Assembly (NCBI GenBank): GCA_017828975.1
Contig: JAGAJN010000032.1
Location: 1-64,000, forward strand
Reading direction: 5' to 3'
DNA length: 64,000 nt
DNA from: Oscillospiraceae bacterium
GTDB taxonomy: Bacteria; Bacillota; Clostridia; Oscillospirales; Ruminococcaceae
How positions within the stretch are numbered: the first letter of the stretch is position 1; each line of letters starts with the position of its first letter. Below are positions 1-64,000 of this stretch, piece by piece. A program made the position numbers and the translations under genes. Below the pieces are notes generated by a model. The model was given only the letters and a program-made list of their open reading frames with translations, was not told where the DNA came from and made no database searches.

Positions 1-269
1 GTAAAGCAGGGTAAAGAGGGTGGGGTGAAAGGAAAGGGGATTGCAAAGGGGGAAACGTTAGGGGCGGGGGAAACTCCCTGCTTTGCGTTAGGGTTTGTTG
101 TGTCCCCCGCCCATATAGTTTCCCCCTTTGCGGTAGAGCCACAAAAGAAACAAAAGTCACAAAGGGGTTGAGAGAAAAGAATGTGTAGCAAAAAATGCAA
201 ATTACACAATACTCACCATAGAAATATGCTTGCAAAAATAGTCTATATGCTGATAGAAAATTAGTATTA
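1..269. mobile_element. Structured mobile repeat, copy 1 (left end outside window)
   Basis: This GC-rich stretch is closely similar to 24719-24978. It ends with the terminal repeat GAAAATTAGTA (256-266) followed by TTA (267-269), the same end seen in the short MITE-like elements at 21.2 kb and 54.7 kb. It can fold into a long hairpin: GCAAAGGGGGAAAC (43-56) pairs with 118-131, and GGGCGGGGG (62-70) pairs with 104-112. No coding potential is recognised. The left terminus lies outside the window, so only part of the element is seen. Confidence 0.6.
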
Positions 270-290
270 GTGTTGAATATTGAGGAAATA

Positions 291-347
291 CCCACCTAAC
301 AATTCTATGTTCAATTCAACTCTCAACTTTCAACACTCAACACTAAA
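291..347. repeat. Heptad intergenic repeat (TTCAACT-type)
   Basis: Tandem 7-bp units of the form YTCAACW run through 315-345. The longer block including the upstream ACCCACCTAACAATTCT is nearly repeated at 5289-5344, which marks it as a dispersed intergenic module. Confidence 0.6.
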
Positions 348-370
348 ATTTAAATTTATCGCATTTTTTC

Positions 371-399
371 TTGACTTAGACATAATAATGTGTTATAAT
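371..399 (+). promoter_or_regulatory. Sigma-A promoter, distal, for the PASTA pseudokinase
   Basis: TTGACT (371-376) and TATAAT (394-399) are separated by 17 bp. Transcription from here would give a leader of about 130 nt before the gene. Confidence 0.65.
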
Positions 400-475
400 T
401 TAATGTCAGATTATATTCTGAGGTTACAAAAGAAATACAAATTATGCCGTCACGGTTACAGTTTGGCTTTTTATG

Positions 476-504
476 TTGACATATCCGTGGCAGGCTGTTA
501 TTAT
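476..504 (+). promoter_or_regulatory. Sigma-A promoter, proximal, for the PASTA pseudokinase
   Basis: TTGACA (476-481) and TATTAT (499-504) are separated by 17 bp, just upstream of the AAGGAGG ribosome binding site at 522-528. Confidence 0.5.
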
Positions 505-535
505 AATTATAAATCTGAACCAAGGAGGAATAAGC

Positions 536-2371
536 TTGAACGGCGATACTGCTAACCTTTGCCCCGGCTGTATGGAACCCCGAGCGGACGGCGCTGAAAA
601 CTGTATGCTGTGCGGATATAACGAGCATACCCCGTATCTGCCGTCATATCTGCCGCCGAGATATATGCTCTGCGAACGGTATCTGATAGGAAAGCTTCTT
701 AAATATAACGGCGAGGGCGCCGACTATATAGCATATGACACCTATACCGAAAATAAGGTGATAATCAGGGAGTATATGCCCGATACCCTCTGCACAAGAG
801 AGCGTGACAACCCCGAAATTATCCCCAACAAGGAAAGCGTTGCGCCCTATAAGACCTATATGTCCGAGTTTATCGAGCTTAACAAAATGCTCACCAAGAT
901 GCGGACACTCAATCATATAGTCAGCTGCACCGAGGTGTTCCAGGCGAACAACACCGCTTATGCCGTGCTGGTTTACGTCAAGGGCATCACACTTATGGAA
1001 TATCTCCAGGACAATGCGGGGGCGCTTAGCTGGGAGGAAGTCAAGAAGATCTTCCCGCCCATCTTCACTACCCTGTCCCTTGTGCATAATGCGGGACTTG
1101 TCCATAGGGGAATTTCTCCCGAAAATATCATAATGAGCGAACGGGGCGAGCTGAAGCTTACGGGATTTTCCATTGCCGATGCCCGAACCGCCAATACAGG
1201 GCTGGCAGCCGAGATATATTCGGGCTATGCCGCACCCGAACAGTATTCATCAAACAACTGGCAAGGCACCTGGACGGACGTTTACAGCGTTTCCGCCGTG
1301 CTTTACAGAATGTTGACGGGCGTTGTCCCCCCCGAAGCGCCCAGCCGCAAGACCAATGACAACCTTATCGAGCCTGCGGGACTTGACCCCAATGTGCCGA
1401 AAAACGTTTCCAAGGTCATAATGAGCGGTCTTAATATGTCGGGCGAAATGCGCATACAGACGGTCACAGAGCTTGTTACGGGACTTTTTGAGCAGCCCGA
1501 GTTCTCTCAGTCAAACAAGCTTGGGAACACCTCTGCGACCATCACCTTCAACAGGGACAGTCTGAAATACAGCAGCCGAAATGAGTCCCCCGCCAAGCGT
1601 GATATGGGCAAAGCGCCCCTGATAATCATCGGCATAGTAGGCGCAGCGGTCATTCTCGGACTGATGATAGCACTGCTTATCACTCTTGACGACAACAGCA
1701 GGTTCGGTATGCAGTCGGGTGCGGGAACAGTCACTGTCATCGGCAGCGATACGACTATGCCCGTGCTGACGGAACCTCCCGTCACCGAACCGACCGTCGC
1801 CGCCTCCACACCCGCTCAGCCGTCCACTATATATATAATGAACGACTTCGTGGGAAAGGTCTACGACACCCTGAAAAATTCCGAAACCTATAAGGACAAT
1901 CTGATATTTGTCCCCGAATATGTCTATAATGAAGCGATACCGAAGGGGATAATCATCTCGCAGTCCATCGAAAAGGGCTCTAATTACACGAAAAATACGG
2001 AGCTGAAGCTGGTCATCAGCCTTGGCTCGAAATATGCAGCTGTCCCGGATTATGTGGGAGTGCCCAAGAAGGACTATTTCACCATGCTTGCCGCCGCAGG
2101 TATCAAGTATACCGAGGAGCAGGAGGAAACGGTCGATGTGCTGGAGGGCTATGTTATCCGCACCAGCAGGGAGCCGGGTGAAACTCTCGACATTGAGAAG
2201 GGCGAGGAGCTTGTTGTATATGTTGCCGTAAATCCCCCCGATCTTACGGTATCCGACGTGACCGAGCCAACGCCTCCCGTCACTACCGAGCCGCCCGCAC
2301 CCTCCGAAACCACGACACAAGCTGCCACACTTGCAACCGATGACCCGCTTAATCTTATCGTAAGCAGATAA
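536..2371 (+). CDS. Membrane-anchored kinase-like protein with PASTA domains (probable pseudokinase)
   Basis: The start is TTG at 536 because AAGGAGG sits 7 bp upstream, giving 611 aa. A zinc-ribbon-like CPGC...CMLC motif occupies residues 9-26, followed by a Ser/Thr kinase-like fold (about 50-300), one membrane segment (about 360-384) and two extracellular PASTA repeats (about 430-565). PASTA domains bind peptidoglycan or muropeptides in PknB/PrkC kinases. Key catalytic residues are missing: the VAIK lysine is R78, the HRD aspartate is G192 (HRGISPEN), and DFG is GFS (210-212). The fold and the APE-like YAAPEQY segment remain. I infer a sensor or scaffold without normal phosphotransfer. It is monocistronic, with a terminator right after it. 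Confidence 0.85.
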   Translation: MNGDTANLCPGCMEPRADGAENCMLCGYNEHTPYLPSYLPPRYMLCERYLIGKLLKYNGEGADYIAYDTYTENKVIIREYMPDTLCTRERDNPEIIPNKESVAPYKTYMSEFIELNKMLTKMRTLNHIVSCTEVFQANNTAYAVLVYVKGITLMEYLQDNAGALSWEEVKKIFPPIFTTLSLVHNAGLVHRGISPENIIMSERGELKLTGFSIADARTANTGLAAEIYSGYAAPEQYSSNNWQGTWTDVYSVSAVLYRMLTGVVPPEAPSRKTNDNLIEPAGLDPNVPKNVSKVIMSGLNMSGEMRIQTVTELVTGLFEQPEFSQSNKLGNTSATITFNRDSLKYSSRNESPAKRDMGKAPLIIIGIVGAAVILGLMIALLITLDDNSRFGMQSGAGTVTVIGSDTTMPVLTEPPVTEPTVAASTPAQPSTIYIMNDFVGKVYDTLKNSETYKDNLIFVPEYVYNEAIPKGIIISQSIEKGSNYTKNTELKLVISLGSKYAAVPDYVGVPKKDYFTMLAAAGIKYTEEQEETVDVLEGYVIRTSREPGETLDIEKGEELVVYVAVNPPDLTVSDVTEPTPPVTTEPPAPSETTTQAATLATDDPLNLIVSR

Positions 2372-2376
2372 AAAAC

Positions 2377-2415
2377 AAAGAGCATTCCGCCGCTGATACG
2401 GTGAAATGCTCTTTT
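2377..2415 (+). terminator. Rho-independent terminator after the pseudokinase gene
   Basis: AAAGAGCATT pairs with AATGCTCTTT around a loop with a small inner stem, followed by T residues. Confidence 0.8.
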
Positions 2416-2465
2416 TCGTGTATTCCCATTAAGCAATCAGCATTTTTCAAATCTCCGCAAAAAAT

Positions 2466-2500
2466 TCTACACTCAACATTCAGCACTAAACACTAAAAAA
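2466..2500. repeat. Heptad intergenic repeat
   Basis: Degenerate units related to CTCAACA, TTCAGCA and CTAAACA lie between the pseudokinase terminator and the tRNA-Thr terminator. Confidence 0.4.
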
Positions 2501-2538
2501 AACCGCCTCCCCTTATGCAGAATCGGAGAGGCGGTATG
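2501..2538 (-). terminator. Terminator of tRNA-Thr
   Basis: Read on the minus strand, CCGCCTC pairs with GAGGCGG and is followed by a run of eight T. Confidence 0.75.
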
Positions 2539-2599
2539 TGAAAATGCCTTGCGGCATTCCCAATCAATTACAGGATGCGCCAACCGCAGAGCCTAAAAT

Positions 2600-2675
2600 T
2601 GGAGCTGTTTATCAGACTTGAACTGACGACCTCATCCTTACCAAGGATGTGCTCTACCAACTGAGCTAAAACAGC
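2600..2675 (-). tRNA. tRNA-Thr (anticodon GGT)
   Basis: The acceptor stem GCTGTTT/AAACAGC and an encoded CCA are present. The anticodon stem CATCC/GGATG encloses TTGGTAA, giving anticodon GGT. The D-arm (TAGCTCAGTTGGTAGAGCA) and T-arm are canonical. It has its own promoter and terminator. Confidence 0.95.
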
Positions 2676-2705
2676 ATATATATTGTTTTGTCCCAACAAT
2701 TAAAC

Positions 2706-2734
2706 ATTATACTCTATTTCTCTGCAAATGTCAA
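2706..2734 (-). promoter_or_regulatory. Promoter of tRNA-Thr
   Basis: On the minus strand TTGACA (2729-2734) and TATAAT (2706-2711) are both perfect consensus with a 17-bp spacer, about 30 bp upstream of the tRNA. Confidence 0.8.
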
Positions 2735-2823
2735 GCGTTTCACAGAATGTTTACATTTCAAAATGAATAGTTTCCGTCAGAGCGGCGATAATCCCTTCAA
2801 ACACTAAGAAAGGACTGTTCGAT

Positions 2824-3465
2824 ATGAAACTAAGACGGCTTATAAACTCTGCGGATACATTGACACTTGCGATGCTCATAGGCTTCGCAGTCACACTTAT
2901 ACTTACCTCCGTGTCCTCCTTTGCCGAAAGCAGACGGAGCCTTGAGGACAGCGTGTTCAGGCTGCATATCCTTGCAAATTCCGACAGCGAATCGGACCAG
3001 GCGCTGAAGCTGAAGGTCCGTGACGCAGTTCTTTCGGAAGTTCCCGAGCTTTTCGGGGACTGCCAAAGCAAGTCGGAAGCAGAAGCCGCTGCCGCCGAAA
3101 ATATGCCGCAAATCGTGGAAACGGCAGAGCGCACACTTCGGGAAAACGGCTGTGACTGCGGCGTTTCGGCGGAGATATGCGAGATGTATTTCGACGACCG
3201 CACCTACGGGAACATTGTTATGCCGTCGGGAGAATACAGCGCCCTGCGTATCACCATCGGGGACGCAAATGGGAAAAACTGGTGGTGTGTGATGTTCCCG
3301 TCCCTGTGTCTGCCCGCAGCCATGGATTTTGAGGGACTTGCGGAGGAAAGCGAGGGCTATTTCACCGACGAGGAATTGTACATTCTGGAAAATCACAGCG
3401 AGTATGAGGTGAGATTTTACTTTGCGGAGCTGTTCGACAAACTGCTTAATAATGTTGAGTGTTGA
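2824..3465 (+). CDS. spoIIR: Stage II sporulation protein R (SpoIIR)
   Basis: SpoIIR is the forespore-secreted signalling protein that triggers SpoIIGA to process pro-sigma-E in the mother cell. The 213-aa product has an N-terminal membrane or signal segment (about 14-35) and the family signature FRLHILANSDSESDQALKLK near residue 47, with GKNWWCVMFPSLC near residue 155. The start ATG follows AAAGGA at a normal distance. The last codons and stop (AATGTTGAGTGTTGA) lie inside a dispersed heptad repeat, so the C-terminus may have been altered by that repeat. With spo0A at 25 kb it supports a spore-forming lineage. Confidence 0.9.
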   Translation: MKLRRLINSADTLTLAMLIGFAVTLILTSVSSFAESRRSLEDSVFRLHILANSDSESDQALKLKVRDAVLSEVPELFGDCQSKSEAEAAAAENMPQIVETAERTLRENGCDCGVSAEICEMYFDDRTYGNIVMPSGEYSALRITIGDANGKNWWCVMFPSLCLPAAMDFEGLAEESEGYFTDEELYILENHSEYEVRFYFAELFDKLLNNVEC

Positions 3466-3530
3466 ATTTAATTTGTTAAGTGGAGTTATTATTTTAATTC
3501 ATCATTCATCACTCAACATTTAACACTAAA
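3452..3530. repeat. Paired inverted heptad repeat arms
   Basis: A forward arm (TGTTGAGTGTTGAAT, 3453-3467) and an inverted arm (3497-3530, TTCATCACTCAACATTT-type) face each other across a short AT-rich spacer and can pair. The forward arm includes the spoIIR stop codon. Confidence 0.55.
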
Positions 3531-3531
3531 T

Positions 3532-3562
3532 AAAAATCCCGAAACCGTTTGGCTTCGGGAGT
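3532..3562 (-). terminator. Terminator of the tRNA cluster
   Basis: On the minus strand TCCCGAA pairs with TTCGGGA and is followed by TTTTT, directly downstream of tRNA-Gly. Confidence 0.8.
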
Positions 3563-3568
3563 TTTTTG

Positions 3569-3644
3569 TGGAGCGGATTACGGGGCTCGAACCCGCTACC
3601 TCCACCTTGGCAAGGTGGCGCTCTACCAGATGAGCTAAATCCGC
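3569..3644 (-). tRNA. tRNA-Gly (anticodon GCC)
   Basis: The acceptor stem GCGGATT/AATCCGC and CCA are encoded. The anticodon stem CCACC/GGTGG encloses TTGCCAA, giving GCC. It is the last tRNA of a four-gene cluster. Confidence 0.95.
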
Positions 3645-3677
3645 ATATAAAGAGCACAACTATTGCCATGCTCAATA

Positions 3678-3753
3678 TGGTGCCTCCGGACGGAATCGAA
3701 CCATCGACACGGGGATTTTCAGTCCCCTGCTCTACCGACTGAGCTACAGAGGC
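3678..3753 (-). tRNA. tRNA-Phe (anticodon GAA)
   Basis: The anticodon stem GGGGA/TCCCC encloses CTGAAAA, giving GAA. Acceptor stem and encoded CCA are present. It is third in the cluster. Confidence 0.95.
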
Positions 3754-3785
3754 ATAATCGCTTTCACTATTGCAAAAACGATTAA

Positions 3786-3862
3786 TGGCGACCTGGATGG
3801 GACTCGAACCCACGACCTCCGCCGTGACAGGGCGGCGTTCTAACCAGCTGAACTACCAGGCC
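3786..3862 (-). tRNA. tRNA-Asp (anticodon GTC)
   Basis: The anticodon stem CCGCC/GGCGG encloses CTGTCAC, giving GTC. CCA is encoded. It is second in the cluster. Confidence 0.95.
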
Positions 3863-3888
3863 AAAACCGAACACTTTTGCATTCGGTT

Positions 3889-3964
3889 TGGTGGAAACTA
3901 TAGGGCTCGAACCTATGACCCTCTGCTTGTAAGGCAGATGCTCTCCCAGCTGAGCTAAGCTTCC
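3889..3964 (-). tRNA. tRNA-Val (anticodon TAC)
   Basis: The anticodon stem TCTGC/GCAGA encloses CTTACAA, giving TAC. CCA is encoded. It is first in the cluster, just after the promoter. Confidence 0.95.
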
Positions 3965-4007
3965 ATCTTGTTGTCTTTCGGCTTACCTGCCGTCTGACGA
4001 CTTTTAT

Positions 4008-4036
4008 ATCTTACTACATTTCAAGAGAAAAGTCAA
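4008..4036 (-). promoter_or_regulatory. Promoter of the Val-Asp-Phe-Gly tRNA cluster
   Basis: On the minus strand TTGACT (4031-4036) and TAAGAT (4008-4013) are 17 bp apart. The rest of the gap up to 4306 is AT-rich with nothing else recognisable. Confidence 0.65.
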
Positions 4037-4306
4037 GAGTTTTTTCGCAAAAAAATCCGATTTGTGAGATTTAACAGCCGTTTAACGCAAATTAAGCTAT
4101 ATTTACAGCGTTTTGCACATTGATTTTACCTGTTTTTCACCGAAACAAAAAGTTTCGCCTGTTCTCCAAAAAATCTCCTGAAATGAACATTTTTCCATTT
4201 AACAAATCAGCAACAGAAAAGTCAGAAAATATGTTATCTTTTCTTGCAATTTCGTTATATAATGGAGTAAGTAAGTGAGTAACATTTTGTGTCAGGGGGT
4301 TTTGCA

Positions 4307-5206
4307 ATGATAAACGTCTGCCTTCCCGGAACAGGCGGCACGATCCCGCTAAAGGACAGGTGGCTGACCTGTCTGTGGATAGAATACAACGGAAAAGCTG
4401 CACTCATCGACTGCGGCGAGGGCACACAGATCGCCCTTGCTGAAAGCGGCTGCAAGCTGTCCAAGATAGAAGCGATCTTCATAACCCACGTCCACGCAGA
4501 CCATATTGCGGGGCTGCCCGGGCTTCTGCTGACTATGGGAAACCACGGCAGAACAGAGCCTGTGACCATCTACGCCCCCATCGGCACCCACTATATTATC
4601 GGAAACCTGTGCAGCATCTGCCCCTTTGTCCCCTTTGCGCTGCACGTTAAGGAGCTGGACATTGACGAGGAAGCCCATGCCGAATGGAACGGCTTTGACG
4701 TGAACGTCCTCCCCCTGCGCCACACTATGCCCTGTCTGGGATATTCCTTCACAATGCACCGCAGACCTGTGTTTTCCCCCGAAAAAGCGGAGGCTATGGG
4801 CATACCCAAGCAGCTTTGGTCGGTGCTGCACAAGGGCGGCGAGATAGAGCTTGACGGACGGAAGATAACCTGTGATATGGTGACCGACGCCGCCCGTGAC
4901 CCCATAAAGATAACCTATATGACCGATACGCAGTATTTCCCCAAAATGACCGAATTTGCCGAAAGATCCGACCTTCTGGTATGCGAGGGAATGTACGGCG
5001 ACAACGGCTCGGACGGCAAGGCTCATGAAAAGGGGCATATGCTGTTCGCTCAGTCGGCGGCGGTGGCGGCAGATTCGGGCTCAAAGGAGCTTTGGCTGAC
5101 CCATTTCAGCCCGTCTATGGACAATCCCTTTGACTATGCGGAGATAGCGCAGGAGATATTCCCGAATACCGTTATTCCCGCTGATGGTATGAAATGTGCG
5201 TTGTAA
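4307..5206 (+). CDS. rnz: Ribonuclease Z-like MBL-fold hydrolase
   Basis: RNase Z cleaves tRNA precursors after the discriminator base; bacteria use it on tRNAs lacking an encoded CCA. The 299-aa product has the metallo-beta-lactamase signature HVHADHIAGLPG (near residue 65), an early CGEGTQ motif, and late histidines in LPLRHT and LTHFSPS, matching the metal ligand pattern of the family. ATG at 4307 is chosen because AGGGGG lies 8 bp upstream. All five tRNAs visible here encode CCA, so its substrates must be elsewhere or its role differs. A monocistronic gene next to, but divergent from, the tRNA cluster. Confidence 0.8.
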   Translation: MINVCLPGTGGTIPLKDRWLTCLWIEYNGKAALIDCGEGTQIALAESGCKLSKIEAIFITHVHADHIAGLPGLLLTMGNHGRTEPVTIYAPIGTHYIIGNLCSICPFVPFALHVKELDIDEEAHAEWNGFDVNVLPLRHTMPCLGYSFTMHRRPVFSPEKAEAMGIPKQLWSVLHKGGEIELDGRKITCDMVTDAARDPIKITYMTDTQYFPKMTEFAERSDLLVCEGMYGDNGSDGKAHEKGHMLFAQSAAVAADSGSKELWLTHFSPSMDNPFDYAEIAQEIFPNTVIPADGMKCAL

Positions 5207-5207
5207 T

Positions 5208-5344
5208 TTTAGTGTTGAATGTTAAGTGATGAGTGTTGAGTTTAACGTGAAATGTAGATTTTTTAGTTTGCCCTCGTATGGAGAACGCCCACCTGACAAT
5301 CCTACATTTAATTCAACTCTCAACTTTCAACACTCAACACTAAA
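5208..5344. repeat. Paired inverted heptad repeat arms
   Basis: A forward arm (TTTAGTGTTGAATGTTAAG..., 5208-5243) and an inverted arm (ATTCAACTCTCAACTTTCAA..., 5310-5344) flank about 65 bp of spacer. The second arm and its left flank match the block at 291-347. Confidence 0.65.
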
Positions 5345-5392
5345 TTCCTATTTGGTCGGACAGATACTTTAAAAAGACAAAAGAACGGCGTT

Positions 5393-5423
5393 CCCGCACC
5401 CCAAAAGGCACGGAAACGCCGTT
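5393..5423 (-). terminator. Terminator of citrate synthase
   Basis: AACGGCGTT pairs with AACGCCGTT around a loop. It lies just past the minus-strand stop codon, followed downstream by a short T-rich stretch. Confidence 0.7.
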
Positions 5424-5427
5424 ATTT

Positions 5428-6795
5428 TTATCTCTCGGAAAGAGGAACATAGTCAACATGCGACTGAACGCCCATATAAGCGGGACGGATTATCTTTCCG
5501 CAGTTGATAAGCTCCTCAATGCGGTGTGCTGACCAGCCCGAGATCCTCGCAATGGCAAAAAGCGGAGTGTACAGCTCCAGCGGCAGATTGAGCATATTGT
5601 AAACAAAGCCGCTGTAAAAGTCGATATTCGCGCTGACACCCTTGTAAATGCGGCGTTCCTGCGCAATGACCTCCTTGGCAAGACGCTCAACGGCAGAGTA
5701 CAAGCCGTATTCCTTCTCCTTGTGCTTCTCCACCGAAAGCTTTTCGACGAACTGCTTGAACAAATTCGCTCTCGGGTCGGAAATGGAGTAAACAGCGTGT
5801 CCCATACCGTAGATAAGTCCCGCCTTGTCGAATGCCTCCTTGTGGAGCAGCTTCAGCAGATAGTCCTTTATCATATCGTCATCGTTCCAGTCGGAAACGT
5901 TCGCCTTGATGTCGTCAAACATCTGAACGACCTTGATATTCGCACCGCCGTGCTTGGGACCCTTCAGCGAACCCAGAGCCGCCGCTATTGCAGAGTAGGT
6001 GTCCGTTCCCGAAGATGTTACAACGTGTGTGGTGAAGGTGGAGTTGTTACCGCCGCCGTGTTCGGCATGGAGCACCAGCGCAAGGTCAAGTATCTTTGCT
6101 TCAAGCTCGGTGTATTCGCTGTCGGGACGGAGCAGATGCAGAATATTCTCAGCCGTTGACAGCTCTGGCTTCGGCTGATGGATAAACAGGCTCTCCTTGT
6201 CAAGATAGTAGCTTTTCGCCTGATAACCGTAGACCGCCAGCAGCGGGAACAGCGCGATCAGCTCAATGCACTGCCGCAGAACGTTCGGTATGGAAATGTC
6301 ATTTGGCGCATCATCATAAGCATAAAGAGTAAGAACGCCCCTTGCAAGGCTGTTCATAATGTCGTTGCTGGGAGATTTCATCATAATATCCCGCACAAAT
6401 GTGGTAGGCAGCTTTCTGAAATCGGAGATAAGCCCCGAAAATTCCTCCAGCTGCTTCTTATCGGGCAGCTTTCCGAACAGCAGAAGATAGGTCGCTTCCT
6501 CGAAGCCAAAGCGCTTATCCTTCACAAATCCGCCCACAAGGTCGTTTATGTTAACGCCTCTGTAATAAAGTTCACCCTCGCAGGGAATACTTTTCCCGTC
6601 GATATTTTTTGACGAAATTATCTCGGAGATCTCCGTAAGTCCCGTTAATACGCCCTTTCCGTTGACATCTCGCAGACCTCGCTTAACGTCATAACGGGTG
6701 TACAGTTCCGCATCAATGTTATTATTTTCCACACAAAGGTTTGCCAGCTCCTCAACAAGCGGCGTGATATGAGAAAAACTGTAATTAAATGGCAT
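5428..6795 (-). CDS. gltA: Citrate/2-methylcitrate synthase family protein
   Basis: Condenses acetyl-CoA with oxaloacetate to citrate. The 455-aa product shows the catalytic-site regions of the family: LHAEHGGG (first histidine), YGMGHAVY (second histidine) and NIDFYSGFVY (aspartate), plus the substrate segment SSGTDTYSAIAAALGSLKGP. It is longer than typical type II enzymes because of an N-terminal extension of about 50 residues, as seen in clostridial homologues. The gene stands alone between its terminator and a divergently transcribed choloylglycine hydrolase. No other TCA genes are nearby, which fits a biosynthetic role towards glutamate and arginine. 2-methylcitrate synthase activity cannot be excluded. 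Confidence 0.88.
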   Translation of the reverse strand: MPFNYSFSHITPLVEELANLCVENNNIDAELYTRYDVKRGLRDVNGKGVLTGLTEISEIISSKNIDGKSIPCEGELYYRGVNINDLVGGFVKDKRFGFEEATYLLLFGKLPDKKQLEEFSGLISDFRKLPTTFVRDIMMKSPSNDIMNSLARGVLTLYAYDDAPNDISIPNVLRQCIELIALFPLLAVYGYQAKSYYLDKESLFIHQPKPELSTAENILHLLRPDSEYTELEAKILDLALVLHAEHGGGNNSTFTTHVVTSSGTDTYSAIAAALGSLKGPKHGGANIKVVQMFDDIKANVSDWNDDDMIKDYLLKLLHKEAFDKAGLIYGMGHAVYSISDPRANLFKQFVEKLSVEKHKEKEYGLYSAVERLAKEVIAQERRIYKGVSANIDFYSGFVYNMLNLPLELYTPLFAIARISGWSAHRIEELINCGKIIRPAYMGVQSHVDYVPLSER

Positions 6796-6998
6796 TCGAT
6801 CACTTTCCTTTCTTCTTATGTTTTTAAATTTTGTTGATTATAGGTTATTTTATAATTATAGCATATTTTTTTAATTTAATCAAGCGAAAAAGTTCAGTTT
6901 TCATCAAATTTTCACAAGTCGTATTATTAATTCCCCATAATTATAGTGTATACTATGATTGGAAAACACTAAAACAAACACGAAAGGAAGCTAAAATT

Positions 6999-7970
6999 AT
7001 GTGTACAAGCCTTACCCTCACCGCCGATAATTTCTACTTCGGCAGAAATATGGACATTGACTATAACTTTGGCGAGCATATCATCATCACCCCAAGAAAT
7101 TTCCCCTTCAAATTCCGCAAATCGGGCGAGCTGAACAGCCACTACGCTATTATCGGAATGTCCTCCGAAGCGGACGGTTTTCCCCTTTACGCAGACGGCG
7201 CAAACGAAAAAGGACTTTGCATTGCGGGACTGAATTTCCCCGGATATGCGAAATACTCGGACACGGACGCCCCCGACAAGAAAAACATTGCACCCTTTGA
7301 GCTTATCCCCTGGATACTCGGTCAGTGCGCAGACGTTGACGAGGCGGAAAAGCTGCTTTTGTCCTCGAATATCGTGGATATGCCCTTTAACGACAAGATT
7401 CCCGCAGCCACCCTCCATTGGCATATCGCCGACAAAAACCGCTCCATCGTGCTGGAAAATACCGAAAGCGGCATGCACATTTACAAAAATCCCGTGGGCG
7501 TTATGACCAACAACCCCACCTTTGATTTCCACCTCACAAATCTGGGACAGTACCTGAACCTCACCCCCGACGACAAGCAAAACCGTTTCGCCGAGGACGC
7601 AGGAGTAAAACCCTTCGGCAAGGGACTGGGCAGCTACGGACTTCCGGGCGACTCCTCTCCCGCATCAAGGTTTGTGCGGACATCATTCCTGAAGCTGTAC
7701 TCCAAATGCCGTCCCGAGGACGGTGTTGCGCAGTTCTTCCACATTCTGGACGCTGCTGCTGTTGTAAACGGAAGTATTGTCCCCGAAAGCGGCAAGGATT
7801 ATATGACCACCTACGCCGCCTGCATGGACGCCGACAACGGCATTTACTATTACAAGACATATGCAGGCTGCCGCATTTACGCCGCAAATATGTATCACGA
7901 AAATCTGGACAGTTCCGAGCTTATAAGGATCCCTCAGCCCGAAAAGCCTGTTTTTGACCCGCTCAACTGA
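6999..7970 (+). CDS. Choloylglycine hydrolase family protein (bile salt hydrolase or penicillin V acylase)
   Basis: An Ntn-hydrolase that cleaves amide bonds, usually of conjugated bile salts. ATG at 6999 (after AAAGGAAG) puts Cys at position 2, which becomes the N-terminal nucleophile once Met is removed; earlier in-frame starts would bury it. Other family residues are visible: R16 and D19/D21 in FGRNMDID, N69 in DGANEKGL, an asparagine in MTNNPTF, and an arginine in SPASRFVR. The 323-aa length is usual. There is no signal peptide, so it should act in the cytoplasm. Bile salt hydrolase is favoured for a gut bacterium, but substrate choice between bile salts and penicillin V is not decided by sequence inspection. 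Confidence 0.88.
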   Translation: MCTSLTLTADNFYFGRNMDIDYNFGEHIIITPRNFPFKFRKSGELNSHYAIIGMSSEADGFPLYADGANEKGLCIAGLNFPGYAKYSDTDAPDKKNIAPFELIPWILGQCADVDEAEKLLLSSNIVDMPFNDKIPAATLHWHIADKNRSIVLENTESGMHIYKNPVGVMTNNPTFDFHLTNLGQYLNLTPDDKQNRFAEDAGVKPFGKGLGSYGLPGDSSPASRFVRTSFLKLYSKCRPEDGVAQFFHILDAAAVVNGSIVPESGKDYMTTYAACMDADNGIYYYKTYAGCRIYAANMYHENLDSSELIRIPQPEKPVFDPLN

Positions 7971-7994
7971 CGCTGATATGTCTGCAAACGCCTA

Positions 7995-8023
7995 TTGATT
8001 TTCCTCGGAGAATATGGTATAAT
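7995..8023 (+). promoter_or_regulatory. Promoter of the Rpn-family gene
   Basis: TTGATT (7995-8000) and TATAAT (8018-8023) have a 17-bp spacer, 26 bp before the start codon. The leader has only a poor ribosome binding site, in contrast to the strong internal one at 8803-8808. Confidence 0.65.
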
Positions 8024-8048
8024 AAAAATAGTGAGTAAGTGACAGCCG

Positions 8049-9074
8049 ATGCAGACCTATGAAGGAAACGCCATTGATGCGTCCAATTCCGATAAGCTGA
8101 AAGCCCGTCTTGACAGAAGCTGCAAAAAGCTTCTCGCTTCAAGATATATCACTGCGTATATTCTAAAATCGGTGGTGCCGGAATACAAAGACTGCGACAT
8201 AAACACCGTAATGAAGCTTATCGGAAAGCGTGAGATCTCAAAAACGACCGTTGATATGGACATTCCGCCCATCGTGGAAAATGAAACCACAGAAGATAAT
8301 TCCATTAACGAAGGACAGCGCTTTTACGACATAAAATTCACCGCCCGCACACCGCAGGATCAGACAATAGCGCTAATCATCAACATTGAAATTCAGAATG
8401 AGATCAAAAAATATCACCTGATAAAACGTGCGGAATATTACTGCGCAAGGCTTATCTCCGCACAGTACAACAGCGTATTCACAGGCTCGGATTTTGACAA
8501 GATACAGAAGGTCTATTCCATATGGATATGCACATCACCCGACGCAAAGCACAGGAATACCATCTCACTTTACAAAATGAGCCGTGAAAATCTTATCGGG
8601 AATTATACCGACACCGAGGAGGATAAACGGTATTATGACCTGATGAATATAATTATGGTGTATCTGGGGGATTCTCAGACGAAGGAATGCGGCGGCATAA
8701 TACGAATGCTTTATTCGCTGCTTGTGGCAAATCTGACGCCCTATGAGAAGAAAAAGATCGCCCACGAAGAATTCGGCGTACCAATTGTACAGGAATTTGA
8801 TAAGGAGGTAAACGGTATGTGTGACATCAGTACTCTATATATTTCACAGGGAATAGCGCAAGGCGTGGCAAAAGGCAGAGCTGAGGGAAGAGCTGAGGGA
8901 AGAGCTGAGGGAAGAGCTGAGGGAAGAGCTGAGGGCAGAGCTGAAGGCAGAACTGAAGAAAAAATCAAAATGATAATCAAGCTGTTCAAAAAGGGTATGC
9001 CCGTTGAAGATATTGCTGATACTGCCGAGCTGACTATCTCCGAAACAGAGAAGATCATTAAGGAGAACTCTTAA
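8049..9074 (+). CDS. Rpn family recombination-promoting nuclease / PD-(D/E)XK (full-length, RpnL-like)
   Basis: 341 aa. The N-terminal part carries the PDDEXK_2 (transposase_31) nuclease core: FYDIKFTARTPQDQ followed by INIEIQNE gives the D...ExQ catalytic pattern. A helical middle region leads to a C-terminal tail with six tandem GRAE units plus GRTE (residues 276-303) and a closing helix-turn-helix-like segment. Rpn proteins are reported as toxic DNases that act in phage defence and are inhibited by their own separately translated C-terminal domain. No good Shine-Dalgarno precedes the ATG, whereas an AGGAGG lies inside the gene at 8803. The C-terminal module is duplicated downstream. Confidence 0.88.
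   Translation: MQTYEGNAIDASNSDKLKARLDRSCKKLLASRYITAYILKSVVPEYKDCDINTVMKLIGKREISKTTVDMDIPPIVENETTEDNSINEGQRFYDIKFTARTPQDQTIALIINIEIQNEIKKYHLIKRAEYYCARLISAQYNSVFTGSDFDKIQKVYSIWICTSPDAKHRNTISLYKMSRENLIGNYTDTEEDKRYYDLMNIIMVYLGDSQTKECGGIIRMLYSLLVANLTPYEKKKIAHEEFGVPIVQEFDKEVNGMCDISTLYISQGIAQGVAKGRAEGRAEGRAEGRAEGRAEGRAEGRTEEKIKMIIKLFKKGMPVEDIADTAELTISETEKIIKENS
8817..9074 (+). CDS. Nested in-frame gene for the Rpn C-terminal domain (RpnS-like antitoxin)
   Basis: An internal ATG at 8817, in frame with the Rpn gene, is preceded by AGGAGG (8803-8808) at an 8-nt spacing, the best ribosome binding site in the locus. Translation from here gives 85 aa: a short N-terminal segment (MCDISTLYISQGIAQG), the GRAE repeats and the terminal helices. 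Published work on Rpn systems describes exactly this arrangement, with the small C-terminal product blocking the full-length toxin and four-residue repeats that vary in number. Expression of the small product is inferred from the ribosome binding site, not shown. Confidence 0.72.
   Translation: MCDISTLYISQGIAQGVAKGRAEGRAEGRAEGRAEGRAEGRAEGRTEEKIKMIIKLFKKGMPVEDIADTAELTISETEKIIKENS
8874..8957 (+). repeat. 12-bp tandem coding repeat (GRAE units)
   Basis: Six 12-bp units encoding GRAE followed by one encoding GRTE. The downstream copy at 9182-9229 has three plus one. The central units are nearly identical at DNA level, which suggests slippage or unequal exchange. Confidence 0.9.
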
Positions 9075-9124
9075 ATTCAAAAACACCGTACATTGTACAG
9101 GAATTTGATAAGGAGGTAAACGGT

Positions 9125-9346
9125 ATGTGTGACATCAGTACTCTATATATTTCACAGGGAATAGCGCAAGGCGTGGCAAAAGGCAGAGCTGAGGGCAGAG
9201 CTGAGGGCAGAGCTGAAGGCAGAACTGAAGAAAAAATCAAAATGATAATCAAGCTGTTCAAAAAGGGTATGCCCGTTGAATATATTGCCGATACTGCCGA
9301 GCTGACTATCTCCGAAACAGAGAGGATAATTAAGGAGAACTCTTAA
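9125..9346 (+). CDS. Free-standing RpnS-like antitoxin homologue (duplicated C-terminal domain)
   Basis: A complete 73-aa gene with its own AGGAGG at the same distance as in the nested gene. It repeats the last 85 residues of the Rpn protein but has three GRAE units rather than six and two substitutions in the terminal helices (VEDIADT to VEYIADT; SETEKII to SETERII). No nuclease domain is attached. I infer a duplicated antitoxin, possibly an anti-toxin against Rpn variants with other repeat numbers or a spare inhibitor. The alternative is a decaying by-product of slippage, though frame, start, ribosome binding site and stop are all intact. Confidence 0.75.
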   Translation: MCDISTLYISQGIAQGVAKGRAEGRAEGRAEGRTEEKIKMIIKLFKKGMPVEYIADTAELTISETERIIKENS

Positions 9347-9384
9347 ATTCTAAGGAACTACCGAATAAATCGGCATTTTTGATT

Positions 9385-9450
9385 TTCTTGTTGCCTGAGT
9401 GACGTATTCGGATGTGTGTTCCCCCGCCGAAGGCGGGGGAACACACATTA
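9385..9450. repeat. Dispersed hairpin repeat, copy 1
   Basis: TTCTTGTTGCC followed by GAGT-ACG-AT-CGG leads into a long hairpin (GTGTGTTCCCCCGCC with GGCGGGGGAACACAC). The same block occurs at 54663-54729 with changes. It is terminator-like in shape but lacks a long T run. Confidence 0.6.
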
Positions 9451-9512
9451 ATCAGTATTTTCCTAATACACCGCACCTATTGTACAGGAATTTGATAAGA
9501 AGGGGCTAATAT

Positions 9513-9971
9513 ATGACAATTTTTAGTTACATAAGAGCAGCTTTAATAAGTGAATTTTGGACATTAACAGACTTAAATGAATGGATTATCAATGTGCTAA
9601 CAGCAAGCAATAAATATCATTATGAATTATATGATTTGTTATATGTTAAAGATTTTGAAAAAGTAATGGAGATATTATCACATTTGGCTGCATTAGAAGA
9701 TTACACAAAATATAATGAAATCTCAATTCCTTATGTTGTTTTAGGGTATTATTACTGGCGATATATTTTAGGACAAATTGAATTGAGAAAATGTGTAATT
9801 TTGTGTGGAGAGTATGCCGATCAAGTAGGAACAAACTTAGATTGTTCAGAATTTTACAGCTTGATTAAGGAAATTGATGATAGTGTTGTAAAGGATAATA
9901 TGAGAGTTTTATGTGAAGACTTATTTGTTGAAGCAAAACGACAATATAAATTAATCCATGAATTTTGTTGA
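9513..9971 (+). CDS. Unknown AT-rich gene attached to the Rpn junction remnant
   Basis: 152 aa, not recognised. It is rich in aromatic and acidic residues, has no signal peptide or clear membrane segment, and could be a small all-helical protein. Base and codon use (many AAA, TTA, ATA, GAT) are far more AT-rich than the flanking genes, which points to transfer. The upstream sequence ATTGTACAGGAATTTGATAA (9479 onward) copies the junction that precedes both RpnS modules, and AAGGGG supplies its ribosome binding site. An immunity-like or defence-associated role would fit the place but is only a guess. Confidence 0.6.
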   Translation: MTIFSYIRAALISEFWTLTDLNEWIINVLTASNKYHYELYDLLYVKDFEKVMEILSHLAALEDYTKYNEISIPYVVLGYYYWRYILGQIELRKCVILCGEYADQVGTNLDCSEFYSLIKEIDDSVVKDNMRVLCEDLFVEAKRQYKLIHEFC

Positions 9972-10106
9972 TACATTATATTTATCGTTGCTAACAATAA
10001 CAATAGCCAGCTTACCTCCGTTACCGACAGAAACAGAAATGTTGTGACCTCCACCGATTATTCGGGCAAAAGGAGAACTCATAACCCAAGCGTTCATCAG
10101 CAGCTA

Positions 10107-10137
10107 TCGTCCCGCTATTATGCGGGGCGATTTTAAA
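10107..10137 (+). terminator. Terminator closing the Rpn island
   Basis: ATCGTCCCGC pairs with GCGGGGCGAT (one G-T pair), followed by TTTT. The 9972-10106 stretch before it holds no gene I can support, only a short open tail in the frame of the preceding gene. Confidence 0.75.
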
Positions 10138-10264
10138 TTACAGATATGTTTCCGAAATCTAAAAATATCCACAAAAAATAGGTGACATTTTAGTAAATCC
10201 GTGGTATAATAAAATCTTGAACATTTATGCGGAAAAACCGCAAAAATAAAGGAATGATTTATTT

Positions 10265-11731
10265 ATGGACGGCAAATATGACGTTATTATAGCAGGCACG
10301 GGCGCAGGCGGACTTTATTCGGCACTCAGCCTTCCCCAAAGCCTGAAGATACTTATTATCACCAAAAGAGAGCTTATGCTCTGCAATTCCGCTCTTGCAC
10401 AGGGCGGAATTGCGGGAGTTTACAAGCCCGTTGACGATGATAACATTCAGCTGCACACCAATGACACCCTTGTGGCAGGCGGCTTCAAGAACAATCCCGA
10501 CAGCCTTAAGGTGCTTGTTACCGAAGCGGCACAGGAGATAGGACACCTCATTGACCTCGGCGTTGACTTCGACAGAACAGCCGACGGCGAACTTCACCGC
10601 ACCCTCGAAGGCGGTCACTCCCGCCACAGAATTTTCCACCACAAGGACAGCACGGGCTACGAAATAACCGCCCGCCTTGCCGATGCCGTGAAGAAGCTCC
10701 CCAATGTCACCATTGCCGAGAATGCCCTGCTTTGCGACGTTAAAAAGGTAGACGGCGGATTCTCCTGCGATATTCTTAAGGACGGCGTTCACCATATTGC
10801 CGACGGAAAATTTATGATACTTGCAACAGGCGGTATCGGACGAGTTTACGATTTTACCACAAACTCCGCTATCGCAACGGGTGACGGCATTGCATTCGCA
10901 TACGAAATGGGTGCGGTCATCAAAAATCTCAGCCTGATACAGTTCCACCCCACCGCATTCAACGACAAGCACACAAGAGAATGTTTCCTTATCTCCGAAG
11001 CGGTCAGGGGCGAGGGCGCATATCTTCTCAACAAGAACAAAGAGCGTTTTATGCAGAATTACGACGAGCGTCTGGAGCTTGCACCCAGAGATGTGGTTTC
11101 CCACGCAATCGTTACCGAGGGCAAACGGCTTGATTCGGACGAATTTTACCTTGATATTTCCCATAAGGACAGCGATTTCCTGAAAAACCGCTTCCCCATG
11201 ATATACGAAAAATGCCTTGAATACGGCTATGATATGACCAAGGAGCCTATTCCCATCTACCCCTGTCAGCACTATCTGATGGGCGGTATCAACGTAAATA
11301 CCAAGGCTGAAACCTCTATCGACGACCTCTACGCCGTGGGCGAATGTTCACACACAGGTGTCCACGGAAACAACCGCCTTGCCAGCAATTCCCTGCTGGA
11401 AGCTCTGGTATTTGCACATCAGGCGGCAGAGGACATTGTAAGAAAGCTTGCGGAAAACCCCGAAAAATACAAGGACGCACCGTCAAGCTATGATTATAAG
11501 GTTTCCGAAACAGCACAGCCTATCCCCACGGGAATACGCACGGAAATTCGCCACATTATGCAGAAGGCGTACTTCGTTATCCCCGACATTGCGGAAGCCG
11601 TCAAGGGCTTTGAGCGGGTCTCCGAGATAAAGCGTGACCTTGAAAAGGGCGACTATTTCGTTGACCACAACTATGTTGAAGCAAGGTCCCTTGCAACGGT
11701 CGCTTACATAATTCTGAAAGAGGTTATCTGA
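10265..11731 (+). CDS. nadB: L-aspartate oxidase
   Basis: Oxidises L-aspartate to iminoaspartate, the first step of de novo NAD synthesis, with FAD. The 488-aa product starts with the FAD-binding IIAGTGAGGLYSAL motif and has ALAQGGIAG, the substrate-site region LEGGHSRHRIFHHKD, an ATGGIGRVY motif, QFHPTAF and a late CSHTGVHGNNRLASNSLLEA segment typical of NadB rather than of succinate dehydrogenase. nadA and nadC are not adjacent, unlike in many Firmicutes. The stop codon overlaps the start of rsmE by one base (TGATG), so the two are cotranscribed. Confidence 0.93.
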   Translation: MDGKYDVIIAGTGAGGLYSALSLPQSLKILIITKRELMLCNSALAQGGIAGVYKPVDDDNIQLHTNDTLVAGGFKNNPDSLKVLVTEAAQEIGHLIDLGVDFDRTADGELHRTLEGGHSRHRIFHHKDSTGYEITARLADAVKKLPNVTIAENALLCDVKKVDGGFSCDILKDGVHHIADGKFMILATGGIGRVYDFTTNSAIATGDGIAFAYEMGAVIKNLSLIQFHPTAFNDKHTRECFLISEAVRGEGAYLLNKNKERFMQNYDERLELAPRDVVSHAIVTEGKRLDSDEFYLDISHKDSDFLKNRFPMIYEKCLEYGYDMTKEPIPIYPCQHYLMGGINVNTKAETSIDDLYAVGECSHTGVHGNNRLASNSLLEALVFAHQAAEDIVRKLAENPEKYKDAPSSYDYKVSETAQPIPTGIRTEIRHIMQKAYFVIPDIAEAVKGFERVSEIKRDLEKGDYFVDHNYVEARSLATVAYIILKEVI

Positions 11732-12453
11732 TGCCGAGATTTTTCACCGCCGAGGTAAACGGCGACAAGATCATCACCACAGGCGAGGACGCACGTCATA
11801 TCGGCTATTCCCTGCGAATGAAAATAGGCGATGAGATCACATTTTGCAGCGGCGGCTTTGAATATATCTGCAAGATCGAGGAAATGAACGGCAGCGAGGT
11901 GGTCAGCGGCATAGTGGAAAAGCGTCCCACCGAAAGCGAGCCGACTGTGTTCCTCACGCTCTATCAGGCATATCCCAAGTCGGATAAGCTGGAGCTTATT
12001 GTCCAAAAAGCCACCGAGCTGGGCGTTTCGAGAATTGTCCCATTTACGTCCAAAAGATGCGTTGCCAAGCCCCCCACGGAAAAGAGCGGCACAAAACGCA
12101 CGGAGCGTCTGAGAAAAATAGCCATGGAAGCCGCCAAGCAATCGGGACGGGGCATTATCCCCGAAGTTGCCGAGCCTATGACATTCCGTGAAGCGGTGGA
12201 GGATATGAAGCGTTCGGAAATACGCCTTTTCTGCTATGAAAACGGCGGTATTCGGCTGAACGATGCGGGGATAGACGGCGAAAAATCCGTTGCCCTGATG
12301 GTGGGCAGCGAGGGCGGCTTTGACCGTGACGAAGCGGAGCTTGCGGAACAGTCGGGCGCACAGCTTATCTGGCTGGGTAAGCGAATCCTCCGCTGCGAAA
12401 CCTGTCCCATAGCGGTAAGTGCGGTGGTTATGAACCTTTCGGGAAATCTTTGA
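11731..12453 (+). CDS. rsmE: 16S rRNA (uracil(1498)-N(3))-methyltransferase
   Basis: SPOUT-class methyltransferase that modifies U1498 of 16S rRNA. The 240 aa contain an N-terminal PUA-like domain (MPRFFTAE start) and the SAM-binding trefoil-knot region with KSDKLELIVQKATELGV, VGSEGGFDRDE and LGKRILRCET, all standard for RsmE. It overlaps nadB by one base and precedes a hydrolase gene by 13 bp. Confidence 0.93.
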   Translation: MPRFFTAEVNGDKIITTGEDARHIGYSLRMKIGDEITFCSGGFEYICKIEEMNGSEVVSGIVEKRPTESEPTVFLTLYQAYPKSDKLELIVQKATELGVSRIVPFTSKRCVAKPPTEKSGTKRTERLRKIAMEAAKQSGRGIIPEVAEPMTFREAVEDMKRSEIRLFCYENGGIRLNDAGIDGEKSVALMVGSEGGFDRDEAELAEQSGAQLIWLGKRILRCETCPIAVSAVVMNLSGNL

Positions 12454-12466
12454 AACGAGGTACGGT

Positions 12467-13213
12467 ATGACATATACGGTTAAGGAGCTATGCTGCAAAA
12501 ACGGCGAAAACAGCATATTCGGCGTTCTATATATGCCCGAAACAGGCGGGAAAAGGGTGCCTGCCGCCATTCTCAGCCACGGCTATAACTCTTCCCATTC
12601 GCATATTCTCGATCTGGCGGAGCGGCTTGCGGAAAACGGCATTGCCGCATACTGCTACGATTTCTGCGGCGGTTCCAACATCTCAAGAAGTGACGGAAAA
12701 TCAACCGAAATGAGCGTTATCACCGAGCAAAACGACCTGAAAGCCGTTATCGAAATGATAAAAAGCTGCGATTTTGCCGACACCGATAAAATTTTTCTCT
12801 ACGGCGAAAGTCAGGGCGGCTTTATTTCTGCACTGACCGCCCCCGATGTCAAGGAGGATATTGCGGGAATTGCGCTGCTTTACCCCGCCTTCTGCATACC
12901 CAACGACTGGCTCTGCCGTGACCCGGAAACAATGACCGAACCCTTTGATTTTATGGGACTGAAGCTGTCGAGAACCTTCTATGACGGCGTCCCCCGTTAT
13001 GATGTCTATGCCCATATCAGCAGGTTTGACAAGCCCGTGCTTCTTATCCACGGAGATGCGGACGACCTTGTTGATGTGACCTACGCAAAAAAGGCGGGCA
13101 GTTCATTCCCCGACTGCCGATTGGAAATTTATGAAAATGAGGGACACGGCTTCTCCCCCGATGCGAGAAAGAAGATGTGCGTTCGGGTGACTGAATTTTT
13201 GGGGAATATCTGA
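12467..13213 (+). CDS. Alpha/beta hydrolase (serine aminopeptidase S33-like)
   Basis: 248 aa with an alpha/beta hydrolase fold: HGY oxyanion segment (AILSHGYNSSHSH), nucleophile elbow GESQGG (serine), an aspartate in HGDADDLVD and a late histidine in NEGHGFSP. It resembles acyl esterases and S33-like hydrolases found widely in Firmicutes. No signal peptide is seen, so it is probably cytoplasmic. It is the third gene of the nadB-rsmE operon. The substrate cannot be deduced. Confidence 0.8.
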   Translation: MTYTVKELCCKNGENSIFGVLYMPETGGKRVPAAILSHGYNSSHSHILDLAERLAENGIAAYCYDFCGGSNISRSDGKSTEMSVITEQNDLKAVIEMIKSCDFADTDKIFLYGESQGGFISALTAPDVKEDIAGIALLYPAFCIPNDWLCRDPETMTEPFDFMGLKLSRTFYDGVPRYDVYAHISRFDKPVLLIHGDADDLVDVTYAKKAGSSFPDCRLEIYENEGHGFSPDARKKMCVRVTEFLGNI

Positions 13214-13221
13214 AATCTCAC

Positions 13222-13250
13222 TTGACTAATCTTCAAAATTGCGCTATAAT
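13222..13250 (+). promoter_or_regulatory. Promoter of the small membrane protein and amidohydrolase
   Basis: TTGACT (13222-13227) and a perfect TATAAT (13245-13250) are 17 bp apart. This places transcription start after 13255 and rules out an upstream TTG start for the small gene. Confidence 0.75.
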
Positions 13251-13281
13251 GAGTGAAAGCATTTTGAAAGGAGCAATAACC

Positions 13282-13473
13282 ATGTCCGAAAAGATCGTAA
13301 AAAAAGGTGTAGCAGGTCACGCTGACAGAGAGGAATTCCTTCGCTCGGCTATTCCCGTTGCGACAGCACTTTTCCTGCTGATGGCATCTGTTGCATATAT
13401 CGTTTACCGTATCGTTGACAACCGCAATTACAACGAAAGATGGAAAGATTACGACGAGTGCGGACTTTCCTGA
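13282..13473 (+). CDS. Small single-pass membrane protein, unknown
   Basis: 63 aa. ATG at 13282 follows AAAGGAG at a good distance; sequence further upstream in the same frame is the promoter. A charged N-terminus (MSEKIVKKG...) precedes one membrane segment (about residues 24-44, IPVATALFLLMASVAYIVY) and a polar acidic tail. The family is not recognised. Its stop codon overlaps the start of the amidohydrolase by one base (TGATG), so it is translationally coupled to it. Confidence 0.65.
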   Translation: MSEKIVKKGVAGHADREEFLRSAIPVATALFLLMASVAYIVYRIVDNRNYNERWKDYDECGLS

Positions 13474-14627
13474 TGAAGCCTATGTATATTTACAACGCAC
13501 AGCTTATGACAATGTGCCGTGAGGACGATTTTCTTATCCCAAACGGCTATGTGAAAATAGAAAACGGCGTTATTACCGAGGTTTCCGAGGGCGTTCCCAC
13601 GGATATTTCCGACAATGATATAAACGCTGAGGGCAAGATTCTTATGCCCGGACTTATCGACGCACACACCCACATGGGCGTTATCGGCAGCGGCGAGGGC
13701 GAGGAGGGCGACGACGTTAACGAGTTCACCGACCCCGTAACGCCCCACCTGAGAGCCATTGACGGCGTTAATCCCCTTGACCGCTATTTCGAGGACGCTC
13801 GGAAATCGGGCGTGACTGCCGTTGTTACGGGACTTGGCAGCACCAATCCCATCGGCGGGGATATGATTTTGATGAAAACTGCGGGTATCCGTGCGGACGA
13901 TATGCTTATAAAAAAAGCGGGAATAAAGTTCGCTCTGGGCGAAAATCCCAAGGGCTGTTATTCCGACAGGGACGAGTTTCCCGTCACCCGAATGTCAACC
14001 GCCGCAGCTATCCGTGAAGCCCTTAAAAAGGCAAAACGCTACTTAGAGGACATCGAAGCCGCCGAGGAAGGCGAGCTGCCCGAGCTGGACGTCCGCTCCG
14101 AAGCGCTTATTCCGCTGTTAAAGGGCGAAATCCCCGCACATTTCCACTGCCACCGTCTGGACGATATTTTCACCGCAACCCGTATCTGCAATGAGTTTTC
14201 GCTGTCAAGGCTGCTTATCCATTGCACCGAGGGACATTTAGGTGCGGAAATTCTCGGAAAGGACGGCGAATCCGCAGTTCTGGGACCTATCATCTGCGAC
14301 AGGGGCAAGCCCGAGCTTCGCAACATCACCCCGAAAAATGCTGCGGAGCTTTACAAAAACGGCGTAAAGATCGCCATCTGCACCGACCATCCTGAGATAC
14401 CCATCGACTATCTGCTGACAAGCGCAGCCGTCTGCGTCAAGCACGGACTTCCCCGTGAAGAAGCGCTCAGAGCCATAACTGTAAATCCCGCCGAAATGCT
14501 GGGCGTGTCCGACCAAATCGGCTGCATAAAAAAGGGTGCGGACGCCGACCTTGTTCTTATGAGCGGCGACCCTTTGGATATAATGTCCGAACCCCTTATG
14601 GTCATGATTGACGGAAAAATTGTATAA
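13473..14627 (+). CDS. Amidohydrolase family protein (imidazolonepropionase/dihydroorotase-like)
   Basis: A 384-aa metal-dependent hydrolase. LMPGLIDAHTHMGV holds the HxH metal site, HFHCHR and LIHCTEG supply later histidines, and ICTDHPEIP supplies the catalytic aspartate. The closing VNPAEMLGVSDQIGCIKKGADADLVL segment is typical of the superfamily. The ATG at 13473 overlaps the previous stop, a tighter choice than the in-frame ATG at 13440 inside that gene. The substrate is unknown; similar clostridial proteins are annotated only as amidohydrolases. Confidence 0.82.
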   Translation: MKPMYIYNAQLMTMCREDDFLIPNGYVKIENGVITEVSEGVPTDISDNDINAEGKILMPGLIDAHTHMGVIGSGEGEEGDDVNEFTDPVTPHLRAIDGVNPLDRYFEDARKSGVTAVVTGLGSTNPIGGDMILMKTAGIRADDMLIKKAGIKFALGENPKGCYSDRDEFPVTRMSTAAAIREALKKAKRYLEDIEAAEEGELPELDVRSEALIPLLKGEIPAHFHCHRLDDIFTATRICNEFSLSRLLIHCTEGHLGAEILGKDGESAVLGPIICDRGKPELRNITPKNAAELYKNGVKIAICTDHPEIPIDYLLTSAAVCVKHGLPREEALRAITVNPAEMLGVSDQIGCIKKGADADLVLMSGDPLDIMSEPLMVMIDGKIV

Positions 14628-14635
14628 TAAAACAA

Positions 14636-14666
14636 CGACCGCTCGTGCCGAAAACACGAACGGTCG
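14636..14666. terminator. Bidirectional terminator between amidohydrolase and rhomboid genes
   Basis: CGACCG-CTCGTG pairs with CACGA-ACGGTCG. An A-run on the left and T-run on the right let it work for both convergent genes. Confidence 0.8.
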
Positions 14667-14670
14667 ATTT

Positions 14671-15279
14671 TTATTCCGAAAGATATGTCCGATAATCTGT
14701 CTTATCGGGCTTTTTCAGCAGATAGCCGAAGCCGCCGCCGCAGATACCGCCGATAATATGTCCGAACTGGGAAATGTTATCGTGAACGGTCAGAGCGGTG
14801 ACTATCTCGCCGCCCAAATAGAAGATCGCCACAAGGATAATAGTCAGCGGGATACCCTTTTCCTTTTTCGCCGTAGAGAAGGAGCTGAGCATTATCAGCA
14901 TAAAGCAGATGCCACTGGCACCGCACAGCATGATATTCGGGAAGAATATGGAGTGGAGAATACCCGTAATAAGGGCGGTCAGAGCGGTCATTATGGCAAG
15001 ATTTCCGCTGCCGTACTTTTCCTCTATCATCGGTCCCACCAGCAGGATTATGGTAAAATTACTCACAAAATGCTGTAAATTTGCGTGTCCGATAATATGC
15101 GTAAACAGCCTTAAATAGGTCAGCGGGTTAAGCAGGGAGCTTCTGTAAACGGAAAACAGATGCTGCGTTGTCCAGCCGTTTGTTATCTTCCCCAGAAACA
15201 GCGCAGCCAGCGACATTACTGCCAAAGTCAGCACCACGGGGGAGTTGTAGGATATTCTGAATTTTTTCTTTTCCGCCAT
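14671..15279 (-). CDS. Rhomboid family intramembrane serine protease
   Basis: A 202-aa polytopic membrane protein. LRLFTHIIGHANLQHFVSN is the early rhomboid HxxxxHxxxN-type motif, the nucleophile motif GASG (CGASGICF) and the histidine in SQFGHIIGG form the serine-histidine dyad. About six membrane segments are visible. Rhomboids cut substrates within the membrane. The gene lies 22 bp downstream of a chemoreceptor gene on the same strand and may be cotranscribed with it. Confidence 0.85.
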   Translation of the reverse strand: MAEKKKFRISYNSPVVLTLAVMSLAALFLGKITNGWTTQHLFSVYRSSLLNPLTYLRLFTHIIGHANLQHFVSNFTIILLVGPMIEEKYGSGNLAIMTALTALITGILHSIFFPNIMLCGASGICFMLIMLSSFSTAKKEKGIPLTIILVAIFYLGGEIVTALTVHDNISQFGHIIGGICGGGFGYLLKKPDKTDYRTYLSE

Positions 15280-15301
15280 TTTATTTGATCCTTTCGATTT
15301 T

Positions 15302-17221
15302 TTAGCGAATCTTAAACGCCTTTACCTCATTCTTCAGCATAGCCGCCTGAGAGTTGAGCTGCTCGCAGGACGCCGCAATTTCCTCGGCGGTTGCGCTGTT
15401 CTGCTGAACGACCTCGGAAATATCTCCGATACCGCTTGTTATCTGGTCGATAGCAAGAGCCTGTTCCTCGGCGGAGGTGGCGATCTCAGCTATCATAGCC
15501 GTTGTCTTGCCGAATGTACCAATAACGCTGTCAAGGGCTTCCGCATTCTTGCCGGCGATCTTCTCACCATCGGAAACAGCGGCAACCGCAGCTTCTATAA
15601 GCACAGACGTGTCCTTAACAGCCTCTGCGCATTTGGACGCAAGGTTTCTCACCTCGTCCGCAACGACAGCAAAGCCCTTGCCCGCCGCACCCGCTCTTGC
15701 AGCCTCAACAGCGGCGTTAAGTGCGAGGATATTTGTCTGGAACGCAATATCATCAATGGTCTTGATAACATTTTCTATTTCCGCAGACTTATCGGCGATA
15801 CGCTTCATGGACTCAACCATCTGGTTCATATATTCATGCTGTGCGGACATCATATCCGAAGCATTGTCGGACAGCTTCTTCGCATTATCCGCATTTGAAG
15901 CCGTATCATTGACGTGATTTGAAACATCATTCAGCGAAGCGGAAAGCTGCTGGATAGCCGCCGCCTGTCGTGTTGTGCCCTCAGCCAGAGCCTCAGAGCC
16001 CTTTGCCGACTGTGCCGAGTTTGCCGAAACCTGTTCAGAGGAAACATTTATCTTACCGATTATCTTGCGAAGCTCTCTGCCGATATGCTCCATAGAATCC
16101 TTCATTGCGGCAAAATCTCCGTCATACTCAATATCGGGGCTTACGGTGAAATCGCCGCTTGCCATTGCGCCGAGAACTCTTGAAATATCCTCGATATAGC
16201 TGTTGAGAGCAGCCTTGGTGGCTTCAATGTTCTTGGCAAGATCGCCCAGCTCGTCATTGTAAAGCCTGATCTCCTGATCCGATGCGCTAAGCTCGCCGTT
16301 TTTCATTTCATCAGCAATTTTGCCGATATAATTTGTGGGGACGATTATGTGCCTCTTAATGCTTAGATAGCATATGATGCAGGCAGCTGTACAGATAACA
16401 AGTCCTATTATCGCCCAGCGGATAGCAGAACCTACTACTGCTTTGTCTGCCTCGGCGGTTGAAAAACCGCTGAAATATGCTCCGACAATCGCACCGTTTA
16501 AGTCTGTCATAGGCTCATACACAACATAGTGTTTCTGTCCCATCAGATTAGCCTGACCCATATAGGTTTCACCGGTGCCGATTACCTTCTCGGCAATTGC
16601 CTCATCCATTTCCGTACCCTCGAAACGGTTTCCGTCCTCGCCGATAATGGTAGTTGCATAGCGGATATTATCTTTGAAATATGTATAGTGACCGTTTGTC
16701 TTTTCACGGGAATTGTCAAGGGTAGCATAGTCCTTCAAATCACAGCCGATAACGCAGCCTCCCACCTCGGAATCGCCCGAAATTATTGCCGAAGTATAGC
16801 GGAAATAAAGCCTGTCGCTGTCCGAAACAAGACCGTTTGCAGCGTTTTTGTCATATGAGATATTATCGGGGCAGCCCGCCGACTTCCAGATAAGGCTGCC
16901 GTCGCTTCCGTAAAATGCAGCAAACAGTGCTTCACTGTCCACAGCCGAGTTGAACATCTTCTCCACTTCGGTATCATTTTTCACCATAACAGCGTTAGCA
17001 AAGCCCTTCTGCATCATCAGATCGGCATAAAGGTGCTTGGGTTTTGAAGCCATTTCATCGGTGCTGTTATGCAGAGTGAACATAGCCGAACGTGCCTCGT
17101 TGGCAAGAAGCTTCTCGGCAACATAATTTGTGCTGATAGCAGACCCCGATACAAGAATTGCAGTTATAAGCAGAGCGGAGCCGATAACAAACATCAAAAT
17201 TCTTTTCCCTATTCTCGACAT
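15302..17221 (-). CDS. Methyl-accepting chemotaxis protein
   Basis: A 639-aa chemoreceptor. ATG at 17221 follows GGAGG at 8 nt; an earlier in-frame ATG would leave the ribosome binding site inside the gene. It has an N-terminal membrane segment (about 10-32), an extracellular sensor (about 33-270), a second membrane segment, a HAMP domain and the signalling hairpin with [20 protein letters not shown]. The C-terminal methylation and bundle regions look complete. The ligand is not predictable. No che genes are in the window. Confidence 0.92.
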
Positions 17222-17283
17222 ATAGAAAACCTCCATTGATTATGCTAATACAATGTTGTTTATAGTAATGTAACATTTTAGTT

Positions 17284-17312
17284 ATTTTAACATAAAATTG
17301 CCATTTTGTCAA
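17284..17312 (-). promoter_or_regulatory. Promoter of the first chemoreceptor gene
   Basis: On the minus strand TTGACA (17307-17312) and TAAAAT (17284-17289) are 17 bp apart. Confidence 0.65.
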
Positions 17313-17388
17313 GCGAAATCAGGGATATTTCCATAAAAATATATACTAATTTACTATTCGATTTTTGTCAGAATTACCAATATTTATC

Positions 17389-18462
17389 TTAAACGATTTC
17401 GCCGCCGCCGAACACATAATCGCCGTCATAAATGACCGCCGCCTGACCGGGAGCGGGCGCACGCTGAGGCTCGTCGAACAGCAGCCGAACCTTACCGTCC
17501 TCAAGGGGAAAAACGGTAACGGGGCTGTCCTTCTGGGAATATCGCAGCTTTGCGGTACCCCGAAACGGCTCTGTCAGCTTTTCGACAGAGATGAGGTTAA
17601 CATTTTCCGCAATGACCTCCCGCTTCATTAGATCGCCGCTTTCTCCGAGGATAACGGTGTTCTCCGCCGAATTTTTCCCGCAGACGAACATAGGCTTGCC
17701 GAAGGTCACGCCCAGCCCCCGACGCTGCCCGATGGTGTAAAATATCTGATTCTTGTGCCGTCCGATGACATTCCCCGAAACGTCCAGAAAATCCCCCTCG
17801 GGAAAGCTTTCGCCCGTGAACCTCGTGATAAATCCGCCGTAATCGCCGTCGGGAACAAAGCAGATGTCCTGACTGTCGGGCTTTTTCGCATTGACAAGCC
17901 CTGCATTTTCCGCAATTTCCCGAACCTTAGGCTTGGAAAGCTCGCCCAAAGGAAATATGACCCGCTCAAGCTGATACTGCGTAAGATTGTAAAGAACGTA
18001 GGTCTGGTCCTTGGAAATATCGGCGGCACGTTTCAGAAGAAATCTGCCGCTTTTTTCGTCCCGCTCAACACGGGCGTAATGTCCCGTGGCAACGCCGTCA
18101 AAGCCCAGTTCTTCGGCTCTGCGGAGCATTTTCCCGAACTTGATATGCTTGTTGCACTCAATGCAGGGGTTGGGCGTTTTTCCGTCCTTGTAGCTGCCGC
18201 AGAAGCTTTTCATTACCAGACTGCGGAAATCGTCTGTGAAATTGAAGGTCAGGTGGTCGATACCTATTTTATATGCAGCGCTGCGGGCGTCCTCCACGTC
18301 TTTCAGGGAACAGCAGGTCTTGCCGCTGTGATCCTCGCCTAAATCGGCGTTGTCATAAAGCCTAAGGGTAACTCCCGTAACATCATAGCCCGCATTTTTC
18401 AGCAGCAAAGCCGCCGCCGAGCTGTCAACGCCGCCGCTCATTCCCAGAAGTATCTTTTTCAC
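17389..18462 (-). CDS. mnmA: tRNA-specific 2-thiouridylase MnmA
   Basis: Thiolates U34 of Lys, Glu and Gln tRNAs using ATP and a persulfide relay. The 357 aa include the PP-loop GMSGGVDSS at the N-terminus, the catalytic NPCIECNKHIKFG cysteine, the second cysteine in QDICFVPDGDYGGF, GRHKNQIFYTIGQRRGLGV and a beta-barrel C-terminus. The start overlaps the end of the upstream HAD gene by 38 bp, indicating cotranscription. Confidence 0.95.
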   Translation of the reverse strand: MKKILLGMSGGVDSSAAALLLKNAGYDVTGVTLRLYDNADLGEDHSGKTCCSLKDVEDARSAAYKIGIDHLTFNFTDDFRSLVMKSFCGSYKDGKTPNPCIECNKHIKFGKMLRRAEELGFDGVATGHYARVERDEKSGRFLLKRAADISKDQTYVLYNLTQYQLERVIFPLGELSKPKVREIAENAGLVNAKKPDSQDICFVPDGDYGGFITRFTGESFPEGDFLDVSGNVIGRHKNQIFYTIGQRRGLGVTFGKPMFVCGKNSAENTVILGESGDLMKREVIAENVNLISVEKLTEPFRGTAKLRYSQKDSPVTVFPLEDGKVRLLFDEPQRAPAPGQAAVIYDGDYVFGGGEIV

Positions 18463-19114
18463 CGAAAACCGCCTCCTCGCCGTTGAAATTTACCGTGTAG
18501 TCGGCAAATCCCGCTATTTTGTGAAAATCCTCCCCTGCGCCCTCGTCGAACACTCCCGTCACGGAAAATCCCGCATTTTTCGCACATTCCGCCCCGTGGA
18601 CAGCGTCCTCGAAAACCATTATCTCCGACGGGGACAGTCCCAGACGTTTGGCGCAATATATGTAAATATCGGGATTTTCCTTGCCGCAGCCTATCTCGTC
18701 GCAGGTGATGAGGAAGTCTAAGTATTCCCAAAGTCCCAGCCGTTTCAGCGCACCCTCGGCAAGGTCGTGCTTGTTGGAGGTGGCAGCGCACATCTTCACG
18801 CCCATCTCCCGAAGCCGCGAAAGCAGGGACGGCACCGCTCTTTTTGCGGGAACGCTGTTCATATACCGCTCCCCGACTATCTCGGAAATACGGCGCATAA
18901 CGTCCTCAAGCGGCATATTGATATGATATTCGTCAATGAAAAACTGCGCCGCCGTTACAAAATGCAGCGACTTCATCTTCTCGGCAATAAGCGGGTCATA
19001 CTCAATGCCGTGCTCGGCAAGAAATATCCTGTCCGCCTCATTCCAGACGGGCAATGAGTCCAGCAGCGTCCCGTCAATATCGAAAATTGCGCCCTTGAAT
19101 TGGGGTATGTTCAT
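18425..19114 (-). CDS. HAD-superfamily phosphatase (beta-phosphoglucomutase-like)
   Basis: 229 aa with HAD motif I FDIDGTLLDS, motif II serine/threonine in CAATSNKHDLA, and motif III/IV GCGKENPDIYIY plus MVFEDAVHGAECAKNAG. The helical cap between motifs I and II fits subclass I phosphatases or phosphoglucomutase-like enzymes. GGAGG precedes the ATG. The 3' end runs 38 bp into mnmA. The substrate is not predictable; a sugar phosphate is the usual guess. Confidence 0.85.
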   Translation of the reverse strand: MNIPQFKGAIFDIDGTLLDSLPVWNEADRIFLAEHGIEYDPLIAEKMKSLHFVTAAQFFIDEYHINMPLEDVMRRISEIVGERYMNSVPAKRAVPSLLSRLREMGVKMCAATSNKHDLAEGALKRLGLWEYLDFLITCDEIGCGKENPDIYIYCAKRLGLSPSEIMVFEDAVHGAECAKNAGFSVTGVFDEGAGEDFHKIAGFADYTVNFNGEEAVFGEKDTSGNERRR

Positions 19115-19164
19115 AAATTCCTCCGAAAAAAGGCGGACGGTAAATTCTCCCGCCCGCCGAAATT

Positions 19165-20454
19165 TTAGATGTTCTTCAGTACGCCGACCTTTGCGGTAAA
19201 ATCAACTCCGCAGGGACGAATATCTCTGGAAGCCAGACCGTAAACATCGGAAGTGATAGAGGACATAGCCGCAAAGTGCTTGAACAGCTGATTGTCCATA
19301 TCCGCAATAGCCTTCAGCGAAGTGCCGAATACCATTCTTGCCTTGCCCTTTGCCTCGGAAAGTATCTCCGTACCTCTCTCGTTGAGAGCGAGGATCCTGC
19401 CGAAGGGAGGGGGTGTCTGCAGCTCGTTCTTGCGCAGTCCCAGCAGAGCGCAGAGCAGAAGTCTTCTTACTCTTGCCTCGGGATAACGCTTTGTCTTTAC
19501 GCCGTTTATAAGGTCCTCCAGGGAAACGGCAACTCTGCCCACCTGGAACATTCTGTTAACAAGACCGTCATCAACATCTGCCAGCTGTGCAAGGTCCTGA
19601 GGAGAAACTGTTCTCATTCTGTAAAGCAGCTCTCTTTCCAGATTGTCGAAATAGCAGAGCTGATCCTTGTCGTCGTACTCATTGATTGCGGCAAGAGTTT
19701 CTGCGGGAACGTAAGCAGAAAAGTCCTCGCCGTCCTCGATCATTCTGCGGATAGCGGAAGCACTTGCGAATTTGCCCTCAGCTGTTTCGTCGCTGTCGTG
19801 GCTTGCTGTCCTCTTTACGGTGAATGCTTCCAGCTCGGTGACCTCGGGGAACTTGCTCTCGTCGATCTCCTCGCCCTTGCTCTTGGCTTCTTCGATAGCC
19901 TTTTCTCTTGCGGCGGTGTCAGCCTTTTTGAAATCTGCAATAGCCTTGAGATATTCCACAGCAAGGATATTGTTGGGAGAATTGAACACCTCGCCAACCA
20001 TAGGACCGTACTCGGAATTTACCAGCTTCTGAACAGCCGAAGGATAGGACTCGCCCTCGTCCAGCAGAGGCTTTACCTTTTCGGGAACGGAAACAGCCGC
20101 AGACGCAACAGCCGCATTTTTCAGCAGGTCAAGGTCGCCGCACTCGCTGCCAAAGGAAATTCCGTCCACAACGCCCAGAGCGTTCAGCATAAACACGGAA
20201 GCCCTTGCAAAGGTCTGAGCATTTGTCAGAGTGTAGGCAACAGGCAGCTCGACTACCAGATCAACGCCGTTCCGGACAGCGATCTCTGCTCTCCTGAACT
20301 TGTCGATGATAGCAACATCGCCCCTCTGAACATAGTTGCCGCTCATTACAGCAACGATGTGGTCTGCGCCGGTCTGCTTCTTAGTTTCTTCGATCTGATA
20401 TTTGTGTCCGTTATGGAAAGGGTTGTATTCACAAACAATACCGTAAGTTTTCAT
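19165..20454 (-). CDS. tmcAL: tRNA(Met) cytidine acetate ligase (TmcAL) family protein
   Basis: Makes N4-acetylcytidine at the wobble position of elongator tRNA-Met from acetate and ATP. The 429-aa protein begins with MKTYGIVCEYNPFHNGH, carrying the nucleotidyltransferase HxGH-type motif (HNGH), then SGNYVQRGDVAIIDKFRRAE, GVDLVVELP and a KRTASHDS segment, all family features. AGGAG precedes the ATG. With mnmA nearby it adds a second tRNA-modification gene on the same strand, 50 bp upstream of the HAD gene. Confidence 0.9.
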   Translation of the reverse strand: MKTYGIVCEYNPFHNGHKYQIEETKKQTGADHIVAVMSGNYVQRGDVAIIDKFRRAEIAVRNGVDLVVELPVAYTLTNAQTFARASVFMLNALGVVDGISFGSECGDLDLLKNAAVASAAVSVPEKVKPLLDEGESYPSAVQKLVNSEYGPMVGEVFNSPNNILAVEYLKAIADFKKADTAAREKAIEEAKSKGEEIDESKFPEVTELEAFTVKRTASHDSDETAEGKFASASAIRRMIEDGEDFSAYVPAETLAAINEYDDKDQLCYFDNLERELLYRMRTVSPQDLAQLADVDDGLVNRMFQVGRVAVSLEDLINGVKTKRYPEARVRRLLLCALLGLRKNELQTPPPFGRILALNERGTEILSEAKGKARMVFGTSLKAIADMDNQLFKHFAAMSSITSDVYGLASRDIRPCGVDFTAKVGVLKNI

Positions 20455-20582
20455 TTTGTTACTCCTCCGTTTTTCTGTTTTGCCGCCTGTTTCCGAAACG
20501 AATTATATGCGGCAGATAATACATATACTATTATAACACATCTTTATATGGATTGCAAGAAAAATTTTATTTATGCAAGATT

Positions 20583-21115
20583 TTATTCGGAAACAGCGGC
20601 ATTTTCACTATTATACCGTATAAACTCTACAACAAACAAAACTCCCGCCAGAAACAAAGCACAGCCAAGCCCCGTATAGAAAAACGCAATAAACACGTCC
20701 GGGAACACACCGCAAGCCCTCAGCCCATCATAACAGCCTAATAATGTATGCTTTCAGGTCAAAGAAATTCCAGAAGGGCTTAATACTAATAACCAATAAA
20801 AGTGTAGATAAAAAATCTGTCCAAAAACCATATGCGCAAGTTTTTGCTTGATTTTTTATTCACTTTTTAATTGGTTCTTAGTATAAAGTCATCCTCATAG
20901 CCCCTTTATGCGCCTGATATGCTTTCTTGTCATCTTATAGAACATCGCACCAAACGCAGAGAAAACCGCCGCCGACAGTATTATTATATACCAAAGTATT
21001 TCTATAACACCATAGGACAAAATCCCAAGCCTTGCCACGTTAAAGCCCGCTATCATCCACACTATCCCCGCAATTATTAGCAGCGTTTTTTTGATACCTC
21101 ATAAAACTTTTTCAT
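20583..21115 (-). pseudogene. Broken small membrane-protein gene split by a MITE-like insertion
   Basis: Reading the minus strand from ATG at 21115 (ribosome binding site GGAG), short open pieces in different frames join into one protein: MKKFYEVSKK, TLLIIAGIVWMIAGF..., KMTRKHIRRIKGY, then after the insertion PFWNFFDLKAYII and GVFPDVFIAFFYTGLGC to a stop at 20583. Frame changes occur at a T7 run (21086-21092), a C4 run (20901-20904) and near 20735. Removing the 100-bp element and one TAA target copy restores the reading frame across the junction. The ancestor would be a membrane protein of about 150 aa with several hydrophobic segments. Function is unknown. Confidence 0.75.
20784..20883. mobile_element. 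MITE-like element A (inserted in the pseudogene)
   Basis: 100 bp with imperfect terminal inverted repeats (TACTAATAACCAATAAAAGT versus the inverted TACTAAGAACCAATTAAAAA) flanked by a TAA direct repeat (20781-20783, 20884-20886), which is TTA on the other strand. The centre resembles element B in reverse orientation. No coding capacity, so it must have been moved in trans. Confidence 0.8.
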
Positions 21116-21235
21116 TTCTTTTTCTCCGTAAATTCAGATTTTGTACAGCCGATATGCTTCATTATACCGCAAAGGGAAAATATTGTCAATAAGGCAAAAT
21201 CAGCAGAAGCAGCACGTTCGGGAAACATTGCTTTA

Positions 21236-21336
21236 TACTAATTTCCTATCATAAAGTTGACAAAAAATCCGTATAAAAGCTTGCGTATATGGGTTTTGTG
21301 CGGATTTTTTGTCTATACTTTGATTAGAAATTAGTA
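21236..21336. mobile_element. MITE-like element B
   Basis: 101 bp with perfect 10-bp ends (TACTAATTTC and GAAATTAGTA) and a longer imperfect inverted repeat including GACAAAAAATCCG. It is flanked by TTA duplications (21233-21235, 21337-21339). The core AAAAGCTTGCGTATATGGGT is shared with element C. It lies 8 bp from the 3' end of the toxin gene. Confidence 0.85.
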
Positions 21337-21343
21337 TTATTCA

Positions 21344-21604
21344 TCATTTATCATCATAATGCCCCTTGCACGCAGCAATTACAAGATTTCCGTCCATGAC
21401 CTTGTAAACAATGCGGTTTGTTTCGTCAATTCTTCTGCTCCAATATCCATCGTGGTTTTTAAGCGGCTCAGGCTTTCCAATGCCGTTAAATGGATTTCTT
21501 TGAGCGTCCTGTATCAGCTGATTTATTCGTTTTAAGGTTTTCTTGTCCTGTGTCTGCCAATACAGGTAATCCTCCCACGCAGCTTCGTCCCACAGTATTT
21601 TCAT
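21344..21604 (-). CDS. Txe/YoeB family toxin (ribosome-dependent mRNA interferase)
   Basis: An 86-aa RelE-superfamily toxin. KILWDEAAWEDYLYWQ at the start, NPFNGIGKPEPLKN in the middle and YWSRRIDETNRIVYKV with a late histidine-tyrosine (GHYDDK) match YoeB/Txe, which cut mRNA at the ribosomal A site. Catalytic-type residues E, R, H and Y are all present, so it looks active. The ATG overlaps the antitoxin stop (ATGA), typical for these pairs. Confidence 0.9.
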   Translation of the reverse strand: MKILWDEAAWEDYLYWQTQDKKTLKRINQLIQDAQRNPFNGIGKPEPLKNHDGYWSRRIDETNRIVYKVMDGNLVIAACKGHYDDK

Positions 21605-21873
21605 TCGTCATCTACCTCAATAAGGTCATGTTCGGTAAGCTTTGCCGTTCCGTTTTCAATGTCGGCTATCACCTTTTCGAGATGCCGCATATTGGCATCG
21701 CTGTAAAACGGGTCGTTAGCGGTCAGTTCAAAGGGAATCCGCTGTTCGCTGACTGCCTTTTTTGCGAAAATACAGAAAGCCGTGGTCATATTCATGCCAA
21801 TGCTGTCGCAAAGTATGCTGAACTGTTTCTTCAAATCCTCGTCCATTCTTATGCTGAAACTGGTCTGTGCCAT
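21601..21873 (-). CDS. RelB/DinJ family antitoxin
   Basis: 90 aa. ATG at 21873 is chosen because GAAAGGAG lies just upstream. The N-terminal MAQTSFSIRMDEDLKKQF is a ribbon-helix-helix DNA-binding segment of the RelB/DinJ type, followed by helices and an acidic C-terminus (EHDLIEVDDE) that should wrap the toxin. The pair is expected to autorepress its promoter. The toxin start overlaps the stop by four bases. Confidence 0.9.
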   Translation of the reverse strand: MAQTSFSIRMDEDLKKQFSILCDSIGMNMTTAFCIFAKKAVSEQRIPFELTANDPFYSDANMRHLEKVIADIENGTAKLTEHDLIEVDDE

Positions 21874-22061
21874 GATAACACTCTCCTTTCGTATATACAT
21901 TGTAGCACTATTTTGGCGCAATGTCAATACAAAATGCAGATACATTTAATTTCTTGTCTGCCAACTATTAATATCTTCCAACGCATTATATAGCCTTTGT
22001 ACAAATCATATAAAAATTCCTGTTAAATCCCGTGCAAATAGGCAAAAATGCTCAAATTCTC

Positions 22062-22090
22062 TTGCGTAACTTCATAAAATGTGATAAACT
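22062..22090 (+). promoter_or_regulatory. Possible promoter of glgP
   Basis: TTGCGT (22062-22067) and TAAACT (22085-22090) are 17 bp apart upstream of the glycogen phosphorylase start. The match is moderate. Confidence 0.4.
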
Positions 22091-22143
22091 GTAAAAGATA
22101 ACTATAATTGTAACCCCGAAAGGAATTGAAAGGAATAAGCTTT

Positions 22144-24501
22144 ATGATGAACAAAGAACAGTTTCTCTCCGCAGTAAGCGGAAATCTTATGACCGATTAC
22201 AGGGTGACTCTCAAGGAGGCTGCTCCCTATCAGCTGCATAACGCCGTTGCAAGGGCTGTTATGGCTGACATTATGCCCAAGTGGTGCGAAACCGAGGAGC
22301 GTCAGGCAAGCGGCAGACGTGCATACTACCTCTCCGCAGAGTTCCTGATGGGACGTGCAGTGTTCAACAACCTCTACTGCGCAAATCTCCTTGACACCGC
22401 AAAGGAAGTGTTCTCGGAAAACGGCATCGACCTGAACGTTCTGGAGGACATTGAGGACGCCGCTCTCGGAAACGGCGGTCTGGGACGTCTTGCCGCATGC
22501 TTCCTTGACTCCGCAGCTTCCTGCAGTATCCCTCTGGACGGCTATGGTATCAGATACCGCTACGGTCTGTTCAAGCAGGGCATCTACAACGGCTTCCAGA
22601 CTGAAACCGCCGACGTTTGGCTGTCCCACGGCGACGCTTGGAGCATTCGTGCGGATAATGACGCTGTTCTCGTTGAATTTGCAGACCAGGCTGTAATGGC
22701 TGTTCCCTACGACACGCCTATTATCGGCTATGGAATGAGTTCCGTTAATACTCTCAGACTCTGGCAGGCAGAAGCGCTTGACAAGTTCAAGTTCGGCGAG
22801 TTCGATAATCAAAATTACGTTGAAGCGTCCAATGACGAGATAATGGCAGAGGCTATCACCAACGTCCTCTATCCCAACGACAACACCGAAAAGGGACGCA
22901 GACTCCGCCTGAAACAGCAGTATTTCTTCGTTTCTGCGTCCATTCAGGATATTATCAGAAAGTACAAGAAAAAGCACGGCAGCGATTTCTCGAAATTTGC
23001 GGAAAACTATGCCGTTCAGCTGAACGATACCCACCCCACCGTGGCTATCCCCGAGCTTATCAGAATATTTATGTTCAAGGAGGGAATGTCCTTTAACGAG
23101 GCATTCGACATTGCCTCCAAGACATGCAGCTACACCAATCACACCGTAATGGCAGAGGCTCTGGAAAAGTGGTCTATCCCCCTGTTCAAGAGCGTTATCC
23201 CCACCGTTTACGAGATAATCCTTATGATAAACGAGCGCCTGAAAAAGGAGCTTGCCGCAAAGGGCGTTGACGAAAACGGCATCAACCGCAGACTTATCGT
23301 TGACGGCAGCGTTATCCATATGGCAAGAATGGCTATCTTCGCAGGCACCTATGTAAACGGCGTTGCGGAGCTGCACACCAATATCCTCAAGACCGACGCT
23401 CTCAAGGAATGGTATGAGCTTTATCCCGAAAAATTCCAGAACAAGACCAACGGTATCACCCCCAGAAGATGGCTGGGACTCTGCAACCCCGAGCTGTCCG
23501 CACTTATCACCGAAAAGATCGGAAACGGCTGGATAACCGACCTTTCTCAGCTGAAAAATCTCGAAAGGTTCGTTGACGACGGCGACGTTATCCGCAGATT
23601 TATGGAGATAAAGCGCACAAAGAAGCAGCAGCTTTGCGACTATATCAAGGAGAAGGAGCATTTCGACCTGTCCCCCGACTGGGTATTTGATATTCAGGTA
23701 AAGCGTCTGCATGAATATAAGCGTCAGCTGCTGAACGCATTCTCCATTATGGACCTCTATTTCCAGATAAAGGAAAATAAGCTGCCCGACCTCCAGCCCA
23801 CAGCATTCATCTTCGGCGCAAAGGCTGCTCCCGCATACCGCAGAGCAAAGGGCATTATCAAGTATATCAACGAAGTGGCAAATCTCGTAAACAACGACCC
23901 CGACACCAAGGATAAGCTGAGAGTTATCTTCGTTTCCAACTATAACGTTTCCTACGCAGAAAAGCTTATTCCCGCCGCAGATATTTCCGAGCAGATCTCC
24001 ACAGCAGGTCTGGAAGCTTCGGGTACGGGCAATATGAAATTTATGCTCAACGGCGCAGTTACCCTCGGCACATTCGACGGCGCAAACGTTGAGATAGTTC
24101 AGGAAGCAGGCTGGCAGAACGAGTATATCTTCGGTGCAAGAGTCGAGGAGCTTGACAGAGTCCGTGCGACCTACCGTCCCAAGGAAAAGATCTACTACAA
24201 GAACGAGCGTGTTAAGAGAGTTATCAACACTCTGGTTGACGGCACCTTCAACGACGGCGACACAGGTATGTTCGGCGAGCTTTACAACTCCCTTATCAAC
24301 GGCACCAGCTGGCACAAGCCCGACAACTACTTCCTCCTCACCGACCTGGAGGGCTATGTTGACACCAAGCTTCGTGCGCTTTACGACTACAAGCAGAGAG
24401 AGAATTTCTCCAAGAAGTGCTGGATGAACATCGCAAACGCAGGAAAATTCTCCTCCGACAGAACCGTTAAGCAGTACGCAGAGGAGCTTTGGAAGCTTTA
24501 A
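22144..24501 (+). CDS. glgP: Glycogen/starch/alpha-glucan phosphorylase
   Basis: Releases glucose-1-phosphate from alpha-1,4-glucans with pyridoxal phosphate (GT35 family). The 785-aa product shows the PLP-lysine region EASGTGNMKFMLNGAVTLGT, the substrate loop region GNGGLGRLAACFLDS, LNDTHPTVAIPEL and GITPRRWL. The shorter length is normal for clostridial enzymes, which lack the long N-terminal control region of animal forms. ATG at 22144 follows GAAAGGAA. No other glg genes adjoin. A strong terminator follows. Confidence 0.95.
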   Translation: MMNKEQFLSAVSGNLMTDYRVTLKEAAPYQLHNAVARAVMADIMPKWCETEERQASGRRAYYLSAEFLMGRAVFNNLYCANLLDTAKEVFSENGIDLNVLEDIEDAALGNGGLGRLAACFLDSAASCSIPLDGYGIRYRYGLFKQGIYNGFQTETADVWLSHGDAWSIRADNDAVLVEFADQAVMAVPYDTPIIGYGMSSVNTLRLWQAEALDKFKFGEFDNQNYVEASNDEIMAEAITNVLYPNDNTEKGRRLRLKQQYFFVSASIQDIIRKYKKKHGSDFSKFAENYAVQLNDTHPTVAIPELIRIFMFKEGMSFNEAFDIASKTCSYTNHTVMAEALEKWSIPLFKSVIPTVYEIILMINERLKKELAAKGVDENGINRRLIVDGSVIHMARMAIFAGTYVNGVAELHTNILKTDALKEWYELYPEKFQNKTNGITPRRWLGLCNPELSALITEKIGNGWITDLSQLKNLERFVDDGDVIRRFMEIKRTKKQQLCDYIKEKEHFDLSPDWVFDIQVKRLHEYKRQLLNAFSIMDLYFQIKENKLPDLQPTAFIFGAKAAPAYRRAKGIIKYINEVANLVNNDPDTKDKLRVIFVSNYNVSYAEKLIPAADISEQISTAGLEASGTGNMKFMLNGAVTLGTFDGANVEIVQEAGWQNEYIFGARVEELDRVRATYRPKEKIYYKNERVKRVINTLVDGTFNDGDTGMFGELYNSLINGTSWHKPDNYFLLTDLEGYVDTKLRALYDYKQRENFSKKCWMNIANAGKFSSDRTVKQYAEELWKL

Positions 24502-24526
24502 TAATCGCTTTTTCACCAAAAAATCA

Positions 24527-24560
24527 AGGACGTTCGGCTTTTGGGCTGAACGTCCTTTTA
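24527..24560 (+). terminator. Terminator of glgP
   Basis: AAGGACGTTCGGC pairs with GCTGAACGTCCTT, followed by T residues. Confidence 0.85.
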
Positions 24561-24582
24561 TGTGGTATAGATATTTTATTTA

Positions 24583-24975
24583 AACTAATCTTTTATCAAT
24601 ATGTAGATAAACAACCATAATAATCTATATCATTTTTATATTTGCCAATAAACAGCCTCTCTGACAGTTCTTGAACTATTTCCCTAAAGAACAAAAAACT
24701 ATAACACCCCACAAAAATGTAAAGCAGGGTAAAGAGGGTGGGGTGAAAGGGAAGGGGAGTGCAGAGGGGAAACCGTTAGGGGCGGGGGAAACTCCCTGCT
24801 TTGCGTTAGGGTTTGTTGTGTCCCCCGCCCATATAGGTTTCCCCTCTGCGGGAGAGCCACAAAAGCAACAGAAGTTGCAAAGAAATGTAGAGAATAGAAA
24901 ATAGAACGGAGAAAATCCAACTTTCAATACTCACCACTGGGGTACACATGTCAATAAGTTTGTAGAAAATTAGTA
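24583..24975. mobile_element. Structured mobile repeat, copy 2 (about 393 bp)
   Basis: The right end GAAAATTAGTA (24965-24975) is followed by TTA. A matching left end AACTAATCTTTT (24583) is preceded by TTA (24580-24582). Inside, 24719-24880 copies 1-162. Its hairpin arms GCAGAGGGGAAACC (24761-24774) and 24836-24849 differ from copy 1 on both sides so that pairing is kept. No protein is evident. This accounts for most of the 490-bp gap between glgP and spo0A. Confidence 0.65.
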
Positions 24976-24991
24976 TTAAACATCATTCTTA

Positions 24992-25792
24992 TCAAAACAT
25001 CGAAGCCGCATTTCTCTCCGAAAGAAGATTTTCCTGATGACGAAGACGATATTCAAGGCGCAGCTTGTCGGTGATAAGTGCGATAAACTCCGAATTTGTG
25101 GGCTTTCCCTTGCCGACACTGACCGTGTAGCCGAACAGGGAGTTGATGGTGTCGATGTCGCCCCTGTCCCAAGCGGTCTCGATAGCATGACGGATAGCAC
25201 GCTCAACTCTTGAAGCCGTGGTTTCATACTGCTTTGCCACCGTGGGATAAAGCAGCTTGGTAACACTTTCCAGCATATCCTTGTTTTCCACCGAAAGCAG
25301 GATAGCCGTCCGCAGGTAATGATAGCCCTTGATATGAGCGGGAATACCTATCTGATGTATCATCTCGGTGACTATAAGCTCCAGATTTTCGTTTGCGGGG
25401 ACACCCTTCGGCATATTTCCGATAGCGGTCAGGGAAATTATCCGCTCGCTGAGAGTTTCGCTGTCAAAGGGCTTGAGCATGAAGTACGCATTTGTGTTGC
25501 GGGTGATCTCTCTTTCCACCGCTAAGCTGGAATAGGCAGAAGTCACGATGAAAAACGGTTTTTTCAGCGCCCCTGCATTTACACGCCTGATAAGCTCGGC
25601 AGCATCAAAATTCGGCAGCACCGCATCGCACAGAACAACATCGGGCATTTCCTCCCTGACGCCGTCGAAGATGGCAAGACCGTCCTTCGGTCTTGTCGAA
25701 ACGGCAAAGCCCCTTGTCCGCAGCGCCTCGGCTATCTGCACACCGAATTCCTCAGAATTATCGCCAATCAGTACCTTAATTTTCTTTAACAT
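24992..25792 (-). CDS. spo0A: Sporulation master regulator Spo0A
   Basis: Response regulator that commits the cell to sporulation. 266 aa from ATG 25792, which follows GGAGG. The receiver domain has IGDNSEEF (acidic pocket), the phosphoacceptor aspartate in VVLCDAVLP, a T/S in VTSAYS and K in LKPFD. The C-terminal effector domain has [37 protein letters not shown] and [20 protein letters not shown], diagnostic for Spo0A. It is a single gene. The receiver segment ISTRPKDG-like region is divergent compared with Bacillus but the catalytic residues remain. Confidence 0.95.
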
Positions 25793-25932
25793 TGTTGTAA
25801 CCTCCATATTTTTTATCTTTTCCATATTATACCATAAGCTTTTCCAAAAATCAAGAGGTTTTCGGAAATTTTTGGAAGAAAATTCCATCTAAATATGACA
25901 AAGCACAACAAACTGCACTTTTATTTAACAAT

Positions 25933-26613
25933 TTACTTGCTTTTTTGATTATCTACAATGACACATTCATCAAATAACGCCTTATATTTGGGCGGTATCA
26001 TCTTGTTTTTATGGCATTTTCCGAAAAACCACATTTTAAAACGGCAATTTTCCTTTACCGCATCAAAAAACGAGTGCATCTCGCTGACATGGCGAATGTC
26101 AACTCCCAGAAGCTCCTTTAATGAACCGGGCGGCTCGTGGGTAACGATATAGTCAACTTCATTTCCAATATCCGACAGATTGCTTGCGCCCACCGCTATC
26201 TCATCGCCCACGGGAAGCTCAGCCTCCCACCATTTTTTGGCAGAGCTTCTGATGTCGATGTCCGCACTTTGTCCGCCGCCGAAGATGAACACCTTTTTGC
26301 CGTCAATGTCGAAAATGCTGCCCCTCTCAGCGTGCATAAGCCGTCCGCTGATAACTCTGACCTTACCGCCGCAGAACTCGCTCACGGGGTACTCCTTCAG
26401 CAGGTCGAAATTTTCATGGCAGCCGTCGGCAAAAAGTATGTAATACCGCTTTTTCCCCAGCTTTTTGAGGATACGCTGCTCCTTTTTGGTACCGTCCCAG
26501 ATAAATCCGAAATCGCCGCAGACGATGAGAACGTCGTTTTTGCGGAGCTTTCGGATATTTTTGTTGTTAAATCGGGTAATGTCCCCGTGAATATCGCCTG
26601 TAACGCAAATCAT
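25933..26613 (-). CDS. Metallophosphoesterase family protein
   Basis: 226 aa with the calcineurin-like motifs GDIHGD (residues 6-11), VCGDFGF (GD motif) and VTHEPP (late histidine). A GCHENFD segment replaces the canonical GNHE, with cysteine in place of asparagine, so metal-site chemistry may be altered. It is cotranscribed with the upstream gtrA-like gene by a four-base ATGA overlap. The substrate is unknown; nucleotide or phosphoprotein hydrolases are possible. Confidence 0.82.
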   Translation of the reverse strand: MICVTGDIHGDITRFNNKNIRKLRKNDVLIVCGDFGFIWDGTKKEQRILKKLGKKRYYILFADGCHENFDLLKEYPVSEFCGGKVRVISGRLMHAERGSIFDIDGKKVFIFGGGQSADIDIRSSAKKWWEAELPVGDEIAVGASNLSDIGNEVDYIVTHEPPGSLKELLGVDIRHVSEMHSFFDAVKENCRFKMWFFGKCHKNKMIPPKYKALFDECVIVDNQKSK

Positions 26614-27092
26614 TTTTCCGCTGTTCCTTTCTCCGAATCGTCCGTCTTTTTTCTGAAAATTATCAGCTTGCTGAACAGATAGTTTGCAATAAGAATGAAT
26701 ATCTGCGCAATAAGCTTCATAAGCATTTCACTAAGTCCCAGCTTATCAACGGTGACCACCATGAAAACGACTTCAAATACGCCCGAAACAAGCCTTGCTG
26801 CGTAGAACTGTCCCGCCTGTTTGAGCATATCCGCAGCGTTTTTGCTGTTTTCCTTGAATACGAAAAATTTGTTGACGAAAAACGCAAAGGTCACAGCGCA
26901 TATCCAGGAAATAACGGTAGATACAGCAGTCGTACACCCCGCCCTGCTTGCCAGATACTGCGAAGCAAAGGACACAACAGTCGTCAGCGCACCGAAAAAT
27001 GCGTAAAGAATGACCGATTCCAGCTTGTAATACAGGTTCTGTATGGGCTTCGGGAATATTGAGATTATTTTTCTGAAAAGCTTTTCTATCAT
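26610..27092 (-). CDS. GtrA-like membrane protein
   Basis: A 160-aa protein with four predicted membrane helices. SVILYAFFGALTTVVSFASQY, WICAVTFAFFVNKFFVF and a late helix ANYLFSKLIIFRKK are typical of GtrA, which helps move lipid-linked sugars for polysaccharide or teichoic acid decoration. ATG at 27092 follows AAAGGAAG. It overlaps the metallophosphoesterase gene downstream. No glycosyltransferase lies next to it. Confidence 0.85.
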   Translation of the reverse strand: MIEKLFRKIISIFPKPIQNLYYKLESVILYAFFGALTTVVSFASQYLASRAGCTTAVSTVISWICAVTFAFFVNKFFVFKENSKNAADMLKQAGQFYAARLVSGVFEVVFMVVTVDKLGLSEMLMKLIAQIFILIANYLFSKLIIFRKKTDDSEKGTAEK

Positions 27093-27349
27093 CGGGGGCT
27101 TCCTTTCGGGATATATACTATTATATTGCAACTGAAAACGTACAATATTATTTTAACACATTTTCCATAGGAATTAAAGGCATTCCTCTATACATCTGTT
27201 ATCCGTATATTAACAAACCGTAAATCTTTATTCGTTTTGCTTTAAAAAAGGGTGATAATGTGATAGAATGTTAGAAAATACCTGCCTGATAAGTGGCAGA
27301 ATTTTCTTAAAATTGCGTATATCGCACAGAATTAACGGAGGTCATTTTC

Positions 27350-28609
27350 TTGAATTATGTCATAATTGCCGTCCTGATGGCTCTGTCGGCGTTTTTTTCA
27401 TCGACGGAAACAGCGTTTTCTTCGGTCAATAAGATAAGACTGAAGCATCTTGCCAATCAGGGCGACAAAAAAGCGGAAAAAACGCTGAAAATCGCTGAAA
27501 ACTTCGACAACGTTCTTACTACCATCTTAGTCGGAAACAATATCGTGAACATCTTCTCGGCATCATTGGGAACGGTCATCTGCACCCAGCTGTTCGGCGA
27601 CAAGGGCGTTGCAATATCCACCGCCGCAATGACGGTGCTTGTCCTCATTTTCGGTGAGATACTCCCCAAATCCTTCGCCAAGGAGAACGCCGAAAAAATG
27701 GCGCTGTCCAGCACTCCCCTGCTGTCGGCGTTTATGTTCATCTTAAAGCCCATAACATGGCTGTTTATGCAGCTGAAAAGGCTGACGAGCAAGCTTATCA
27801 AAAGCAGCGAGGAGCACCCCAGCGTTACCGAGGACGAGTTAAAGTACATTATCGACGAGATCGAGGACGAGGGTGTTCTGGAGGAGCAGGAAAGCGAGCT
27901 TGTCCGCTCTGCCCTGGAATTTGACGAAACCTCCGTCCAGGAGATACTTATACCGAGAGTCCGTGTAATAGCCGTTGAAAAGGACGCCGAGATCGAGGAG
28001 ATAAAGCAGGTCTTTCTTACCGAATGTTACTCCCGTCTGCCCGTTTACGAGGATACTATTGATAATATAGTGGGAATTATCCACGAGCGTGACTTTTTCC
28101 GTATGCTTATCGACGGTGAAAACAGTCCCCGTTCCATTTCGGGGATAATCCAGAAAACTATTTTTGTTTCGGAGATGCGTCCCATTTCCGAGGTGCTTAA
28201 GGAAATGCAGAAAAACAAGGTCCATATGGCGATAGTCAAGGACCAGTACGGCGGAACCAGCGGTATCGTTACGCTGGAGGACATTATCGAGGAGCTTGTA
28301 GGCGAAATTTACGACGAAGCCGACGAGGTCATTCCCACAATAGTAAAGGTATCGGACAACGTTTACGACATTTCCGCAGAGCTTTCCGCATCGGATATGC
28401 TGGAGGAGCTTGATTTACCCGAAAATCTCATCGAAAGTGAAGCAAACTCCGTTGGAGGCTGGGTAATAGAGCTGTTCGGGCATATCCCCGAAAAGGGCGA
28501 AACAATTCAGTCGGGGATTTTCAGCATCTGCGTGACCGAAGCCAATGAGCAGAGTATATCGAAAATTCGTCTGACGCTGGATATGCCCGACGAAAATACG
28601 GACGAATAA
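27350..28609 (+). CDS. CNNM/CorC-type membrane protein with CBS domains (hemolysin-related)
   Basis: 419 aa from a TTG start with GGAGG 9 nt upstream. It contains a DUF21/CNNM membrane domain (FFSSTETAFSSVNKIRLKHL, several helices), a CBS pair (about 200-320, ILIPRVRVIAVEKDA and QYGGTSGIVTLEDIIEELVGEI) and a C-terminal CorC_HlyC domain (NSVGGWVIELFGHIPEKGE). The family exports Mg2+ or supports Mg2+/Co2+ homeostasis; hemolysin is a historical name. A small hairpin precedes the ribosome binding site at about 27274-27306. Confidence 0.9.
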   Translation: MNYVIIAVLMALSAFFSSTETAFSSVNKIRLKHLANQGDKKAEKTLKIAENFDNVLTTILVGNNIVNIFSASLGTVICTQLFGDKGVAISTAAMTVLVLIFGEILPKSFAKENAEKMALSSTPLLSAFMFILKPITWLFMQLKRLTSKLIKSSEEHPSVTEDELKYIIDEIEDEGVLEEQESELVRSALEFDETSVQEILIPRVRVIAVEKDAEIEEIKQVFLTECYSRLPVYEDTIDNIVGIIHERDFFRMLIDGENSPRSISGIIQKTIFVSEMRPISEVLKEMQKNKVHMAIVKDQYGGTSGIVTLEDIIEELVGEIYDEADEVIPTIVKVSDNVYDISAELSASDMLEELDLPENLIESEANSVGGWVIELFGHIPEKGETIQSGIFSICVTEANEQSISKIRLTLDMPDENTDE

Positions 28610-28729
28610 CCCTTTGCAACCCAAAGTTTACAAAAGGAAACCCACGATTTATTGGCATTTTCCACTGATATGGTAAAATTATTACAACGGAACAGGAAAG
28701 TTCCCGTAAAAATTTTGGAGGTGTCGATA

Positions 28730-29182
28730 ATGACAATTGGTGAAAAAATTTCCAGACTCAGAAAAGAAAACAACTACACACAAGAGCAGTTAGCCGAACT
28801 GCTGAACGTTTCCCGTCAGTCGGTTTCCAAATGGGAATCCGACCTGACCTATCCCGAAACGGAAAAGATGCTCACAATGAGCAAGCTTTTCGACTGCACC
28901 ACCGATTACCTGCTGAAAGATGACGTTGACGAAAGCGGCAAAGAAGTACAGCTAAAGATAGTCGAGGTAGATTCGGGAGAAATGAGCCGTGCATACAGCA
29001 CCTCACTGATGCTGACTTATCTGTCCTTCCCGCCCGTTTTCGGATTTATCGTTGCGTTTTTCTCCATTCGCAATGCCGACAAGCACGGATTTGACAAAAT
29101 GAAGGTAATTTCCGTTATCGGAATGATATTCTCGCTGATACTAACCGTTGCAATGGCGGCAGGGATCATTTTTGAGCTTTGA
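28730..29182 (+). CDS. XRE-family regulator with C-terminal membrane segments
   Basis: 150 aa from ATG at 28730, preceded by GGAGG. An N-terminal helix-turn-helix (GEKISRLRKENNYTQEQLAELLNVSRQSVSKWESDLTYPE, about residues 4-42) is joined to two hydrophobic helices (about 92-110 and 125-148). The arrangement is common in Firmicutes and suggests a membrane-tethered repressor sensing envelope state. Target genes are unknown. Its 3' end overlaps the convergent small gene by 17 bp. Confidence 0.8.
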   Translation: MTIGEKISRLRKENNYTQEQLAELLNVSRQSVSKWESDLTYPETEKMLTMSKLFDCTTDYLLKDDVDESGKEVQLKIVEVDSGEMSRAYSTSLMLTYLSFPPVFGFIVAFFSIRNADKHGFDKMKVISVIGMIFSLILTVAMAAGIIFEL

Positions 29183-29363
29183 TAATGCTGTTGTCATCGG
29201 GAAAATCGTACTTCCTGACAACTGTGTTGGCTTCACCTAACCCCTTTTCATAAGCAATTGCCTCTTCAAGACCTGATATAATGCTTGTAAAAAAATCAAT
29301 ATCGCTGAAATTCTCCTCTATCTCCTCATTTGAAAGTGAACTTGTAAATTCAAGGTCAGCCAC
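29166..29363 (-). CDS. Small acidic protein, unknown
   Basis: 65 aa from a GTG start at 29363 preceded by AAAGGGG. Sequence upstream in the same frame crosses the argG terminator hairpin, so longer versions are unlikely. The product (VADLEFTSSLSNEEIEENFS...) is acidic and probably helical, ending in a basic tail. It could be a small antitoxin-like protein but shows no diagnostic motif. It ends inside the 3' end of the XRE gene. Confidence 0.5.
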   Translation of the reverse strand: MADLEFTSSLSNEEIEENFSDIDFFTSIISGLEEAIAYEKGLGEANTVVRKYDFPDDNSIIKAQK

Positions 29364-29399
29364 AGCAAACACCCCTTTCTTATCGTATATATCAAAATT

Positions 29400-29430
29400 C
29401 GCCCCGCAGAAAGCTCTGCGGGGCGATTCT
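29400..29430 (-). terminator. Terminator of argG
   Basis: CGCCCCGCAG pairs with CTGCGGGGCG, just after the argG stop on the minus strand and followed by AATTTTGAT in that direction. Confidence 0.75.
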
Positions 29431-29452
29431 GTTAATCGGAACAAACCGAAAA

Positions 29453-30679
29453 TTATTTGCTTCTCTTAGCGTCCATCTTAGCCTTAACAACGGTAGGCAG
29501 ACCGAACAGATTGATAAAGCCCTGAGCATCGGACTGGTCGTAAACGTCATCAGCATCGAAGGTTGCAACTTCCTCATCATAAAGGGTGTAGGGAGATGTA
29601 ACACCTGCGTTGATGATGTTGCCCTTGTAAAGCTTCAGCTTAACGTCGCCTGTAACGGTTTCCTGAGTCTTGTCAACGAATGCGGACAGAGCCTCACGAA
29701 CAGGAGTGAACCACTCGCCGTTGTATACGAGATCTGCAAACTCGATAGCCAGCTTCTGCTTCATGCGCTGGGTCTTCTTGTCAAGAGTGATGGTTTCCAT
29801 AACCTCGTGAGCAGCGTAAAGGATAGTTCCGCCGGGTGTTTCGTACACACCTCTGGACTTCATACCAACCAGACGGTTCTCAACGATGTCGGTGATACCG
29901 ATACCGTTCTCGCCGCCGATCTTGTTCAGCTTCTCTATCAGAGTAACGCCGTCAACGGTCTCGCCGTTCAGAGCGGTGGGGATACCCTTTTCAAAGTGGA
30001 TCGTAACATATGTAGGCTTGTCGGGAGCCATTTCGGGGGAAACGCCAAGCTCTAAGAAACCGGGCTTGTTGTACTGAGGCTCGTTGGAGGGCTTTTCAAG
30101 GTCCATACCCTCGTGAGAAAGGTGCCACAGGTTCTTATCCTTGGAATAGTTTGTTTCTCTGCTTATTTTCAGAGGAATGTTGTGAGCCTCTGCATAGTCT
30201 ATCTCCTCGTCACGGGACTTGATATCCCACTCTCTCCAGGGAGCGATGATGGTCATATCGGGAGCGAAAGCCTTGATAGCCAGCTCAAAACGAACCTGGT
30301 CATTGCCCTTTCCTGTGCAGCCGTGGCAGATAGCGTCTGCGCCCTCAGCCTTAGCGATCTCAACGATCCTCTTAGCGATAACGGGACGAGCAAAGGAAGT
30401 ACCCAGCAGGTATCTGCCCTCGTAAACAGCCTGTGCCTTCAGTGTGGGGAAGATGAAGTCCTCAACGAATTCCTTCTTGAGATCCTCAACATACAGCTTG
30501 GAAGCGCCTGTTTTCTTAGCCTTCTCCTCCAGACCGTCAAGCTCTGTGCCCTGTCCGACGTCTGCGGAAACTGCGATTACCTCACAGTTATTGTAATTTT
30601 CCTTGAGCCAAGGAATAATAATGGAAGTATCCAGACCTCCCGAATATGCGAGAACTACCTTTTTAACTTCTTTTGCCAT
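29453..30679 (-). CDS. argG: Argininosuccinate synthase
   Basis: Joins citrulline and aspartate with ATP to argininosuccinate, the penultimate step of arginine synthesis. 408 aa with the N-type ATP pyrophosphatase P-loop [25 protein letters not shown], and the aspartate/citrulline site [22 protein letters not shown]-like region. GGAGG precedes the ATG. It has its own promoter and terminator; argF lies one gene away on the same strand, argH is not in the window. Confidence 0.96.
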
Positions 30680-30744
30680 TGGAATTTCCTCCTAAATTTC
30701 CTTAATTGCCGCCGAAAAAATCAATTTCGGCAACCGCTATTTTT

Positions 30745-30772
30745 ATTATACACCAATATGCGGAAATGTCAA
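30745..30772 (-). promoter_or_regulatory. Promoter of argG
   Basis: On the minus strand TTGACA (30767-30772) and TATAAT (30745-30750) are 16 bp apart. Confidence 0.7.
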
Positions 30773-30848
30773 GGGTTATCTAAAAATATTCACAATATTT
30801 TGCATAATATTCATCATAAACTGTATAAATACAATTATTTCTGCATAA

Positions 30849-30886
30849 AAAGTCCCCTCTATGCAAAAAATGCAGAGGGGACACTC
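30849..30886 (-). terminator. Terminator of the XRE/zinc-ribbon gene
   Basis: GTCCCCTCT pairs with AGAGGGGAC around TGCA-rich loop; TTTTT follows in the minus direction. Confidence 0.8.
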
Positions 30887-30888
30887 CC

Positions 30889-31500
30889 TTATTTCGTCAT
30901 GACCTTCTTATGCCAGCCCTTCTGACCGCATTCGGGGCATTTCATAACACGGTCGCTCCCCACATGAACAGCCAGAATGACCGCCTTTCTCGTGGGAACA
31001 TATCTATGCTTGCAATTTTGACATTCATAGTAGCCGTTGTCGCATTCAAGCAGCGTTGCATAGATGGTCGTGATAAGAACTATGGCACCGCCCGCCGAAA
31101 TAAGTATCATCGCAACTATGGGGCTGACCTCCGCAACGAAAATGCCGCACATTATCATAATAAGCGACACGACTACACCTGACCAGCCGATAAAATTTTC
31201 CGTCTTGGTCAGCTTTTGGTTTTTCTCATTCTCCAGACGAATGCTTTCCGCAAGATTTTTCTCCGCAATTTCCTTGTAATTATCCATAGCAATTTTTTCT
31301 CCGGTAAGGAGTTCGTTAACGCTGATACCGAGAATTTCGCAAAGCTCCACCATTATGGCAGCATCGGGCAGACACTTTCCCGTTTCCCACTTGGAAACGG
31401 CACGGTCGGTTATCCCAAGCTTTTCTGCTAATTCGGCTTGAGTGAAGCCCTGTTCCTTTCGGAGAGATGCGATGAATTTTCCCGTTTTTATCTGATCCAT
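30889..31500 (-). CDS. XRE-family regulator with membrane segments and C-terminal zinc ribbon
   Basis: 203 aa from ATG at 31500 (GGAGG upstream). The N-terminal helix-turn-helix (KTGKFIASLRKEQGFTQAELAEKLGITDRAVSKWETGKCLPD) is followed by a coiled region, two membrane helices (about 105-125 and 130-150), and a zinc ribbon with CQNC...CPEC cysteines. The same head-and-tail plan recurs in many Firmicute regulators. Its targets are unknown; it stands alone between argG and argF. Confidence 0.8.
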   Translation of the reverse strand: MDQIKTGKFIASLRKEQGFTQAELAEKLGITDRAVSKWETGKCLPDAAIMVELCEILGISVNELLTGEKIAMDNYKEIAEKNLAESIRLENEKNQKLTKTENFIGWSGVVVSLIMIMCGIFVAEVSPIVAMILISAGGAIVLITTIYATLLECDNGYYECQNCKHRYVPTRKAVILAVHVGSDRVMKCPECGQKGWHKKVMTK

Positions 31501-31556
31501 ACCGAAGTCCTCCTTTCTATGGACAATTATAGGACAATTCCCCATAAATGTAAACA

Positions 31557-31613
31557 TACCGCAGGTTGAGTCCCCGCAAATGACGTATCTGCGTGTTCTC
31601 TACCTGCGGTTGA
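31557..31613 (-). terminator. Terminator region of argF
   Basis: ACCGCAGG and CCTGCGGT form the outer stem of a large hairpin just after the argF stop. Confidence 0.5.
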
Positions 31614-31625
31614 ATTAGTCGGATA

Positions 31626-32621
31626 TTAAAACTCCGCCCCAAGAGTGGCAGCCATGACCGCCTTGATGGTGTGCATACGGTTCTCCGCTTCATCGAAAAC
31701 GATAGAACGCTCGCTCTCGAACACCTCGTCCGTTACCTCCATAGCATCACGTCCGAAGCGGTCGCACATCTCCCTGCCGACAGCAGTTTTTCTGTCGTGA
31801 TATGCAGGCAGACAGTGCATAAATACGCAGTTCTCCCCCGCCATATCCATAGCCGCCTTGTTGACCTGATAGGGAGAAAGGTCGCTGATACGCTCCTCCC
31901 AGACCTCCACAGGCTCACCCATGGAAACCCACACGTCCGTGTAAATAACATCGGCGTTCTTCACAGCCTCGGCAACGTCCTCGCAGAACCGAACGCTTCC
32001 GCCCGACTCCGCCGCCAGCTTTTCGCACTCTGCGGACAGCTCGGCGTTCGGGAAATACTTCTTGGGCGCACAAGCGGTGAAATTCATTCCCATTTTAGCG
32101 CAGCCAACCATCAGCGAATTGCCCATATTGAACCGAGCATCGCCCATATAAACGAAGTTGATGCCCTTTAGCCTGCCGAAATGCTCTCTTATGGTGAGGA
32201 AATCCGCCAGTATCTGCGTAGGGTGATACTCGTCGGTCAGACCGTTCCAGACGGGAACGCCCGCATATTTTGCCAGCTCCTCAACGATCTCCTGACCGAA
32301 TCCGCGGTACTCGATACCCTCAAACATTCTGCCGAGAACTCTCGCCGTGTCGGCAATGCTCTCCTTTTTGCCTATCTGCGAACCGGTTGGGTCAAGATAT
32401 GTAACACCCATTCCCAGGTCACGGGCAGCCACCTCAAAGCTGCAGCGTGTCCTTGTGCTTGTCTTTTCAAATATGAGAGCAATGTTCTTGCCCTTTAAAA
32501 CATCGTGAGCGATACCCGCCTTTTTCTTGGCTTTCAGCTCCGCCGCCAGATCAATGAAGCCCGTAATTTCCTCGGCAGTAAAATCAAGCAGCTTCAGAAA
32601 GCTTTTTCCCTTTAAATTCAA
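31626..32621 (-). CDS. argF: Ornithine carbamoyltransferase
   Basis: Makes citrulline from ornithine and carbamoyl phosphate. 331 aa, TTG start with GGAGG. The carbamoyl-phosphate loop [16 protein letters not shown], the [15 protein letters not shown] segment and the ornithine loop HCLPAYHD are all present. It is last in a minus-strand run behind an acylphosphatase and an isomerase-like gene. argG lies downstream under separate control. A catabolic arcB role is unlikely because arcA and arcC are absent nearby. Confidence 0.95.
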
Positions 32622-32633
32622 GTGATGACCTCC

Positions 32634-32906
32634 TCATTCAATTATGGTAAATCCCCTCTCGTCCTTTAGGGGAATATTTTTTATATCGCAGTCGGTAATA
32701 TCCACAAACCGCTGCTGCTTCATTCGGGAGATAAGCTCGTAAATTGCCTGTTCGTCCCCCTGCAATTCGGCTTCAACTCTGCCGTCATACAGGTTGCGGA
32801 CAGTCCCCGTCAATCTCAGGGAATCCGCAAGAACGCTGCATCTCCACCGAAAGCCGACGCCCTGGACTCTTCCCGAAAATATTATCCTTTTTCTTACCGT
32901 TTCCAT
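32634..32906 (-). CDS. acyP: Acylphosphatase
   Basis: 90 aa, the usual size. It hydrolyses acyl phosphates such as carbamoyl phosphate. IIFSGRVQGVGFRWR holds the catalytic arginine and phosphate loop, and GTVRNLYDGRVEAELQG holds the catalytic asparagine. The start touches the stop of the isomerase-like gene (one shared base) and its end is 12 bp from argF. Placement with a carbamoyl phosphate-using enzyme is suggestive but may be chance. Confidence 0.93.
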   Translation of the reverse strand: METVRKRIIFSGRVQGVGFRWRCSVLADSLRLTGTVRNLYDGRVEAELQGDEQAIYELISRMKQQRFVDITDCDIKNIPLKDERGFTIIE

Positions 32907-34393
32907 TATGCAAAGGGATTTTCCGTCTTGTAAAGCATACCCTTAGGCTGATTGAAACCGATATCTTCAAGACCGAGATAACGGAAAACGCTGTGGATAG
33001 CCTTGCCGTAATGACCGAACGCCACCGCACCGTGATGAGGATAGCGTCCCTCAATAAGCACATGACGGTAGAACCTGCCCATTTCGGGGATAGCGAAAAC
33101 GCCTATGGAGCCGAAGGAACGTGTTGCAACGGGCAGTACCTCTCCCTCGGCAACATAGCCTCTCAGTCCCGCCTCGGCTGTGGACTGCAAACGGAAGAAG
33201 GTAATATCCCCCGCAGCAATATCGCCCTCAAGGGTACCTCTTGTAATATCAGGCTCCTTGTCAGGCTCCAGACCTCTGTGCATAATAAGCTGATATTTCA
33301 TCTCGGACTTAACCAGCTTGCAGGACGGTGTGTTTCCGCAGTGGAATCCCATAAATACGTCCTTTGCGGTGTAATCAAACTTACCCTTGATGTCCTCATT
33401 ATAAATGTTTGCGGGAACGGAATTGTTGATGTCAAGCAGAGTGACCGCATCATCGGAAACACAAGCACCGATATATTCGCTGACAGCACCGTAAATATCA
33501 ACCTCGCAGGCAACGGGAATTCCTCTTGCCGCCAGACGGCTGTTCACAAAGCAGGGAACAAAGCCGAACTGCGTCTGGAATGACGGCCAGCACTTGTTTG
33601 CGAAAACAACGTATTTTCTTGAACCCTTATGCTCCTCCATCCAGTCAAGAAGAGTTATCTCATACTGAGCAAGCTTCGGGAGAATTCCGGGCATCTTGTT
33701 TCCGTCACCCAGCTCCTTTGCCATATCCTCTGCCACCTCGGCAATTCGGGGGTCATTTGCATGAGCGTTAAAAGCGGCAAACAGGTCAAGCTCGGAGTTT
33801 TCCTCTATCTCGATACCCAGATTATAAAGCTGCTTGATAGGCGCATTGCAGGCAAGGAAATCCTGCGGACGGGGACCGAAGCTGATGACCTTCAGCGACT
33901 TCAGACCGATCACCGTCCTTGCAACGGGGATAAACTCAGCTATCATATCTGCGACCTCATGGGCAGTTCCCACGGGATATTCGGGTATGTAAGCCCTAAC
34001 GCCTCTGAGGGACAGATTGTAGCTTGCGTTGAGCATTCCGCAGTAAGCGTCGCCTCGGCTGTCGCACAGGCAGCTTCCGCAGTCCTCCTCGGCAGCGGCT
34101 GCGAACATAACGGGTCCGTGGAAATATTTTGCAAGGAGAGTTTCGGAAGTTTCGGGGCCGAAGTTTCCGAGATAAACCACCAGAGCATTGCAGCCCTCCT
34201 TTTTCAGCCAGTCAAGGGCAGAGCGCATATCCTTTTCATTTTCCACAACAACGGGACACTCGCATATCTCGCCGTATTTTTCCCGAAAAGCATTGCAGAC
34301 AGCTATTCTTCTGGATTCGGAAAGAGATTTAGGGAAGCAATCTCTTGAAACAGCAGCAATACCGAGTTTAACATCAGGTGTATTTGTAAACAT
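32906..34393 (-). CDS. L-fucose/L-arabinose isomerase family protein
   Basis: 495 aa from ATG 34393, with GGAGG 8 nt upstream. The overall pattern (GIAAVSRDCFP, NALVVYLGNFGPE, GMLNASYNLSLRG, CEVDIYGAVSEYIGA, FHCGNTPSCKL) matches the isomerase family that contains FucI- and AraA-related proteins with an N-terminal Rossmann region and C-terminal barrel. Metal-ligand candidates are E and D residues in CEVDIYG and the histidine in GFHCGN. The true sugar substrate is not clear and no kinase or aldolase partner is nearby; instead it heads an operon with acyP and argF. Confidence 0.75.
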   Translation of the reverse strand: MFTNTPDVKLGIAAVSRDCFPKSLSESRRIAVCNAFREKYGEICECPVVVENEKDMRSALDWLKKEGCNALVVYLGNFGPETSETLLAKYFHGPVMFAAAAEEDCGSCLCDSRGDAYCGMLNASYNLSLRGVRAYIPEYPVGTAHEVADMIAEFIPVARTVIGLKSLKVISFGPRPQDFLACNAPIKQLYNLGIEIEENSELDLFAAFNAHANDPRIAEVAEDMAKELGDGNKMPGILPKLAQYEITLLDWMEEHKGSRKYVVFANKCWPSFQTQFGFVPCFVNSRLAARGIPVACEVDIYGAVSEYIGACVSDDAVTLLDINNSVPANIYNEDIKGKFDYTAKDVFMGFHCGNTPSCKLVKSEMKYQLIMHRGLEPDKEPDITRGTLEGDIAAGDITFFRLQSTAEAGLRGYVAEGEVLPVATRSFGSIGVFAIPEMGRFYRHVLIEGRYPHHGAVAFGHYGKAIHSVFRYLGLEDIGFNQPKGMLYKTENPFA

Positions 34394-34423
34394 ACTACAT
34401 TCCTCCGACAATAATATAGTACT

Positions 34424-34452
34424 ATTCTACCATATTATTCTGCACATTTCAA
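34424..34452 (-). promoter_or_regulatory. Promoter of the isomerase-acyP-argF operon
   Basis: On the minus strand TTGAAA (34447-34452) and TAGAAT (34424-34429) are 17 bp apart. Confidence 0.55.
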
Positions 34453-34468
34453 GTAGAAATTTAATTTA

Positions 34469-34545
34469 ATGTTGAGTGATGAAAGTTGAGAGTTGAATTT
34501 ATCGGTTATGTACATTAATTCAACTCTCAACTCTCATCACTTATA
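34469..34545. repeat. Paired inverted heptad repeat arms
   Basis: A forward arm (34469-34497, GTTGAGTGATGAAAGTTGAG...) and an inverted arm (34515-34545, ATTCAACTCTCAACTCTCAT...) flank a spacer of about 20 bp and can form a long hairpin between two divergent genes. Confidence 0.65.
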
Positions 34546-34665
34546 ACTCTGTTGTCAGCTATTTTTCGGATTTTTTACCGTTGGTTATCATAAAATTATC
34601 ACATTTGGGGGTAAAATAATATATAGTGAATGAAACAGAAACCAACTACCGAAAGGATGATATAT

Positions 34666-35961
34666 ATGTTCAATGATGAGTTCAGAAAACCCGATACAAA
34701 TGAGGTATCCTATTACCCCGAGGACGAATTGAATCCCCAAAGCAGCAAGCCCAAAAAGCATGGCAATAAGGAAAAGGTGCTGGGACTTATCGCACTGATA
34801 GCAGTAGTTTCCGTAGGCTCTATCGGCGGATATAAGCTGGTTACCGAAAAAAACGCAGCCGCCGACACAGCCATCGTTGAACAAGCAAACGAAACAACAC
34901 CCGCACAAACGGAAGCCGCAGCTGCCCCCGATACCGCCGTTACCACCGCAGCATCGGGCGAAGCATATCACAGCATGCTGGAGCTTGCCAATAAGGGCAG
35001 TGAAATGAGCGTCCCCGATATAGTCAAAAAGGTAAAGCCGTCGGTCGTGGGAATATCCTCAGAGTTTGTCATTGATTCGGGATTTTCCTATCTCTCGGGA
35101 ACGTCCATCGGTACGGGAACGGGAATAGTAATGTCTGAGGACGGCTACATTATCACCAACGCCCACGTTGTAGTCAACAGCGAATACGGCACAAAGATAA
35201 CCGCCAAGAAGGTCACCGTTGTCCTCAGCGACCAGAGCGAGCATGAAGCCGAAATAATCGGTGCGGACACCAAGACCGACCTCGCCGTTCTGAAGATCGA
35301 CCCCAAGGACGTTGACCTTGTTCCCGCAGAATTCGGCAACAGCGACGAGCTGGAGGAAGGCGAGCTGGCAGTAGCTATCGGAAATCCGCTGGGCTTTGAG
35401 CTTTACGGCTCCACCACCTGCGGCATTATCTCCGCCCTGAACAGGACCATCACCACCGACAACGACTCACTGAGCCTTATCCAGACCGACGCCGCCATTA
35501 ACCCCGGCAACAGCGGCGGACCCCTTATCAACAGCTTCGGTCAGGTAATAGGCATCAACTCAAACAAGATAGTTTCCAGCCAGGTAGAGGGAATCGGCTT
35601 CGCTATCCCCATTAACGAAGCAAAGCCCATTATCGACGACCTTATCAACAAGGGCTATGTTACGGGCAGACCTCTTATCGGCATCACGGGCGAGGACATC
35701 AACCAGCGCACAGCCCGCTATTACGACATTCCCGAGGGAATTATGGTAAGATTTATCGAACCCGGATCTGCCGCCGATGAAGCAGGCGTAAAGCTTGCGG
35801 ATATTATCGTAGGCATTGAGGGAACAGCCGTCAAGACCATGGACGAGCTGAACAGCATCAAGGACGAACACTCCGCAGGCGATACCGTCACCATTACCGT
35901 TTACAGGGACGGCAGCGAGCTTGACCTTGAGCTTACCTTAGGAGAAGCCACTTCCAATTAA
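34666..35961 (+). CDS. HtrA/DegP-type serine protease with PDZ domain
   Basis: 431 aa from ATG at 34666 (AAAGG upstream). A short acidic cytoplasmic N-terminus leads to one membrane helix (about 44-62), a low-complexity alanine/threonine linker, a trypsin-like domain with ITNAHVV (His), TDLAVLKI (Asp) and GNSGGPLIN (Ser), and a single C-terminal PDZ domain. Such proteases degrade or refold misfolded exported proteins at the outer face of the membrane, commonly under CssRS-type stress control. No two-component system adjoins. Confidence 0.93.
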   Translation: MFNDEFRKPDTNEVSYYPEDELNPQSSKPKKHGNKEKVLGLIALIAVVSVGSIGGYKLVTEKNAAADTAIVEQANETTPAQTEAAAAPDTAVTTAASGEAYHSMLELANKGSEMSVPDIVKKVKPSVVGISSEFVIDSGFSYLSGTSIGTGTGIVMSEDGYIITNAHVVVNSEYGTKITAKKVTVVLSDQSEHEAEIIGADTKTDLAVLKIDPKDVDLVPAEFGNSDELEEGELAVAIGNPLGFELYGSTTCGIISALNRTITTDNDSLSLIQTDAAINPGNSGGPLINSFGQVIGINSNKIVSSQVEGIGFAIPINEAKPIIDDLINKGYVTGRPLIGITGEDINQRTARYYDIPEGIMVRFIEPGSAADEAGVKLADIIVGIEGTAVKTMDELNSIKDEHSAGDTVTITVYRDGSELDLELTLGEATSN

Positions 35962-35992
35962 CTGTTAAATAATCCCCCTTTCACCCCCCAAG

Positions 35993-36027
35993 AAAACCGC
36001 CGTACACTTCTTCCTGTGTGCAGCGGT
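35993..36027 (+). terminator. Terminator of the HtrA-like gene
   Basis: AAAACCGC and GCGGTTTT plus inner CAC/GTG form a hairpin soon after the stop codon. Confidence 0.7.
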
Positions 36028-36054
36028 TTTCGTCAAAAAATATAAAAGTTTCGT

Positions 36055-36320
36055 CCACCTTTTCAAAGGTGGCGGGGGTCAAGGGGGCAGCGCCACTTGT
36101 CGCCTCCGCAGAGGCGAAATCCCCTAAACCGACAGCCAAAGAGTTCTAACAGCAAAAATCACAAACAAATCAGTATAAAAAGTACCGCACACAAAGAAAC
36201 AGTAAAGCATCTATCTTCCGAACATATCAAAAGCCGTGAAAACCAACTCCGTGTGCGGTGCTTTGCAAAAAATCGCAGGGCGTCCACGCCTTGCGATTTT
36301 TTGCACCGCCGACAGGCGGG
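36055..36320. other. Gene-free intergenic block with strong hairpins
   Basis: No gene is supported here. GCAAAAAATCGCA (36262-36274) pairs with TGCGATTTTTTGC (36290-36302) around GGCGT/ACGCC. CCGCACAC (36186-36193) can pair with GTGTGCGG (36251-36258). A short GGTGGCGGGGGTCAAGGGGG stretch at about 36068 looks like a dispersed intergenic repeat, but only one copy is in the window. Confidence 0.45.
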
Positions 36321-36445
36321 AAGGGTTCTCACAAACTAAGAAAATACCCACTTAGATTCATCACTCAAACAGCATTAAAAGCAGAAATGTTGATTAATTC
36401 AGCAGTTCCCTAATTTTATATCCTGAAGCGAACATCACACCAATA

Positions 36446-36838
36446 TCAAACCGTAGCATAATAAAGCTCCATCAAGCTAAAATGACAAGGGTCAACCGCT
36501 TCTTTGACTGCATGCCAATGTAATGCGGGACATTTATCCGAAATAGCATTAATATCAATACTGTAAACCGCATCATTAAAAGAAAATACTTTTATAACTG
36601 AAATGCTGTTTGATAAATCTATTTTGCTGATTATCGCCGTGCAAAATGCTATTTTTATTTTTGTGTGAAGCATGCCAAACAAGCGGCTGTTATAATAAAG
36701 CCGTATCCATTCTTCGCCTGCCGATTTGTCATACTCTATGGTAAAACGCTTTTCAATTTCTAAAATGAAGCCTTGCAGTTCGCTGTCTTTCCATATTCCA
36801 TCAGCATATGTATTGATAAACATCTCTGTTATATCCAT
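36446..36838 (-). CDS. Hypothetical protein, possibly immunity-like
   Basis: 130 aa from ATG at 36838 with GGGGTGAG just upstream (another in-frame ATG lies at 36853). It is soluble, with alternating strand and helix character (MDITEMFINTYADGIW..., DEWIRLYYNSRLFGML-like centre) and a Trp/His-rich end. No family is recognised. Its AT-richer codon use and place beside an intergenic repeat block suggest an accessory gene. A link to contact-dependent immunity proteins is only a resemblance in size and composition. Confidence 0.5.
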   Translation of the reverse strand: MDITEMFINTYADGIWKDSELQGFILEIEKRFTIEYDKSAGEEWIRLYYNSRLFGMLHTKIKIAFCTAIISKIDLSNSISVIKVFSFNDAVYSIDINAISDKCPALHWHAVKEAVDPCHFSLMELYYATV

Positions 36839-36900
36839 AAGCTCACCCCGCATATCACCCCGCCCCGCACAGCGTTTCTGCCGTTCGGGGCGGTTTCGAT

Positions 36901-37581
36901 TTACTTTACTGTATCAATGATCCTCAGCGTAACATCGGCAACACGCTTCGCAGCCACCTTCTCAAACTCGTCAAAGGTCATCTCGCCCTCATCGTCGGCA
37001 TTGTCTGAAATGCAGCGGATAGTTACAAAGGGCTGGGAATTTCTATACGCACAATGGGCAACTGCGGAGGACTCCATATCCACCGCCAGCGGCGAAAATT
37101 CGCTGACTATCTGCGCCTTTACAGCCGAATCGGAGATAAACTGCTCACCCGAAACGATACGCCCGATGTGGGACTTGTAACCCATCTCCGAGCAAACCGT
37201 TTCCGCCGTCTTTATCAGATATTCATCAGCCTCAAAGGTGTTGTGATAAGGGGGATATTCCGCAAGAAATCTGGGCAGCAGGTCGTGGTGCATAAGGTCC
37301 TTGGAGATAACGATGTCGCACACCTTAACGTCCGCAGACATACCCCCCGCAATACCGCAGTTGATAAGATAGTCGGGCTTGAAGCTGTCAATAAGTACCT
37401 GTGCGCAGACGGCGGAATTCACCTTGCCTATACCGCAGCAGACGTTTACAACGGTAGCATCTCCCCGCTTGTTGATGTTGAAATCGTAGCCCGCAATTTT
37501 CTTTATCTCAGGCTCACCCAAAGCCTCACGAATGTCCTTTACCTCAGACGGCATTGCCGCAATTATTCCGATAGTTTTCAT
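36901..37581 (-). CDS. mtnN: 5'-methylthioadenosine/S-adenosylhomocysteine nucleosidase
   Basis: Cleaves MTA and SAH to adenine plus the thioribose compound, recycling methionine and clearing SAM by-products. 226 aa from ATG 37581 behind GAAAGGAA. Motifs: MKTIGIIAAMPSEVKDI, GIAGG, RIVSGEQFI and the active-site VDMESSAVAHCAY with glutamate, and ISDNADDE with the catalytic aspartate. Standalone gene. Confidence 0.94.
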   Translation of the reverse strand: MKTIGIIAAMPSEVKDIREALGEPEIKKIAGYDFNINKRGDATVVNVCCGIGKVNSAVCAQVLIDSFKPDYLINCGIAGGMSADVKVCDIVISKDLMHHDLLPRFLAEYPPYHNTFEADEYLIKTAETVCSEMGYKSHIGRIVSGEQFISDSAVKAQIVSEFSPLAVDMESSAVAHCAYRNSQPFVTIRCISDNADDEGEMTFDEFEKVAAKRVADVTLRIIDTVK

Positions 37582-37622
37582 TTTATACATTCCTTTCATA
37601 GAGCAAATTTTGTTCATCTATA

Positions 37623-37651
37623 AGTATAGCATATGTCGGCGAAAAATGCAA
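37623..37651 (-). promoter_or_regulatory. Promoter of mtnN
   Basis: On the minus strand TTGCAT (37646-37651) and TATACT (37623-37628) are 17 bp apart. Confidence 0.55.
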
Positions 37652-37666
37652 ATAATCCTTTTAAAA

Positions 37667-37760
37667 ATGTTGAGAGTTGAATTATTTGATGACACTGCCG
37701 CATTATTTTTCTGCAAATATTAGCGAAAATTTATAATTCAACACTAAACACTCAACATTA
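37667..37760. repeat. Paired inverted heptad repeat arms
   Basis: A forward arm (37667-37684, ATGTTGAGAGTTGAATTA) and an inverted arm (37735-37760, AATTCAACACTAAACACTCA...) flank about 50 bp between mtnN and the csoR promoter. Confidence 0.55.
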
Positions 37761-37763
37761 GTC

Positions 37764-37792
37764 TTGACAAATACCCCTAGGGGGTATATAAT
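37764..37792 (+). promoter_or_regulatory. csoR-copA promoter with overlapping copper-repressor operator
   Basis: TTGACA (37764-37769) and TATAAT (37787-37792) are 17 bp apart. The spacer holds the near-perfect palindrome ATACCCCTAGGGGGTAT (37771-37787), which matches known CsoR-type operators. A repressor bound there would cover the promoter, so transcription should rise when copper releases CsoR. Confidence 0.88.
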
Positions 37793-37822
37793 AGATACAG
37801 ACAAGCGAAAGGAGCAAACGAT

Positions 37823-38128
37823 ATGAGCAAAGAAAAATGTGAGTGCTGTAAGCGCACAAAGCACCGTTCCGAAGAGGAGCATAAACGGCTTTTAAACAGA
37901 CTGAGCCGCATTGAAGGACAGATCAGGGGAATAAAAAATATGGTTGAAGAGGACGCATACTGCACCGACATAATCATTCAGGTGACAGCCGCAAACGCAG
38001 CACTGAATTCATTCAGCAAGGAGCTGCTTTCGGAGCATATCCGCACCTGTGTTGCCGAGGATATACGAAACGGCAAGGACGACGTTATCGACGATTTACT
38101 GCTGACTATCCAAAAACTAATGAAATGA
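37823..38128 (+). CDS. csoR: Copper-sensing transcriptional repressor CsoR family
   Basis: 101-aa DUF156 protein. KRLLNRLSRIEGQIRGIKNMVEEDAYCTDIIIQVTAANAALNSF contains the first cysteine of the Cys-His-Cys copper site, with later H and C residues in EHIRTCVAEDI. The protein is an all-helical tetramer in known cases. A Cys-rich N-terminus (KCECCK) is additional. It lies 10 bp before copA, and its own operator is in the shared promoter, so it is autoregulated. Confidence 0.93.
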   Translation: MSKEKCECCKRTKHRSEEEHKRLLNRLSRIEGQIRGIKNMVEEDAYCTDIIIQVTAANAALNSFSKELLSEHIRTCVAEDIRNGKDDVIDDLLLTIQKLMK

Positions 38129-38138
38129 AGGGATAAAA

Positions 38139-40607
38139 ATGAAGCAATTTAACGTCACGGGAATGAGCTGCGCCGCCTGCTCCGCCCGTGTAGAAAAGGC
38201 GGTTTCCGAAGTAAACGGCGTGACCTCCTGCTCGGTCAGTCTGCTGACAAATTCCATGGGCGTGGAGGGAACGGCAGCCCCCGCCGAAATAATCGCCGCC
38301 GTTGAAAAGGCAGGCTACGGCGCATCGGAAAAGGGCAAAGCCGCCGAAAAGCCCGATGAAAACGCCCTTGCCGACAAGGAAACTCCCCTGTTAAAGCAGC
38401 GTCTTATCTGGTCGGTGGGATTTCTGGTCGTGCTGATGTACTTTTCAATGGGGCATATGATGTGGGGATTTCCGCTGCCCGCATTTTTCGACGGAAATCA
38501 CGTTGCCATGGGTCTTGTCCAGCTGCTTCTGACGGTCGCCGTAATGGTCATCAATCAGAAATTTTTCGTAAACGGCTTCAAAGGTCTTATCCATAAATCG
38601 CCTAATATGGATACTCTCGTGGCTCTCGGCTCGGCGGCGGCGTTTGTTTACAGCACCTACGCCCTTTTCGCCATGACCGACGCACAGACTGCGGGGGACA
38701 GCGAAGCCGTTATGTCCTATATGCACGAATTCTACTTTGAATCCGCCGCTATGATTCTTGCCCTGATAACCGTCGGCAAAACTCTTGAAGCCCGTTCAAA
38801 GGGCAAGACCACCGACGCTTTGAAGGGGCTGATGAAGCTTTCCCCGAAAACTGCCGTAATTCTCCGTGACGGTCGGGAGATCGAAATTCCCGCCGATGAA
38901 CTGTCCGTGGGAGATGTTTTCATCGTCCGACCGGGTGCTGCCATTCCCGCTGACGGAACGGTCACCGAGGGACACAGCGCAGTTGACGAGTCCGCAGTTA
39001 CAGGAGAAAGCGTCCCCGCCGATAAGGATATTGGGGACAGAGTTTTCGCCGCAACCATCAATCAGTCGGGCTTTATGAAATGCAAAGCCGTCCGTGTGGG
39101 CGAGGACACGGCACTTGCGGAGATTATCCGAATGGTCAGCGACGCCGCAGCCACAAAAGCGCCCATTGCCAAGGCAGCCGACAAGGTTTCGGGGATATTC
39201 GTGCAGACGGTCATTGCCATTGCCGCAGTTACAACGGTCATTTGGCTGCTGACGGGCGCACAATTCGGGCTTGCCCTTGCGAGAGGAATTTCCGTCCTTG
39301 TTATAAGCTGCCCCTGCGCCCTCGGTCTGGCAACGCCCGTGGCAATTATGGTCGCAAACGGCGTGGGAGCGAAAAACGGCATACTGTTCAAGACCGCCGC
39401 CGCTATCGAGGAAACGGGAAAGACCGCCATTGCCGTCCTTGACAAAACGGGTACGGTCACAAGCGGAAAGCCCGCCGTTACCGATATTATCCCCGCAAAA
39501 GGAGTTACCGAAGGTGAGCTTATCTCCGACGCATATTCCCTTGAAATTCGGAGCGAACACCCCCTTGCAAGGGCGGTCACGGAATACGCCGAAAGGAGCG
39601 GCGCAAACCGTTTCGATGTGACCGATTTCAAGGCACTTCCGGGAAACGGGCTTACAGCGTCCCTCGGAAATGACATTTTGTCGGCGGGAAATCTGAAATT
39701 TGCCGAAACTCTTGCGGACATTCCCGAGGATATGGAAACCATCTCCGAAAAGCTGTCCGAAAGCGGGAAAACTCCCCTTTTCTTCTGCAAAAATCGCCGC
39801 TTGACGGGAATTATCGCCGTTGCGGACACTATCAAGGAGGACAGCAGACAGGCAGTTTCCGAGCTGAAAAATATGGGTATCCGAGTGGTGATGCTGACGG
39901 GAGATAACGAGCGCACCGCCAAAGCGATCGCAGCGCAGGCGGGCATTGACGAGGTAATCTCTGGCGTTCTCCCCGACGGAAAGGAAGCCGTTATCCGCAA
40001 ACTTATGACCGAGGGAAAAACTGCAATGGTAGGCGACGGCATAAACGACGCACCCGCTCTCACCCGTGCAGACATAGGTATCGCCGTGGGTGCGGGCACG
40101 GATATTGCTATCGACGCCGCAGATGTCGTGCTGATGAACAGCCGTTTAAGCGACGTTCCCGCAGCTATCAGACTCAGCCGTGCGGCGCTTCGGAATATCC
40201 GTCAGAACCTGTTCTGGGCGTTTTTCTACAATGCCGTGGGAATTCCCCTTGCGGCGGGCGGGCTGCTGAATCCCATGTTTGCGGCGGCTGCCATGAGTCT
40301 GTCAAGCTTCTGCGTAGTTTCAAATGCTCTGAGATTAAATCTTGTGAACATTCGTGACACGCATAAGGATAAAAAAATCAAAACCAAAAAGGAGAAAAAA
40401 GCTATGTTAGTTACAATGAAAATTGAAGGTATGATGTGCGGTCACTGCGAAGCGACTGTCAAGAAGGCTCTGGAAGCTGTCCCGGGCGTTATTTCCGCAG
40501 AGGTCAGCCACGAAAAGGGCGAGGCGGCAGTCACCCTGTCCGAACCGGTACCCTTTGACGTACTGAAAAAGGCAGTCGAGGACAAGGACTACAAAGTTGT
40601 AGAGTAA
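38139..40607 (+). CDS. copA: Copper-exporting P1B-type ATPase with fused C-terminal CopZ-like domain
   Basis: 822 aa. An N-terminal heavy-metal domain (GMSCAAC, residues 8-14) is followed by eight membrane segments, the actuator loop TGES (about 285), the transport motif CPC (391-393, within SCPCALGLATP), DKTGT (435-439, phosphorylated aspartate) and GDGINDAPAL. After a lysine-rich linker (KDKKIKTKKEKKA, ending at 755) comes a second heavy-metal domain with GMMCGHC (764-770). Having this domain at the C-terminus is unusual, and its first codon has its own ribosome binding site (see the nested gene). Exports Cu(I) from the cytoplasm. Cotranscribed with csoR. Confidence 0.94.
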   Translation: MKQFNVTGMSCAACSARVEKAVSEVNGVTSCSVSLLTNSMGVEGTAAPAEIIAAVEKAGYGASEKGKAAEKPDENALADKETPLLKQRLIWSVGFLVVLMYFSMGHMMWGFPLPAFFDGNHVAMGLVQLLLTVAVMVINQKFFVNGFKGLIHKSPNMDTLVALGSAAAFVYSTYALFAMTDAQTAGDSEAVMSYMHEFYFESAAMILALITVGKTLEARSKGKTTDALKGLMKLSPKTAVILRDGREIEIPADELSVGDVFIVRPGAAIPADGTVTEGHSAVDESAVTGESVPADKDIGDRVFAATINQSGFMKCKAVRVGEDTALAEIIRMVSDAAATKAPIAKAADKVSGIFVQTVIAIAAVTTVIWLLTGAQFGLALARGISVLVISCPCALGLATPVAIMVANGVGAKNGILFKTAAAIEETGKTAIAVLDKTGTVTSGKPAVTDIIPAKGVTEGELISDAYSLEIRSEHPLARAVTEYAERSGANRFDVTDFKALPGNGLTASLGNDILSAGNLKFAETLADIPEDMETISEKLSESGKTPLFFCKNRRLTGIIAVADTIKEDSRQAVSELKNMGIRVVMLTGDNERTAKAIAAQAGIDEVISGVLPDGKEAVIRKLMTEGKTAMVGDGINDAPALTRADIGIAVGAGTDIAIDAADVVLMNSRLSDVPAAIRLSRAALRNIRQNLFWAFFYNAVGIPLAAGGLLNPMFAAAAMSLSSFCVVSNALRLNLVNIRDTHKDKKIKTKKEKKAMLVTMKIEGMMCGHCEATVKKALEAVPGVISAEVSHEKGEAAVTLSEPVPFDVLKKAVEDKDYKVVE
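40404..40607 (+). CDS. Nested copZ-like copper chaperone (in frame inside copA)
   Basis: ATG at 40404, in frame with copA, is preceded by AAAAAGGAG ending at 40394, 9 nt away. Translation from it would yield 67 aa starting MLVTMKIEGMMCGHCEATVK, exactly the size and layout of free CopZ chaperones (metal site MxCxxC at about residues 11-15). The site could be a relic from when copZ was a separate gene, or it could still yield a free chaperone next to the fusion protein. E. coli copA gives a separate metal-binding fragment by frameshifting, so dual products have precedent. Confidence 0.55.
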   Translation: MLVTMKIEGMMCGHCEATVKKALEAVPGVISAEVSHEKGEAAVTLSEPVPFDVLKKAVEDKDYKVVE

Positions 40608-40738
40608 TGCGGAAAGTGGAGAGTGGAAAGTGGAATTATAAGTGTTGAGATAAATGTGGAAAGTGAAGTTTTTTAATTCACCATTCAGCATTTAACACTA
40701 AAAATTTCACTTTCCGCTTTTCACATTTCACACTAAAA
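40607..40738. repeat. Paired inverted intergenic repeat arms (heptad-related)
   Basis: GGAAAGTGGAGAGTGGAAAG-type sequence (40610-40672) faces TTTCACTTTCCGCTTTTCAC-type sequence (40678-40738). Units resemble the TTGAGTG heptads but with GTGGA variants. It fills most of the copA to diguanylate cyclase gap. Confidence 0.5.
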
Positions 40739-40751
40739 AATAATATTTTTG

Positions 40752-40780
40752 TTGACAATTTCGGGTAAATCTGATAAAAT
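40752..40780 (+). promoter_or_regulatory. Promoter of the diguanylate cyclase
   Basis: TTGACA (40752-40757) and TAAAAT (40775-40780) are 17 bp apart. Confidence 0.7.
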
Positions 40781-40813
40781 ATAAATATATGCAAAAAATA
40801 TGAGGTGTATCGG

Positions 40814-42529
40814 TTGAAAAGACAAAATATCACTTCGGTTTCATTTATATTTTATCTGGCAGCAATAGCGGCTGCCTTCGTTCTGCTTATATATTCTGTT
40901 ATAAAGGACAGTCCCGCCGAGAAAAACCAATTCCTTGATTTTAACGGAAGCTGGTATCTTGACGAGGAGCTTACTCTCCCTGCGGACACGTCGGAGCCGT
41001 CCGAAATTGTGGGCTACGAAACAGGAAAGGCTCTGAGCTTTTTTGCACGGCTCCCCGAGATTTCGGAAAAGGGCTTCTCGCTGAATTTTCGCCTGAAAAA
41101 CAGCGAAGCGGAAATATACTTCGTAAACGAGGACGGCAGCCGTGAGTTCGTCCAAAAAACCGCCGATATTCAGCCCCTTTACGGCAAATCGGTGGGAACG
41201 GTTTGGATGGACATTCCCCTTGACACCTCCGACGGCGGAAGGCTGATGGAGATACTTTTCACCCCCTGCTACGATGATTCGGGCTGCTATCTGGACAATT
41301 TCAAGATCGGCAGGACGACTCAGCTTATCTCAAATGCCATAGGCGAGCGTGTTATCGGGGCGGCTACCTGTATCATTATGCTTTTCACGGGAATTCTGCT
41401 GATAGTACTGCATTTTCTGATCGAAATATCTACAAGTTCGGGAAACAAGGAGATGCTCTATCTGGGAATTTTCGCCGCCATGACCTCCTGCTGGGCGCTG
41501 GTTGAAACCAAATTCCTGAACTTTTTTACGGAAAACACAGGCGCTGTCCACAACTTAGCCTGCATGAGCCTTATGCTGATAATCCTGCCCCTTTTCCTGT
41601 TCTATCAGCGGGATATTGACGAGAAAAACAGCAAGGTAGTGCCGGCAGTCTGCATAATGTCCGTGCTGAATTTCGTCGTATGCTGCGTTCTGCATTTTGC
41701 GGGGATAAAAGATTTCCACGAAACTCTGACGCTTACGCATATTACCACCGGAATTGCCTGCGTCTGCATACTTTACACGGGCTATGTCCGCTGCTTCAAG
41801 CGGAAAAACGTGGAAAGAACGGATATAGTGTCCTCCGTGGGAATGGCAGTTATCGCCGTTTTTGCCGCTATTGACATTGTAAGATACCGTATGGGCGGCG
41901 TTAACGACAGCGAGCTGTTTACCCGAATAGGTCTGCTTATCTACATAATAACGCTTGGAATATGCACCCTCAGCTACACCGCACAGATGGTGAAAAAGGG
42001 CGCAGAAGCCGAGCTTATCAGCCGCCTTGCCTATGAGGACGGTCTTACGGGAATGGGCAACCGCACCGCCTACAAGGAGCGCATCGCCGCCCTTGACAGA
42101 AGCGGAAATTACACCTTCTTTATGTTCGACATCAACAACCTGAAATATGTCAACGACAACATCGGTCATCAGACGGGCGACAAAATGATAATCGCCGCCT
42201 CGGAGGTCATAAAACAGGTTTTCTCGCCGCTGGGGAAATGCTACCGTATCGGCGGAGATGAATTTGTCTGCATCGCGGAATCGGCGGTCAACGCAGAGAT
42301 GTACTGCAATGTGTTCTTCGAGGAGCTTCGGCTTTACCGTGAAAACAATAACCCCGATTTCCCCCTTTCCGTCGCTTTGGGAAGTCAGGTCTGCCATTCG
42401 GGAGAGAATATCGACGCTGCTATCCACAAAGCCGACCAGAAGATGTACACCTGCAAGGCTGAATTAAAAGCAAAGGATAAAACTCTTATGGAAAGGAAAA
42501 ATCCCTCCCCGTCGGCAACAACAGCATAA
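40814..42529 (+). CDS. Membrane-bound diguanylate cyclase (GGDEF)
   Basis: 571 aa from a TTG at 40814 with GAGGTG upstream; GTG at 40805 is an alternative. One N-terminal helix (about 10-30), an extracellular beta-rich region (about 35-180), then about seven membrane helices (about 185-400) resembling 7TM-DISM receptors, and a C-terminal GGDEF domain (about 410-560) with DGLTGMGNR and an intact GGDEF active site (RIGGDEFVC). It should make cyclic di-GMP. No RxxD inhibitory motif is obvious just upstream of GGDEF. The sensed signal is unknown. Confidence 0.9.
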   Translation: MKRQNITSVSFIFYLAAIAAAFVLLIYSVIKDSPAEKNQFLDFNGSWYLDEELTLPADTSEPSEIVGYETGKALSFFARLPEISEKGFSLNFRLKNSEAEIYFVNEDGSREFVQKTADIQPLYGKSVGTVWMDIPLDTSDGGRLMEILFTPCYDDSGCYLDNFKIGRTTQLISNAIGERVIGAATCIIMLFTGILLIVLHFLIEISTSSGNKEMLYLGIFAAMTSCWALVETKFLNFFTENTGAVHNLACMSLMLIILPLFLFYQRDIDEKNSKVVPAVCIMSVLNFVVCCVLHFAGIKDFHETLTLTHITTGIACVCILYTGYVRCFKRKNVERTDIVSSVGMAVIAVFAAIDIVRYRMGGVNDSELFTRIGLLIYIITLGICTLSYTAQMVKKGAEAELISRLAYEDGLTGMGNRTAYKERIAALDRSGNYTFFMFDINNLKYVNDNIGHQTGDKMIIAASEVIKQVFSPLGKCYRIGGDEFVCIAESAVNAEMYCNVFFEELRLYRENNNPDFPLSVALGSQVCHSGENIDAAIHKADQKMYTCKAELKAKDKTLMERKNPSPSATTA

Positions 42530-42532
42530 AAT

Positions 42533-42572
42533 AAAGCTGTCGGTTTTATCAGACCGACAGCTATTTTTTTTA
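42533..42572. terminator. Bidirectional terminator between diguanylate cyclase and nitroreductase
   Basis: AAGCTGTCGGT pairs with ACCGACAGCT and is followed by a run of T on the plus strand; A-rich on the other side. Confidence 0.85.
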
Positions 42573-43304
42573 CATTCTGAATGTACCCATATACTTATGA
42601 CCCTTTACCGTCTTAGGCTCCTTTATCTTCACCCAGCGGAAGGTTTCGGGATTGTCCACGTACATATGAGCAAGTGCACAGCCAATGTCAAAGTTGGAAA
42701 AATCGCCCGTTACCTTTGACATAAGTCCGCCGCCCGAGCTGTAAACGTCCATAAACTTTCCGTCATGGAGGAAATACCAGGGCTGACCGTTATTTGCGGA
42801 GGGAGCAAGTCTTGCAGGCTCCAAGCGGGAGTCCACAACATCGGATATAGCCTTTCTTTCCTTGCGCTTGAAATCATCTGTGAAACGGTACATCTCACCC
42901 TTTGCCTTGCCGAATGCAAGAGTTATGTAGTATTTCAGACCGTCCTCACCGCAGACACCCGGGGCAAGCTTTGCCGAGCCCAGCCAGCAGGTGCCGACGC
43001 CCAGGCTCTGAATGTACAGATCAAGCTGCTGATACATAAAGCCCAGCTTCATCTCATAGTCGCTGTCGCTTGTATCGGCAAAAAGAACGTAATAGTGAGG
43101 TGCCTTCCAGCGTGCCATTGATTTGATGCTTGTTGCGGTGGTGAGTCTTGCAACGGTTCTCAGCGGACTATCCTCGTCCAGCTGCTTTAATTTGTTTTCC
43201 GCAAAATCCTGTATGGACAAAAGCGTTTGCTGATCCACAGGTGTTGCTTCATAGCTTCTTATGCTCTTGCGTTTGTAGATGGTTTGCTTCAAGGTTAATG
43301 CCAT
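42570..43304 (-). CDS. Nitroreductase family protein
   Basis: 244 aa. YKRKSIRSYEATPVDQQTL is the N-terminal FMN-binding segment of nitroreductases, SARLAPSANNGQPW-type sequence (EPARLAPSANNGQPWYF) is the second FMN contact, and SLGVGTCWLGS the third. The order suggests the two-repeat TM1586-like subfamily. It reduces nitro compounds or flavin-linked substrates with NAD(P)H; the physiological substrate is unknown. Single gene. Confidence 0.85.
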   Translation of the reverse strand: MALTLKQTIYKRKSIRSYEATPVDQQTLLSIQDFAENKLKQLDEDSPLRTVARLTTATSIKSMARWKAPHYYVLFADTSDSDYEMKLGFMYQQLDLYIQSLGVGTCWLGSAKLAPGVCGEDGLKYYITLAFGKAKGEMYRFTDDFKRKERKAISDVVDSRLEPARLAPSANNGQPWYFLHDGKFMDVYSSGGGLMSKVTGDFSNFDIGCALAHMYVDNPETFRWVKIKEPKTVKGHKYMGTFRM

Positions 43305-43348
43305 TGTATATCCCTCCGAAAATTATTTTTTGATTAGTTTTCCGAGAA

Positions 43349-44620
43349 TTATTCCGTTTTTGCGGCAGGCTGCTGACCGAGGGTGGTATCAAGCACCTCC
43401 AACGCCTTGGAAAGCTGAGTGTCCAGCCCGTTCAGCTGCTGCTCTATGGTGATATTTTTGGAATCAATGCCGTCGGGCAGTTCCATTTCAAAGTTCGGCT
43501 TAACGCCCACTCCCGTGAATTCACCGCTGTTTTTGGTTTTCAGAACGGCGACCGTCACCTTTACGGCACTTCCGTCACGGAGCTTGTGAGTGGTCTGCAT
43601 AACGCCCTTTCCGTAGGTCGTCGTTCCTACAAGCTGAGCGTTTTTCTCGTCCCTGAGAGCAAGGGCGAAAAGCTCGGAACAGCTTGCTGTCTTTCCGTTT
43701 ACCAGCACGGTGATGGGCAGCTTTATTTCCGTTTCGGCGGTGGTATGGACGGTGACCTCCGTCCTGTCCTTGTACTCGGCGGTAACGGGGTCACATTCGC
43801 CGATAATAAGGTTCAGGCAGTCGCTGAGCGATGTTACCAGCCCGCCCAGATTATCTCTTACATCGAAAACTATTCCTACCGCACCCGCCGCCGTCAGCTC
43901 GTCAAGCTGTGCCTTCAGCTGCTCTGCGGTCTTGGAATTGAAGGTGGATATTTTTATATATGCGTAACGGTCGTCTATCATACGTCCCGTAACGCTGACA
44001 ATTTCATCTCGTCTTGAAACCAGCTCGAAATTCAAAAACTGCGGCGGGACGGTAGCCTCTGCCCCCTCAGCTTCAACACGTCTGCGGACAGCCAGCTTCA
44101 CCTTAGTGCCCTCTGTGCAGTCAAGCAGGGCAACAGCTTCATTGTAACCGCCCTCGTATGCGATAACGTCCGTGTCGTTTACCGCCAGAATGACATCTCC
44201 CGCCTGCATTCCCGCTTCATGGGCGGCGGTGTTTACCATAACGGAGGTCACCTTGATGTAACCGCTTTCCTCCTTTTCAAAGGTAAAGCCCAAGCCCATG
44301 GTGTAGCCCGAGTCCTTCTGAGTTACCTTTGCGTACTCCTCGGCGGTGTAATATTCTGCGTAATTATCCTGCAATCCGAAAATATAGCCCTTTGCGATAC
44401 ATTCCATAAGATAGTCCTCGTCGATCTCCTTATAGAACTTCGTCCTCGCAAAGCTGTCCAGCTCACTGAGCTTGGTGTAAATTTCCTCTCGCTCGGTAAC
44501 GCTCTGCACCTTTGAATTGAACAGGCTCAAAGAGTAATTATTCGTGATAACAAATGTGACTGCCGCCGTGACCGCCATTAAGCTGACGGTTATCCCGACG
44601 GATATTTTTTTGTTGAACAT
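43349..44620 (-). CDS. S41 family carboxyl-terminal processing protease (CtpA-like)
   Basis: 423 aa. An N-terminal membrane anchor (about 8-28), a PDZ domain (about 110-190, GLGFTFEKEESGYIKV and AHEAGMQAGDVILAVND), and the peptidase domain with VFDVRDNLGG, catalytic serine in NGKTASCSELFALAL and lysine in TTYGKGVMQ. Such proteases trim or degrade cell-envelope proteins and often sit behind ftsEX. It is 15 bp downstream of the M23 hydrolase gene and forms the tail of the ftsE operon. Confidence 0.93.
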   Translation of the reverse strand: MFNKKISVGITVSLMAVTAAVTFVITNNYSLSLFNSKVQSVTEREEIYTKLSELDSFARTKFYKEIDEDYLMECIAKGYIFGLQDNYAEYYTAEEYAKVTQKDSGYTMGLGFTFEKEESGYIKVTSVMVNTAAHEAGMQAGDVILAVNDTDVIAYEGGYNEAVALLDCTEGTKVKLAVRRRVEAEGAEATVPPQFLNFELVSRRDEIVSVTGRMIDDRYAYIKISTFNSKTAEQLKAQLDELTAAGAVGIVFDVRDNLGGLVTSLSDCLNLIIGECDPVTAEYKDRTEVTVHTTAETEIKLPITVLVNGKTASCSELFALALRDEKNAQLVGTTTYGKGVMQTTHKLRDGSAVKVTVAVLKTKNSGEFTGVGVKPNFEMELPDGIDSKNITIEQQLNGLDTQLSKALEVLDTTLGQQPAAKTE

Positions 44621-44635
44621 AGTTTACCTCGTGAG

Positions 44636-45838
44636 TTATTGCTTTTTGTAGAATTTCATAGGGTCGGTGTGCTGACCGTTTATTCTTACCTCAAAATGGA
44701 GATGTGCCCCGTAGGAATTTCCCGTATTGCCAATAGCGGCTATCTTCTGCCCCTTGGTAACGGTCTGACCGACGGAAACGTAAACCTCGCTGCAGTGACC
44801 GTAAAGGGTGGTATATCCCCCGCCGTGGTCGATGATAACGTATTTTCCGTAGCTGTAACCGGGGGTGTAGGTTTTTTGCGCCAGAATTACCGTCCCCGCC
44901 TGAGCAGCAACGATGTCCTTTCCCGCACAGCCCGGCTTGGTAATGTCAACGCCCTTGTGGAACTGCTGCTTGCCGAAAAGGTCACGCCAGCCGTATCCGT
45001 CGGACAGATTGTGGACCTGAGGTGCGGGCCATGTGAAATCGGAACCGATAAACACCTTTTCCTGAGAAGCCAGACGCTTTATTTCCGCCTGAAGTGCAGC
45101 CTCCACCTTTTCCTCCTCGGCGTCAATTTCCTCGGAACGTGCGGCGTAGTCCTCCGCTTCCTTGTTTATCATTTCAAGGACTTCAACAGAATTATTGTAG
45201 CTGTCCTGCAGCTCGGCAAGAAGCGTTTCCTGCTCGGAGATAGTCTGCTTCTGCTCGTCAAGACGGGTGTTCAGGGTTTCGCAGTCGGTGTTATAGGTGT
45301 CAAGCTGCTTGTTTAAATCGTCTATCATTTCCTTGTCACGGACGGACATACGCTTTACCATTTCCATACGGGCAAGCATCTCGTAAAAATCCGACGAACC
45401 CGCAATTACGGAAGCATAGCTTGCATCTCCCGCAATATACATAGCCCGAAGCCTGTCACGGAACATAGAAATGCTTTTGTCGATGTCCTCCTTCTGCTGT
45501 GTGATACGGTCGTTCAGGTCGGAGATCTGAGCTTCCAGCTCGTCAGCCTGAGCGTTTACAATGTCAAGCTCTTTTTCCTGAATTTCTATCTGCTCGGCGT
45601 AATATGCCTGATACTGCTCCTGTTCCTCGGCGCTTTTTTCCAACTCGGCAAGCTTGTTTTTGACCTGTTTTTTCTCGTCGGCAAGCTGTTTTTTCTCGGC
45701 TTCCAGTTCGGAAAGGGATTTTCCTGCGGAAACTGTCAGCAGATTTGCGCTGTTTGGCAGATATGTCAGACAAGCTGTCCAGACAGCGAAGGCGCAAAGC
45801 ACAGCCGCTGTTTTTTTCAGGATACTTTTTGCAGACAA
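44636..45838 (-). CDS. Murein hydrolase with coiled coil and M23 domain (PcsB/EnvC-like)
   Basis: 400 aa from a TTG start behind GGAGG. A signal or anchor helix (about 10-28), a long coiled coil (about 40-255) and a C-terminal M23 LytM peptidase with HKGVDI, DHGGGYTTLYGHCS and HLHFEV zinc ligands, all intact. In other bacteria FtsEX opens such proteins to cut peptidoglycan at the septum. Position next to ftsX supports this. The zinc ligands suggest an active enzyme. Confidence 0.92.
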   Translation of the reverse strand: MSAKSILKKTAAVLCAFAVWTACLTYLPNSANLLTVSAGKSLSELEAEKKQLADEKKQVKNKLAELEKSAEEQEQYQAYYAEQIEIQEKELDIVNAQADELEAQISDLNDRITQQKEDIDKSISMFRDRLRAMYIAGDASYASVIAGSSDFYEMLARMEMVKRMSVRDKEMIDDLNKQLDTYNTDCETLNTRLDEQKQTISEQETLLAELQDSYNNSVEVLEMINKEAEDYAARSEEIDAEEEKVEAALQAEIKRLASQEKVFIGSDFTWPAPQVHNLSDGYGWRDLFGKQQFHKGVDITKPGCAGKDIVAAQAGTVILAQKTYTPGYSYGKYVIIDHGGGYTTLYGHCSEVYVSVGQTVTKGQKIAAIGNTGNSYGAHLHFEVRINGQHTDPMKFYKKQ

Positions 45839-45859
45839 GTTAAAACCTCCATATATAAA

Positions 45860-45992
45860 TGTTGAAAGTTAAAAGTTAAGAGTTGAATTATCAGCGTTCA
45901 GCACGCTTATACAGCGAACGTTCCCGACGGCATTACTGCTGTTTATCGGTATGACATCATAATTCATCACTCAACCTTCAACACTCAACACT
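45860..45992. repeat. Paired inverted heptad repeat arms
   Basis: A forward arm (45859-45889, ATGTTGAAAGTTAAAAGTTA...) and an inverted arm (45961-45992, ATTCATCACTCAACCTTCAA...) flank about 70 bp. The inverted arm carries the ftsX stop codon on the minus strand. Confidence 0.6.
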
Positions 45993-46908
45993 ACACCTTC
46001 AAGTACTTACCCGTACTCATAACCGTACCGATAGCACCGATGACCGCACCCGAAGCCACATAGCAGAGCACCATAGCGATAAGCAGCGTCCCCTCCAGCG
46101 GAATAAAGGAGGTAACGTTGAATACCGACCAAAGGGTGGTGTCCCTCATAAGCAGCTCGGTAAGCTCACGGTATCCGACAATAGTCAGCAGCGTAGCAAC
46201 TCCGCCCGCCAGAATACCCATCAGCATACCCTCGATAAAAAAGGGTATCTTGATAAAGGTGTTGGTAGCGCCCACATATTTCATAATGTTGATCTCCTTT
46301 TTACGGAAATCAACGCTTGCCCTCGTGGTATTGTAAATGATAACAAGGCTTACCGCCAGCAGCGCCGACAGCACTATAATGGAGATAACAGCAACCATTG
46401 ATTTCAGTCCCGAAAGAATGTCAATGAAATCTCCGGGAGAGCGAATATCGTAAATATCGCCCATTTTGTTTATCTCCATAAGAGTTGCGCTCATATTGTC
46501 AATGTCCGTAACTCTTATTCTGAAAGCGTCGATAAGAGGGCTTTCCTGACCCTCACCGTCTATGTAAGCAAAAAGCTCGTTTGCATTGGGAATGTCCGCC
46601 TTCATATCCTCCCATGCCTGTTCCTTGGAATAGAAGGACACCTTTGAGATATTGTCCATCTGCACAAGGGCATTGTTCATTTCCTCGATACGCTCGTCGG
46701 AAACATCATCGTTCAGGAAGATAATGACCTCATTTCTGTCCTCAACGCTGCCGATGAACATATTTATATTAGCTATGAAAAGCAACGAAAAGCCTATCAG
46801 TAGCATAGAAACCAGAAGCACGCAGAAGGACGCAAAGGACATCATTCTGTTAGTCCAGATATTTCTGAAGCCCTGCTTTAACAGGTATCTGAAGCTGCTT
46901 ATTCTCAT
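45991..46908 (-). CDS. ftsX: Cell division protein FtsX
   Basis: 305 aa. A cytoplasmic N-terminus, a membrane helix (about 22-45), an extracellular domain (about 50-165), and three more helices (about 172-195, 222-245, 270-295). NTTRASVDFRKKEINIMKYVGATNTFIKIPFFIEG is the characteristic FtsX loop. With FtsE it controls septal or sidewall hydrolases. The stop codon (TAG) falls in a dispersed heptad repeat. Downstream is the M23 hydrolase, about 150 bp away with the repeat between. Confidence 0.95.
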   Translation of the reverse strand: MRISSFRYLLKQGFRNIWTNRMMSFASFCVLLVSMLLIGFSLLFIANINMFIGSVEDRNEVIIFLNDDVSDERIEEMNNALVQMDNISKVSFYSKEQAWEDMKADIPNANELFAYIDGEGQESPLIDAFRIRVTDIDNMSATLMEINKMGDIYDIRSPGDFIDILSGLKSMVAVISIIVLSALLAVSLVIIYNTTRASVDFRKKEINIMKYVGATNTFIKIPFFIEGMLMGILAGGVATLLTIVGYRELTELLMRDTTLWSVFNVTSFIPLEGTLLIAMVLCYVASGAVIGAIGTVMSTGKYLKV

Positions 46909-46941
46909 TTTTCAACAAATCCTCCAAGCCGAAAGCGCAAA

Positions 46942-47607
46942 TTAAATGTAGTCGTCAAACACGATAGAACCGTCCCTCAGCGTGATGGTCCTGCCGCCGA
47001 ACTCTCTTACAAGGTCATGCTCGTGGGTGACCATAAGCACGGTCGTGCCCTGAGCGTTGATGTCCTGCAAAAGCTTTACTATCTCAAAGGACAGTCTTGG
47101 GTCGATATTACCCGTAGGCTCGTCAGCGATAATAAGCTTCGGTTCATTTACCAATGCCCTTGCCAGCGCAACTCGCTGCTGTTCACCGCCCGAAAGCTCA
47201 TTGGGGAAGCATTTGACCTTGTTTCCCAGCTCCAGCGTGCCGATAACACGGGGAACTCTCTGCCTGATGACCTTGGGAGAAGCATCTGTGCATCTTAGCA
47301 CAAATGCGATATTATCGTAAACATTAAGCGTCGGGATAAGTCGGAAATCCTGAAAAACAACGCCGATGGTCCGACGCAGCGAAGGTATCTTTCCCCTTCT
47401 CATCTTAGTCAGGTTAAAGCCGTTTACCAAAACTTCTCCCTCGTTAGCCTGCACCTCACGAAGCAGCAGCTTGATAAGTGTGGATTTACCCGCACCCGAG
47501 TTACCGACAACGAACACGAATTCGCCGTCGGTGACCTTTAAATTGACATTATTCAGAGCGTCCACACCGTTTGAATACTTTACGGACACATCTTTTAATT
47601 CTATCAC
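46942..47607 (-). CDS. ftsE: Cell division ATP-binding protein FtsE
   Basis: ABC-type ATPase partner of FtsX. 221 aa from GTG at 47607 preceded by AGGCGG; a TTG at 47628 is an alternative. Walker A GNSGAGKST, Q-loop VVFQDFRLI, signature LSGGEQQR, Walker B LIIADEP and switch histidine VTHEHDL are present. It is the first gene of the ftsE-ftsX-M23-ctp operon, 33 bp before ftsX. Confidence 0.95.
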   Translation of the reverse strand: MIELKDVSVKYSNGVDALNNVNLKVTDGEFVFVVGNSGAGKSTLIKLLLREVQANEGEVLVNGFNLTKMRRGKIPSLRRTIGVVFQDFRLIPTLNVYDNIAFVLRCTDASPKVIRQRVPRVIGTLELGNKVKCFPNELSGGEQQRVALARALVNEPKLIIADEPTGNIDPRLSFEIVKLLQDINAQGTTVLMVTHEHDLVREFGGRTITLRDGSIVFDDYI

Positions 47608-47652
47608 AAGTACACCGCCTAAAAACAATTATCGAATTTTATAAGGAAAGAA

Positions 47653-47680
47653 AGGGCAGACACATCGTTCTGCCCCTCTG
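47653..47680 (-). terminator. Terminator of the CdaR/PucR regulator gene
   Basis: GGGCAGA and TCTGCCC form a stem, followed by TTTCTTT on the minus strand. Confidence 0.75.
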
Positions 47681-47703
47681 ATATTTTTGCCGATACCCAC
47701 AAA

Positions 47704-48789
47704 TCAGAACTTAGTGGGATTTGCCGACAGATATTTCTTGACCATCAGTGCGATCTTGAAGATGATAGCATGGTCAAATTCACGAAGGTCAAGTCCCGTC
47801 AGCTTCTTTATCTTTTCAAGACGGTAAACCAGCGTGTTTCTGTGAACGAACAGCTTTCTTGAAGTTTCGGAAACGTTCAGGCTGTTCTCGAAAAATCTCT
47901 GGATAGTGAAAAGAGTTTCATGGTCAAGAGATTCGATGGAATTCTTCTTGAATACCTCCTGCAAAAATGTTTCGCAGAGAGTGGTGGGGAGATGGTAGAT
48001 AAGCCTTGCGATACCAAGGTTGTCGTAGGAAACGATAGCCTTGTCCGTATCGAACACCTTTCCTACCTCCAGAGCGATCTGCGCCTCCTTGAAGGAGCGT
48101 GCAAGGTCCTTAACGCCCATAACAACGGTGCCTATACCAACATTTACCCTTGTATAGAACTCGCCGCTCAGGGTATCTGAGATGGAGCGTGCCAGCTTTT
48201 CCAGGTCCTTGGACTCAACATTTGCCTTAACTTCCTTAACAAGCACAATGTCCGTTTCGGTGATGTTGAAAACGAAGTCCTTGTTCTTGTCGGGGAAAAG
48301 GTTCTGTATCACGTCATAAGCGGAAACGTCGTTTGCGGACACAATGCGCACCAGCAGAACGACTCTGCTTATATCAGCATTAAAGTGAAGCTCCCTTGCC
48401 TTAACAACAATATCTCCGGGGAGGACGTTATCCAGCACAACATTCTTGATAAAGTTATTTCTGTCATACTTTTCGTCGTAATACTGCTTGATGCTTGACA
48501 GAGTGATCGCCATAATATTTGCATACTTGGCGGCATTTTCATCGGTGCCCTCGATAAAAACGGCATAATCGGGCTTGATATGGGAACCGAAGGGCTTGTA
48601 TGTATAACCGTCCCTTACGAAAACATCGTGAGAATCGCTGAGGTCGAGGGAAACAAACTCATTGGTAGTGCCGATCTTGCTCAGCTCGCTGCAGGCGATG
48701 ATGGTAGCAGTTTCATCGACAACACCGATAGTGCAGTCCATAGTATCCCGCATCTGATGAATAAGTCCCTGAAAAAGTCTGTTTGACAT
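47704..48789 (-). CDS. CdaR/PucR-family transcriptional regulator
   Basis: 361 aa. An N-terminal sugar-diacid-recognition-like domain (about 1-130), a GGDEF-like degenerate middle region, and a C-terminal PucR helix-turn-helix (about 285-355) with LNVSETSRKLFVHRNTLVYRLEKIKKLTGLD. Such regulators respond to small metabolites. It sits upstream of ftsE on the same strand but is closed by its own terminator. No diacid-use genes are nearby, so targets are unknown. Confidence 0.85.
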   Translation of the reverse strand: MSNRLFQGLIHQMRDTMDCTIGVVDETATIIACSELSKIGTTNEFVSLDLSDSHDVFVRDGYTYKPFGSHIKPDYAVFIEGTDENAAKYANIMAITLSSIKQYYDEKYDRNNFIKNVVLDNVLPGDIVVKARELHFNADISRVVLLVRIVSANDVSAYDVIQNLFPDKNKDFVFNITETDIVLVKEVKANVESKDLEKLARSISDTLSGEFYTRVNVGIGTVVMGVKDLARSFKEAQIALEVGKVFDTDKAIVSYDNLGIARLIYHLPTTLCETFLQEVFKKNSIESLDHETLFTIQRFFENSLNVSETSRKLFVHRNTLVYRLEKIKKLTGLDLREFDHAIIFKIALMVKKYLSANPTKF

Positions 48790-48888
48790 TTAACGGTCAA
48801 TCCTTTCTTTTTTACCGCATTTAGCGGCACATTCGAGTTTTTGCGTATATATTCGGACAACAATGTGAAAATACTCTATTTAAATAGG

Positions 48889-48897
48889 ATTATACCA
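48889..48897 (-). promoter_or_regulatory. Extended -10 promoter of the CdaR/PucR gene
   Basis: On the minus strand TGGTATAAT fits an extended -10 element. No good -35 lies 17 bp upstream. Confidence 0.4.
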
Positions 48898-48993
48898 CAA
48901 AATCCAATTCGGTGTGTTAATTTTTTGTGAATTTGACTGAAAATCTTGTGAAATCCTACAATTGGGTTTAAAAGATTAGTGCAATTTTATGTA

Positions 48994-49202
48994 ATGTGGA
49001 GTGTGAAAAGTGGAGAGTGGAGTTTTTAGTGTTGAGTGATGAAAGTTGAGAGTTGAATTTAATGTGGAATTTCTCTATAATTCATCACTATAAAAAAGCC
49101 GCAGCTCAGACATTGGCTGCGGCAAAACGTTTATTAAATTATAATGTATAGAGTGTGGATTTTCGCCTAAAATTCAACACTTATCACTCAACACTTAACA
49201 CT
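48994..49202. repeat. Heptad repeat arms in the lysC-cdaR gap
   Basis: Forward units (48994-49062, including GTTGAGTGATGAAAGTTGAG) and inverted units (49169-49202, ATTCAACACTTATCACTCAA...) flank the lysC terminator. The 420-bp gap holds these repeats and the terminator and nothing else recognisable. Confidence 0.55.
49092..49130 (-). terminator. Terminator of aspartate kinase
   Basis: On the minus strand GCCGCAGC and GCTGCGGC form the stem, followed by TTTTTT. Confidence 0.85.
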
Positions 49203-49212
49203 AGCCAAAAGG

Positions 49213-50541
49213 TTACTCGGCAGTCAGCACAAACATATCATAAATAGCCTTAGTAGCCGTAACAAAATCCTCCTCAGCCACACCAACAATAACATTCAGC
49301 TCGGAAGAACCCTGATCTATCATCTTAACATTGACATGCGCATGTGCCAAAGCGGAGAAAATACGTCCGGAAGTACCTCTCAGCTTTCTCATACCCCGTC
49401 CAACGACTGCAATAAGCGCAATGTTATGCTCGATGTCGATATGGTCGGGAGCGACCTCTTCCTCTATCATCTTGATGATCTTCTCTTCCTTGCCCTGAAT
49501 AGATGCGCTGTTTACGATAATACTCATTGTGTCGATACCCGAGGGGATATGTTCAAGGTTCACCTTGTTGTCCTCCAGGACCTCCAGCACCTTTCTTACA
49601 AAGCCCATCTCGCTGTTCATCATATCCTTTTCGATGTTGATAGCGGAGAAGCCCTTCTTTCCCGCAATGCCCGTGATGGTGTACTTGCAGGGTGTATCTC
49701 CCGCATCGGCAACGATCATAGTACCTGCGTCCTCGGGGGCGTTTGTGTTCTTTATGTTGATGGGGATACCCGCTGTTCTTACGGGGAAGATAGCGTCCTC
49801 ATGAAGCACGCCTGCGCCCATATAGGAAAGCTCTCTCAACTCTCTGTATGTGATGGTGGTGATACCCTTGGGATCATCAACTATTCTGGGGTCGCAGATA
49901 AGGAATCCCGAAACGTCCGTCCAATTCTCGTAAATGGAAGCGTTAGCCGCTCTTGCGACGATAGAGCCTGTCACGTCCGAACCGCCTCTGGAGAAGGTCT
50001 TGATGGTATCGTTGGGCATAGAGCCGTAGAAGCCGGGGATAACGGCATACTCGGTCTTAGCAAGCTTTTCGCTGAGGACTTCGGTAGTTCTGTCCAAATC
50101 AAAAACGCCGCTTTCGTTAAAGAAGATATATCCTGCGGGGTCAATGAACTCAAAGCCGAGGTATGCAGCCAGCAGCTTTCCGTTGAGGTACTCACCTCTT
50201 GAAGCGGCGTAGTCACGTCCCGCACGTCCGATAAAGCCGTTCTTTATCTGCGCAAACTCCTTATCTAAGGAAACGTTCAGCCCAAGGTCCTTGATGATGG
50301 AATTGTATCTGCTTTCGATAGCGGCGAACTGTCCCTCGAAATCTCCGCCCTTTGCAGCGACTTCATAGCAGCTGTACAGCATATCGGTGATCTTTGTGTC
50401 CTCGGAAAACCTCTTGCCGGGTGCGGACGCTACCACGAAACGTCTGTCGGGGTCAGCCTTGACTATACCCGCTACCTTCTTGAACTGATTTGCGTCAGCC
50501 AGTGAGCTTCCGCCGAATTTTACGACTTTGATCTGCTTCAT
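49213..50541 (-). CDS. Aspartate kinase
   Basis: Phosphorylates aspartate, first step to lysine, threonine and methionine. 442 aa from ATG at 50541 behind AGGAG. VVKFGGSSLAD is the N-terminal kinase motif, FSRGGSDVTGS the substrate site, and two ACT domains (about 300-440) carry the allosteric site. No other threonine or lysine genes are adjacent. A hairpin lies at the very 5' end of its transcript (see promoter entry). Confidence 0.94.
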   Translation of the reverse strand: MKQIKVVKFGGSSLADANQFKKVAGIVKADPDRRFVVASAPGKRFSEDTKITDMLYSCYEVAAKGGDFEGQFAAIESRYNSIIKDLGLNVSLDKEFAQIKNGFIGRAGRDYAASRGEYLNGKLLAAYLGFEFIDPAGYIFFNESGVFDLDRTTEVLSEKLAKTEYAVIPGFYGSMPNDTIKTFSRGGSDVTGSIVARAANASIYENWTDVSGFLICDPRIVDDPKGITTITYRELRELSYMGAGVLHEDAIFPVRTAGIPINIKNTNAPEDAGTMIVADAGDTPCKYTITGIAGKKGFSAINIEKDMMNSEMGFVRKVLEVLEDNKVNLEHIPSGIDTMSIIVNSASIQGKEEKIIKMIEEEVAPDHIDIEHNIALIAVVGRGMRKLRGTSGRIFSALAHAHVNVKMIDQGSSELNVIVGVAEEDFVTATKAIYDMFVLTAE

Positions 50542-50569
50542 ATAAAAAACTCCTATTATTAAAATCAAA

Positions 50570-50626
50570 AATAGAGTGCCACGTAAGCACTCTATTTATT
50601 ATATATCAATCAAAAAAAATAATCAA
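50570..50626 (-). promoter_or_regulatory. Promoter and 5' hairpin of aspartate kinase
   Basis: On the minus strand TTGATT (50621-50626) and TATAAT (50598-50603) are 17 bp apart. Right after the expected start of transcription, AATAGAGTGC and GCACTCTATT (50570-50596) make a 10-bp stem followed by a T-rich stretch, which could stabilise the RNA or act as a terminator-like control. Confidence 0.6.
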
Positions 50627-50702
50627 TTGATATATGAAACAACATTTTTGAAATTTACAGCCGTCCGTTTGTGAAATACGCTTGTATTCCGCTGACGGAC
50701 AC

Positions 50703-51479
50703 TTATTCTTCCTCATATTGCGGAGGCTCGCCCTTTCTTCTCTGTAAATGGTACGCCGCTTTCAGGGCAGTTTTCACGGGTGCGAGCCTTAAAGCGAATA
50801 TTCCGAGGTTCATCATTGCCCCGGGGATAATGGTCAGCTTACCGTCAAACATTCTGTCAACGGCAAACTTCGCAGCATAGCGGCTCTCAATGCCGTCGGT
50901 GACGAACTGCACCCCCGCACGTCTGTTAAAATCCGTCTTAACGGGTCCGGGACAGAAAACGCCCACATAAACATCGGAGCCTCTCCGTCTGAGCTCCTCG
51001 TAAATAGCGTGTGTCATGCGCACAACATAGCTTTTTGTTGCGTAATAGGTGGACATAAGCGGTCCCGCCAGAAATCCCGCCGCAGACGCTACATTCAGTA
51101 TATATCCGCTGTTTCTCTTAACAAAATCCCGCAAAAACAGCTTTGTCAGGATATGCACCGCCTTGATGTTCACGTTTATCATATCCAGCTCGGTTTTCAG
51201 GGGGACATTCAGAAATTCGCCGAACGCACCGAAGCCCGCACAGTTAATGAGAATGTCGATGTTTTTGTCCTTCAGCTTGTTATAGAGGGCGACACAGGCT
51301 TTTTCGTCGCCTAAATCGCAGGCAATGGCAGCGGTCATATCCTTGCCGAGTTCGCTGCGGAGTTCTGCGAGATTTTCCTTGTTTCTGCCCGTCAGAACGA
51401 CCTTTATCCCTCTTGACACCAGCTCACGGGAAATATCTCTGCCTATCCCCGAGGTTGCGCCTGTTACAAGTGCTATCAT
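50703..51479 (-). CDS. Short-chain dehydrogenase/reductase
   Basis: 258-aa classical SDR. TGATSGIG (cofactor loop), NCAGFG, and YATKSYV (catalytic Tyr-x-x-x-Lys) with the serine in NVASAAGFLAG. The C-terminus is basic. GGAGG precedes the ATG. It lies 14 bp downstream of the GNAT gene, so both are likely one transcript. The substrate is unknown. Confidence 0.88.
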   Translation of the reverse strand: MIALVTGATSGIGRDISRELVSRGIKVVLTGRNKENLAELRSELGKDMTAAIACDLGDEKACVALYNKLKDKNIDILINCAGFGAFGEFLNVPLKTELDMINVNIKAVHILTKLFLRDFVKRNSGYILNVASAAGFLAGPLMSTYYATKSYVVRMTHAIYEELRRRGSDVYVGVFCPGPVKTDFNRRAGVQFVTDGIESRYAAKFAVDRMFDGKLTIIPGAMMNLGIFALRLAPVKTALKAAYHLQRRKGEPPQYEEE

Positions 51480-51493
51480 TATAATTCCTCCAA

Positions 51494-51994
51494 TTATTCT
51501 TTGTCGGGTTTGATATAAATTTTCATATTCGTCTTGCCATTCTCGGGGATATTCTCGAAAAAGCCCATTTTTTCGTAGACCTTCCGCCCCGCAGGAGTTG
51601 CCAGCAGCTCAATGTAGACAAGCTCCAGCTTCTTTGCTTCCTCCAGAACAGCCTCCATCACCTTTGTGGCAATGCCCCTCAGACGGTATTCCGCCGAGGT
51701 GTACACATTAAGCATCATTCCCGTTTTGCCGTTTAAAAATACGGGGTTTGCGGGCTTTTCAACTACTAGCAGAAACGCCGTCCCCACGGGCTTTCCGTCT
51801 ATCTCGGCGATAAATGCGGTCATATCCTTTCCAAGATGTCTGTGAAAATAATCGGGCATCTGCGCCCGCATAGCGGCTTCCTCCTCCTTGGAGAGATGGT
51901 TCAGGTTCAGGTCATGGGAAAAATAGTCCACACGGAACTGTATCAATATGTCAATATCCCTCTCGCTGTCTGCGGACGCTTTTCGTATTATCAT
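51494..51994 (-). CDS. GNAT family N-acetyltransferase
   Basis: 166 aa. MIIRKASADSERDI begins a GNAT fold, and LNVYTSAEYRLRGIATKVMEAVLEEAKKL carries the acetyl-CoA pyrophosphate-binding RxxGxA motif. AAGGAG precedes the ATG. First gene of a pair with the SDR. The substrate is unknown. Confidence 0.88.
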   Translation of the reverse strand: MIIRKASADSERDIDILIQFRVDYFSHDLNLNHLSKEEEAAMRAQMPDYFHRHLGKDMTAFIAEIDGKPVGTAFLLVVEKPANPVFLNGKTGMMLNVYTSAEYRLRGIATKVMEAVLEEAKKLELVYIELLATPAGRKVYEKMGFFENIPENGKTNMKIYIKPDKE

Positions 51995-52028
51995 CGGGTG
52001 TTCTCCTTATTTCCTTTTTAACGTGCAA

Positions 52029-52056
52029 CCCCGTCCGAACATACGTGGGGACGGGG
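52029..52056 (-). terminator. Possible terminator after the second chemoreceptor
   Basis: CCCCGTCC pairs with GGACGGGG just past the chemoreceptor stop. The following T run is weak. Confidence 0.45.
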
Positions 52057-52064
52057 AAACTTGA

Positions 52065-54422
52065 TCAATATTTGTCATCATCCAAATTGATGAAATCGGG
52101 CAGATTATCCGGGTCAAACTCGATAGCTTCAAACTCGTCGTCATCGTCTTCGGAAACTTCCTCGGAATAGGGGCTTTCGGACGCTTCGGAGACAGCTTCC
52201 TCAGCCTTTTCCTCCTCGGGAACACTTTCGGGATGTGCCTCAAAATCGCTGAGAACTATGGGAGCGTCCTCCTCGGTATTTTCGGGAATGGGTTCCTCAT
52301 TCTCCTCGGGAATGACCTCCTCTACTGTATTTTCCTCGAATGTATCTTCATCGGAAATTCCGTAATTTGAAAGATCTATCTCGTCCTCGTCCTCCTCTTC
52401 ATCGGAGAAATCGCCCTCCAGCTTGAACCTGCTTACCATTTCACGGAGCATCTCCGACTGCGTTGTCATAACAGCGGCAGCGGACGCACTCTGCTCGGCA
52501 GTCGCAGAGTTGGACGCAATAACGTTTGTGATAACGGAAACGCCCTCATTTATCTTGGTAATGGTATCCGACTGATTCTGCGAAGCCTCGGCAATGGAGC
52601 TTATATCGCTGCTCATATGAGCGGAGCTTTCAACGATCTCCATAAGTGCGGAGGCAGTTGCCTTGGCTATCTCCGTACCGTTTGCCACCTTTGCCAGCGA
52701 GCCTTCGATAAGCTCGGTGGTTTGACGGGCAGCGTCGGCGCTCATTGCCGCCAGACCTCTTACCTCGTCGGCAACAACTGCGAAGCCACGTCCCGCATTG
52801 CCTGCGTGGGCAGCCTCAACGGCAGCATTCAGCGCAAGGATATTTGTCTGGAACGCAATATCGTCGATGACCTTGATTATCTTGGAAATTTCTGCGGAGG
52901 AGGTGCTTATCTCGTTCATTGACTGTAACATTCTCTGCATATCCTCGTTGCAGTCGCTGAGCTTTACGGAAATATCGCTTACAAGCCTGTCGGTATTGGA
53001 CGCAGACTGTGCATTCCTGCTTACCTTCACGCTGATGTCCGCCACCTGACCGGACAGCTCGGAAATAGCCTCCGCCTGGTTGTTTGAGCCGATGCTGAGA
53101 TTCTGTGCCGCAGATGCCACCTGATTTGCGCTCATATCGACCTGCTCGGACGCAGAAACTATCTGCCCGAAGGTTTCCCGCAGATTTCGGAGGATTTCGT
53201 TGAAGCTTGTCCTTATCTGAACGAAATCTCCCCTGAATCCGCCCTTCATCTCAAAGGCAAGGTCGCCCTCGGAAATTCTCGAAAGTGCAGAGGAAATCTC
53301 GTCAATGTAAAATCTCAGGCTGTCAACCGTTTCTCCGATGGATTCCGCAAGAACACCCACCTCATCACGGCGGAGAATTCTCTCAACAGGTGTCTGCAGA
53401 TCGCCCTCGGAGAGGAGCTTAAGACGCTTGATGCTTCTTTCGATAGGAGAAACGATGTTGTGCATTACCACAAGTATCACGAAGAATGTCACAACAAGGA
53501 TAATTGCCGCAAGAATGAGCATTACGGGGACGCTGTCTCTCAGAGGTCCCCTGAATTCGCTGGAAGGAGCCGTCATGATGACCGCCCAGCCGTTGCCCTC
53601 AACAGGCGCATATGCGACCTGGCTGTTCACGCCGTCCACATTACAGGTAACAGTGCCCGTTTCCCCTGCCATGGCCTTCTGATAAACGTCTGCAAGGGGC
53701 TTATAGCTGCTGTCGGAGGCGGCAAGCTCGATAGCGTTAAAGCCTGCAAGGGTCTTGCTCAGGTCCTTGTCGGCAATAACAGTTCCCGCTTCGTCAATTA
53801 TATACGCGCCGCCCGTTTCGCCGAAGGTTATCTCGGAAACAACGGAGCTGAGTGTAGCATCATCGTATATTACGACCAACACATAGGTAGTGGAGGTAGC
53901 ACCCGCAGTTTCCGCCGAAAGAATGGCGAACTCGGAAGCCGTGCCGTCAGCATTTACCTGAGGAGCTGTCATAACAGGGGTCTTTTTCTTCTTTGTATAG
54001 GCGTATTCCTCGGTTTCAAGATAGTGCTGTGCCTCTTCCTCGGTAAATGCGTCCGACTTGAGATACAGCTCATCTCCCTTGAAAAGGCCGTATCTTACAA
54101 AGCCCGTCCCCCTAAGCTCCGATTCCATAAAGGATTTAGCAGTCATTTTTGCGCCGATGGAGTTGCTGGCGATACTTTTCAGCAGTGCCCTCTGAGCGTC
54201 GGCTTTCAGGGACTCTATACCCGTTGCGACCTCGGAGGAGGTTTCCGTTGCAAGGGGCAACACCATTTCGTCAACGGTGCGGGTAATGGCAGAGGTCAGC
54301 GACCATAAATTTGTACCTGCCATTATGATTATGGTAGTAAGCAGCATTATGCTGACATATACAAAAAGCCTTGTTTTAAGACTTTGCCGTTTTAATTTAA
54401 ATACAGAAAGACTGAATTTCAT
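52065..54422 (-). CDS. Methyl-accepting chemotaxis protein with long acidic C-terminal tail
   Basis: 785 aa from ATG at 54422 (GGAGGG upstream). An N-terminal membrane helix (about 20-42), a dCache-like sensor (about 45-300) with [16 protein letters not shown]-type sequence, a second helix, HAMP, and the signalling hairpin with [20 protein letters not shown]. Past the usual end there is an extra tail of about 110 residues (from about 670) made mostly of Glu, Asp, Pro and Ser, ending DDDKY. Typical receptors end in a short linker or CheR-binding pentapeptide. The tail is an uncommon addition and may bind a partner or basic surface. Confidence 0.9.
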
Positions 54423-54481
54423 AATATCCCTCCGGAAAAAATATCCATACTTCCTTCTGACGGAATTTGTCACAAGGTATT

Positions 54482-54520
54482 CCATAATTTAAGTATAACA
54501 TTCTGCCGAAAATAAATTCA
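54482..54520 (-). promoter_or_regulatory. Possible promoter of the second chemoreceptor
   Basis: On the minus strand TTGAAT and TATACT are separated by 18 bp just upstream of the gene. The match is fair. Confidence 0.4.
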
Positions 54521-54662
54521 ATGAGAATTTATGAATTTATATGATATAAATTGAATATGATAGATTTTTACAATATTTTTTAGTGAAATTTCACATAGTT
54601 TATTCAATGTTGAATGTTGAGAGTTGAGTGTTGAATTAATACTACTGTCATCACATTTAATA

Positions 54663-54729
54663 TTCTTGTTGCCCGAGTAACGCATACGGTTGTGTGTTTC
54701 CCCCGCCTTCGGTGGGGAAACACACATTA
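54663..54729. repeat. Dispersed hairpin repeat, copy 2
   Basis: Matches 9385-9450: TTCTTGTTGCC, then GAGTAACGCATACGG, then TGTGTGTTTCCCC with GGGGAAACACACA. The loop is GCCTTCGGT rather than GCCGAAGGC. Its right edge is joined directly to MITE-like element C. Confidence 0.6.
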
Positions 54730-54830
54730 TACTAAACACCATTTAAATCACGGAGAAGAAATCGGCGTAAAAAGCTTGCGTTTATGGGTTTTTACGCCGA
54801 GAGATTCCCGTGATTAATGGGTGTTTAATA
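54730..54830. mobile_element. MITE-like element C
   Basis: 101 bp with ends TACTAAACACC and GGTGTTTAATA, nearly inverted, flanked by TTA (54727-54729 and 54831-54833). The inner core AAAAAGCTTGCGTTTATGGG is shared with element B. It is inserted beside the hairpin repeat. Confidence 0.8.
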
Positions 54831-54895
54831 TTAATAGGCTCCTTAAATTCAACACTCATCATTCAACATTCAACACTCAACATTAAAATCAACTA

Positions 54896-54924
54896 TTGAC
54901 AATCTTTTGAAAAAGGTGTATTAT
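54896..54924 (+). promoter_or_regulatory. Promoter of the polysaccharide deacetylase operon
   Basis: TTGACA (54896-54901) and TATTAT (54919-54924) are 17 bp apart. Confidence 0.65.
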
Positions 54925-54982
54925 ATATTATTATAGGATAATTATCGTTAATTGCACCCCGAATGTCGGTTTCGGAGCTTAT

Positions 54983-55021
54983 CGGGGTCCCCGATAGCCC
55001 GCATTTGCTGTAAAAATGCGG
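54983..55021 (+). promoter_or_regulatory. Leader hairpins before the deacetylase gene
   Basis: TATCGGGGTCCCCGATA (54983-54999) is a perfect palindrome, and CCGCATTT pairs with AAATGCGG (to 55020), the latter including one candidate start codon. They could fold in the mRNA leader and affect translation. Confidence 0.45.
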
Positions 55022-55039
55022 AGAAAGGTTTGGTTACAG

Positions 55040-56146
55040 ATGTACTTTGGCAGCGTTAGGTTTTTCAAGCACCTGATACTCACCGTAGTTTTCGGCTGGA
55101 TAGCTGTTTCGACGTTTTTTGCGGTGTTCTTTGGTGTAAAATATAATATGGAAAAGAAAAAAGAACCGTCCGAGCCTCCTGCTGTGTCCGTTTCGTCGGA
55201 CGGAGTTCTGAATGTCCCCGACGGAACTACCGTTGAACAGGTCTATCTCGCACTGGCAGCCAAGGGTTACAGTCCCGAGGATATTATGGAATTTCTCCAT
55301 CAGACAGATGAAGAAGCGGTGGATAAGTTCGTTAAGGAGAATTACGGAAGTGCCGCAGAAACAACGGCAGCCGTTTCCGAAATGCCCGAAACTTCGGTTT
55401 CCGCAGAGGACGCAGAGCCGTCGGAGAGCGTAACGGAAATCCCCGTTTCATCGGAGGACAAGCCTTACACAAAGCTTTACCCGCAGCTGTATGCGGAATA
55501 TCCCGAAAGCTTCGGCGAGGACACAAAAACCGTCTACCTGACCTTTGACGACGGTCCATCGGACAATACCCTGATGATACTTTCCATTCTGCGGAAATAT
55601 GACATCAAGGCTACCTTCTTTATGAGCGGCAGCACTACCGAAAAGGGCAAGGCTATCATGGAACAGGTGGCTGCGGAGGGGCATGCTATCGGCGTCCACT
55701 CCTATTCCCACGATTACGAGAAAATATACGAAAGCGTTGACAGCTATCTGGACGATTTCAACAATACATACAACATCATCAAGGACGCAACGGGCGTGTC
55801 CCCGAACATTTTCCGCTTTGCAGGCGGCAGCTACAACGACTATAACCACGAGATCTATGACGAGCTTGTTGCCGAAATGACCAGACGAGGCTTCGTTTAC
55901 TACGACTGGAACGTCAGCGCACAGGACGCAGTTGTAAAGCCCACATGGACATATATCTACAATAACGTGCTTGACGGAGTAAAGGCAAACACCTCAAACC
56001 GTCAGATAATCCTTATGCACGACAGCGCAGACAAGTATGTGACAGTTACCACCGTCGAGGACATTATCGTTGAGCTTATGAAGGACGGTTACAGCTTCGA
56101 CAAGCTGGATAACACAGTCCCCCCTACTCAGATAGTAAAGTATTAA
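55040..56146 (+). CDS. Polysaccharide deacetylase (peptidoglycan or chitin type)
   Basis: 368 aa from ATG at 55040, with GAAAGG about 11 nt upstream; ATG 55016 in the same frame is possible but lies in a leader hairpin. One membrane helix near the start, a Ser/Thr/Glu-rich linker (about 40-155) and a NodB domain (about 170-365) with TFDDGPS (Asp pair), HSYSHDY (metal histidines), FRFAGGSYND and MHDS near the end. These enzymes remove N-acetyl groups from wall sugars, often giving lysozyme resistance. It is 24 bp before the bactofilin gene. Confidence 0.88.
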   Translation: MYFGSVRFFKHLILTVVFGWIAVSTFFAVFFGVKYNMEKKKEPSEPPAVSVSSDGVLNVPDGTTVEQVYLALAAKGYSPEDIMEFLHQTDEEAVDKFVKENYGSAAETTAAVSEMPETSVSAEDAEPSESVTEIPVSSEDKPYTKLYPQLYAEYPESFGEDTKTVYLTFDDGPSDNTLMILSILRKYDIKATFFMSGSTTEKGKAIMEQVAAEGHAIGVHSYSHDYEKIYESVDSYLDDFNNTYNIIKDATGVSPNIFRFAGGSYNDYNHEIYDELVAEMTRRGFVYYDWNVSAQDAVVKPTWTYIYNNVLDGVKANTSNRQIILMHDSADKYVTVTTVEDIIVELMKDGYSFDKLDNTVPPTQIVKY

Positions 56147-56170
56147 GCCGAAACCAAGAGGAGCAGAAAA

Positions 56171-57199
56171 ATGAGTTTAAAGGATAATTTTAATCAGGCA
56201 TTAAAGGAAATTCTCAATCAGAAGGCAGGCGGCGAGCCTCCCAAAAAATCCGAGCTTGACCGCTATCTCGACCCTGTTTCCGATGAACAGGGCGACGCGG
56301 AAAACCGCACTCCCTCCGCTGTTTTCGGCAGTGACAGCGAAAGCGAAACCGCTCCCCGTCCCGCAGAAAAGGAGCGTGACGAAGCGGCAGCCTCCGCAGC
56401 AGAGCAGCTGAGAAGTTCCAAAAACGCCTACGAGGAATTCGCAAAGGAATACAGAGAGGAAGCCAGAGCAGCCAGAAACGCAGGCTACGGTCAGACCGCA
56501 GGTTACAGCGCAGCCTCCGCCGATTTTTCGTCAAAGACTGAGCGTGAAGATGCCTTCGACCAGCGCAGAGGACAGCCTATCCCGCCCTCCTACGGCACGG
56601 GACGTTCGGATTTCTCCTCGGGCGTGCAGTTCAACGGCAGTCAGGGCGCAGTTCCTCCCACGAATATGGGCGGCTACTATAACGCTCCCCCGTCCTCGGG
56701 CGGCGGAAACGGCTCGGGCGGCTCGGGCTATGAAGCGGAGGAAACCACCATTATTTCCCATAACACCATCATCGACGGAAATATCCGCTCCTTTGCAAAT
56801 ATAAACATCGACGGCACCGTAAAGGGCGATGTCCGCATTACGAAAAACATCGCTGTTTCGGGCAAGGTCGTGGGAGATATTGAGTGCAACAACGCTATTA
56901 TGACAGGCTCCCAGATGCAGGGAAATATTTCCTCCAAGGGACAGGTGCAGATGGACAGGGACAGTATTCAGCTGGGAGATATTACCGCAAATTATCTCGA
57001 CCTTAACGGAAAGATCAAGGGAAATGTTGAGGTCGGCGGCAAGGCTGAGTTCAAGACCGATGCAGTTATCCTCGGAAATATCACAGCCTCCACAATTACC
57101 GTCCTGGACGGTGCCACCATTCAGGGCTATGTAAACACTACATTCCTCCAGGAAAACTCCTCGAATATCTTCCCCGAATCCATTTCTGTCACCGAGTAA
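56171..57199 (+). CDS. Bactofilin-like polymer-forming cytoskeletal protein
   Basis: 342 aa. Residues 1-195 are low-complexity, rich in Glu, Ala, Gly, Ser and charged clusters. From about 195 a bactofilin domain begins with TTIISHNTIIDGNIRSFANI, followed by repeated NGxI-type beta-helix turns (GTVKGDV, GKVVGDI, GSQMQGNI, GKIKGNV). Bactofilins form nucleotide-independent filaments that position wall enzymes. Position directly after a wall deacetylase fits a shared cell-envelope role. The long N-terminal extension is larger than usual. Confidence 0.88.
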   Translation: MSLKDNFNQALKEILNQKAGGEPPKKSELDRYLDPVSDEQGDAENRTPSAVFGSDSESETAPRPAEKERDEAAASAAEQLRSSKNAYEEFAKEYREEARAARNAGYGQTAGYSAASADFSSKTEREDAFDQRRGQPIPPSYGTGRSDFSSGVQFNGSQGAVPPTNMGGYYNAPPSSGGGNGSGGSGYEAEETTIISHNTIIDGNIRSFANINIDGTVKGDVRITKNIAVSGKVVGDIECNNAIMTGSQMQGNISSKGQVQMDRDSIQLGDITANYLDLNGKIKGNVEVGGKAEFKTDAVILGNITASTITVLDGATIQGYVNTTFLQENSSNIFPESISVTE

Positions 57200-57357
57200 T
57201 TGTGCGAATTGCTTAAAAATCCCGAAAAATCTGTGTAAATCAACAAAAATGAAGTTTTCTCTTGCATTTACAGAATTTGTATGTTAAAATATAGGTTAGT
57301 TTGCATTGAAGGAACAGGTTGATTTATGCCGGTTTTCAGAAAGGATGGTCATAATTA

Positions 57358-58251
57358 ATGAGCGAAGATAATATTCTCCGAGGCGGTGAGCAGCCCGCTG
57401 CCCCTGCGCTGGATGATATAGATTTCAGTGAGATACCCAAAAGAAGCAACGCTATGGGACTGAGAGCGCTGCCCGAGGAGCTTGAGGAAAACAGCGAGCC
57501 TTCCGTCAGCAGCATTATGCTGGACGACCTTGGCAGCGAAGAGGAAATGACCGCCAAGCAGATAAAAAGCGACCTTTTGGGCGATGATGATTTCATGGAC
57601 GATGAAGACATTGCCCCCGAGATAGAGGACCTGAGCAAGGATATAAAGCCTACATACGACAAGGCGAAATCCCTGACAGCACAGCCTAAGCTGCAAAAGA
57701 ACGAAAAGGAGCTTCTGAAGGAGCAGCTGCAAAAGGAAATAAACAGCACCCCCACCACCGTTGACAAAAAGGAAAGCCTTCAGATGTACAACAAGCTGAT
57801 GGAGGAAAAAAAGCTGAAATCCGCAAAGAAGGGCTTCGGACTGGCTGTCCTTATAATGATACTGGGGTTTGTTGATTCGGGCATCATCTATTTCATCAGC
57901 ACCATGAACCCCGACAATGACTACATTTCCATGCAGTACGCAGTGATACTTTTTGCCGTTTCCTTCCTTCTGATGATAAGGGCAAAGTTTATCAGAAATC
58001 TGGAAATTCTGCTGTTTACGCTGAATACCATAGTGCTTATCGGACCCGGGCTTGTCAAGCAGGCGGTGGCAGTTGAGCAGCACGCAATGAATTTCAACAC
58101 CACAATGGTCATGTACGGCATCGCAATTATCATAAGCGGCTTCTGCTGTTTCCAGCTGATAACCAACAACTCCATCGAAGCCTATTATACCTTGAATACC
58201 TCGGATAAAAAGGTTTACGACGAAAACAAAACCAGATACAACCAGAGATAA
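57358..58251 (+). CDS. Membrane protein with acidic N-terminus, unknown
   Basis: 297 aa. An acidic, disordered-looking first half (about 1-155, many Glu and Asp) is followed by four hydrophobic helices (about 160-275) and a short charged tail. AAAGGA precedes the ATG by about 13 nt. No family is recognised. It follows the bactofilin gene on the same strand and has a clear terminator, so it may belong to that envelope cluster. Confidence 0.65.
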   Translation: MSEDNILRGGEQPAAPALDDIDFSEIPKRSNAMGLRALPEELEENSEPSVSSIMLDDLGSEEEMTAKQIKSDLLGDDDFMDDEDIAPEIEDLSKDIKPTYDKAKSLTAQPKLQKNEKELLKEQLQKEINSTPTTVDKKESLQMYNKLMEEKKLKSAKKGFGLAVLIMILGFVDSGIIYFISTMNPDNDYISMQYAVILFAVSFLLMIRAKFIRNLEILLFTLNTIVLIGPGLVKQAVAVEQHAMNFNTTMVMYGIAIIISGFCCFQLITNNSIEAYYTLNTSDKKVYDENKTRYNQR

Positions 58252-58290
58252 CAGCAGCCTGTCGGCAAGTAACCGACAGGCTGCTTTTTT
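58252..58290 (+). terminator. Terminator of the deacetylase-bactofilin group
   Basis: AGCAGCCTGTCGG pairs with CCGACAGGCTGCT, followed by TTTTTT. Confidence 0.88.
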
Positions 58291-58325
58291 AGTGTTGAAT
58301 GTTGAATGATGAGTGTTGAATTGAA
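58290..58325. repeat. Heptad intergenic repeat
   Basis: Units TGTTGAATGTTGAATGATGA and GTGTTGAAT directly follow the terminator T run. Confidence 0.5.
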
Positions 58326-58395
58326 CACGGATTTTGGGTATTCTTGTAGGGGACAGGTTTCCCGTCCCGCAGATACGCACTTTTTTCAGAATATC

Positions 58396-59544
58396 TCACA
58401 TCACAAATTTTCGCCGTTTCAGCGCAGCCTCCAGAAGCTCGGGCAGCTTTTCGGGGGGACAGGCAAAGCTTGGTATATCAAGCGAAGCTATCCTTTCCGC
58501 CAGCTGTTCATCATAGCAGGGCTTTCCACTGTCGGAAATTGCCAGCAGAACGATAACATTTACCCCCGACTCCTTCAGATCTCCCAGACGGCGGATAAGA
58601 CCGTTTCTGTTGCCGCCCTCATAAAGGTCGGTTATCAGGAGCATGGTGGTTTTCTCAGGCTCGGTCACAAGCTCGGAACAGTACGCCACCGACTTTTCAA
58701 TGTCCGTGCCGCCGCCCAGCTGAATTCCGTAAAGCAGGTCAACGGGGTCTGCACACATCTCCGTCAGGTCGGTAACAGACGTGTCAAACGCCACAATATG
58801 GGTTTTCAGCGAACTCATACTCGCCAGAATACAGCCCATCACCGATGAATATATGACCGACTCGCCCATTGAACCGCTTTGGTCAATATCCAAAATTATC
58901 GTCCGTGACGCCGATTTTGACGCCCGTTCAAAGAAGTAAAATTTCTCGGGGAGAATGGTTTTCAGCTCGGGGTCATAATTTTTCAGATTTCGCCGAACGG
59001 TCAGCCTGTAATCCAGCGCAGCCGCCGACGGTATGGGCGAATGTTCCCGCCTGTTCAGCGCCGACGTTACCGAACGCTTTAAATCGTCCGCAAGCCGCCT
59101 GTTTATGTCCTCGACTATCTTGCGGATATACTCCCGTGCGTTCTCCTTTGCCTTTGCGGGGATCTGGTCTTTCAGCATCACCAAAAGCGCACCCGTGGAA
59201 ATGTCAGGCTCTAAGCCGTCCAGCATCTCGGGCTCGAAAAGCAGCTGCTTCATTCCCCGCCGCTCGATTGCGTCGTTTTGTATAACCTTTATCTCCATGG
59301 GCGCAAACAGGGTGCGCAGGTCGCCCAGCCATTTTGTCAGCTTCGGGGAGGACATTCCCTGCCCCGCCTTACCGCCGTTTCCCTCTCCGTCCAAGTTGTT
59401 TCCGTATATCTGCGAAAGAGCGGAGTCCATCAAAAGCTCCTCGGCGGACATTTCAGCCGCCCCGCCCATTTCGCTGATGCGGCTCTCGGCGGCGGCTCCC
59501 AGAATAAGCCGCCAGCGTTTAAGAAGTTCCTTATTTTCCATCAT
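58396..59544 (-). CDS. VWA-domain protein of the MoxR-associated operon (YehP-like)
   Basis: 382 aa. The C-terminal half is a von Willebrand A domain with the MIDAS motif DIDQSGSMGES, a threonine/serine in the middle (GGGTDIEKS) and ITDLYEGG. The N-terminal half is helical. The ATG overlaps the upstream stop by four bases. VWA partners of MoxR ATPases are proposed to act with them as chaperones or in metal-dependent assembly. Size and position match yehP of E. coli. Confidence 0.85.
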   Translation of the reverse strand: MMENKELLKRWRLILGAAAESRISEMGGAAEMSAEELLMDSALSQIYGNNLDGEGNGGKAGQGMSSPKLTKWLGDLRTLFAPMEIKVIQNDAIERRGMKQLLFEPEMLDGLEPDISTGALLVMLKDQIPAKAKENAREYIRKIVEDINRRLADDLKRSVTSALNRREHSPIPSAAALDYRLTVRRNLKNYDPELKTILPEKFYFFERASKSASRTIILDIDQSGSMGESVIYSSVMGCILASMSSLKTHIVAFDTSVTDLTEMCADPVDLLYGIQLGGGTDIEKSVAYCSELVTEPEKTTMLLITDLYEGGNRNGLIRRLGDLKESGVNVIVLLAISDSGKPCYDEQLAERIASLDIPSFACPPEKLPELLEAALKRRKFVM

Positions 59545-61751
59545 ATATCACCGAAATCAAAATCATCAAGGTCGTCAAGGGTCTGCTTCTCCTCCTCGGA
59601 CATTTCCGCCATAACAAACTCGGCGGCAGCCTCCTTGGACAGTCCCAGCACTTCCCCCACATTTTCCGCAATATCCGCCTTTTCCGAGGGCGAAAATTCC
59701 GCAAACGTCCTTCTCAGGCAGATGAGAACGGGCTTGAATTCCTCCTCGTCAAGCTCCGAGATAAATGCGCAAAGCTTCTCCCAGACGCTAAGTCGGCTGA
59801 TTAGGGAGCGGCGGTTTCTGCGGGCAAGTCCCTCGAACCAAAGCGCACCCTCGGCGGGGGGAGTTCCCTTTGAAAGCCGTCGGGAAATCAGCTCCGACAG
59901 CTTTTCCGAGGATATTTTTCCCCGTTCGGTCAATAATGCAGCGGCAAATCCCGAAATAAGCGGGTTCGCCATATCACTGTCCGCCAATTCGTCAAGTAGG
60001 GAAACAAAGCGGTTTTCGTCCAGAAATTCGTGGGACAGACAAGCGTCATTCACCACCGAAAACGCCGTAACAAGCTCCTCCGCAGCCGCCTTGTCGCAGA
60101 CGGACGCAGGCACCGCACTCAGGCAAAATCTCAGAAAAAGCTGCTCCATAAGCGGCGGGAGATTTTCCGAATCAATCCGACGGATACTTCCGAACCTCAC
60201 CGCAGCCGACAGCGAGCCTATTGTTTTTCCCGTTTCCGACGGTGAAGCGCAGTCCGCCGCCAAACGCTGAACCGCCGAAACCGCCGTTTTTACGCAGTCG
60301 GTCAGACCGCACAAAAATGCGTCCGACAGGGCATCGGAAGCCGAAAGCAGGCTGTCGCTCTCCAAAAGACGGCTGTTGAGCGCATACGCCGCCGCTTCCT
60401 CCACCGTGTCGCCGTTCAGGGACGCTTCAACCACTTCTATCTCCGTTTCGGGCGACCATTGCAGCCGCCAGCGTTCCGCCCAGGTCGCATTGTCCTGCGA
60501 ACGGGTCAGCCGGTCACCGAAATGTATCCCGCAAACCGTCAGCCTGTGAAGGAAAAAGGAGCGGTACAGGTCAAGAAACGCCGATTTTTCCGACTTTACC
60601 CGAAGATTTTCCCGCAAATCAAGCTCAATTTCATCGGCAGCGGCACTGCGGAAACGCTCCAGCTTCAACTCCTTCAGCTGCCTTGAAAAGTCCTCCTGAA
60701 CCGACGTGCAGACCGTCCCCTCGGGCAGCGAGCCTATCTTCACGCCTATTTCTGTATCCGCGCAGGCAAGGGAAATTTCCCCGAAGCTGCCGTGTCCCAG
60801 ACAGGTAACGGCGGCGTCCCGCAGGTCGGACAGGGACGGCATTTTGCCGTTTCGCATACCGCAGAGCGCATTTGCCAGCCGCAAAGCCTCTATGACCTCA
60901 GCGGAGGATGCACTAAATCCCGCCGTCCGCTGATACTGCGCAAGCCTTGAAAGATACTCCGCCGCCGTGTGGTCCAAATGCCCCGAAAGACGGTTTTTCC
61001 ACAGCATCTCAAAATATGCGGGAGCCTTGCTGCCCGCCCCATATCCCGACCGTGAGGACAGCCGAAAATAGGAGTAGGGCATTAGCGTCGCCTTGCAGTC
61101 AATGTGCGCAAGCTTGTCCGTCAGCTTTTTGTCAGCCTTTGAAAACGGCACGCCCTTCAGCCCGTAGGTGTGGAATGCACCCGTCACCACGGCGACAGTC
61201 CCAAGCTGCTCATTTTCCGAGATGATACGCCGCATATAGGCTTCACGCAGGCTGTTCAGACCGTCCGTTTCGGAAAATTCCCGAAGCGATTTCCCGTATT
61301 CGTCCACAGCCGACAGAAAATCCTCATAGCTTTCGCAGTGCTCGAAGCCGTATTCCCAAAAGGTGTCGTTATCCAGCCCCGACGCAATTTTCATACGCTC
61401 ATAAACGTCGGAATTTTGGGCTTTTTCGGGATTTTCCCCCGCCAGCACACAGTCCGAGGGCAGGTCGCAGAATTTCACGGGAATACCCCGCTTCACCGCC
61501 CAGACCATCGCCCTGTATTCGGGAGAAAATTCCGCAAACGGCCACATTACCGTCTTAACGGGCGCTTCATTCGTGTACGCAAGAATAGCGGCGGGCATAT
61601 TTGCATCTATCCCGCAAAGGGGCGCAATAAGCCCGTTTAAGTCGGACGGACCCTCTATCAGCAGAATATCGGGGTTTACCCGATCAAGAAATTCCGTGAC
61701 GTAAAAGGCGCAGGCAGGCGAAAAGTGCCGAACGCCGAAATACTCCGCCAT
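59541..61751 (-). CDS. DUF5682 family protein (YehM-like)
   Basis: 736 aa from ATG 61751 with GAGAGGAAC upstream. The N-terminal part (EYFGVRHFSPACAFYV, LIEGPSDLNGLIAPL) carries the conserved start of DUF5682, with later GRRHFSP-like histidine and acidic clusters. The rest is mostly helical with no known catalytic motif. It lies between the MoxR and VWA genes, overlapping both (TAATG and ATGA), so the three proteins are probably made in step. The biochemical role is unknown. Confidence 0.75.
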   Translation of the reverse strand: MAEYFGVRHFSPACAFYVTEFLDRVNPDILLIEGPSDLNGLIAPLCGIDANMPAAILAYTNEAPVKTVMWPFAEFSPEYRAMVWAVKRGIPVKFCDLPSDCVLAGENPEKAQNSDVYERMKIASGLDNDTFWEYGFEHCESYEDFLSAVDEYGKSLREFSETDGLNSLREAYMRRIISENEQLGTVAVVTGAFHTYGLKGVPFSKADKKLTDKLAHIDCKATLMPYSYFRLSSRSGYGAGSKAPAYFEMLWKNRLSGHLDHTAAEYLSRLAQYQRTAGFSASSAEVIEALRLANALCGMRNGKMPSLSDLRDAAVTCLGHGSFGEISLACADTEIGVKIGSLPEGTVCTSVQEDFSRQLKELKLERFRSAAADEIELDLRENLRVKSEKSAFLDLYRSFFLHRLTVCGIHFGDRLTRSQDNATWAERWRLQWSPETEIEVVEASLNGDTVEEAAAYALNSRLLESDSLLSASDALSDAFLCGLTDCVKTAVSAVQRLAADCASPSETGKTIGSLSAAVRFGSIRRIDSENLPPLMEQLFLRFCLSAVPASVCDKAAAEELVTAFSVVNDACLSHEFLDENRFVSLLDELADSDMANPLISGFAAALLTERGKISSEKLSELISRRLSKGTPPAEGALWFEGLARRNRRSLISRLSVWEKLCAFISELDEEEFKPVLICLRRTFAEFSPSEKADIAENVGEVLGLSKEAAAEFVMAEMSEEEKQTLDDLDDFDFGDI

Positions 61752-62833
61752 TACCCGTTCCTCTCCTTGCACTCGGCGTAAAGTGCGGCGTAATCACGAC
61801 CCTTTTTTCGCATAACGTTTTCGAGATACTCCGTCCACGCCGCCTTGTCCTTGGTGTCGTCCTTGACAATTGCGCCCTGCAACGCCGCCGCTAAATCCGC
61901 ATCTGTGACCTTTCCGCTGCCGAAGCTGCCCGAAAGCGCCATGCTGTTCACCATCAGGGAGATAGCCTCCGCAGCCGAAAGCACGCCCGAGGTGGATTTC
62001 AGCTTCATCTGCCCGTCCAGGGTCTTGCCCTCACGAAGCTCACGGAAGATGGTCACGACACGCTCAAATGCCGAATTATCGGGGATAGAAGCGGTCAAAC
62101 CGAAGCTGTCCGCCAGCTGTTCGGTACGTGACTTTACAATGTCAATTTCCGTCTGAATATCCGCAGGGGCGGGCAGAACCACAATGTTAAAACGCCTTTT
62201 CAGCGCCGAGGACATCTCGTTAACGCCCTTGTCACGGGTGTTCGCCGTTGCTATGACGGAAAATCCCTTCTTTGCGGCGACCTCTGTATCCAGCTCGGGA
62301 ATGGAAATTCGCTTTTCCGACAGAATGGAGATAAGTGCGTCCTGAACCTCGCTTGCACATCGGGAAATTTCCTCGATACGGGCAATAGTTCCCGTTTCCA
62401 TCGCCGAATAAACGGGACTTTTCACCAGCGACTCAAAGGACGGTCCCTTTGCCAGCAGCATTGCATAGTTCCATGAATAGCGAATTTGCTCCTCGGTAGT
62501 GCCTGCCGTTCCCTGAATGACCTTTGAGGAATTGCCGTTGATAGCGGCGGTGAGATGCTCGGAAAGCCAGGATTTTGCCGTTCCCGGCTCACCGATAAGC
62601 AAAAGCGCGCGGTCGGTCACCAGAGTGGCAATGCAAATTTCCACCAGCCGCCTGTCGCCCATATATTTCGGTGTGATGACGGTTTTCCCCGATTTTCCGC
62701 CCATAATATAGGTAAGCACCGACTTGGGGGACATTTTCCAGCCCACGGGTACGGGATTTGTTTCGTTTTCGATAAGAGCGTTCAGCTCCTCTTTGTAAAG
62801 CTCCTCGGCGGGAAGTCTGAGTATTTCGGACAT
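61751..62833 (-). CDS. MoxR-type AAA+ ATPase (YehL-like)
   Basis: 360 aa. Walker A GEPGTAKS (about residue 75), Walker-B-like IARIEEISR, sensor ATANTRDKG and an arginine-finger region. MoxR ATPases act as chaperones for VWA-linked complexes. AGGAG precedes the ATG. Its stop shares one base with the DUF5682 start. The VGWKMSPKSVLTYIMGGK segment near residue 30 is specific to this subfamily in my view, not proven. Confidence 0.9.
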   Translation of the reverse strand: MSEILRLPAEELYKEELNALIENETNPVPVGWKMSPKSVLTYIMGGKSGKTVITPKYMGDRRLVEICIATLVTDRALLLIGEPGTAKSWLSEHLTAAINGNSSKVIQGTAGTTEEQIRYSWNYAMLLAKGPSFESLVKSPVYSAMETGTIARIEEISRCASEVQDALISILSEKRISIPELDTEVAAKKGFSVIATANTRDKGVNEMSSALKRRFNIVVLPAPADIQTEIDIVKSRTEQLADSFGLTASIPDNSAFERVVTIFRELREGKTLDGQMKLKSTSGVLSAAEAISLMVNSMALSGSFGSGKVTDADLAAALQGAIVKDDTKDKAAWTEYLENVMRKKGRDYAALYAECKERNG

Positions 62834-62841
62834 TTTTTCTC

Positions 62842-64000
62842 CTACTTTCTGTTTAAATAGTTATTGATATACCGCATCTGATAGTTATAGGTCCAGTCGT
62901 CTATCTTCCCTTTGAGGGCAGCCATCTTGTTCATTAAAGCGGTTATCTCCTCCACCCTTTCGGACTCGGACAGCGGGAGATTGTCTATCCCCCTGACGGG
63001 CATTGTTATGCCGATTTTCAGGCTGTGCAAAACGCATTTTGTGATAAGCCCCTTGTAATCGGACGGCTTTCCGTCCTTGTAGTGCTGAGCAATTATCTCC
63101 AAAACAGGCTGCACGGGGCACTCTGAGCAAAGGAAAAACGCAAAATTCACCGCAGTTACCCTTATTCTCTCGTAATCCTCGGGCTTGCAGCTGTTCAAAA
63201 GCATAAGCGCCGCTTCAGCCGACTGTGAAAAGGTCCTGTATCGCAGCTTCTTATCGGACATAGTACACCGCCTGTCACAGATGAGATCAATCAGCTGCTG
63301 CGGATAGCTGTCGGTCACCCGTACAACGGGATAACGCCCGTAAATATGTGCCCCGCGCCAGTCAAGGCAGTATTCCCCGAAGAATTTGTCATAGTAAATA
63401 CCGTTCACAACGTTCAGCAATTCAAGCCTGTTTTCCTCGGCATATTTTCCCATTCGGGCAACCGCATTTTCGGGATCCTCCATAAGCAAAACGAAAAATT
63501 CCGACACAAAAAATACCTGCGGCACCTTCGCATACAGCCTGTGTATAAGCGCACGATACTCCTCGGTGTTATTCCTCCGCAGACTTGTCAGGAGAAATTG
63601 GTTGATGACCTCGGGGCTTTGCTGCTTTGCAAGGAGCAAAAAGCCCTCGTCCGCATTGGGCTTGTTGGCAAGAAGTGACGCATACTCGTCGGTACGGCGA
63701 CTTTCATTGGTCAGATAGCCCTTGGGGGTAAGTCCGCTTTTTATCAAACCTACGGCGAAATCCGTCGCCGTTTTTCCGCAGGCGGCAGCAATGTGAACGT
63801 CGCAGGACGGCTTGTATTTTGCAATAAGCTTGGTAATGACCTCCTCCGCTTCGGGAGAGTCGATGGAAACAAGAGCGTCCAGCGCAGCATTTTTGATTTT
63901 TCCTTTTTCGGTATTGTACAGCTCAAGCAGATATGGGACATTTTCGCTGTCCTTCCCCAAAGCGGAAATGGCGGCGATACGGACATTCTGCGGTGCGTTC
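62842..64000 (-). CDS. HEAT-repeat-like protein, N-terminus beyond the window
   Basis: At least 386 aa are visible and the reading frame stays open to the window edge, so the true start is outside. The first part reads as HEAT-like helical pairs (NVRIAAISALGK, GKIKNAALDALVSIDSPEAEE), then helical regions with an aromatic-rich centre (YCLDWRGAHIYGRYP). The end is helical. It lies 8 bp upstream of moxR on the same strand and is presumably part of the operon. It may correspond to the large helical component of yeh-type loci. Confidence 0.7.
   Translation of the reverse strand, partial: NAPQNVRIAAISALGKDSENVPYLLELYNTEKGKIKNAALDALVSIDSPEAEEVITKLIAKYKPSCDVHIAAACGKTATDFAVGLIKSGLTPKGYLTNESRRTDEYASLLANKPNADEGFLLLAKQQSPEVINQFLLTSLRRNNTEEYRALIHRLYAKVPQVFFVSEFFVLLMEDPENAVARMGKYAEENRLELLNVVNGIYYDKFFGEYCLDWRGAHIYGRYPVVRVTDSYPQQLIDLICDRRCTMSDKKLRYRTFSQSAEAALMLLNSCKPEDYERIRVTAVNFAFFLCSECPVQPVLEIIAQHYKDGKPSDYKGLITKCVLHSLKIGITMPVRGIDNLPLSESERVEEITALMNKMAALKGKIDDWTYNYQMRYINNYLNRK

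Follow-up and report, generated by a model that had tools for sequence, protein, structure and literature searches.

Directly downstream of a full-length Rpn-type nuclease gene (rpnL), the window (the whole 64,000-nucleotide stretch of an Oscillospiraceae bacterium genome analyzed here) carries a free-standing copy of the gene's own C-terminal antitoxin module (rpnS), and the number of 4-residue repeat units in this copy differs from that in the module nested within rpnL. Inequality of this kind was found in every nested/free pair that we compared, in the window's genome, in its relatives, and in Escherichia coli. The arrangement itself is already published, and the window locus adds another example. 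On balance, we favor the reading that the free copy is a maintained RpnS gene that arose by tandem duplication, is a poor match to its present neighbor, and acts as an antitoxin for other Rpn variants and as a donor of C termini.

The rpn locus of the window

The features of the locus are collected in Table 1. The long protein narrowly passes the Pfam model PF12784 (28.0 bits against a cutoff of 27.4, residues 87 to 178), and TIGR01784 (Rpn) gives the lowest E value in NCBIfam both for the long protein (E = 1.9e-9, 37.8 bits) and for the free copy, which is matched in its C-terminal part (E = 8.5e-7, 29.1 bits). Since these scores fall under the TIGR01784 cutoff of 52.1 bits, we use the name "Rpn-type" only; judged by the profile matches, rpnL is on a divergent branch and is not a certified TIGR01784 member. 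Residues D94, E114, and Q116 are invariant in a five-sequence alignment, and we take them, by eye, as candidates for the catalytic D...E-x-Q. In a profile comparison of the rpnL protein with RpnE of E. coli K-12, the C-terminal stretch alone was aligned (45 columns, probability 45.6). The unit array starts at residues 12 to 20 of the small protein, and its length differs between relatives in steps of whole units, as in the Rpn family, which is recognized by variable 4-residue repeats starting 8 to 20 residues past the small-protein Met. A search of solved structures with free rpnS returned nothing better than E = 0.09. PF14261 (DUF4351), which is given for the free RpnS of some species (Zhong et al. 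2023, PMC10327210), is not listed in Pfam up to an E value of 1 for either the free or the long protein.

Zhong et al. (2023, PMC10327210) showed that the antitoxin RpnS is made by translation starting inside the rpn gene. The internal AAGGAGG of rpnL and the in-frame ATG at 8817 predict a small C-terminal protein in this same arrangement, and sites resembling them also occur at rpn loci of G001, the only other genome of the same genus returned by our search. The sequence-only reading had described a tandem copy of this internal ribosome-binding site, ATG, coding region, and stop at 9125 to 9346, with three GRAE units where the nested module has six and with two changes in the end helices; alignment bears out both points. 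The duplicated segment (approximately 8784 to 9081) recurs at 9092 to 9353, which places the start of free rpnS 50 nt beyond the rpnL stop. The two occurrences agree at all 91 nt of the leader plus head and at 142 of 147 nt of the tail, and the free array is 36 nt shorter than the nested one, equivalent to three 4-residue units fewer. Outside this gap, 71 of 73 residues are the same, with both exceptions (D65Y and K79R, nested numbering) in the tail; at the nucleotide level, the substitutions comprise four synonymous and two nonsynonymous changes. Direct-repeat families of 142 nt and 198 nt were detected at the rpn locus, and the repeat is not a chance one. Other matches to free rpnS in its own genome are only 37 to 58% identical, against the near identity with the adjoining gene. 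Free rpnS is, in this sense, a separate downstream gene derived from its neighbor's own C-terminal module, of the rpnES/ypaA type.

Four units of the nested array end in the codon variant GGA and no unit of the free copy does so, which suggests, for this one locus, that the repeat array of rpnL grew after the duplication. No terminator was found between the two copies on the plus strand (7950 to 9620), and there were no Rfam matches at the gathering threshold in the region from 7000 to 11000. Free rpnS probably shares a transcript with rpnL and nested rpnS, with translation beginning at its own ATG.

The nearest relative of the locus is found on contig C32 of G001, where the rpn protein is 91% identical to that of rpnL and the region is syntenic with window positions 3912 to 9093 (three alignment pieces, 88 to 93% identity). 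That region contains the rpn gene together with ~19 bases beyond it but no second rpnS copy, and the last alignment piece stops within ~2 nt of the duplicate junction. As this relative has rpn but lacks the second copy, either the window's lineage acquired the copy or the other lineage lost it. The sequence-only reading had named the lack of an open frame in related strains as evidence against its claim; G001:C32 goes halfway toward this, since what it lacks is the second copy altogether.

Beyond the free copy, the third, partial leader precedes an orphan open reading frame that has no Pfam match over the cutoff (one weak match at E = 0.094), none listed up to an E value of 1 in NCBIfam, PADLOC, or PHROGs, and matches in 0 of 99 other genomes at an E value of 0.01. 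Positions 9356 to 9462 form a dispersed intergenic palindromic repeat whose stem is perfect over 17 bp (fold z-score of -5.9 for 9347 to 9470); on contigs C10 and C33 of G001, it likewise occurs close to rpn copies. Querying with 9347 to 9512 gave 32 matches in the genome of the window, of which 4 fall within the rpn locus (each palindrome being counted on both strands). This element was considered as the agent of the duplication; 28 of the 32 matches lie outside the rpn locus. Directly upstream of rpnL (6999 to 7970) is a gene of the choloylglycine hydrolase family (PF02275, E = 8.6e-104).

Table 1. Features of the rpn locus in the window, in order of position
Feature	Positions	Strand	Basis
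Promoter-like site upstream of rpnL, TTGATT-17-TATAAT with TG before the second hexamer	7995-8023	+	Consensus scan, 10/12 positions; candidate by consensus alone
rpnL, full-length Rpn-type PD-(D/E)XK nuclease, 341 aa	8049-9074	+	ORF, PF12784 match
Ribosome-binding site of nested rpnS, AAGGAGG, 8 nt before ATG	8802-8808	+	Sequence
Nested rpnS, 85 aa, in frame with rpnL, ATG 8817	8817-9074	+	Sequence
Repeat array of nested rpnS, GRAE x6 + GRTE	8874-8957	+	Sequence
Duplicated leader of free rpnS, carrying AAGGAGG at 9110-9116	9092-9124	+	Leader and head identical to nested copy
Free-standing rpnS, 73 aa, ATG 9125, own stop	9125-9346	+	ORF, alignment to nested copy
Repeat array of free rpnS, GRAE x3 + GRTE	9182-9229	+	Sequence
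Third, partial rpnS leader copy, before an unrelated ORF	9472-9503	+	93.75% identity with the leader of relative L031 over 32 nt; direct-repeat family
Orphan ORF, 152 aa, AT-rich (27% GC), downstream of third leader	9513-9971	+	ORF

Repeat numbers of nested and free copies

Nested and free copies were compared at 10 loci in five genomes, giving 14 pairs. Repeat numbers are equal in 0 of the 14 pairs and at 0 of the 10 loci, and the differences are whole 4-residue units if one disregards the tail extensions in two pairs (2 and 5 residues). In the window's own genome, a free copy accompanies rpn at three loci, where the nested and free proteins measure 85/73 (C21), 78/70 (C2), and 79/59 (C30, measured from the common Met) residues. 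The corresponding values in G001 are 89/73 at C33, where the copies are identical outside the gap, 97/73 at C10, and 69/65 at C43, where the contig ends within the long gene. A nested module of 53 residues is followed by free copies of 69 and 85 at G118:C83, and one of 91 residues by free copies of 107 and 100 at G302:C16. At G237:C178, two distinct rpn genes are each followed by a pair of free copies (63/59/77 and 60/52/48, the latter measured from the common Met); both genes lie within one 5-kb stretch (L079). Three different numbers occur at each of the four loci with two free copies. The free copy is shorter in 9 of the 14 pairs and longer in 5, and in E. coli rpnE (see below) it is shorter in 7 of nine combinations; the proposition that the free copy is always shorter was therefore rejected. 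At G001:C33, at G302:C16, and in the window, the register has changed within the lifetime of near-identical duplicates.

How often a free copy accompanies rpn depends on the sample. Two further long rpn-like genes of the window's genome (C34 and C30:35.6k) have no neighboring copy; C7:18270 was left out of this check. Among 18 rpn genes whose small protein begins with MC[ND][ILM]S and that have 400 nt or more of sequence downstream, a sample tilted to the window's relatives and including regions picked for their hits, 6 have an intact free copy and 1 has a decayed remnant (L081). In an evenly drawn survey of the phylum, 74 of 299 genomes gave a match; 30 loci were fetched, a long frame was read in 27, and a recent copy was present in 2 of these 27 (L098 and L117, the latter from the window's own genome), with rows L109, L114, and L115 dropped. 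One further locus, L091, has a related but different C-terminal fragment downstream and stands outside this count. Frames consisting of the S region only, with no long neighbor in the stretch, were left uncounted (L073, L076, L077, and L078). A survey of the order found matches in 5 of 394 genomes, the window's own among them; its new locus L207 has no free copy, and L208 and L209 were left out.

In the family of G475 (13 genomes), another one with multiple rpn genes, 30 loci were retrieved, 29 of them with a central long frame. No neighboring copy scored at least 90, and 4 of the 30 loci had neighbor matches scoring at least 70. Twenty regions picked for S-only hits included distant S-like neighbors at L187 and L188 and a tandem full-length pair at L204. 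In the latter (from G500), the tandem full-length rpn genes have equal repeat numbers, with units counted by eye, and differ in their repeat residues; equality is therefore not forbidden for whole-gene duplicates. A search for related loci with narrow patterns gave 4 loci. Tandem full-length rpn-like genes were also observed at L088 and L089 (G240), with C-terminal parts that are near-identical save for repeat number.

Counterparts in E. coli

The sequence-only reading knew of no described system with an extra antitoxin-only copy, which proved mistaken. Separate downstream RpnS genes adjoin E. coli rpnE (ypaA) and rpnC and have independent origins, the free-standing RpnES (ypaA) protein has been detected by tagging, and the rpnS region can be deleted or fused (PMC10327210). 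A difference in repeat number between the downstream copies and their neighbors is not stated in the main text of that paper. Among the papers found on the subject, it is the only one to name both RpnE and ypaA; the word ypaA is absent from the passages searched in Kingston et al. 2017 (PMC5350276).

The rpnE-ypaA (rpnES) locus resembles the window in having a nested RpnS and, downstream, a free RpnS with its own ribosome-binding site and an unequal number of units. In K-12, the free RpnS begins 12 nt past the stop, with 0 units in the nested copy and 1 in the free one, and ypaA matches the RpnAS structure 7TH0 (E = 3.4e-4). RefSeq flags K-12 ypaA as a pseudogene and K-12 rpnE as inactive, unlike rpnL of the window; in many fetched strains, the free rpnE copy (L070, L122 to L132) carries a flag for an incomplete N terminus, yet its frame is open.

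We compared rpnE in 23 strains, of which 20 have the free copy and 3 do not. Unit numbers are unequal in all 20 two-copy strains, in nine (nested, free) combinations: (5,1) in five strains; (0,1), (5,2), and (1,4) in three each; (8,4) in two; and (5,0), (6,2), (8,6), and (6,4) in one each. Because the E. coli strains were hand-picked for differing spans from evenly stepped lists (15/60, 7/60, and 6/60 rows, with K-12 taken by accession), these counts are not population frequencies. Whereas the tails of the window pair remain nearly identical, those of rpnE have diverged into two types, one nested and the other free, and all three one-copy toxins (with 0, 2, and 6 units) end in the free-copy tail. 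The S region of the two-unit one-copy toxin (L134) is one residue off the free RpnS of L124, L129, and L139. These toxins fit the proposal of the sequence-only reading that the C terminus can be replaced by recombination; fusions, for their part, were already described by Zhong et al., and the one-copy state may be either ancestral or derived.

The downstream RpnCS of rpnC, present in some E. coli strains, is likewise free-standing and arose independently; it has a different start (MEIKTRRETRQTLAQW) and is more diverged than the window's copy. Its repeat length differs from that of the nested module in 6 of 6 strains (five distinct pairs). Counted by hand from TLAQWFEE to the KGM motif, the nested/free residues are 30/24, 30/20, 30/20, 14/22, and 42/18, and three of these five differences do not correspond to complete units. 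The different repeat number noted for the window by the sequence-only reading thus held in all nested/free pairs compared.

Selection, mismatch, and the role of the free copy

The free copies are maintained as proteins by purifying selection. dN/dS ranges from 0 to 0.47 in 14 of 14 nested/free pairs and from 0.05 to 0.30 in 4 of 4 free/free pairs, in which the nested gene has no part; with values well below 1, the free frames are kept as protein genes and are not debris. The window pair contributes 6 substitutions only, and young pairs of this kind carry little weight alone in such an estimate; as the copies were found as open frames, broken ones are undercounted. The mismatch in repeat number is a different matter. 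Among 18 nested RpnS of this type, length is equal in 1 of 153 pairs, so that ~0.1 equal pairs would be expected in 14 independent draws (length being a proxy for unit number here, and tails varying too). Likewise, shuffling the nine rpnE combinations gave 0.56 expected matches and a probability of 0.55 for no match. Lengths are so variable that independent draws would hardly ever match, and mismatch is therefore no proof of selection; the claim that repeat numbers are shown to be selected to differ was rejected on these grounds.

Those same expectations suit a nonadaptive account, in which short direct repeats and slippage generate C-terminal copies that persist for some time and are later lost by deletion or fusion and the mismatch reflects repeat instability. 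The absence of the copy from the nearest relative, the decayed remnant at L081, and the lack of a firm direction in length among the 14 pairs are all consistent with it. We nevertheless consider such a by-product somewhat unlikely, as the low dN/dS values extend across every nested/free and free/free comparison and free copies originated recurrently, with three loci (C21, C2, and C30) in the window's genome itself. That the second copy is an artifact of assembly is highly improbable. The source genome is a 2.57-Mb draft in 39 contigs, but the two copies are distinguished by substitutions and a 36-nt length difference and lead into different flanking DNA, which makes a simple assembly duplication unlikely, and the same anatomy is present in finished E. 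coli chromosomes.

The free copy might instead serve as a backup or dosage antitoxin that tolerates the repeat difference and pairs with the neighboring toxin, or forms mixed dimers with nested RpnS, raising the antitoxin level; the sequence-only reading had also raised a possible effect on dimerization. Its adjacency, its intact start and ribosome-binding site, and its near identity to the nested copy outside the gap speak for such a role, as does the production of downstream RpnES in E. coli (PMC10327210). Against it stands an experiment with RpnC, one E. coli protein, in which one extra unit in RpnCS abolished neutralization, which was restored when the unit was present in both partners; L was blocked by S of equal unit number only (PMC10327210). 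Together with the mismatch of all compared pairs, this makes a backup function unlikely.

The reading that we prefer, of a maintained RpnS gene mismatched to its neighbor, follows the RpnC experiment. A tandem duplication would have copied the C-terminal module of rpnL with its leader, ribosome-binding site, ATG, repeat helix, end helices, and stop. With three 4-residue units missing from its dimerizing first helix, free RpnS would be expected to pair poorly with the neighboring toxin, so that simple silencing would not result; by analogy with the published RpnC test, free RpnS should not neutralize the adjoining rpnL toxin. With neutralization of the neighbor not expected, the most likely roles are those of an antitoxin against other register variants and of a donor for C-terminal exchange. 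As an antitoxin, free RpnS may act on Rpn proteins that have the same unit number and tail as itself, such as earlier versions of the locus or those of other strains; as a donor, it may provide a toxin gene with a new C terminus by recombination, the toxin gene presumably being the recipient. Neutralization of toxins of another repeat class, as proposed in the sequence-only reading, is the best-supported function, although the support is indirect, coming from the RpnC experiment and from free copies in E. coli that share their number of units and type of tail with the full-length RpnE of other strains. No other toxin with the tail of the free copy was found in the window's own genome, so no cognate target is visible there. 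The rpnC length differences that are not whole units, the absence of the copy from the nearest relative, and the RefSeq flags on K-12 rpnE and ypaA also weigh against this reading.

We are doubtful of a more elaborate reading, in which free rpnS forms a stored repertoire that is noncognate to the resident toxin, shields the cell against Rpn toxins of foreign strains or mobile elements, and allows the register to be switched by uptake of the module. A matching free copy would then silence the toxin for good, and selection would keep the numbers apart.

Spare specificity modules beside a toxin are also represented by orphan immunity genes, by displaced C-terminal cassettes of polymorphic toxin loci, and by anti-addiction antitoxins, and such modules may act as recombination donors or as shields against foreign variants. 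The window differs from these in that one C-terminal sequence is common to toxin and antitoxin, so that a spare copy, besides being an antitoxin, is a piece of a possible toxin. A shift in specificity with the number of 4-residue repeats is likewise known from the TAEL repeats of EcoR124I and EcoR124II (discussed in PMC10327210). In those enzymes, it is the spacing of the DNA target that is altered, whereas in Rpn, the repeat is part of the helix through which toxin and antitoxin dimerize, and there is also a separate spare subunit.

The regularity that emerges, a spare antitoxin whose repeat number is unlike its neighbor's in every pair compared, goes beyond the published main text. If a change of one unit generally breaks pairing, the spare copies would not be backups for their neighbors. 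They also document, in natural sequences, how the specificity of Rpn toxins could shift, through a short module that may be an antitoxin or, after recombination, the dimerizing end of a toxin.
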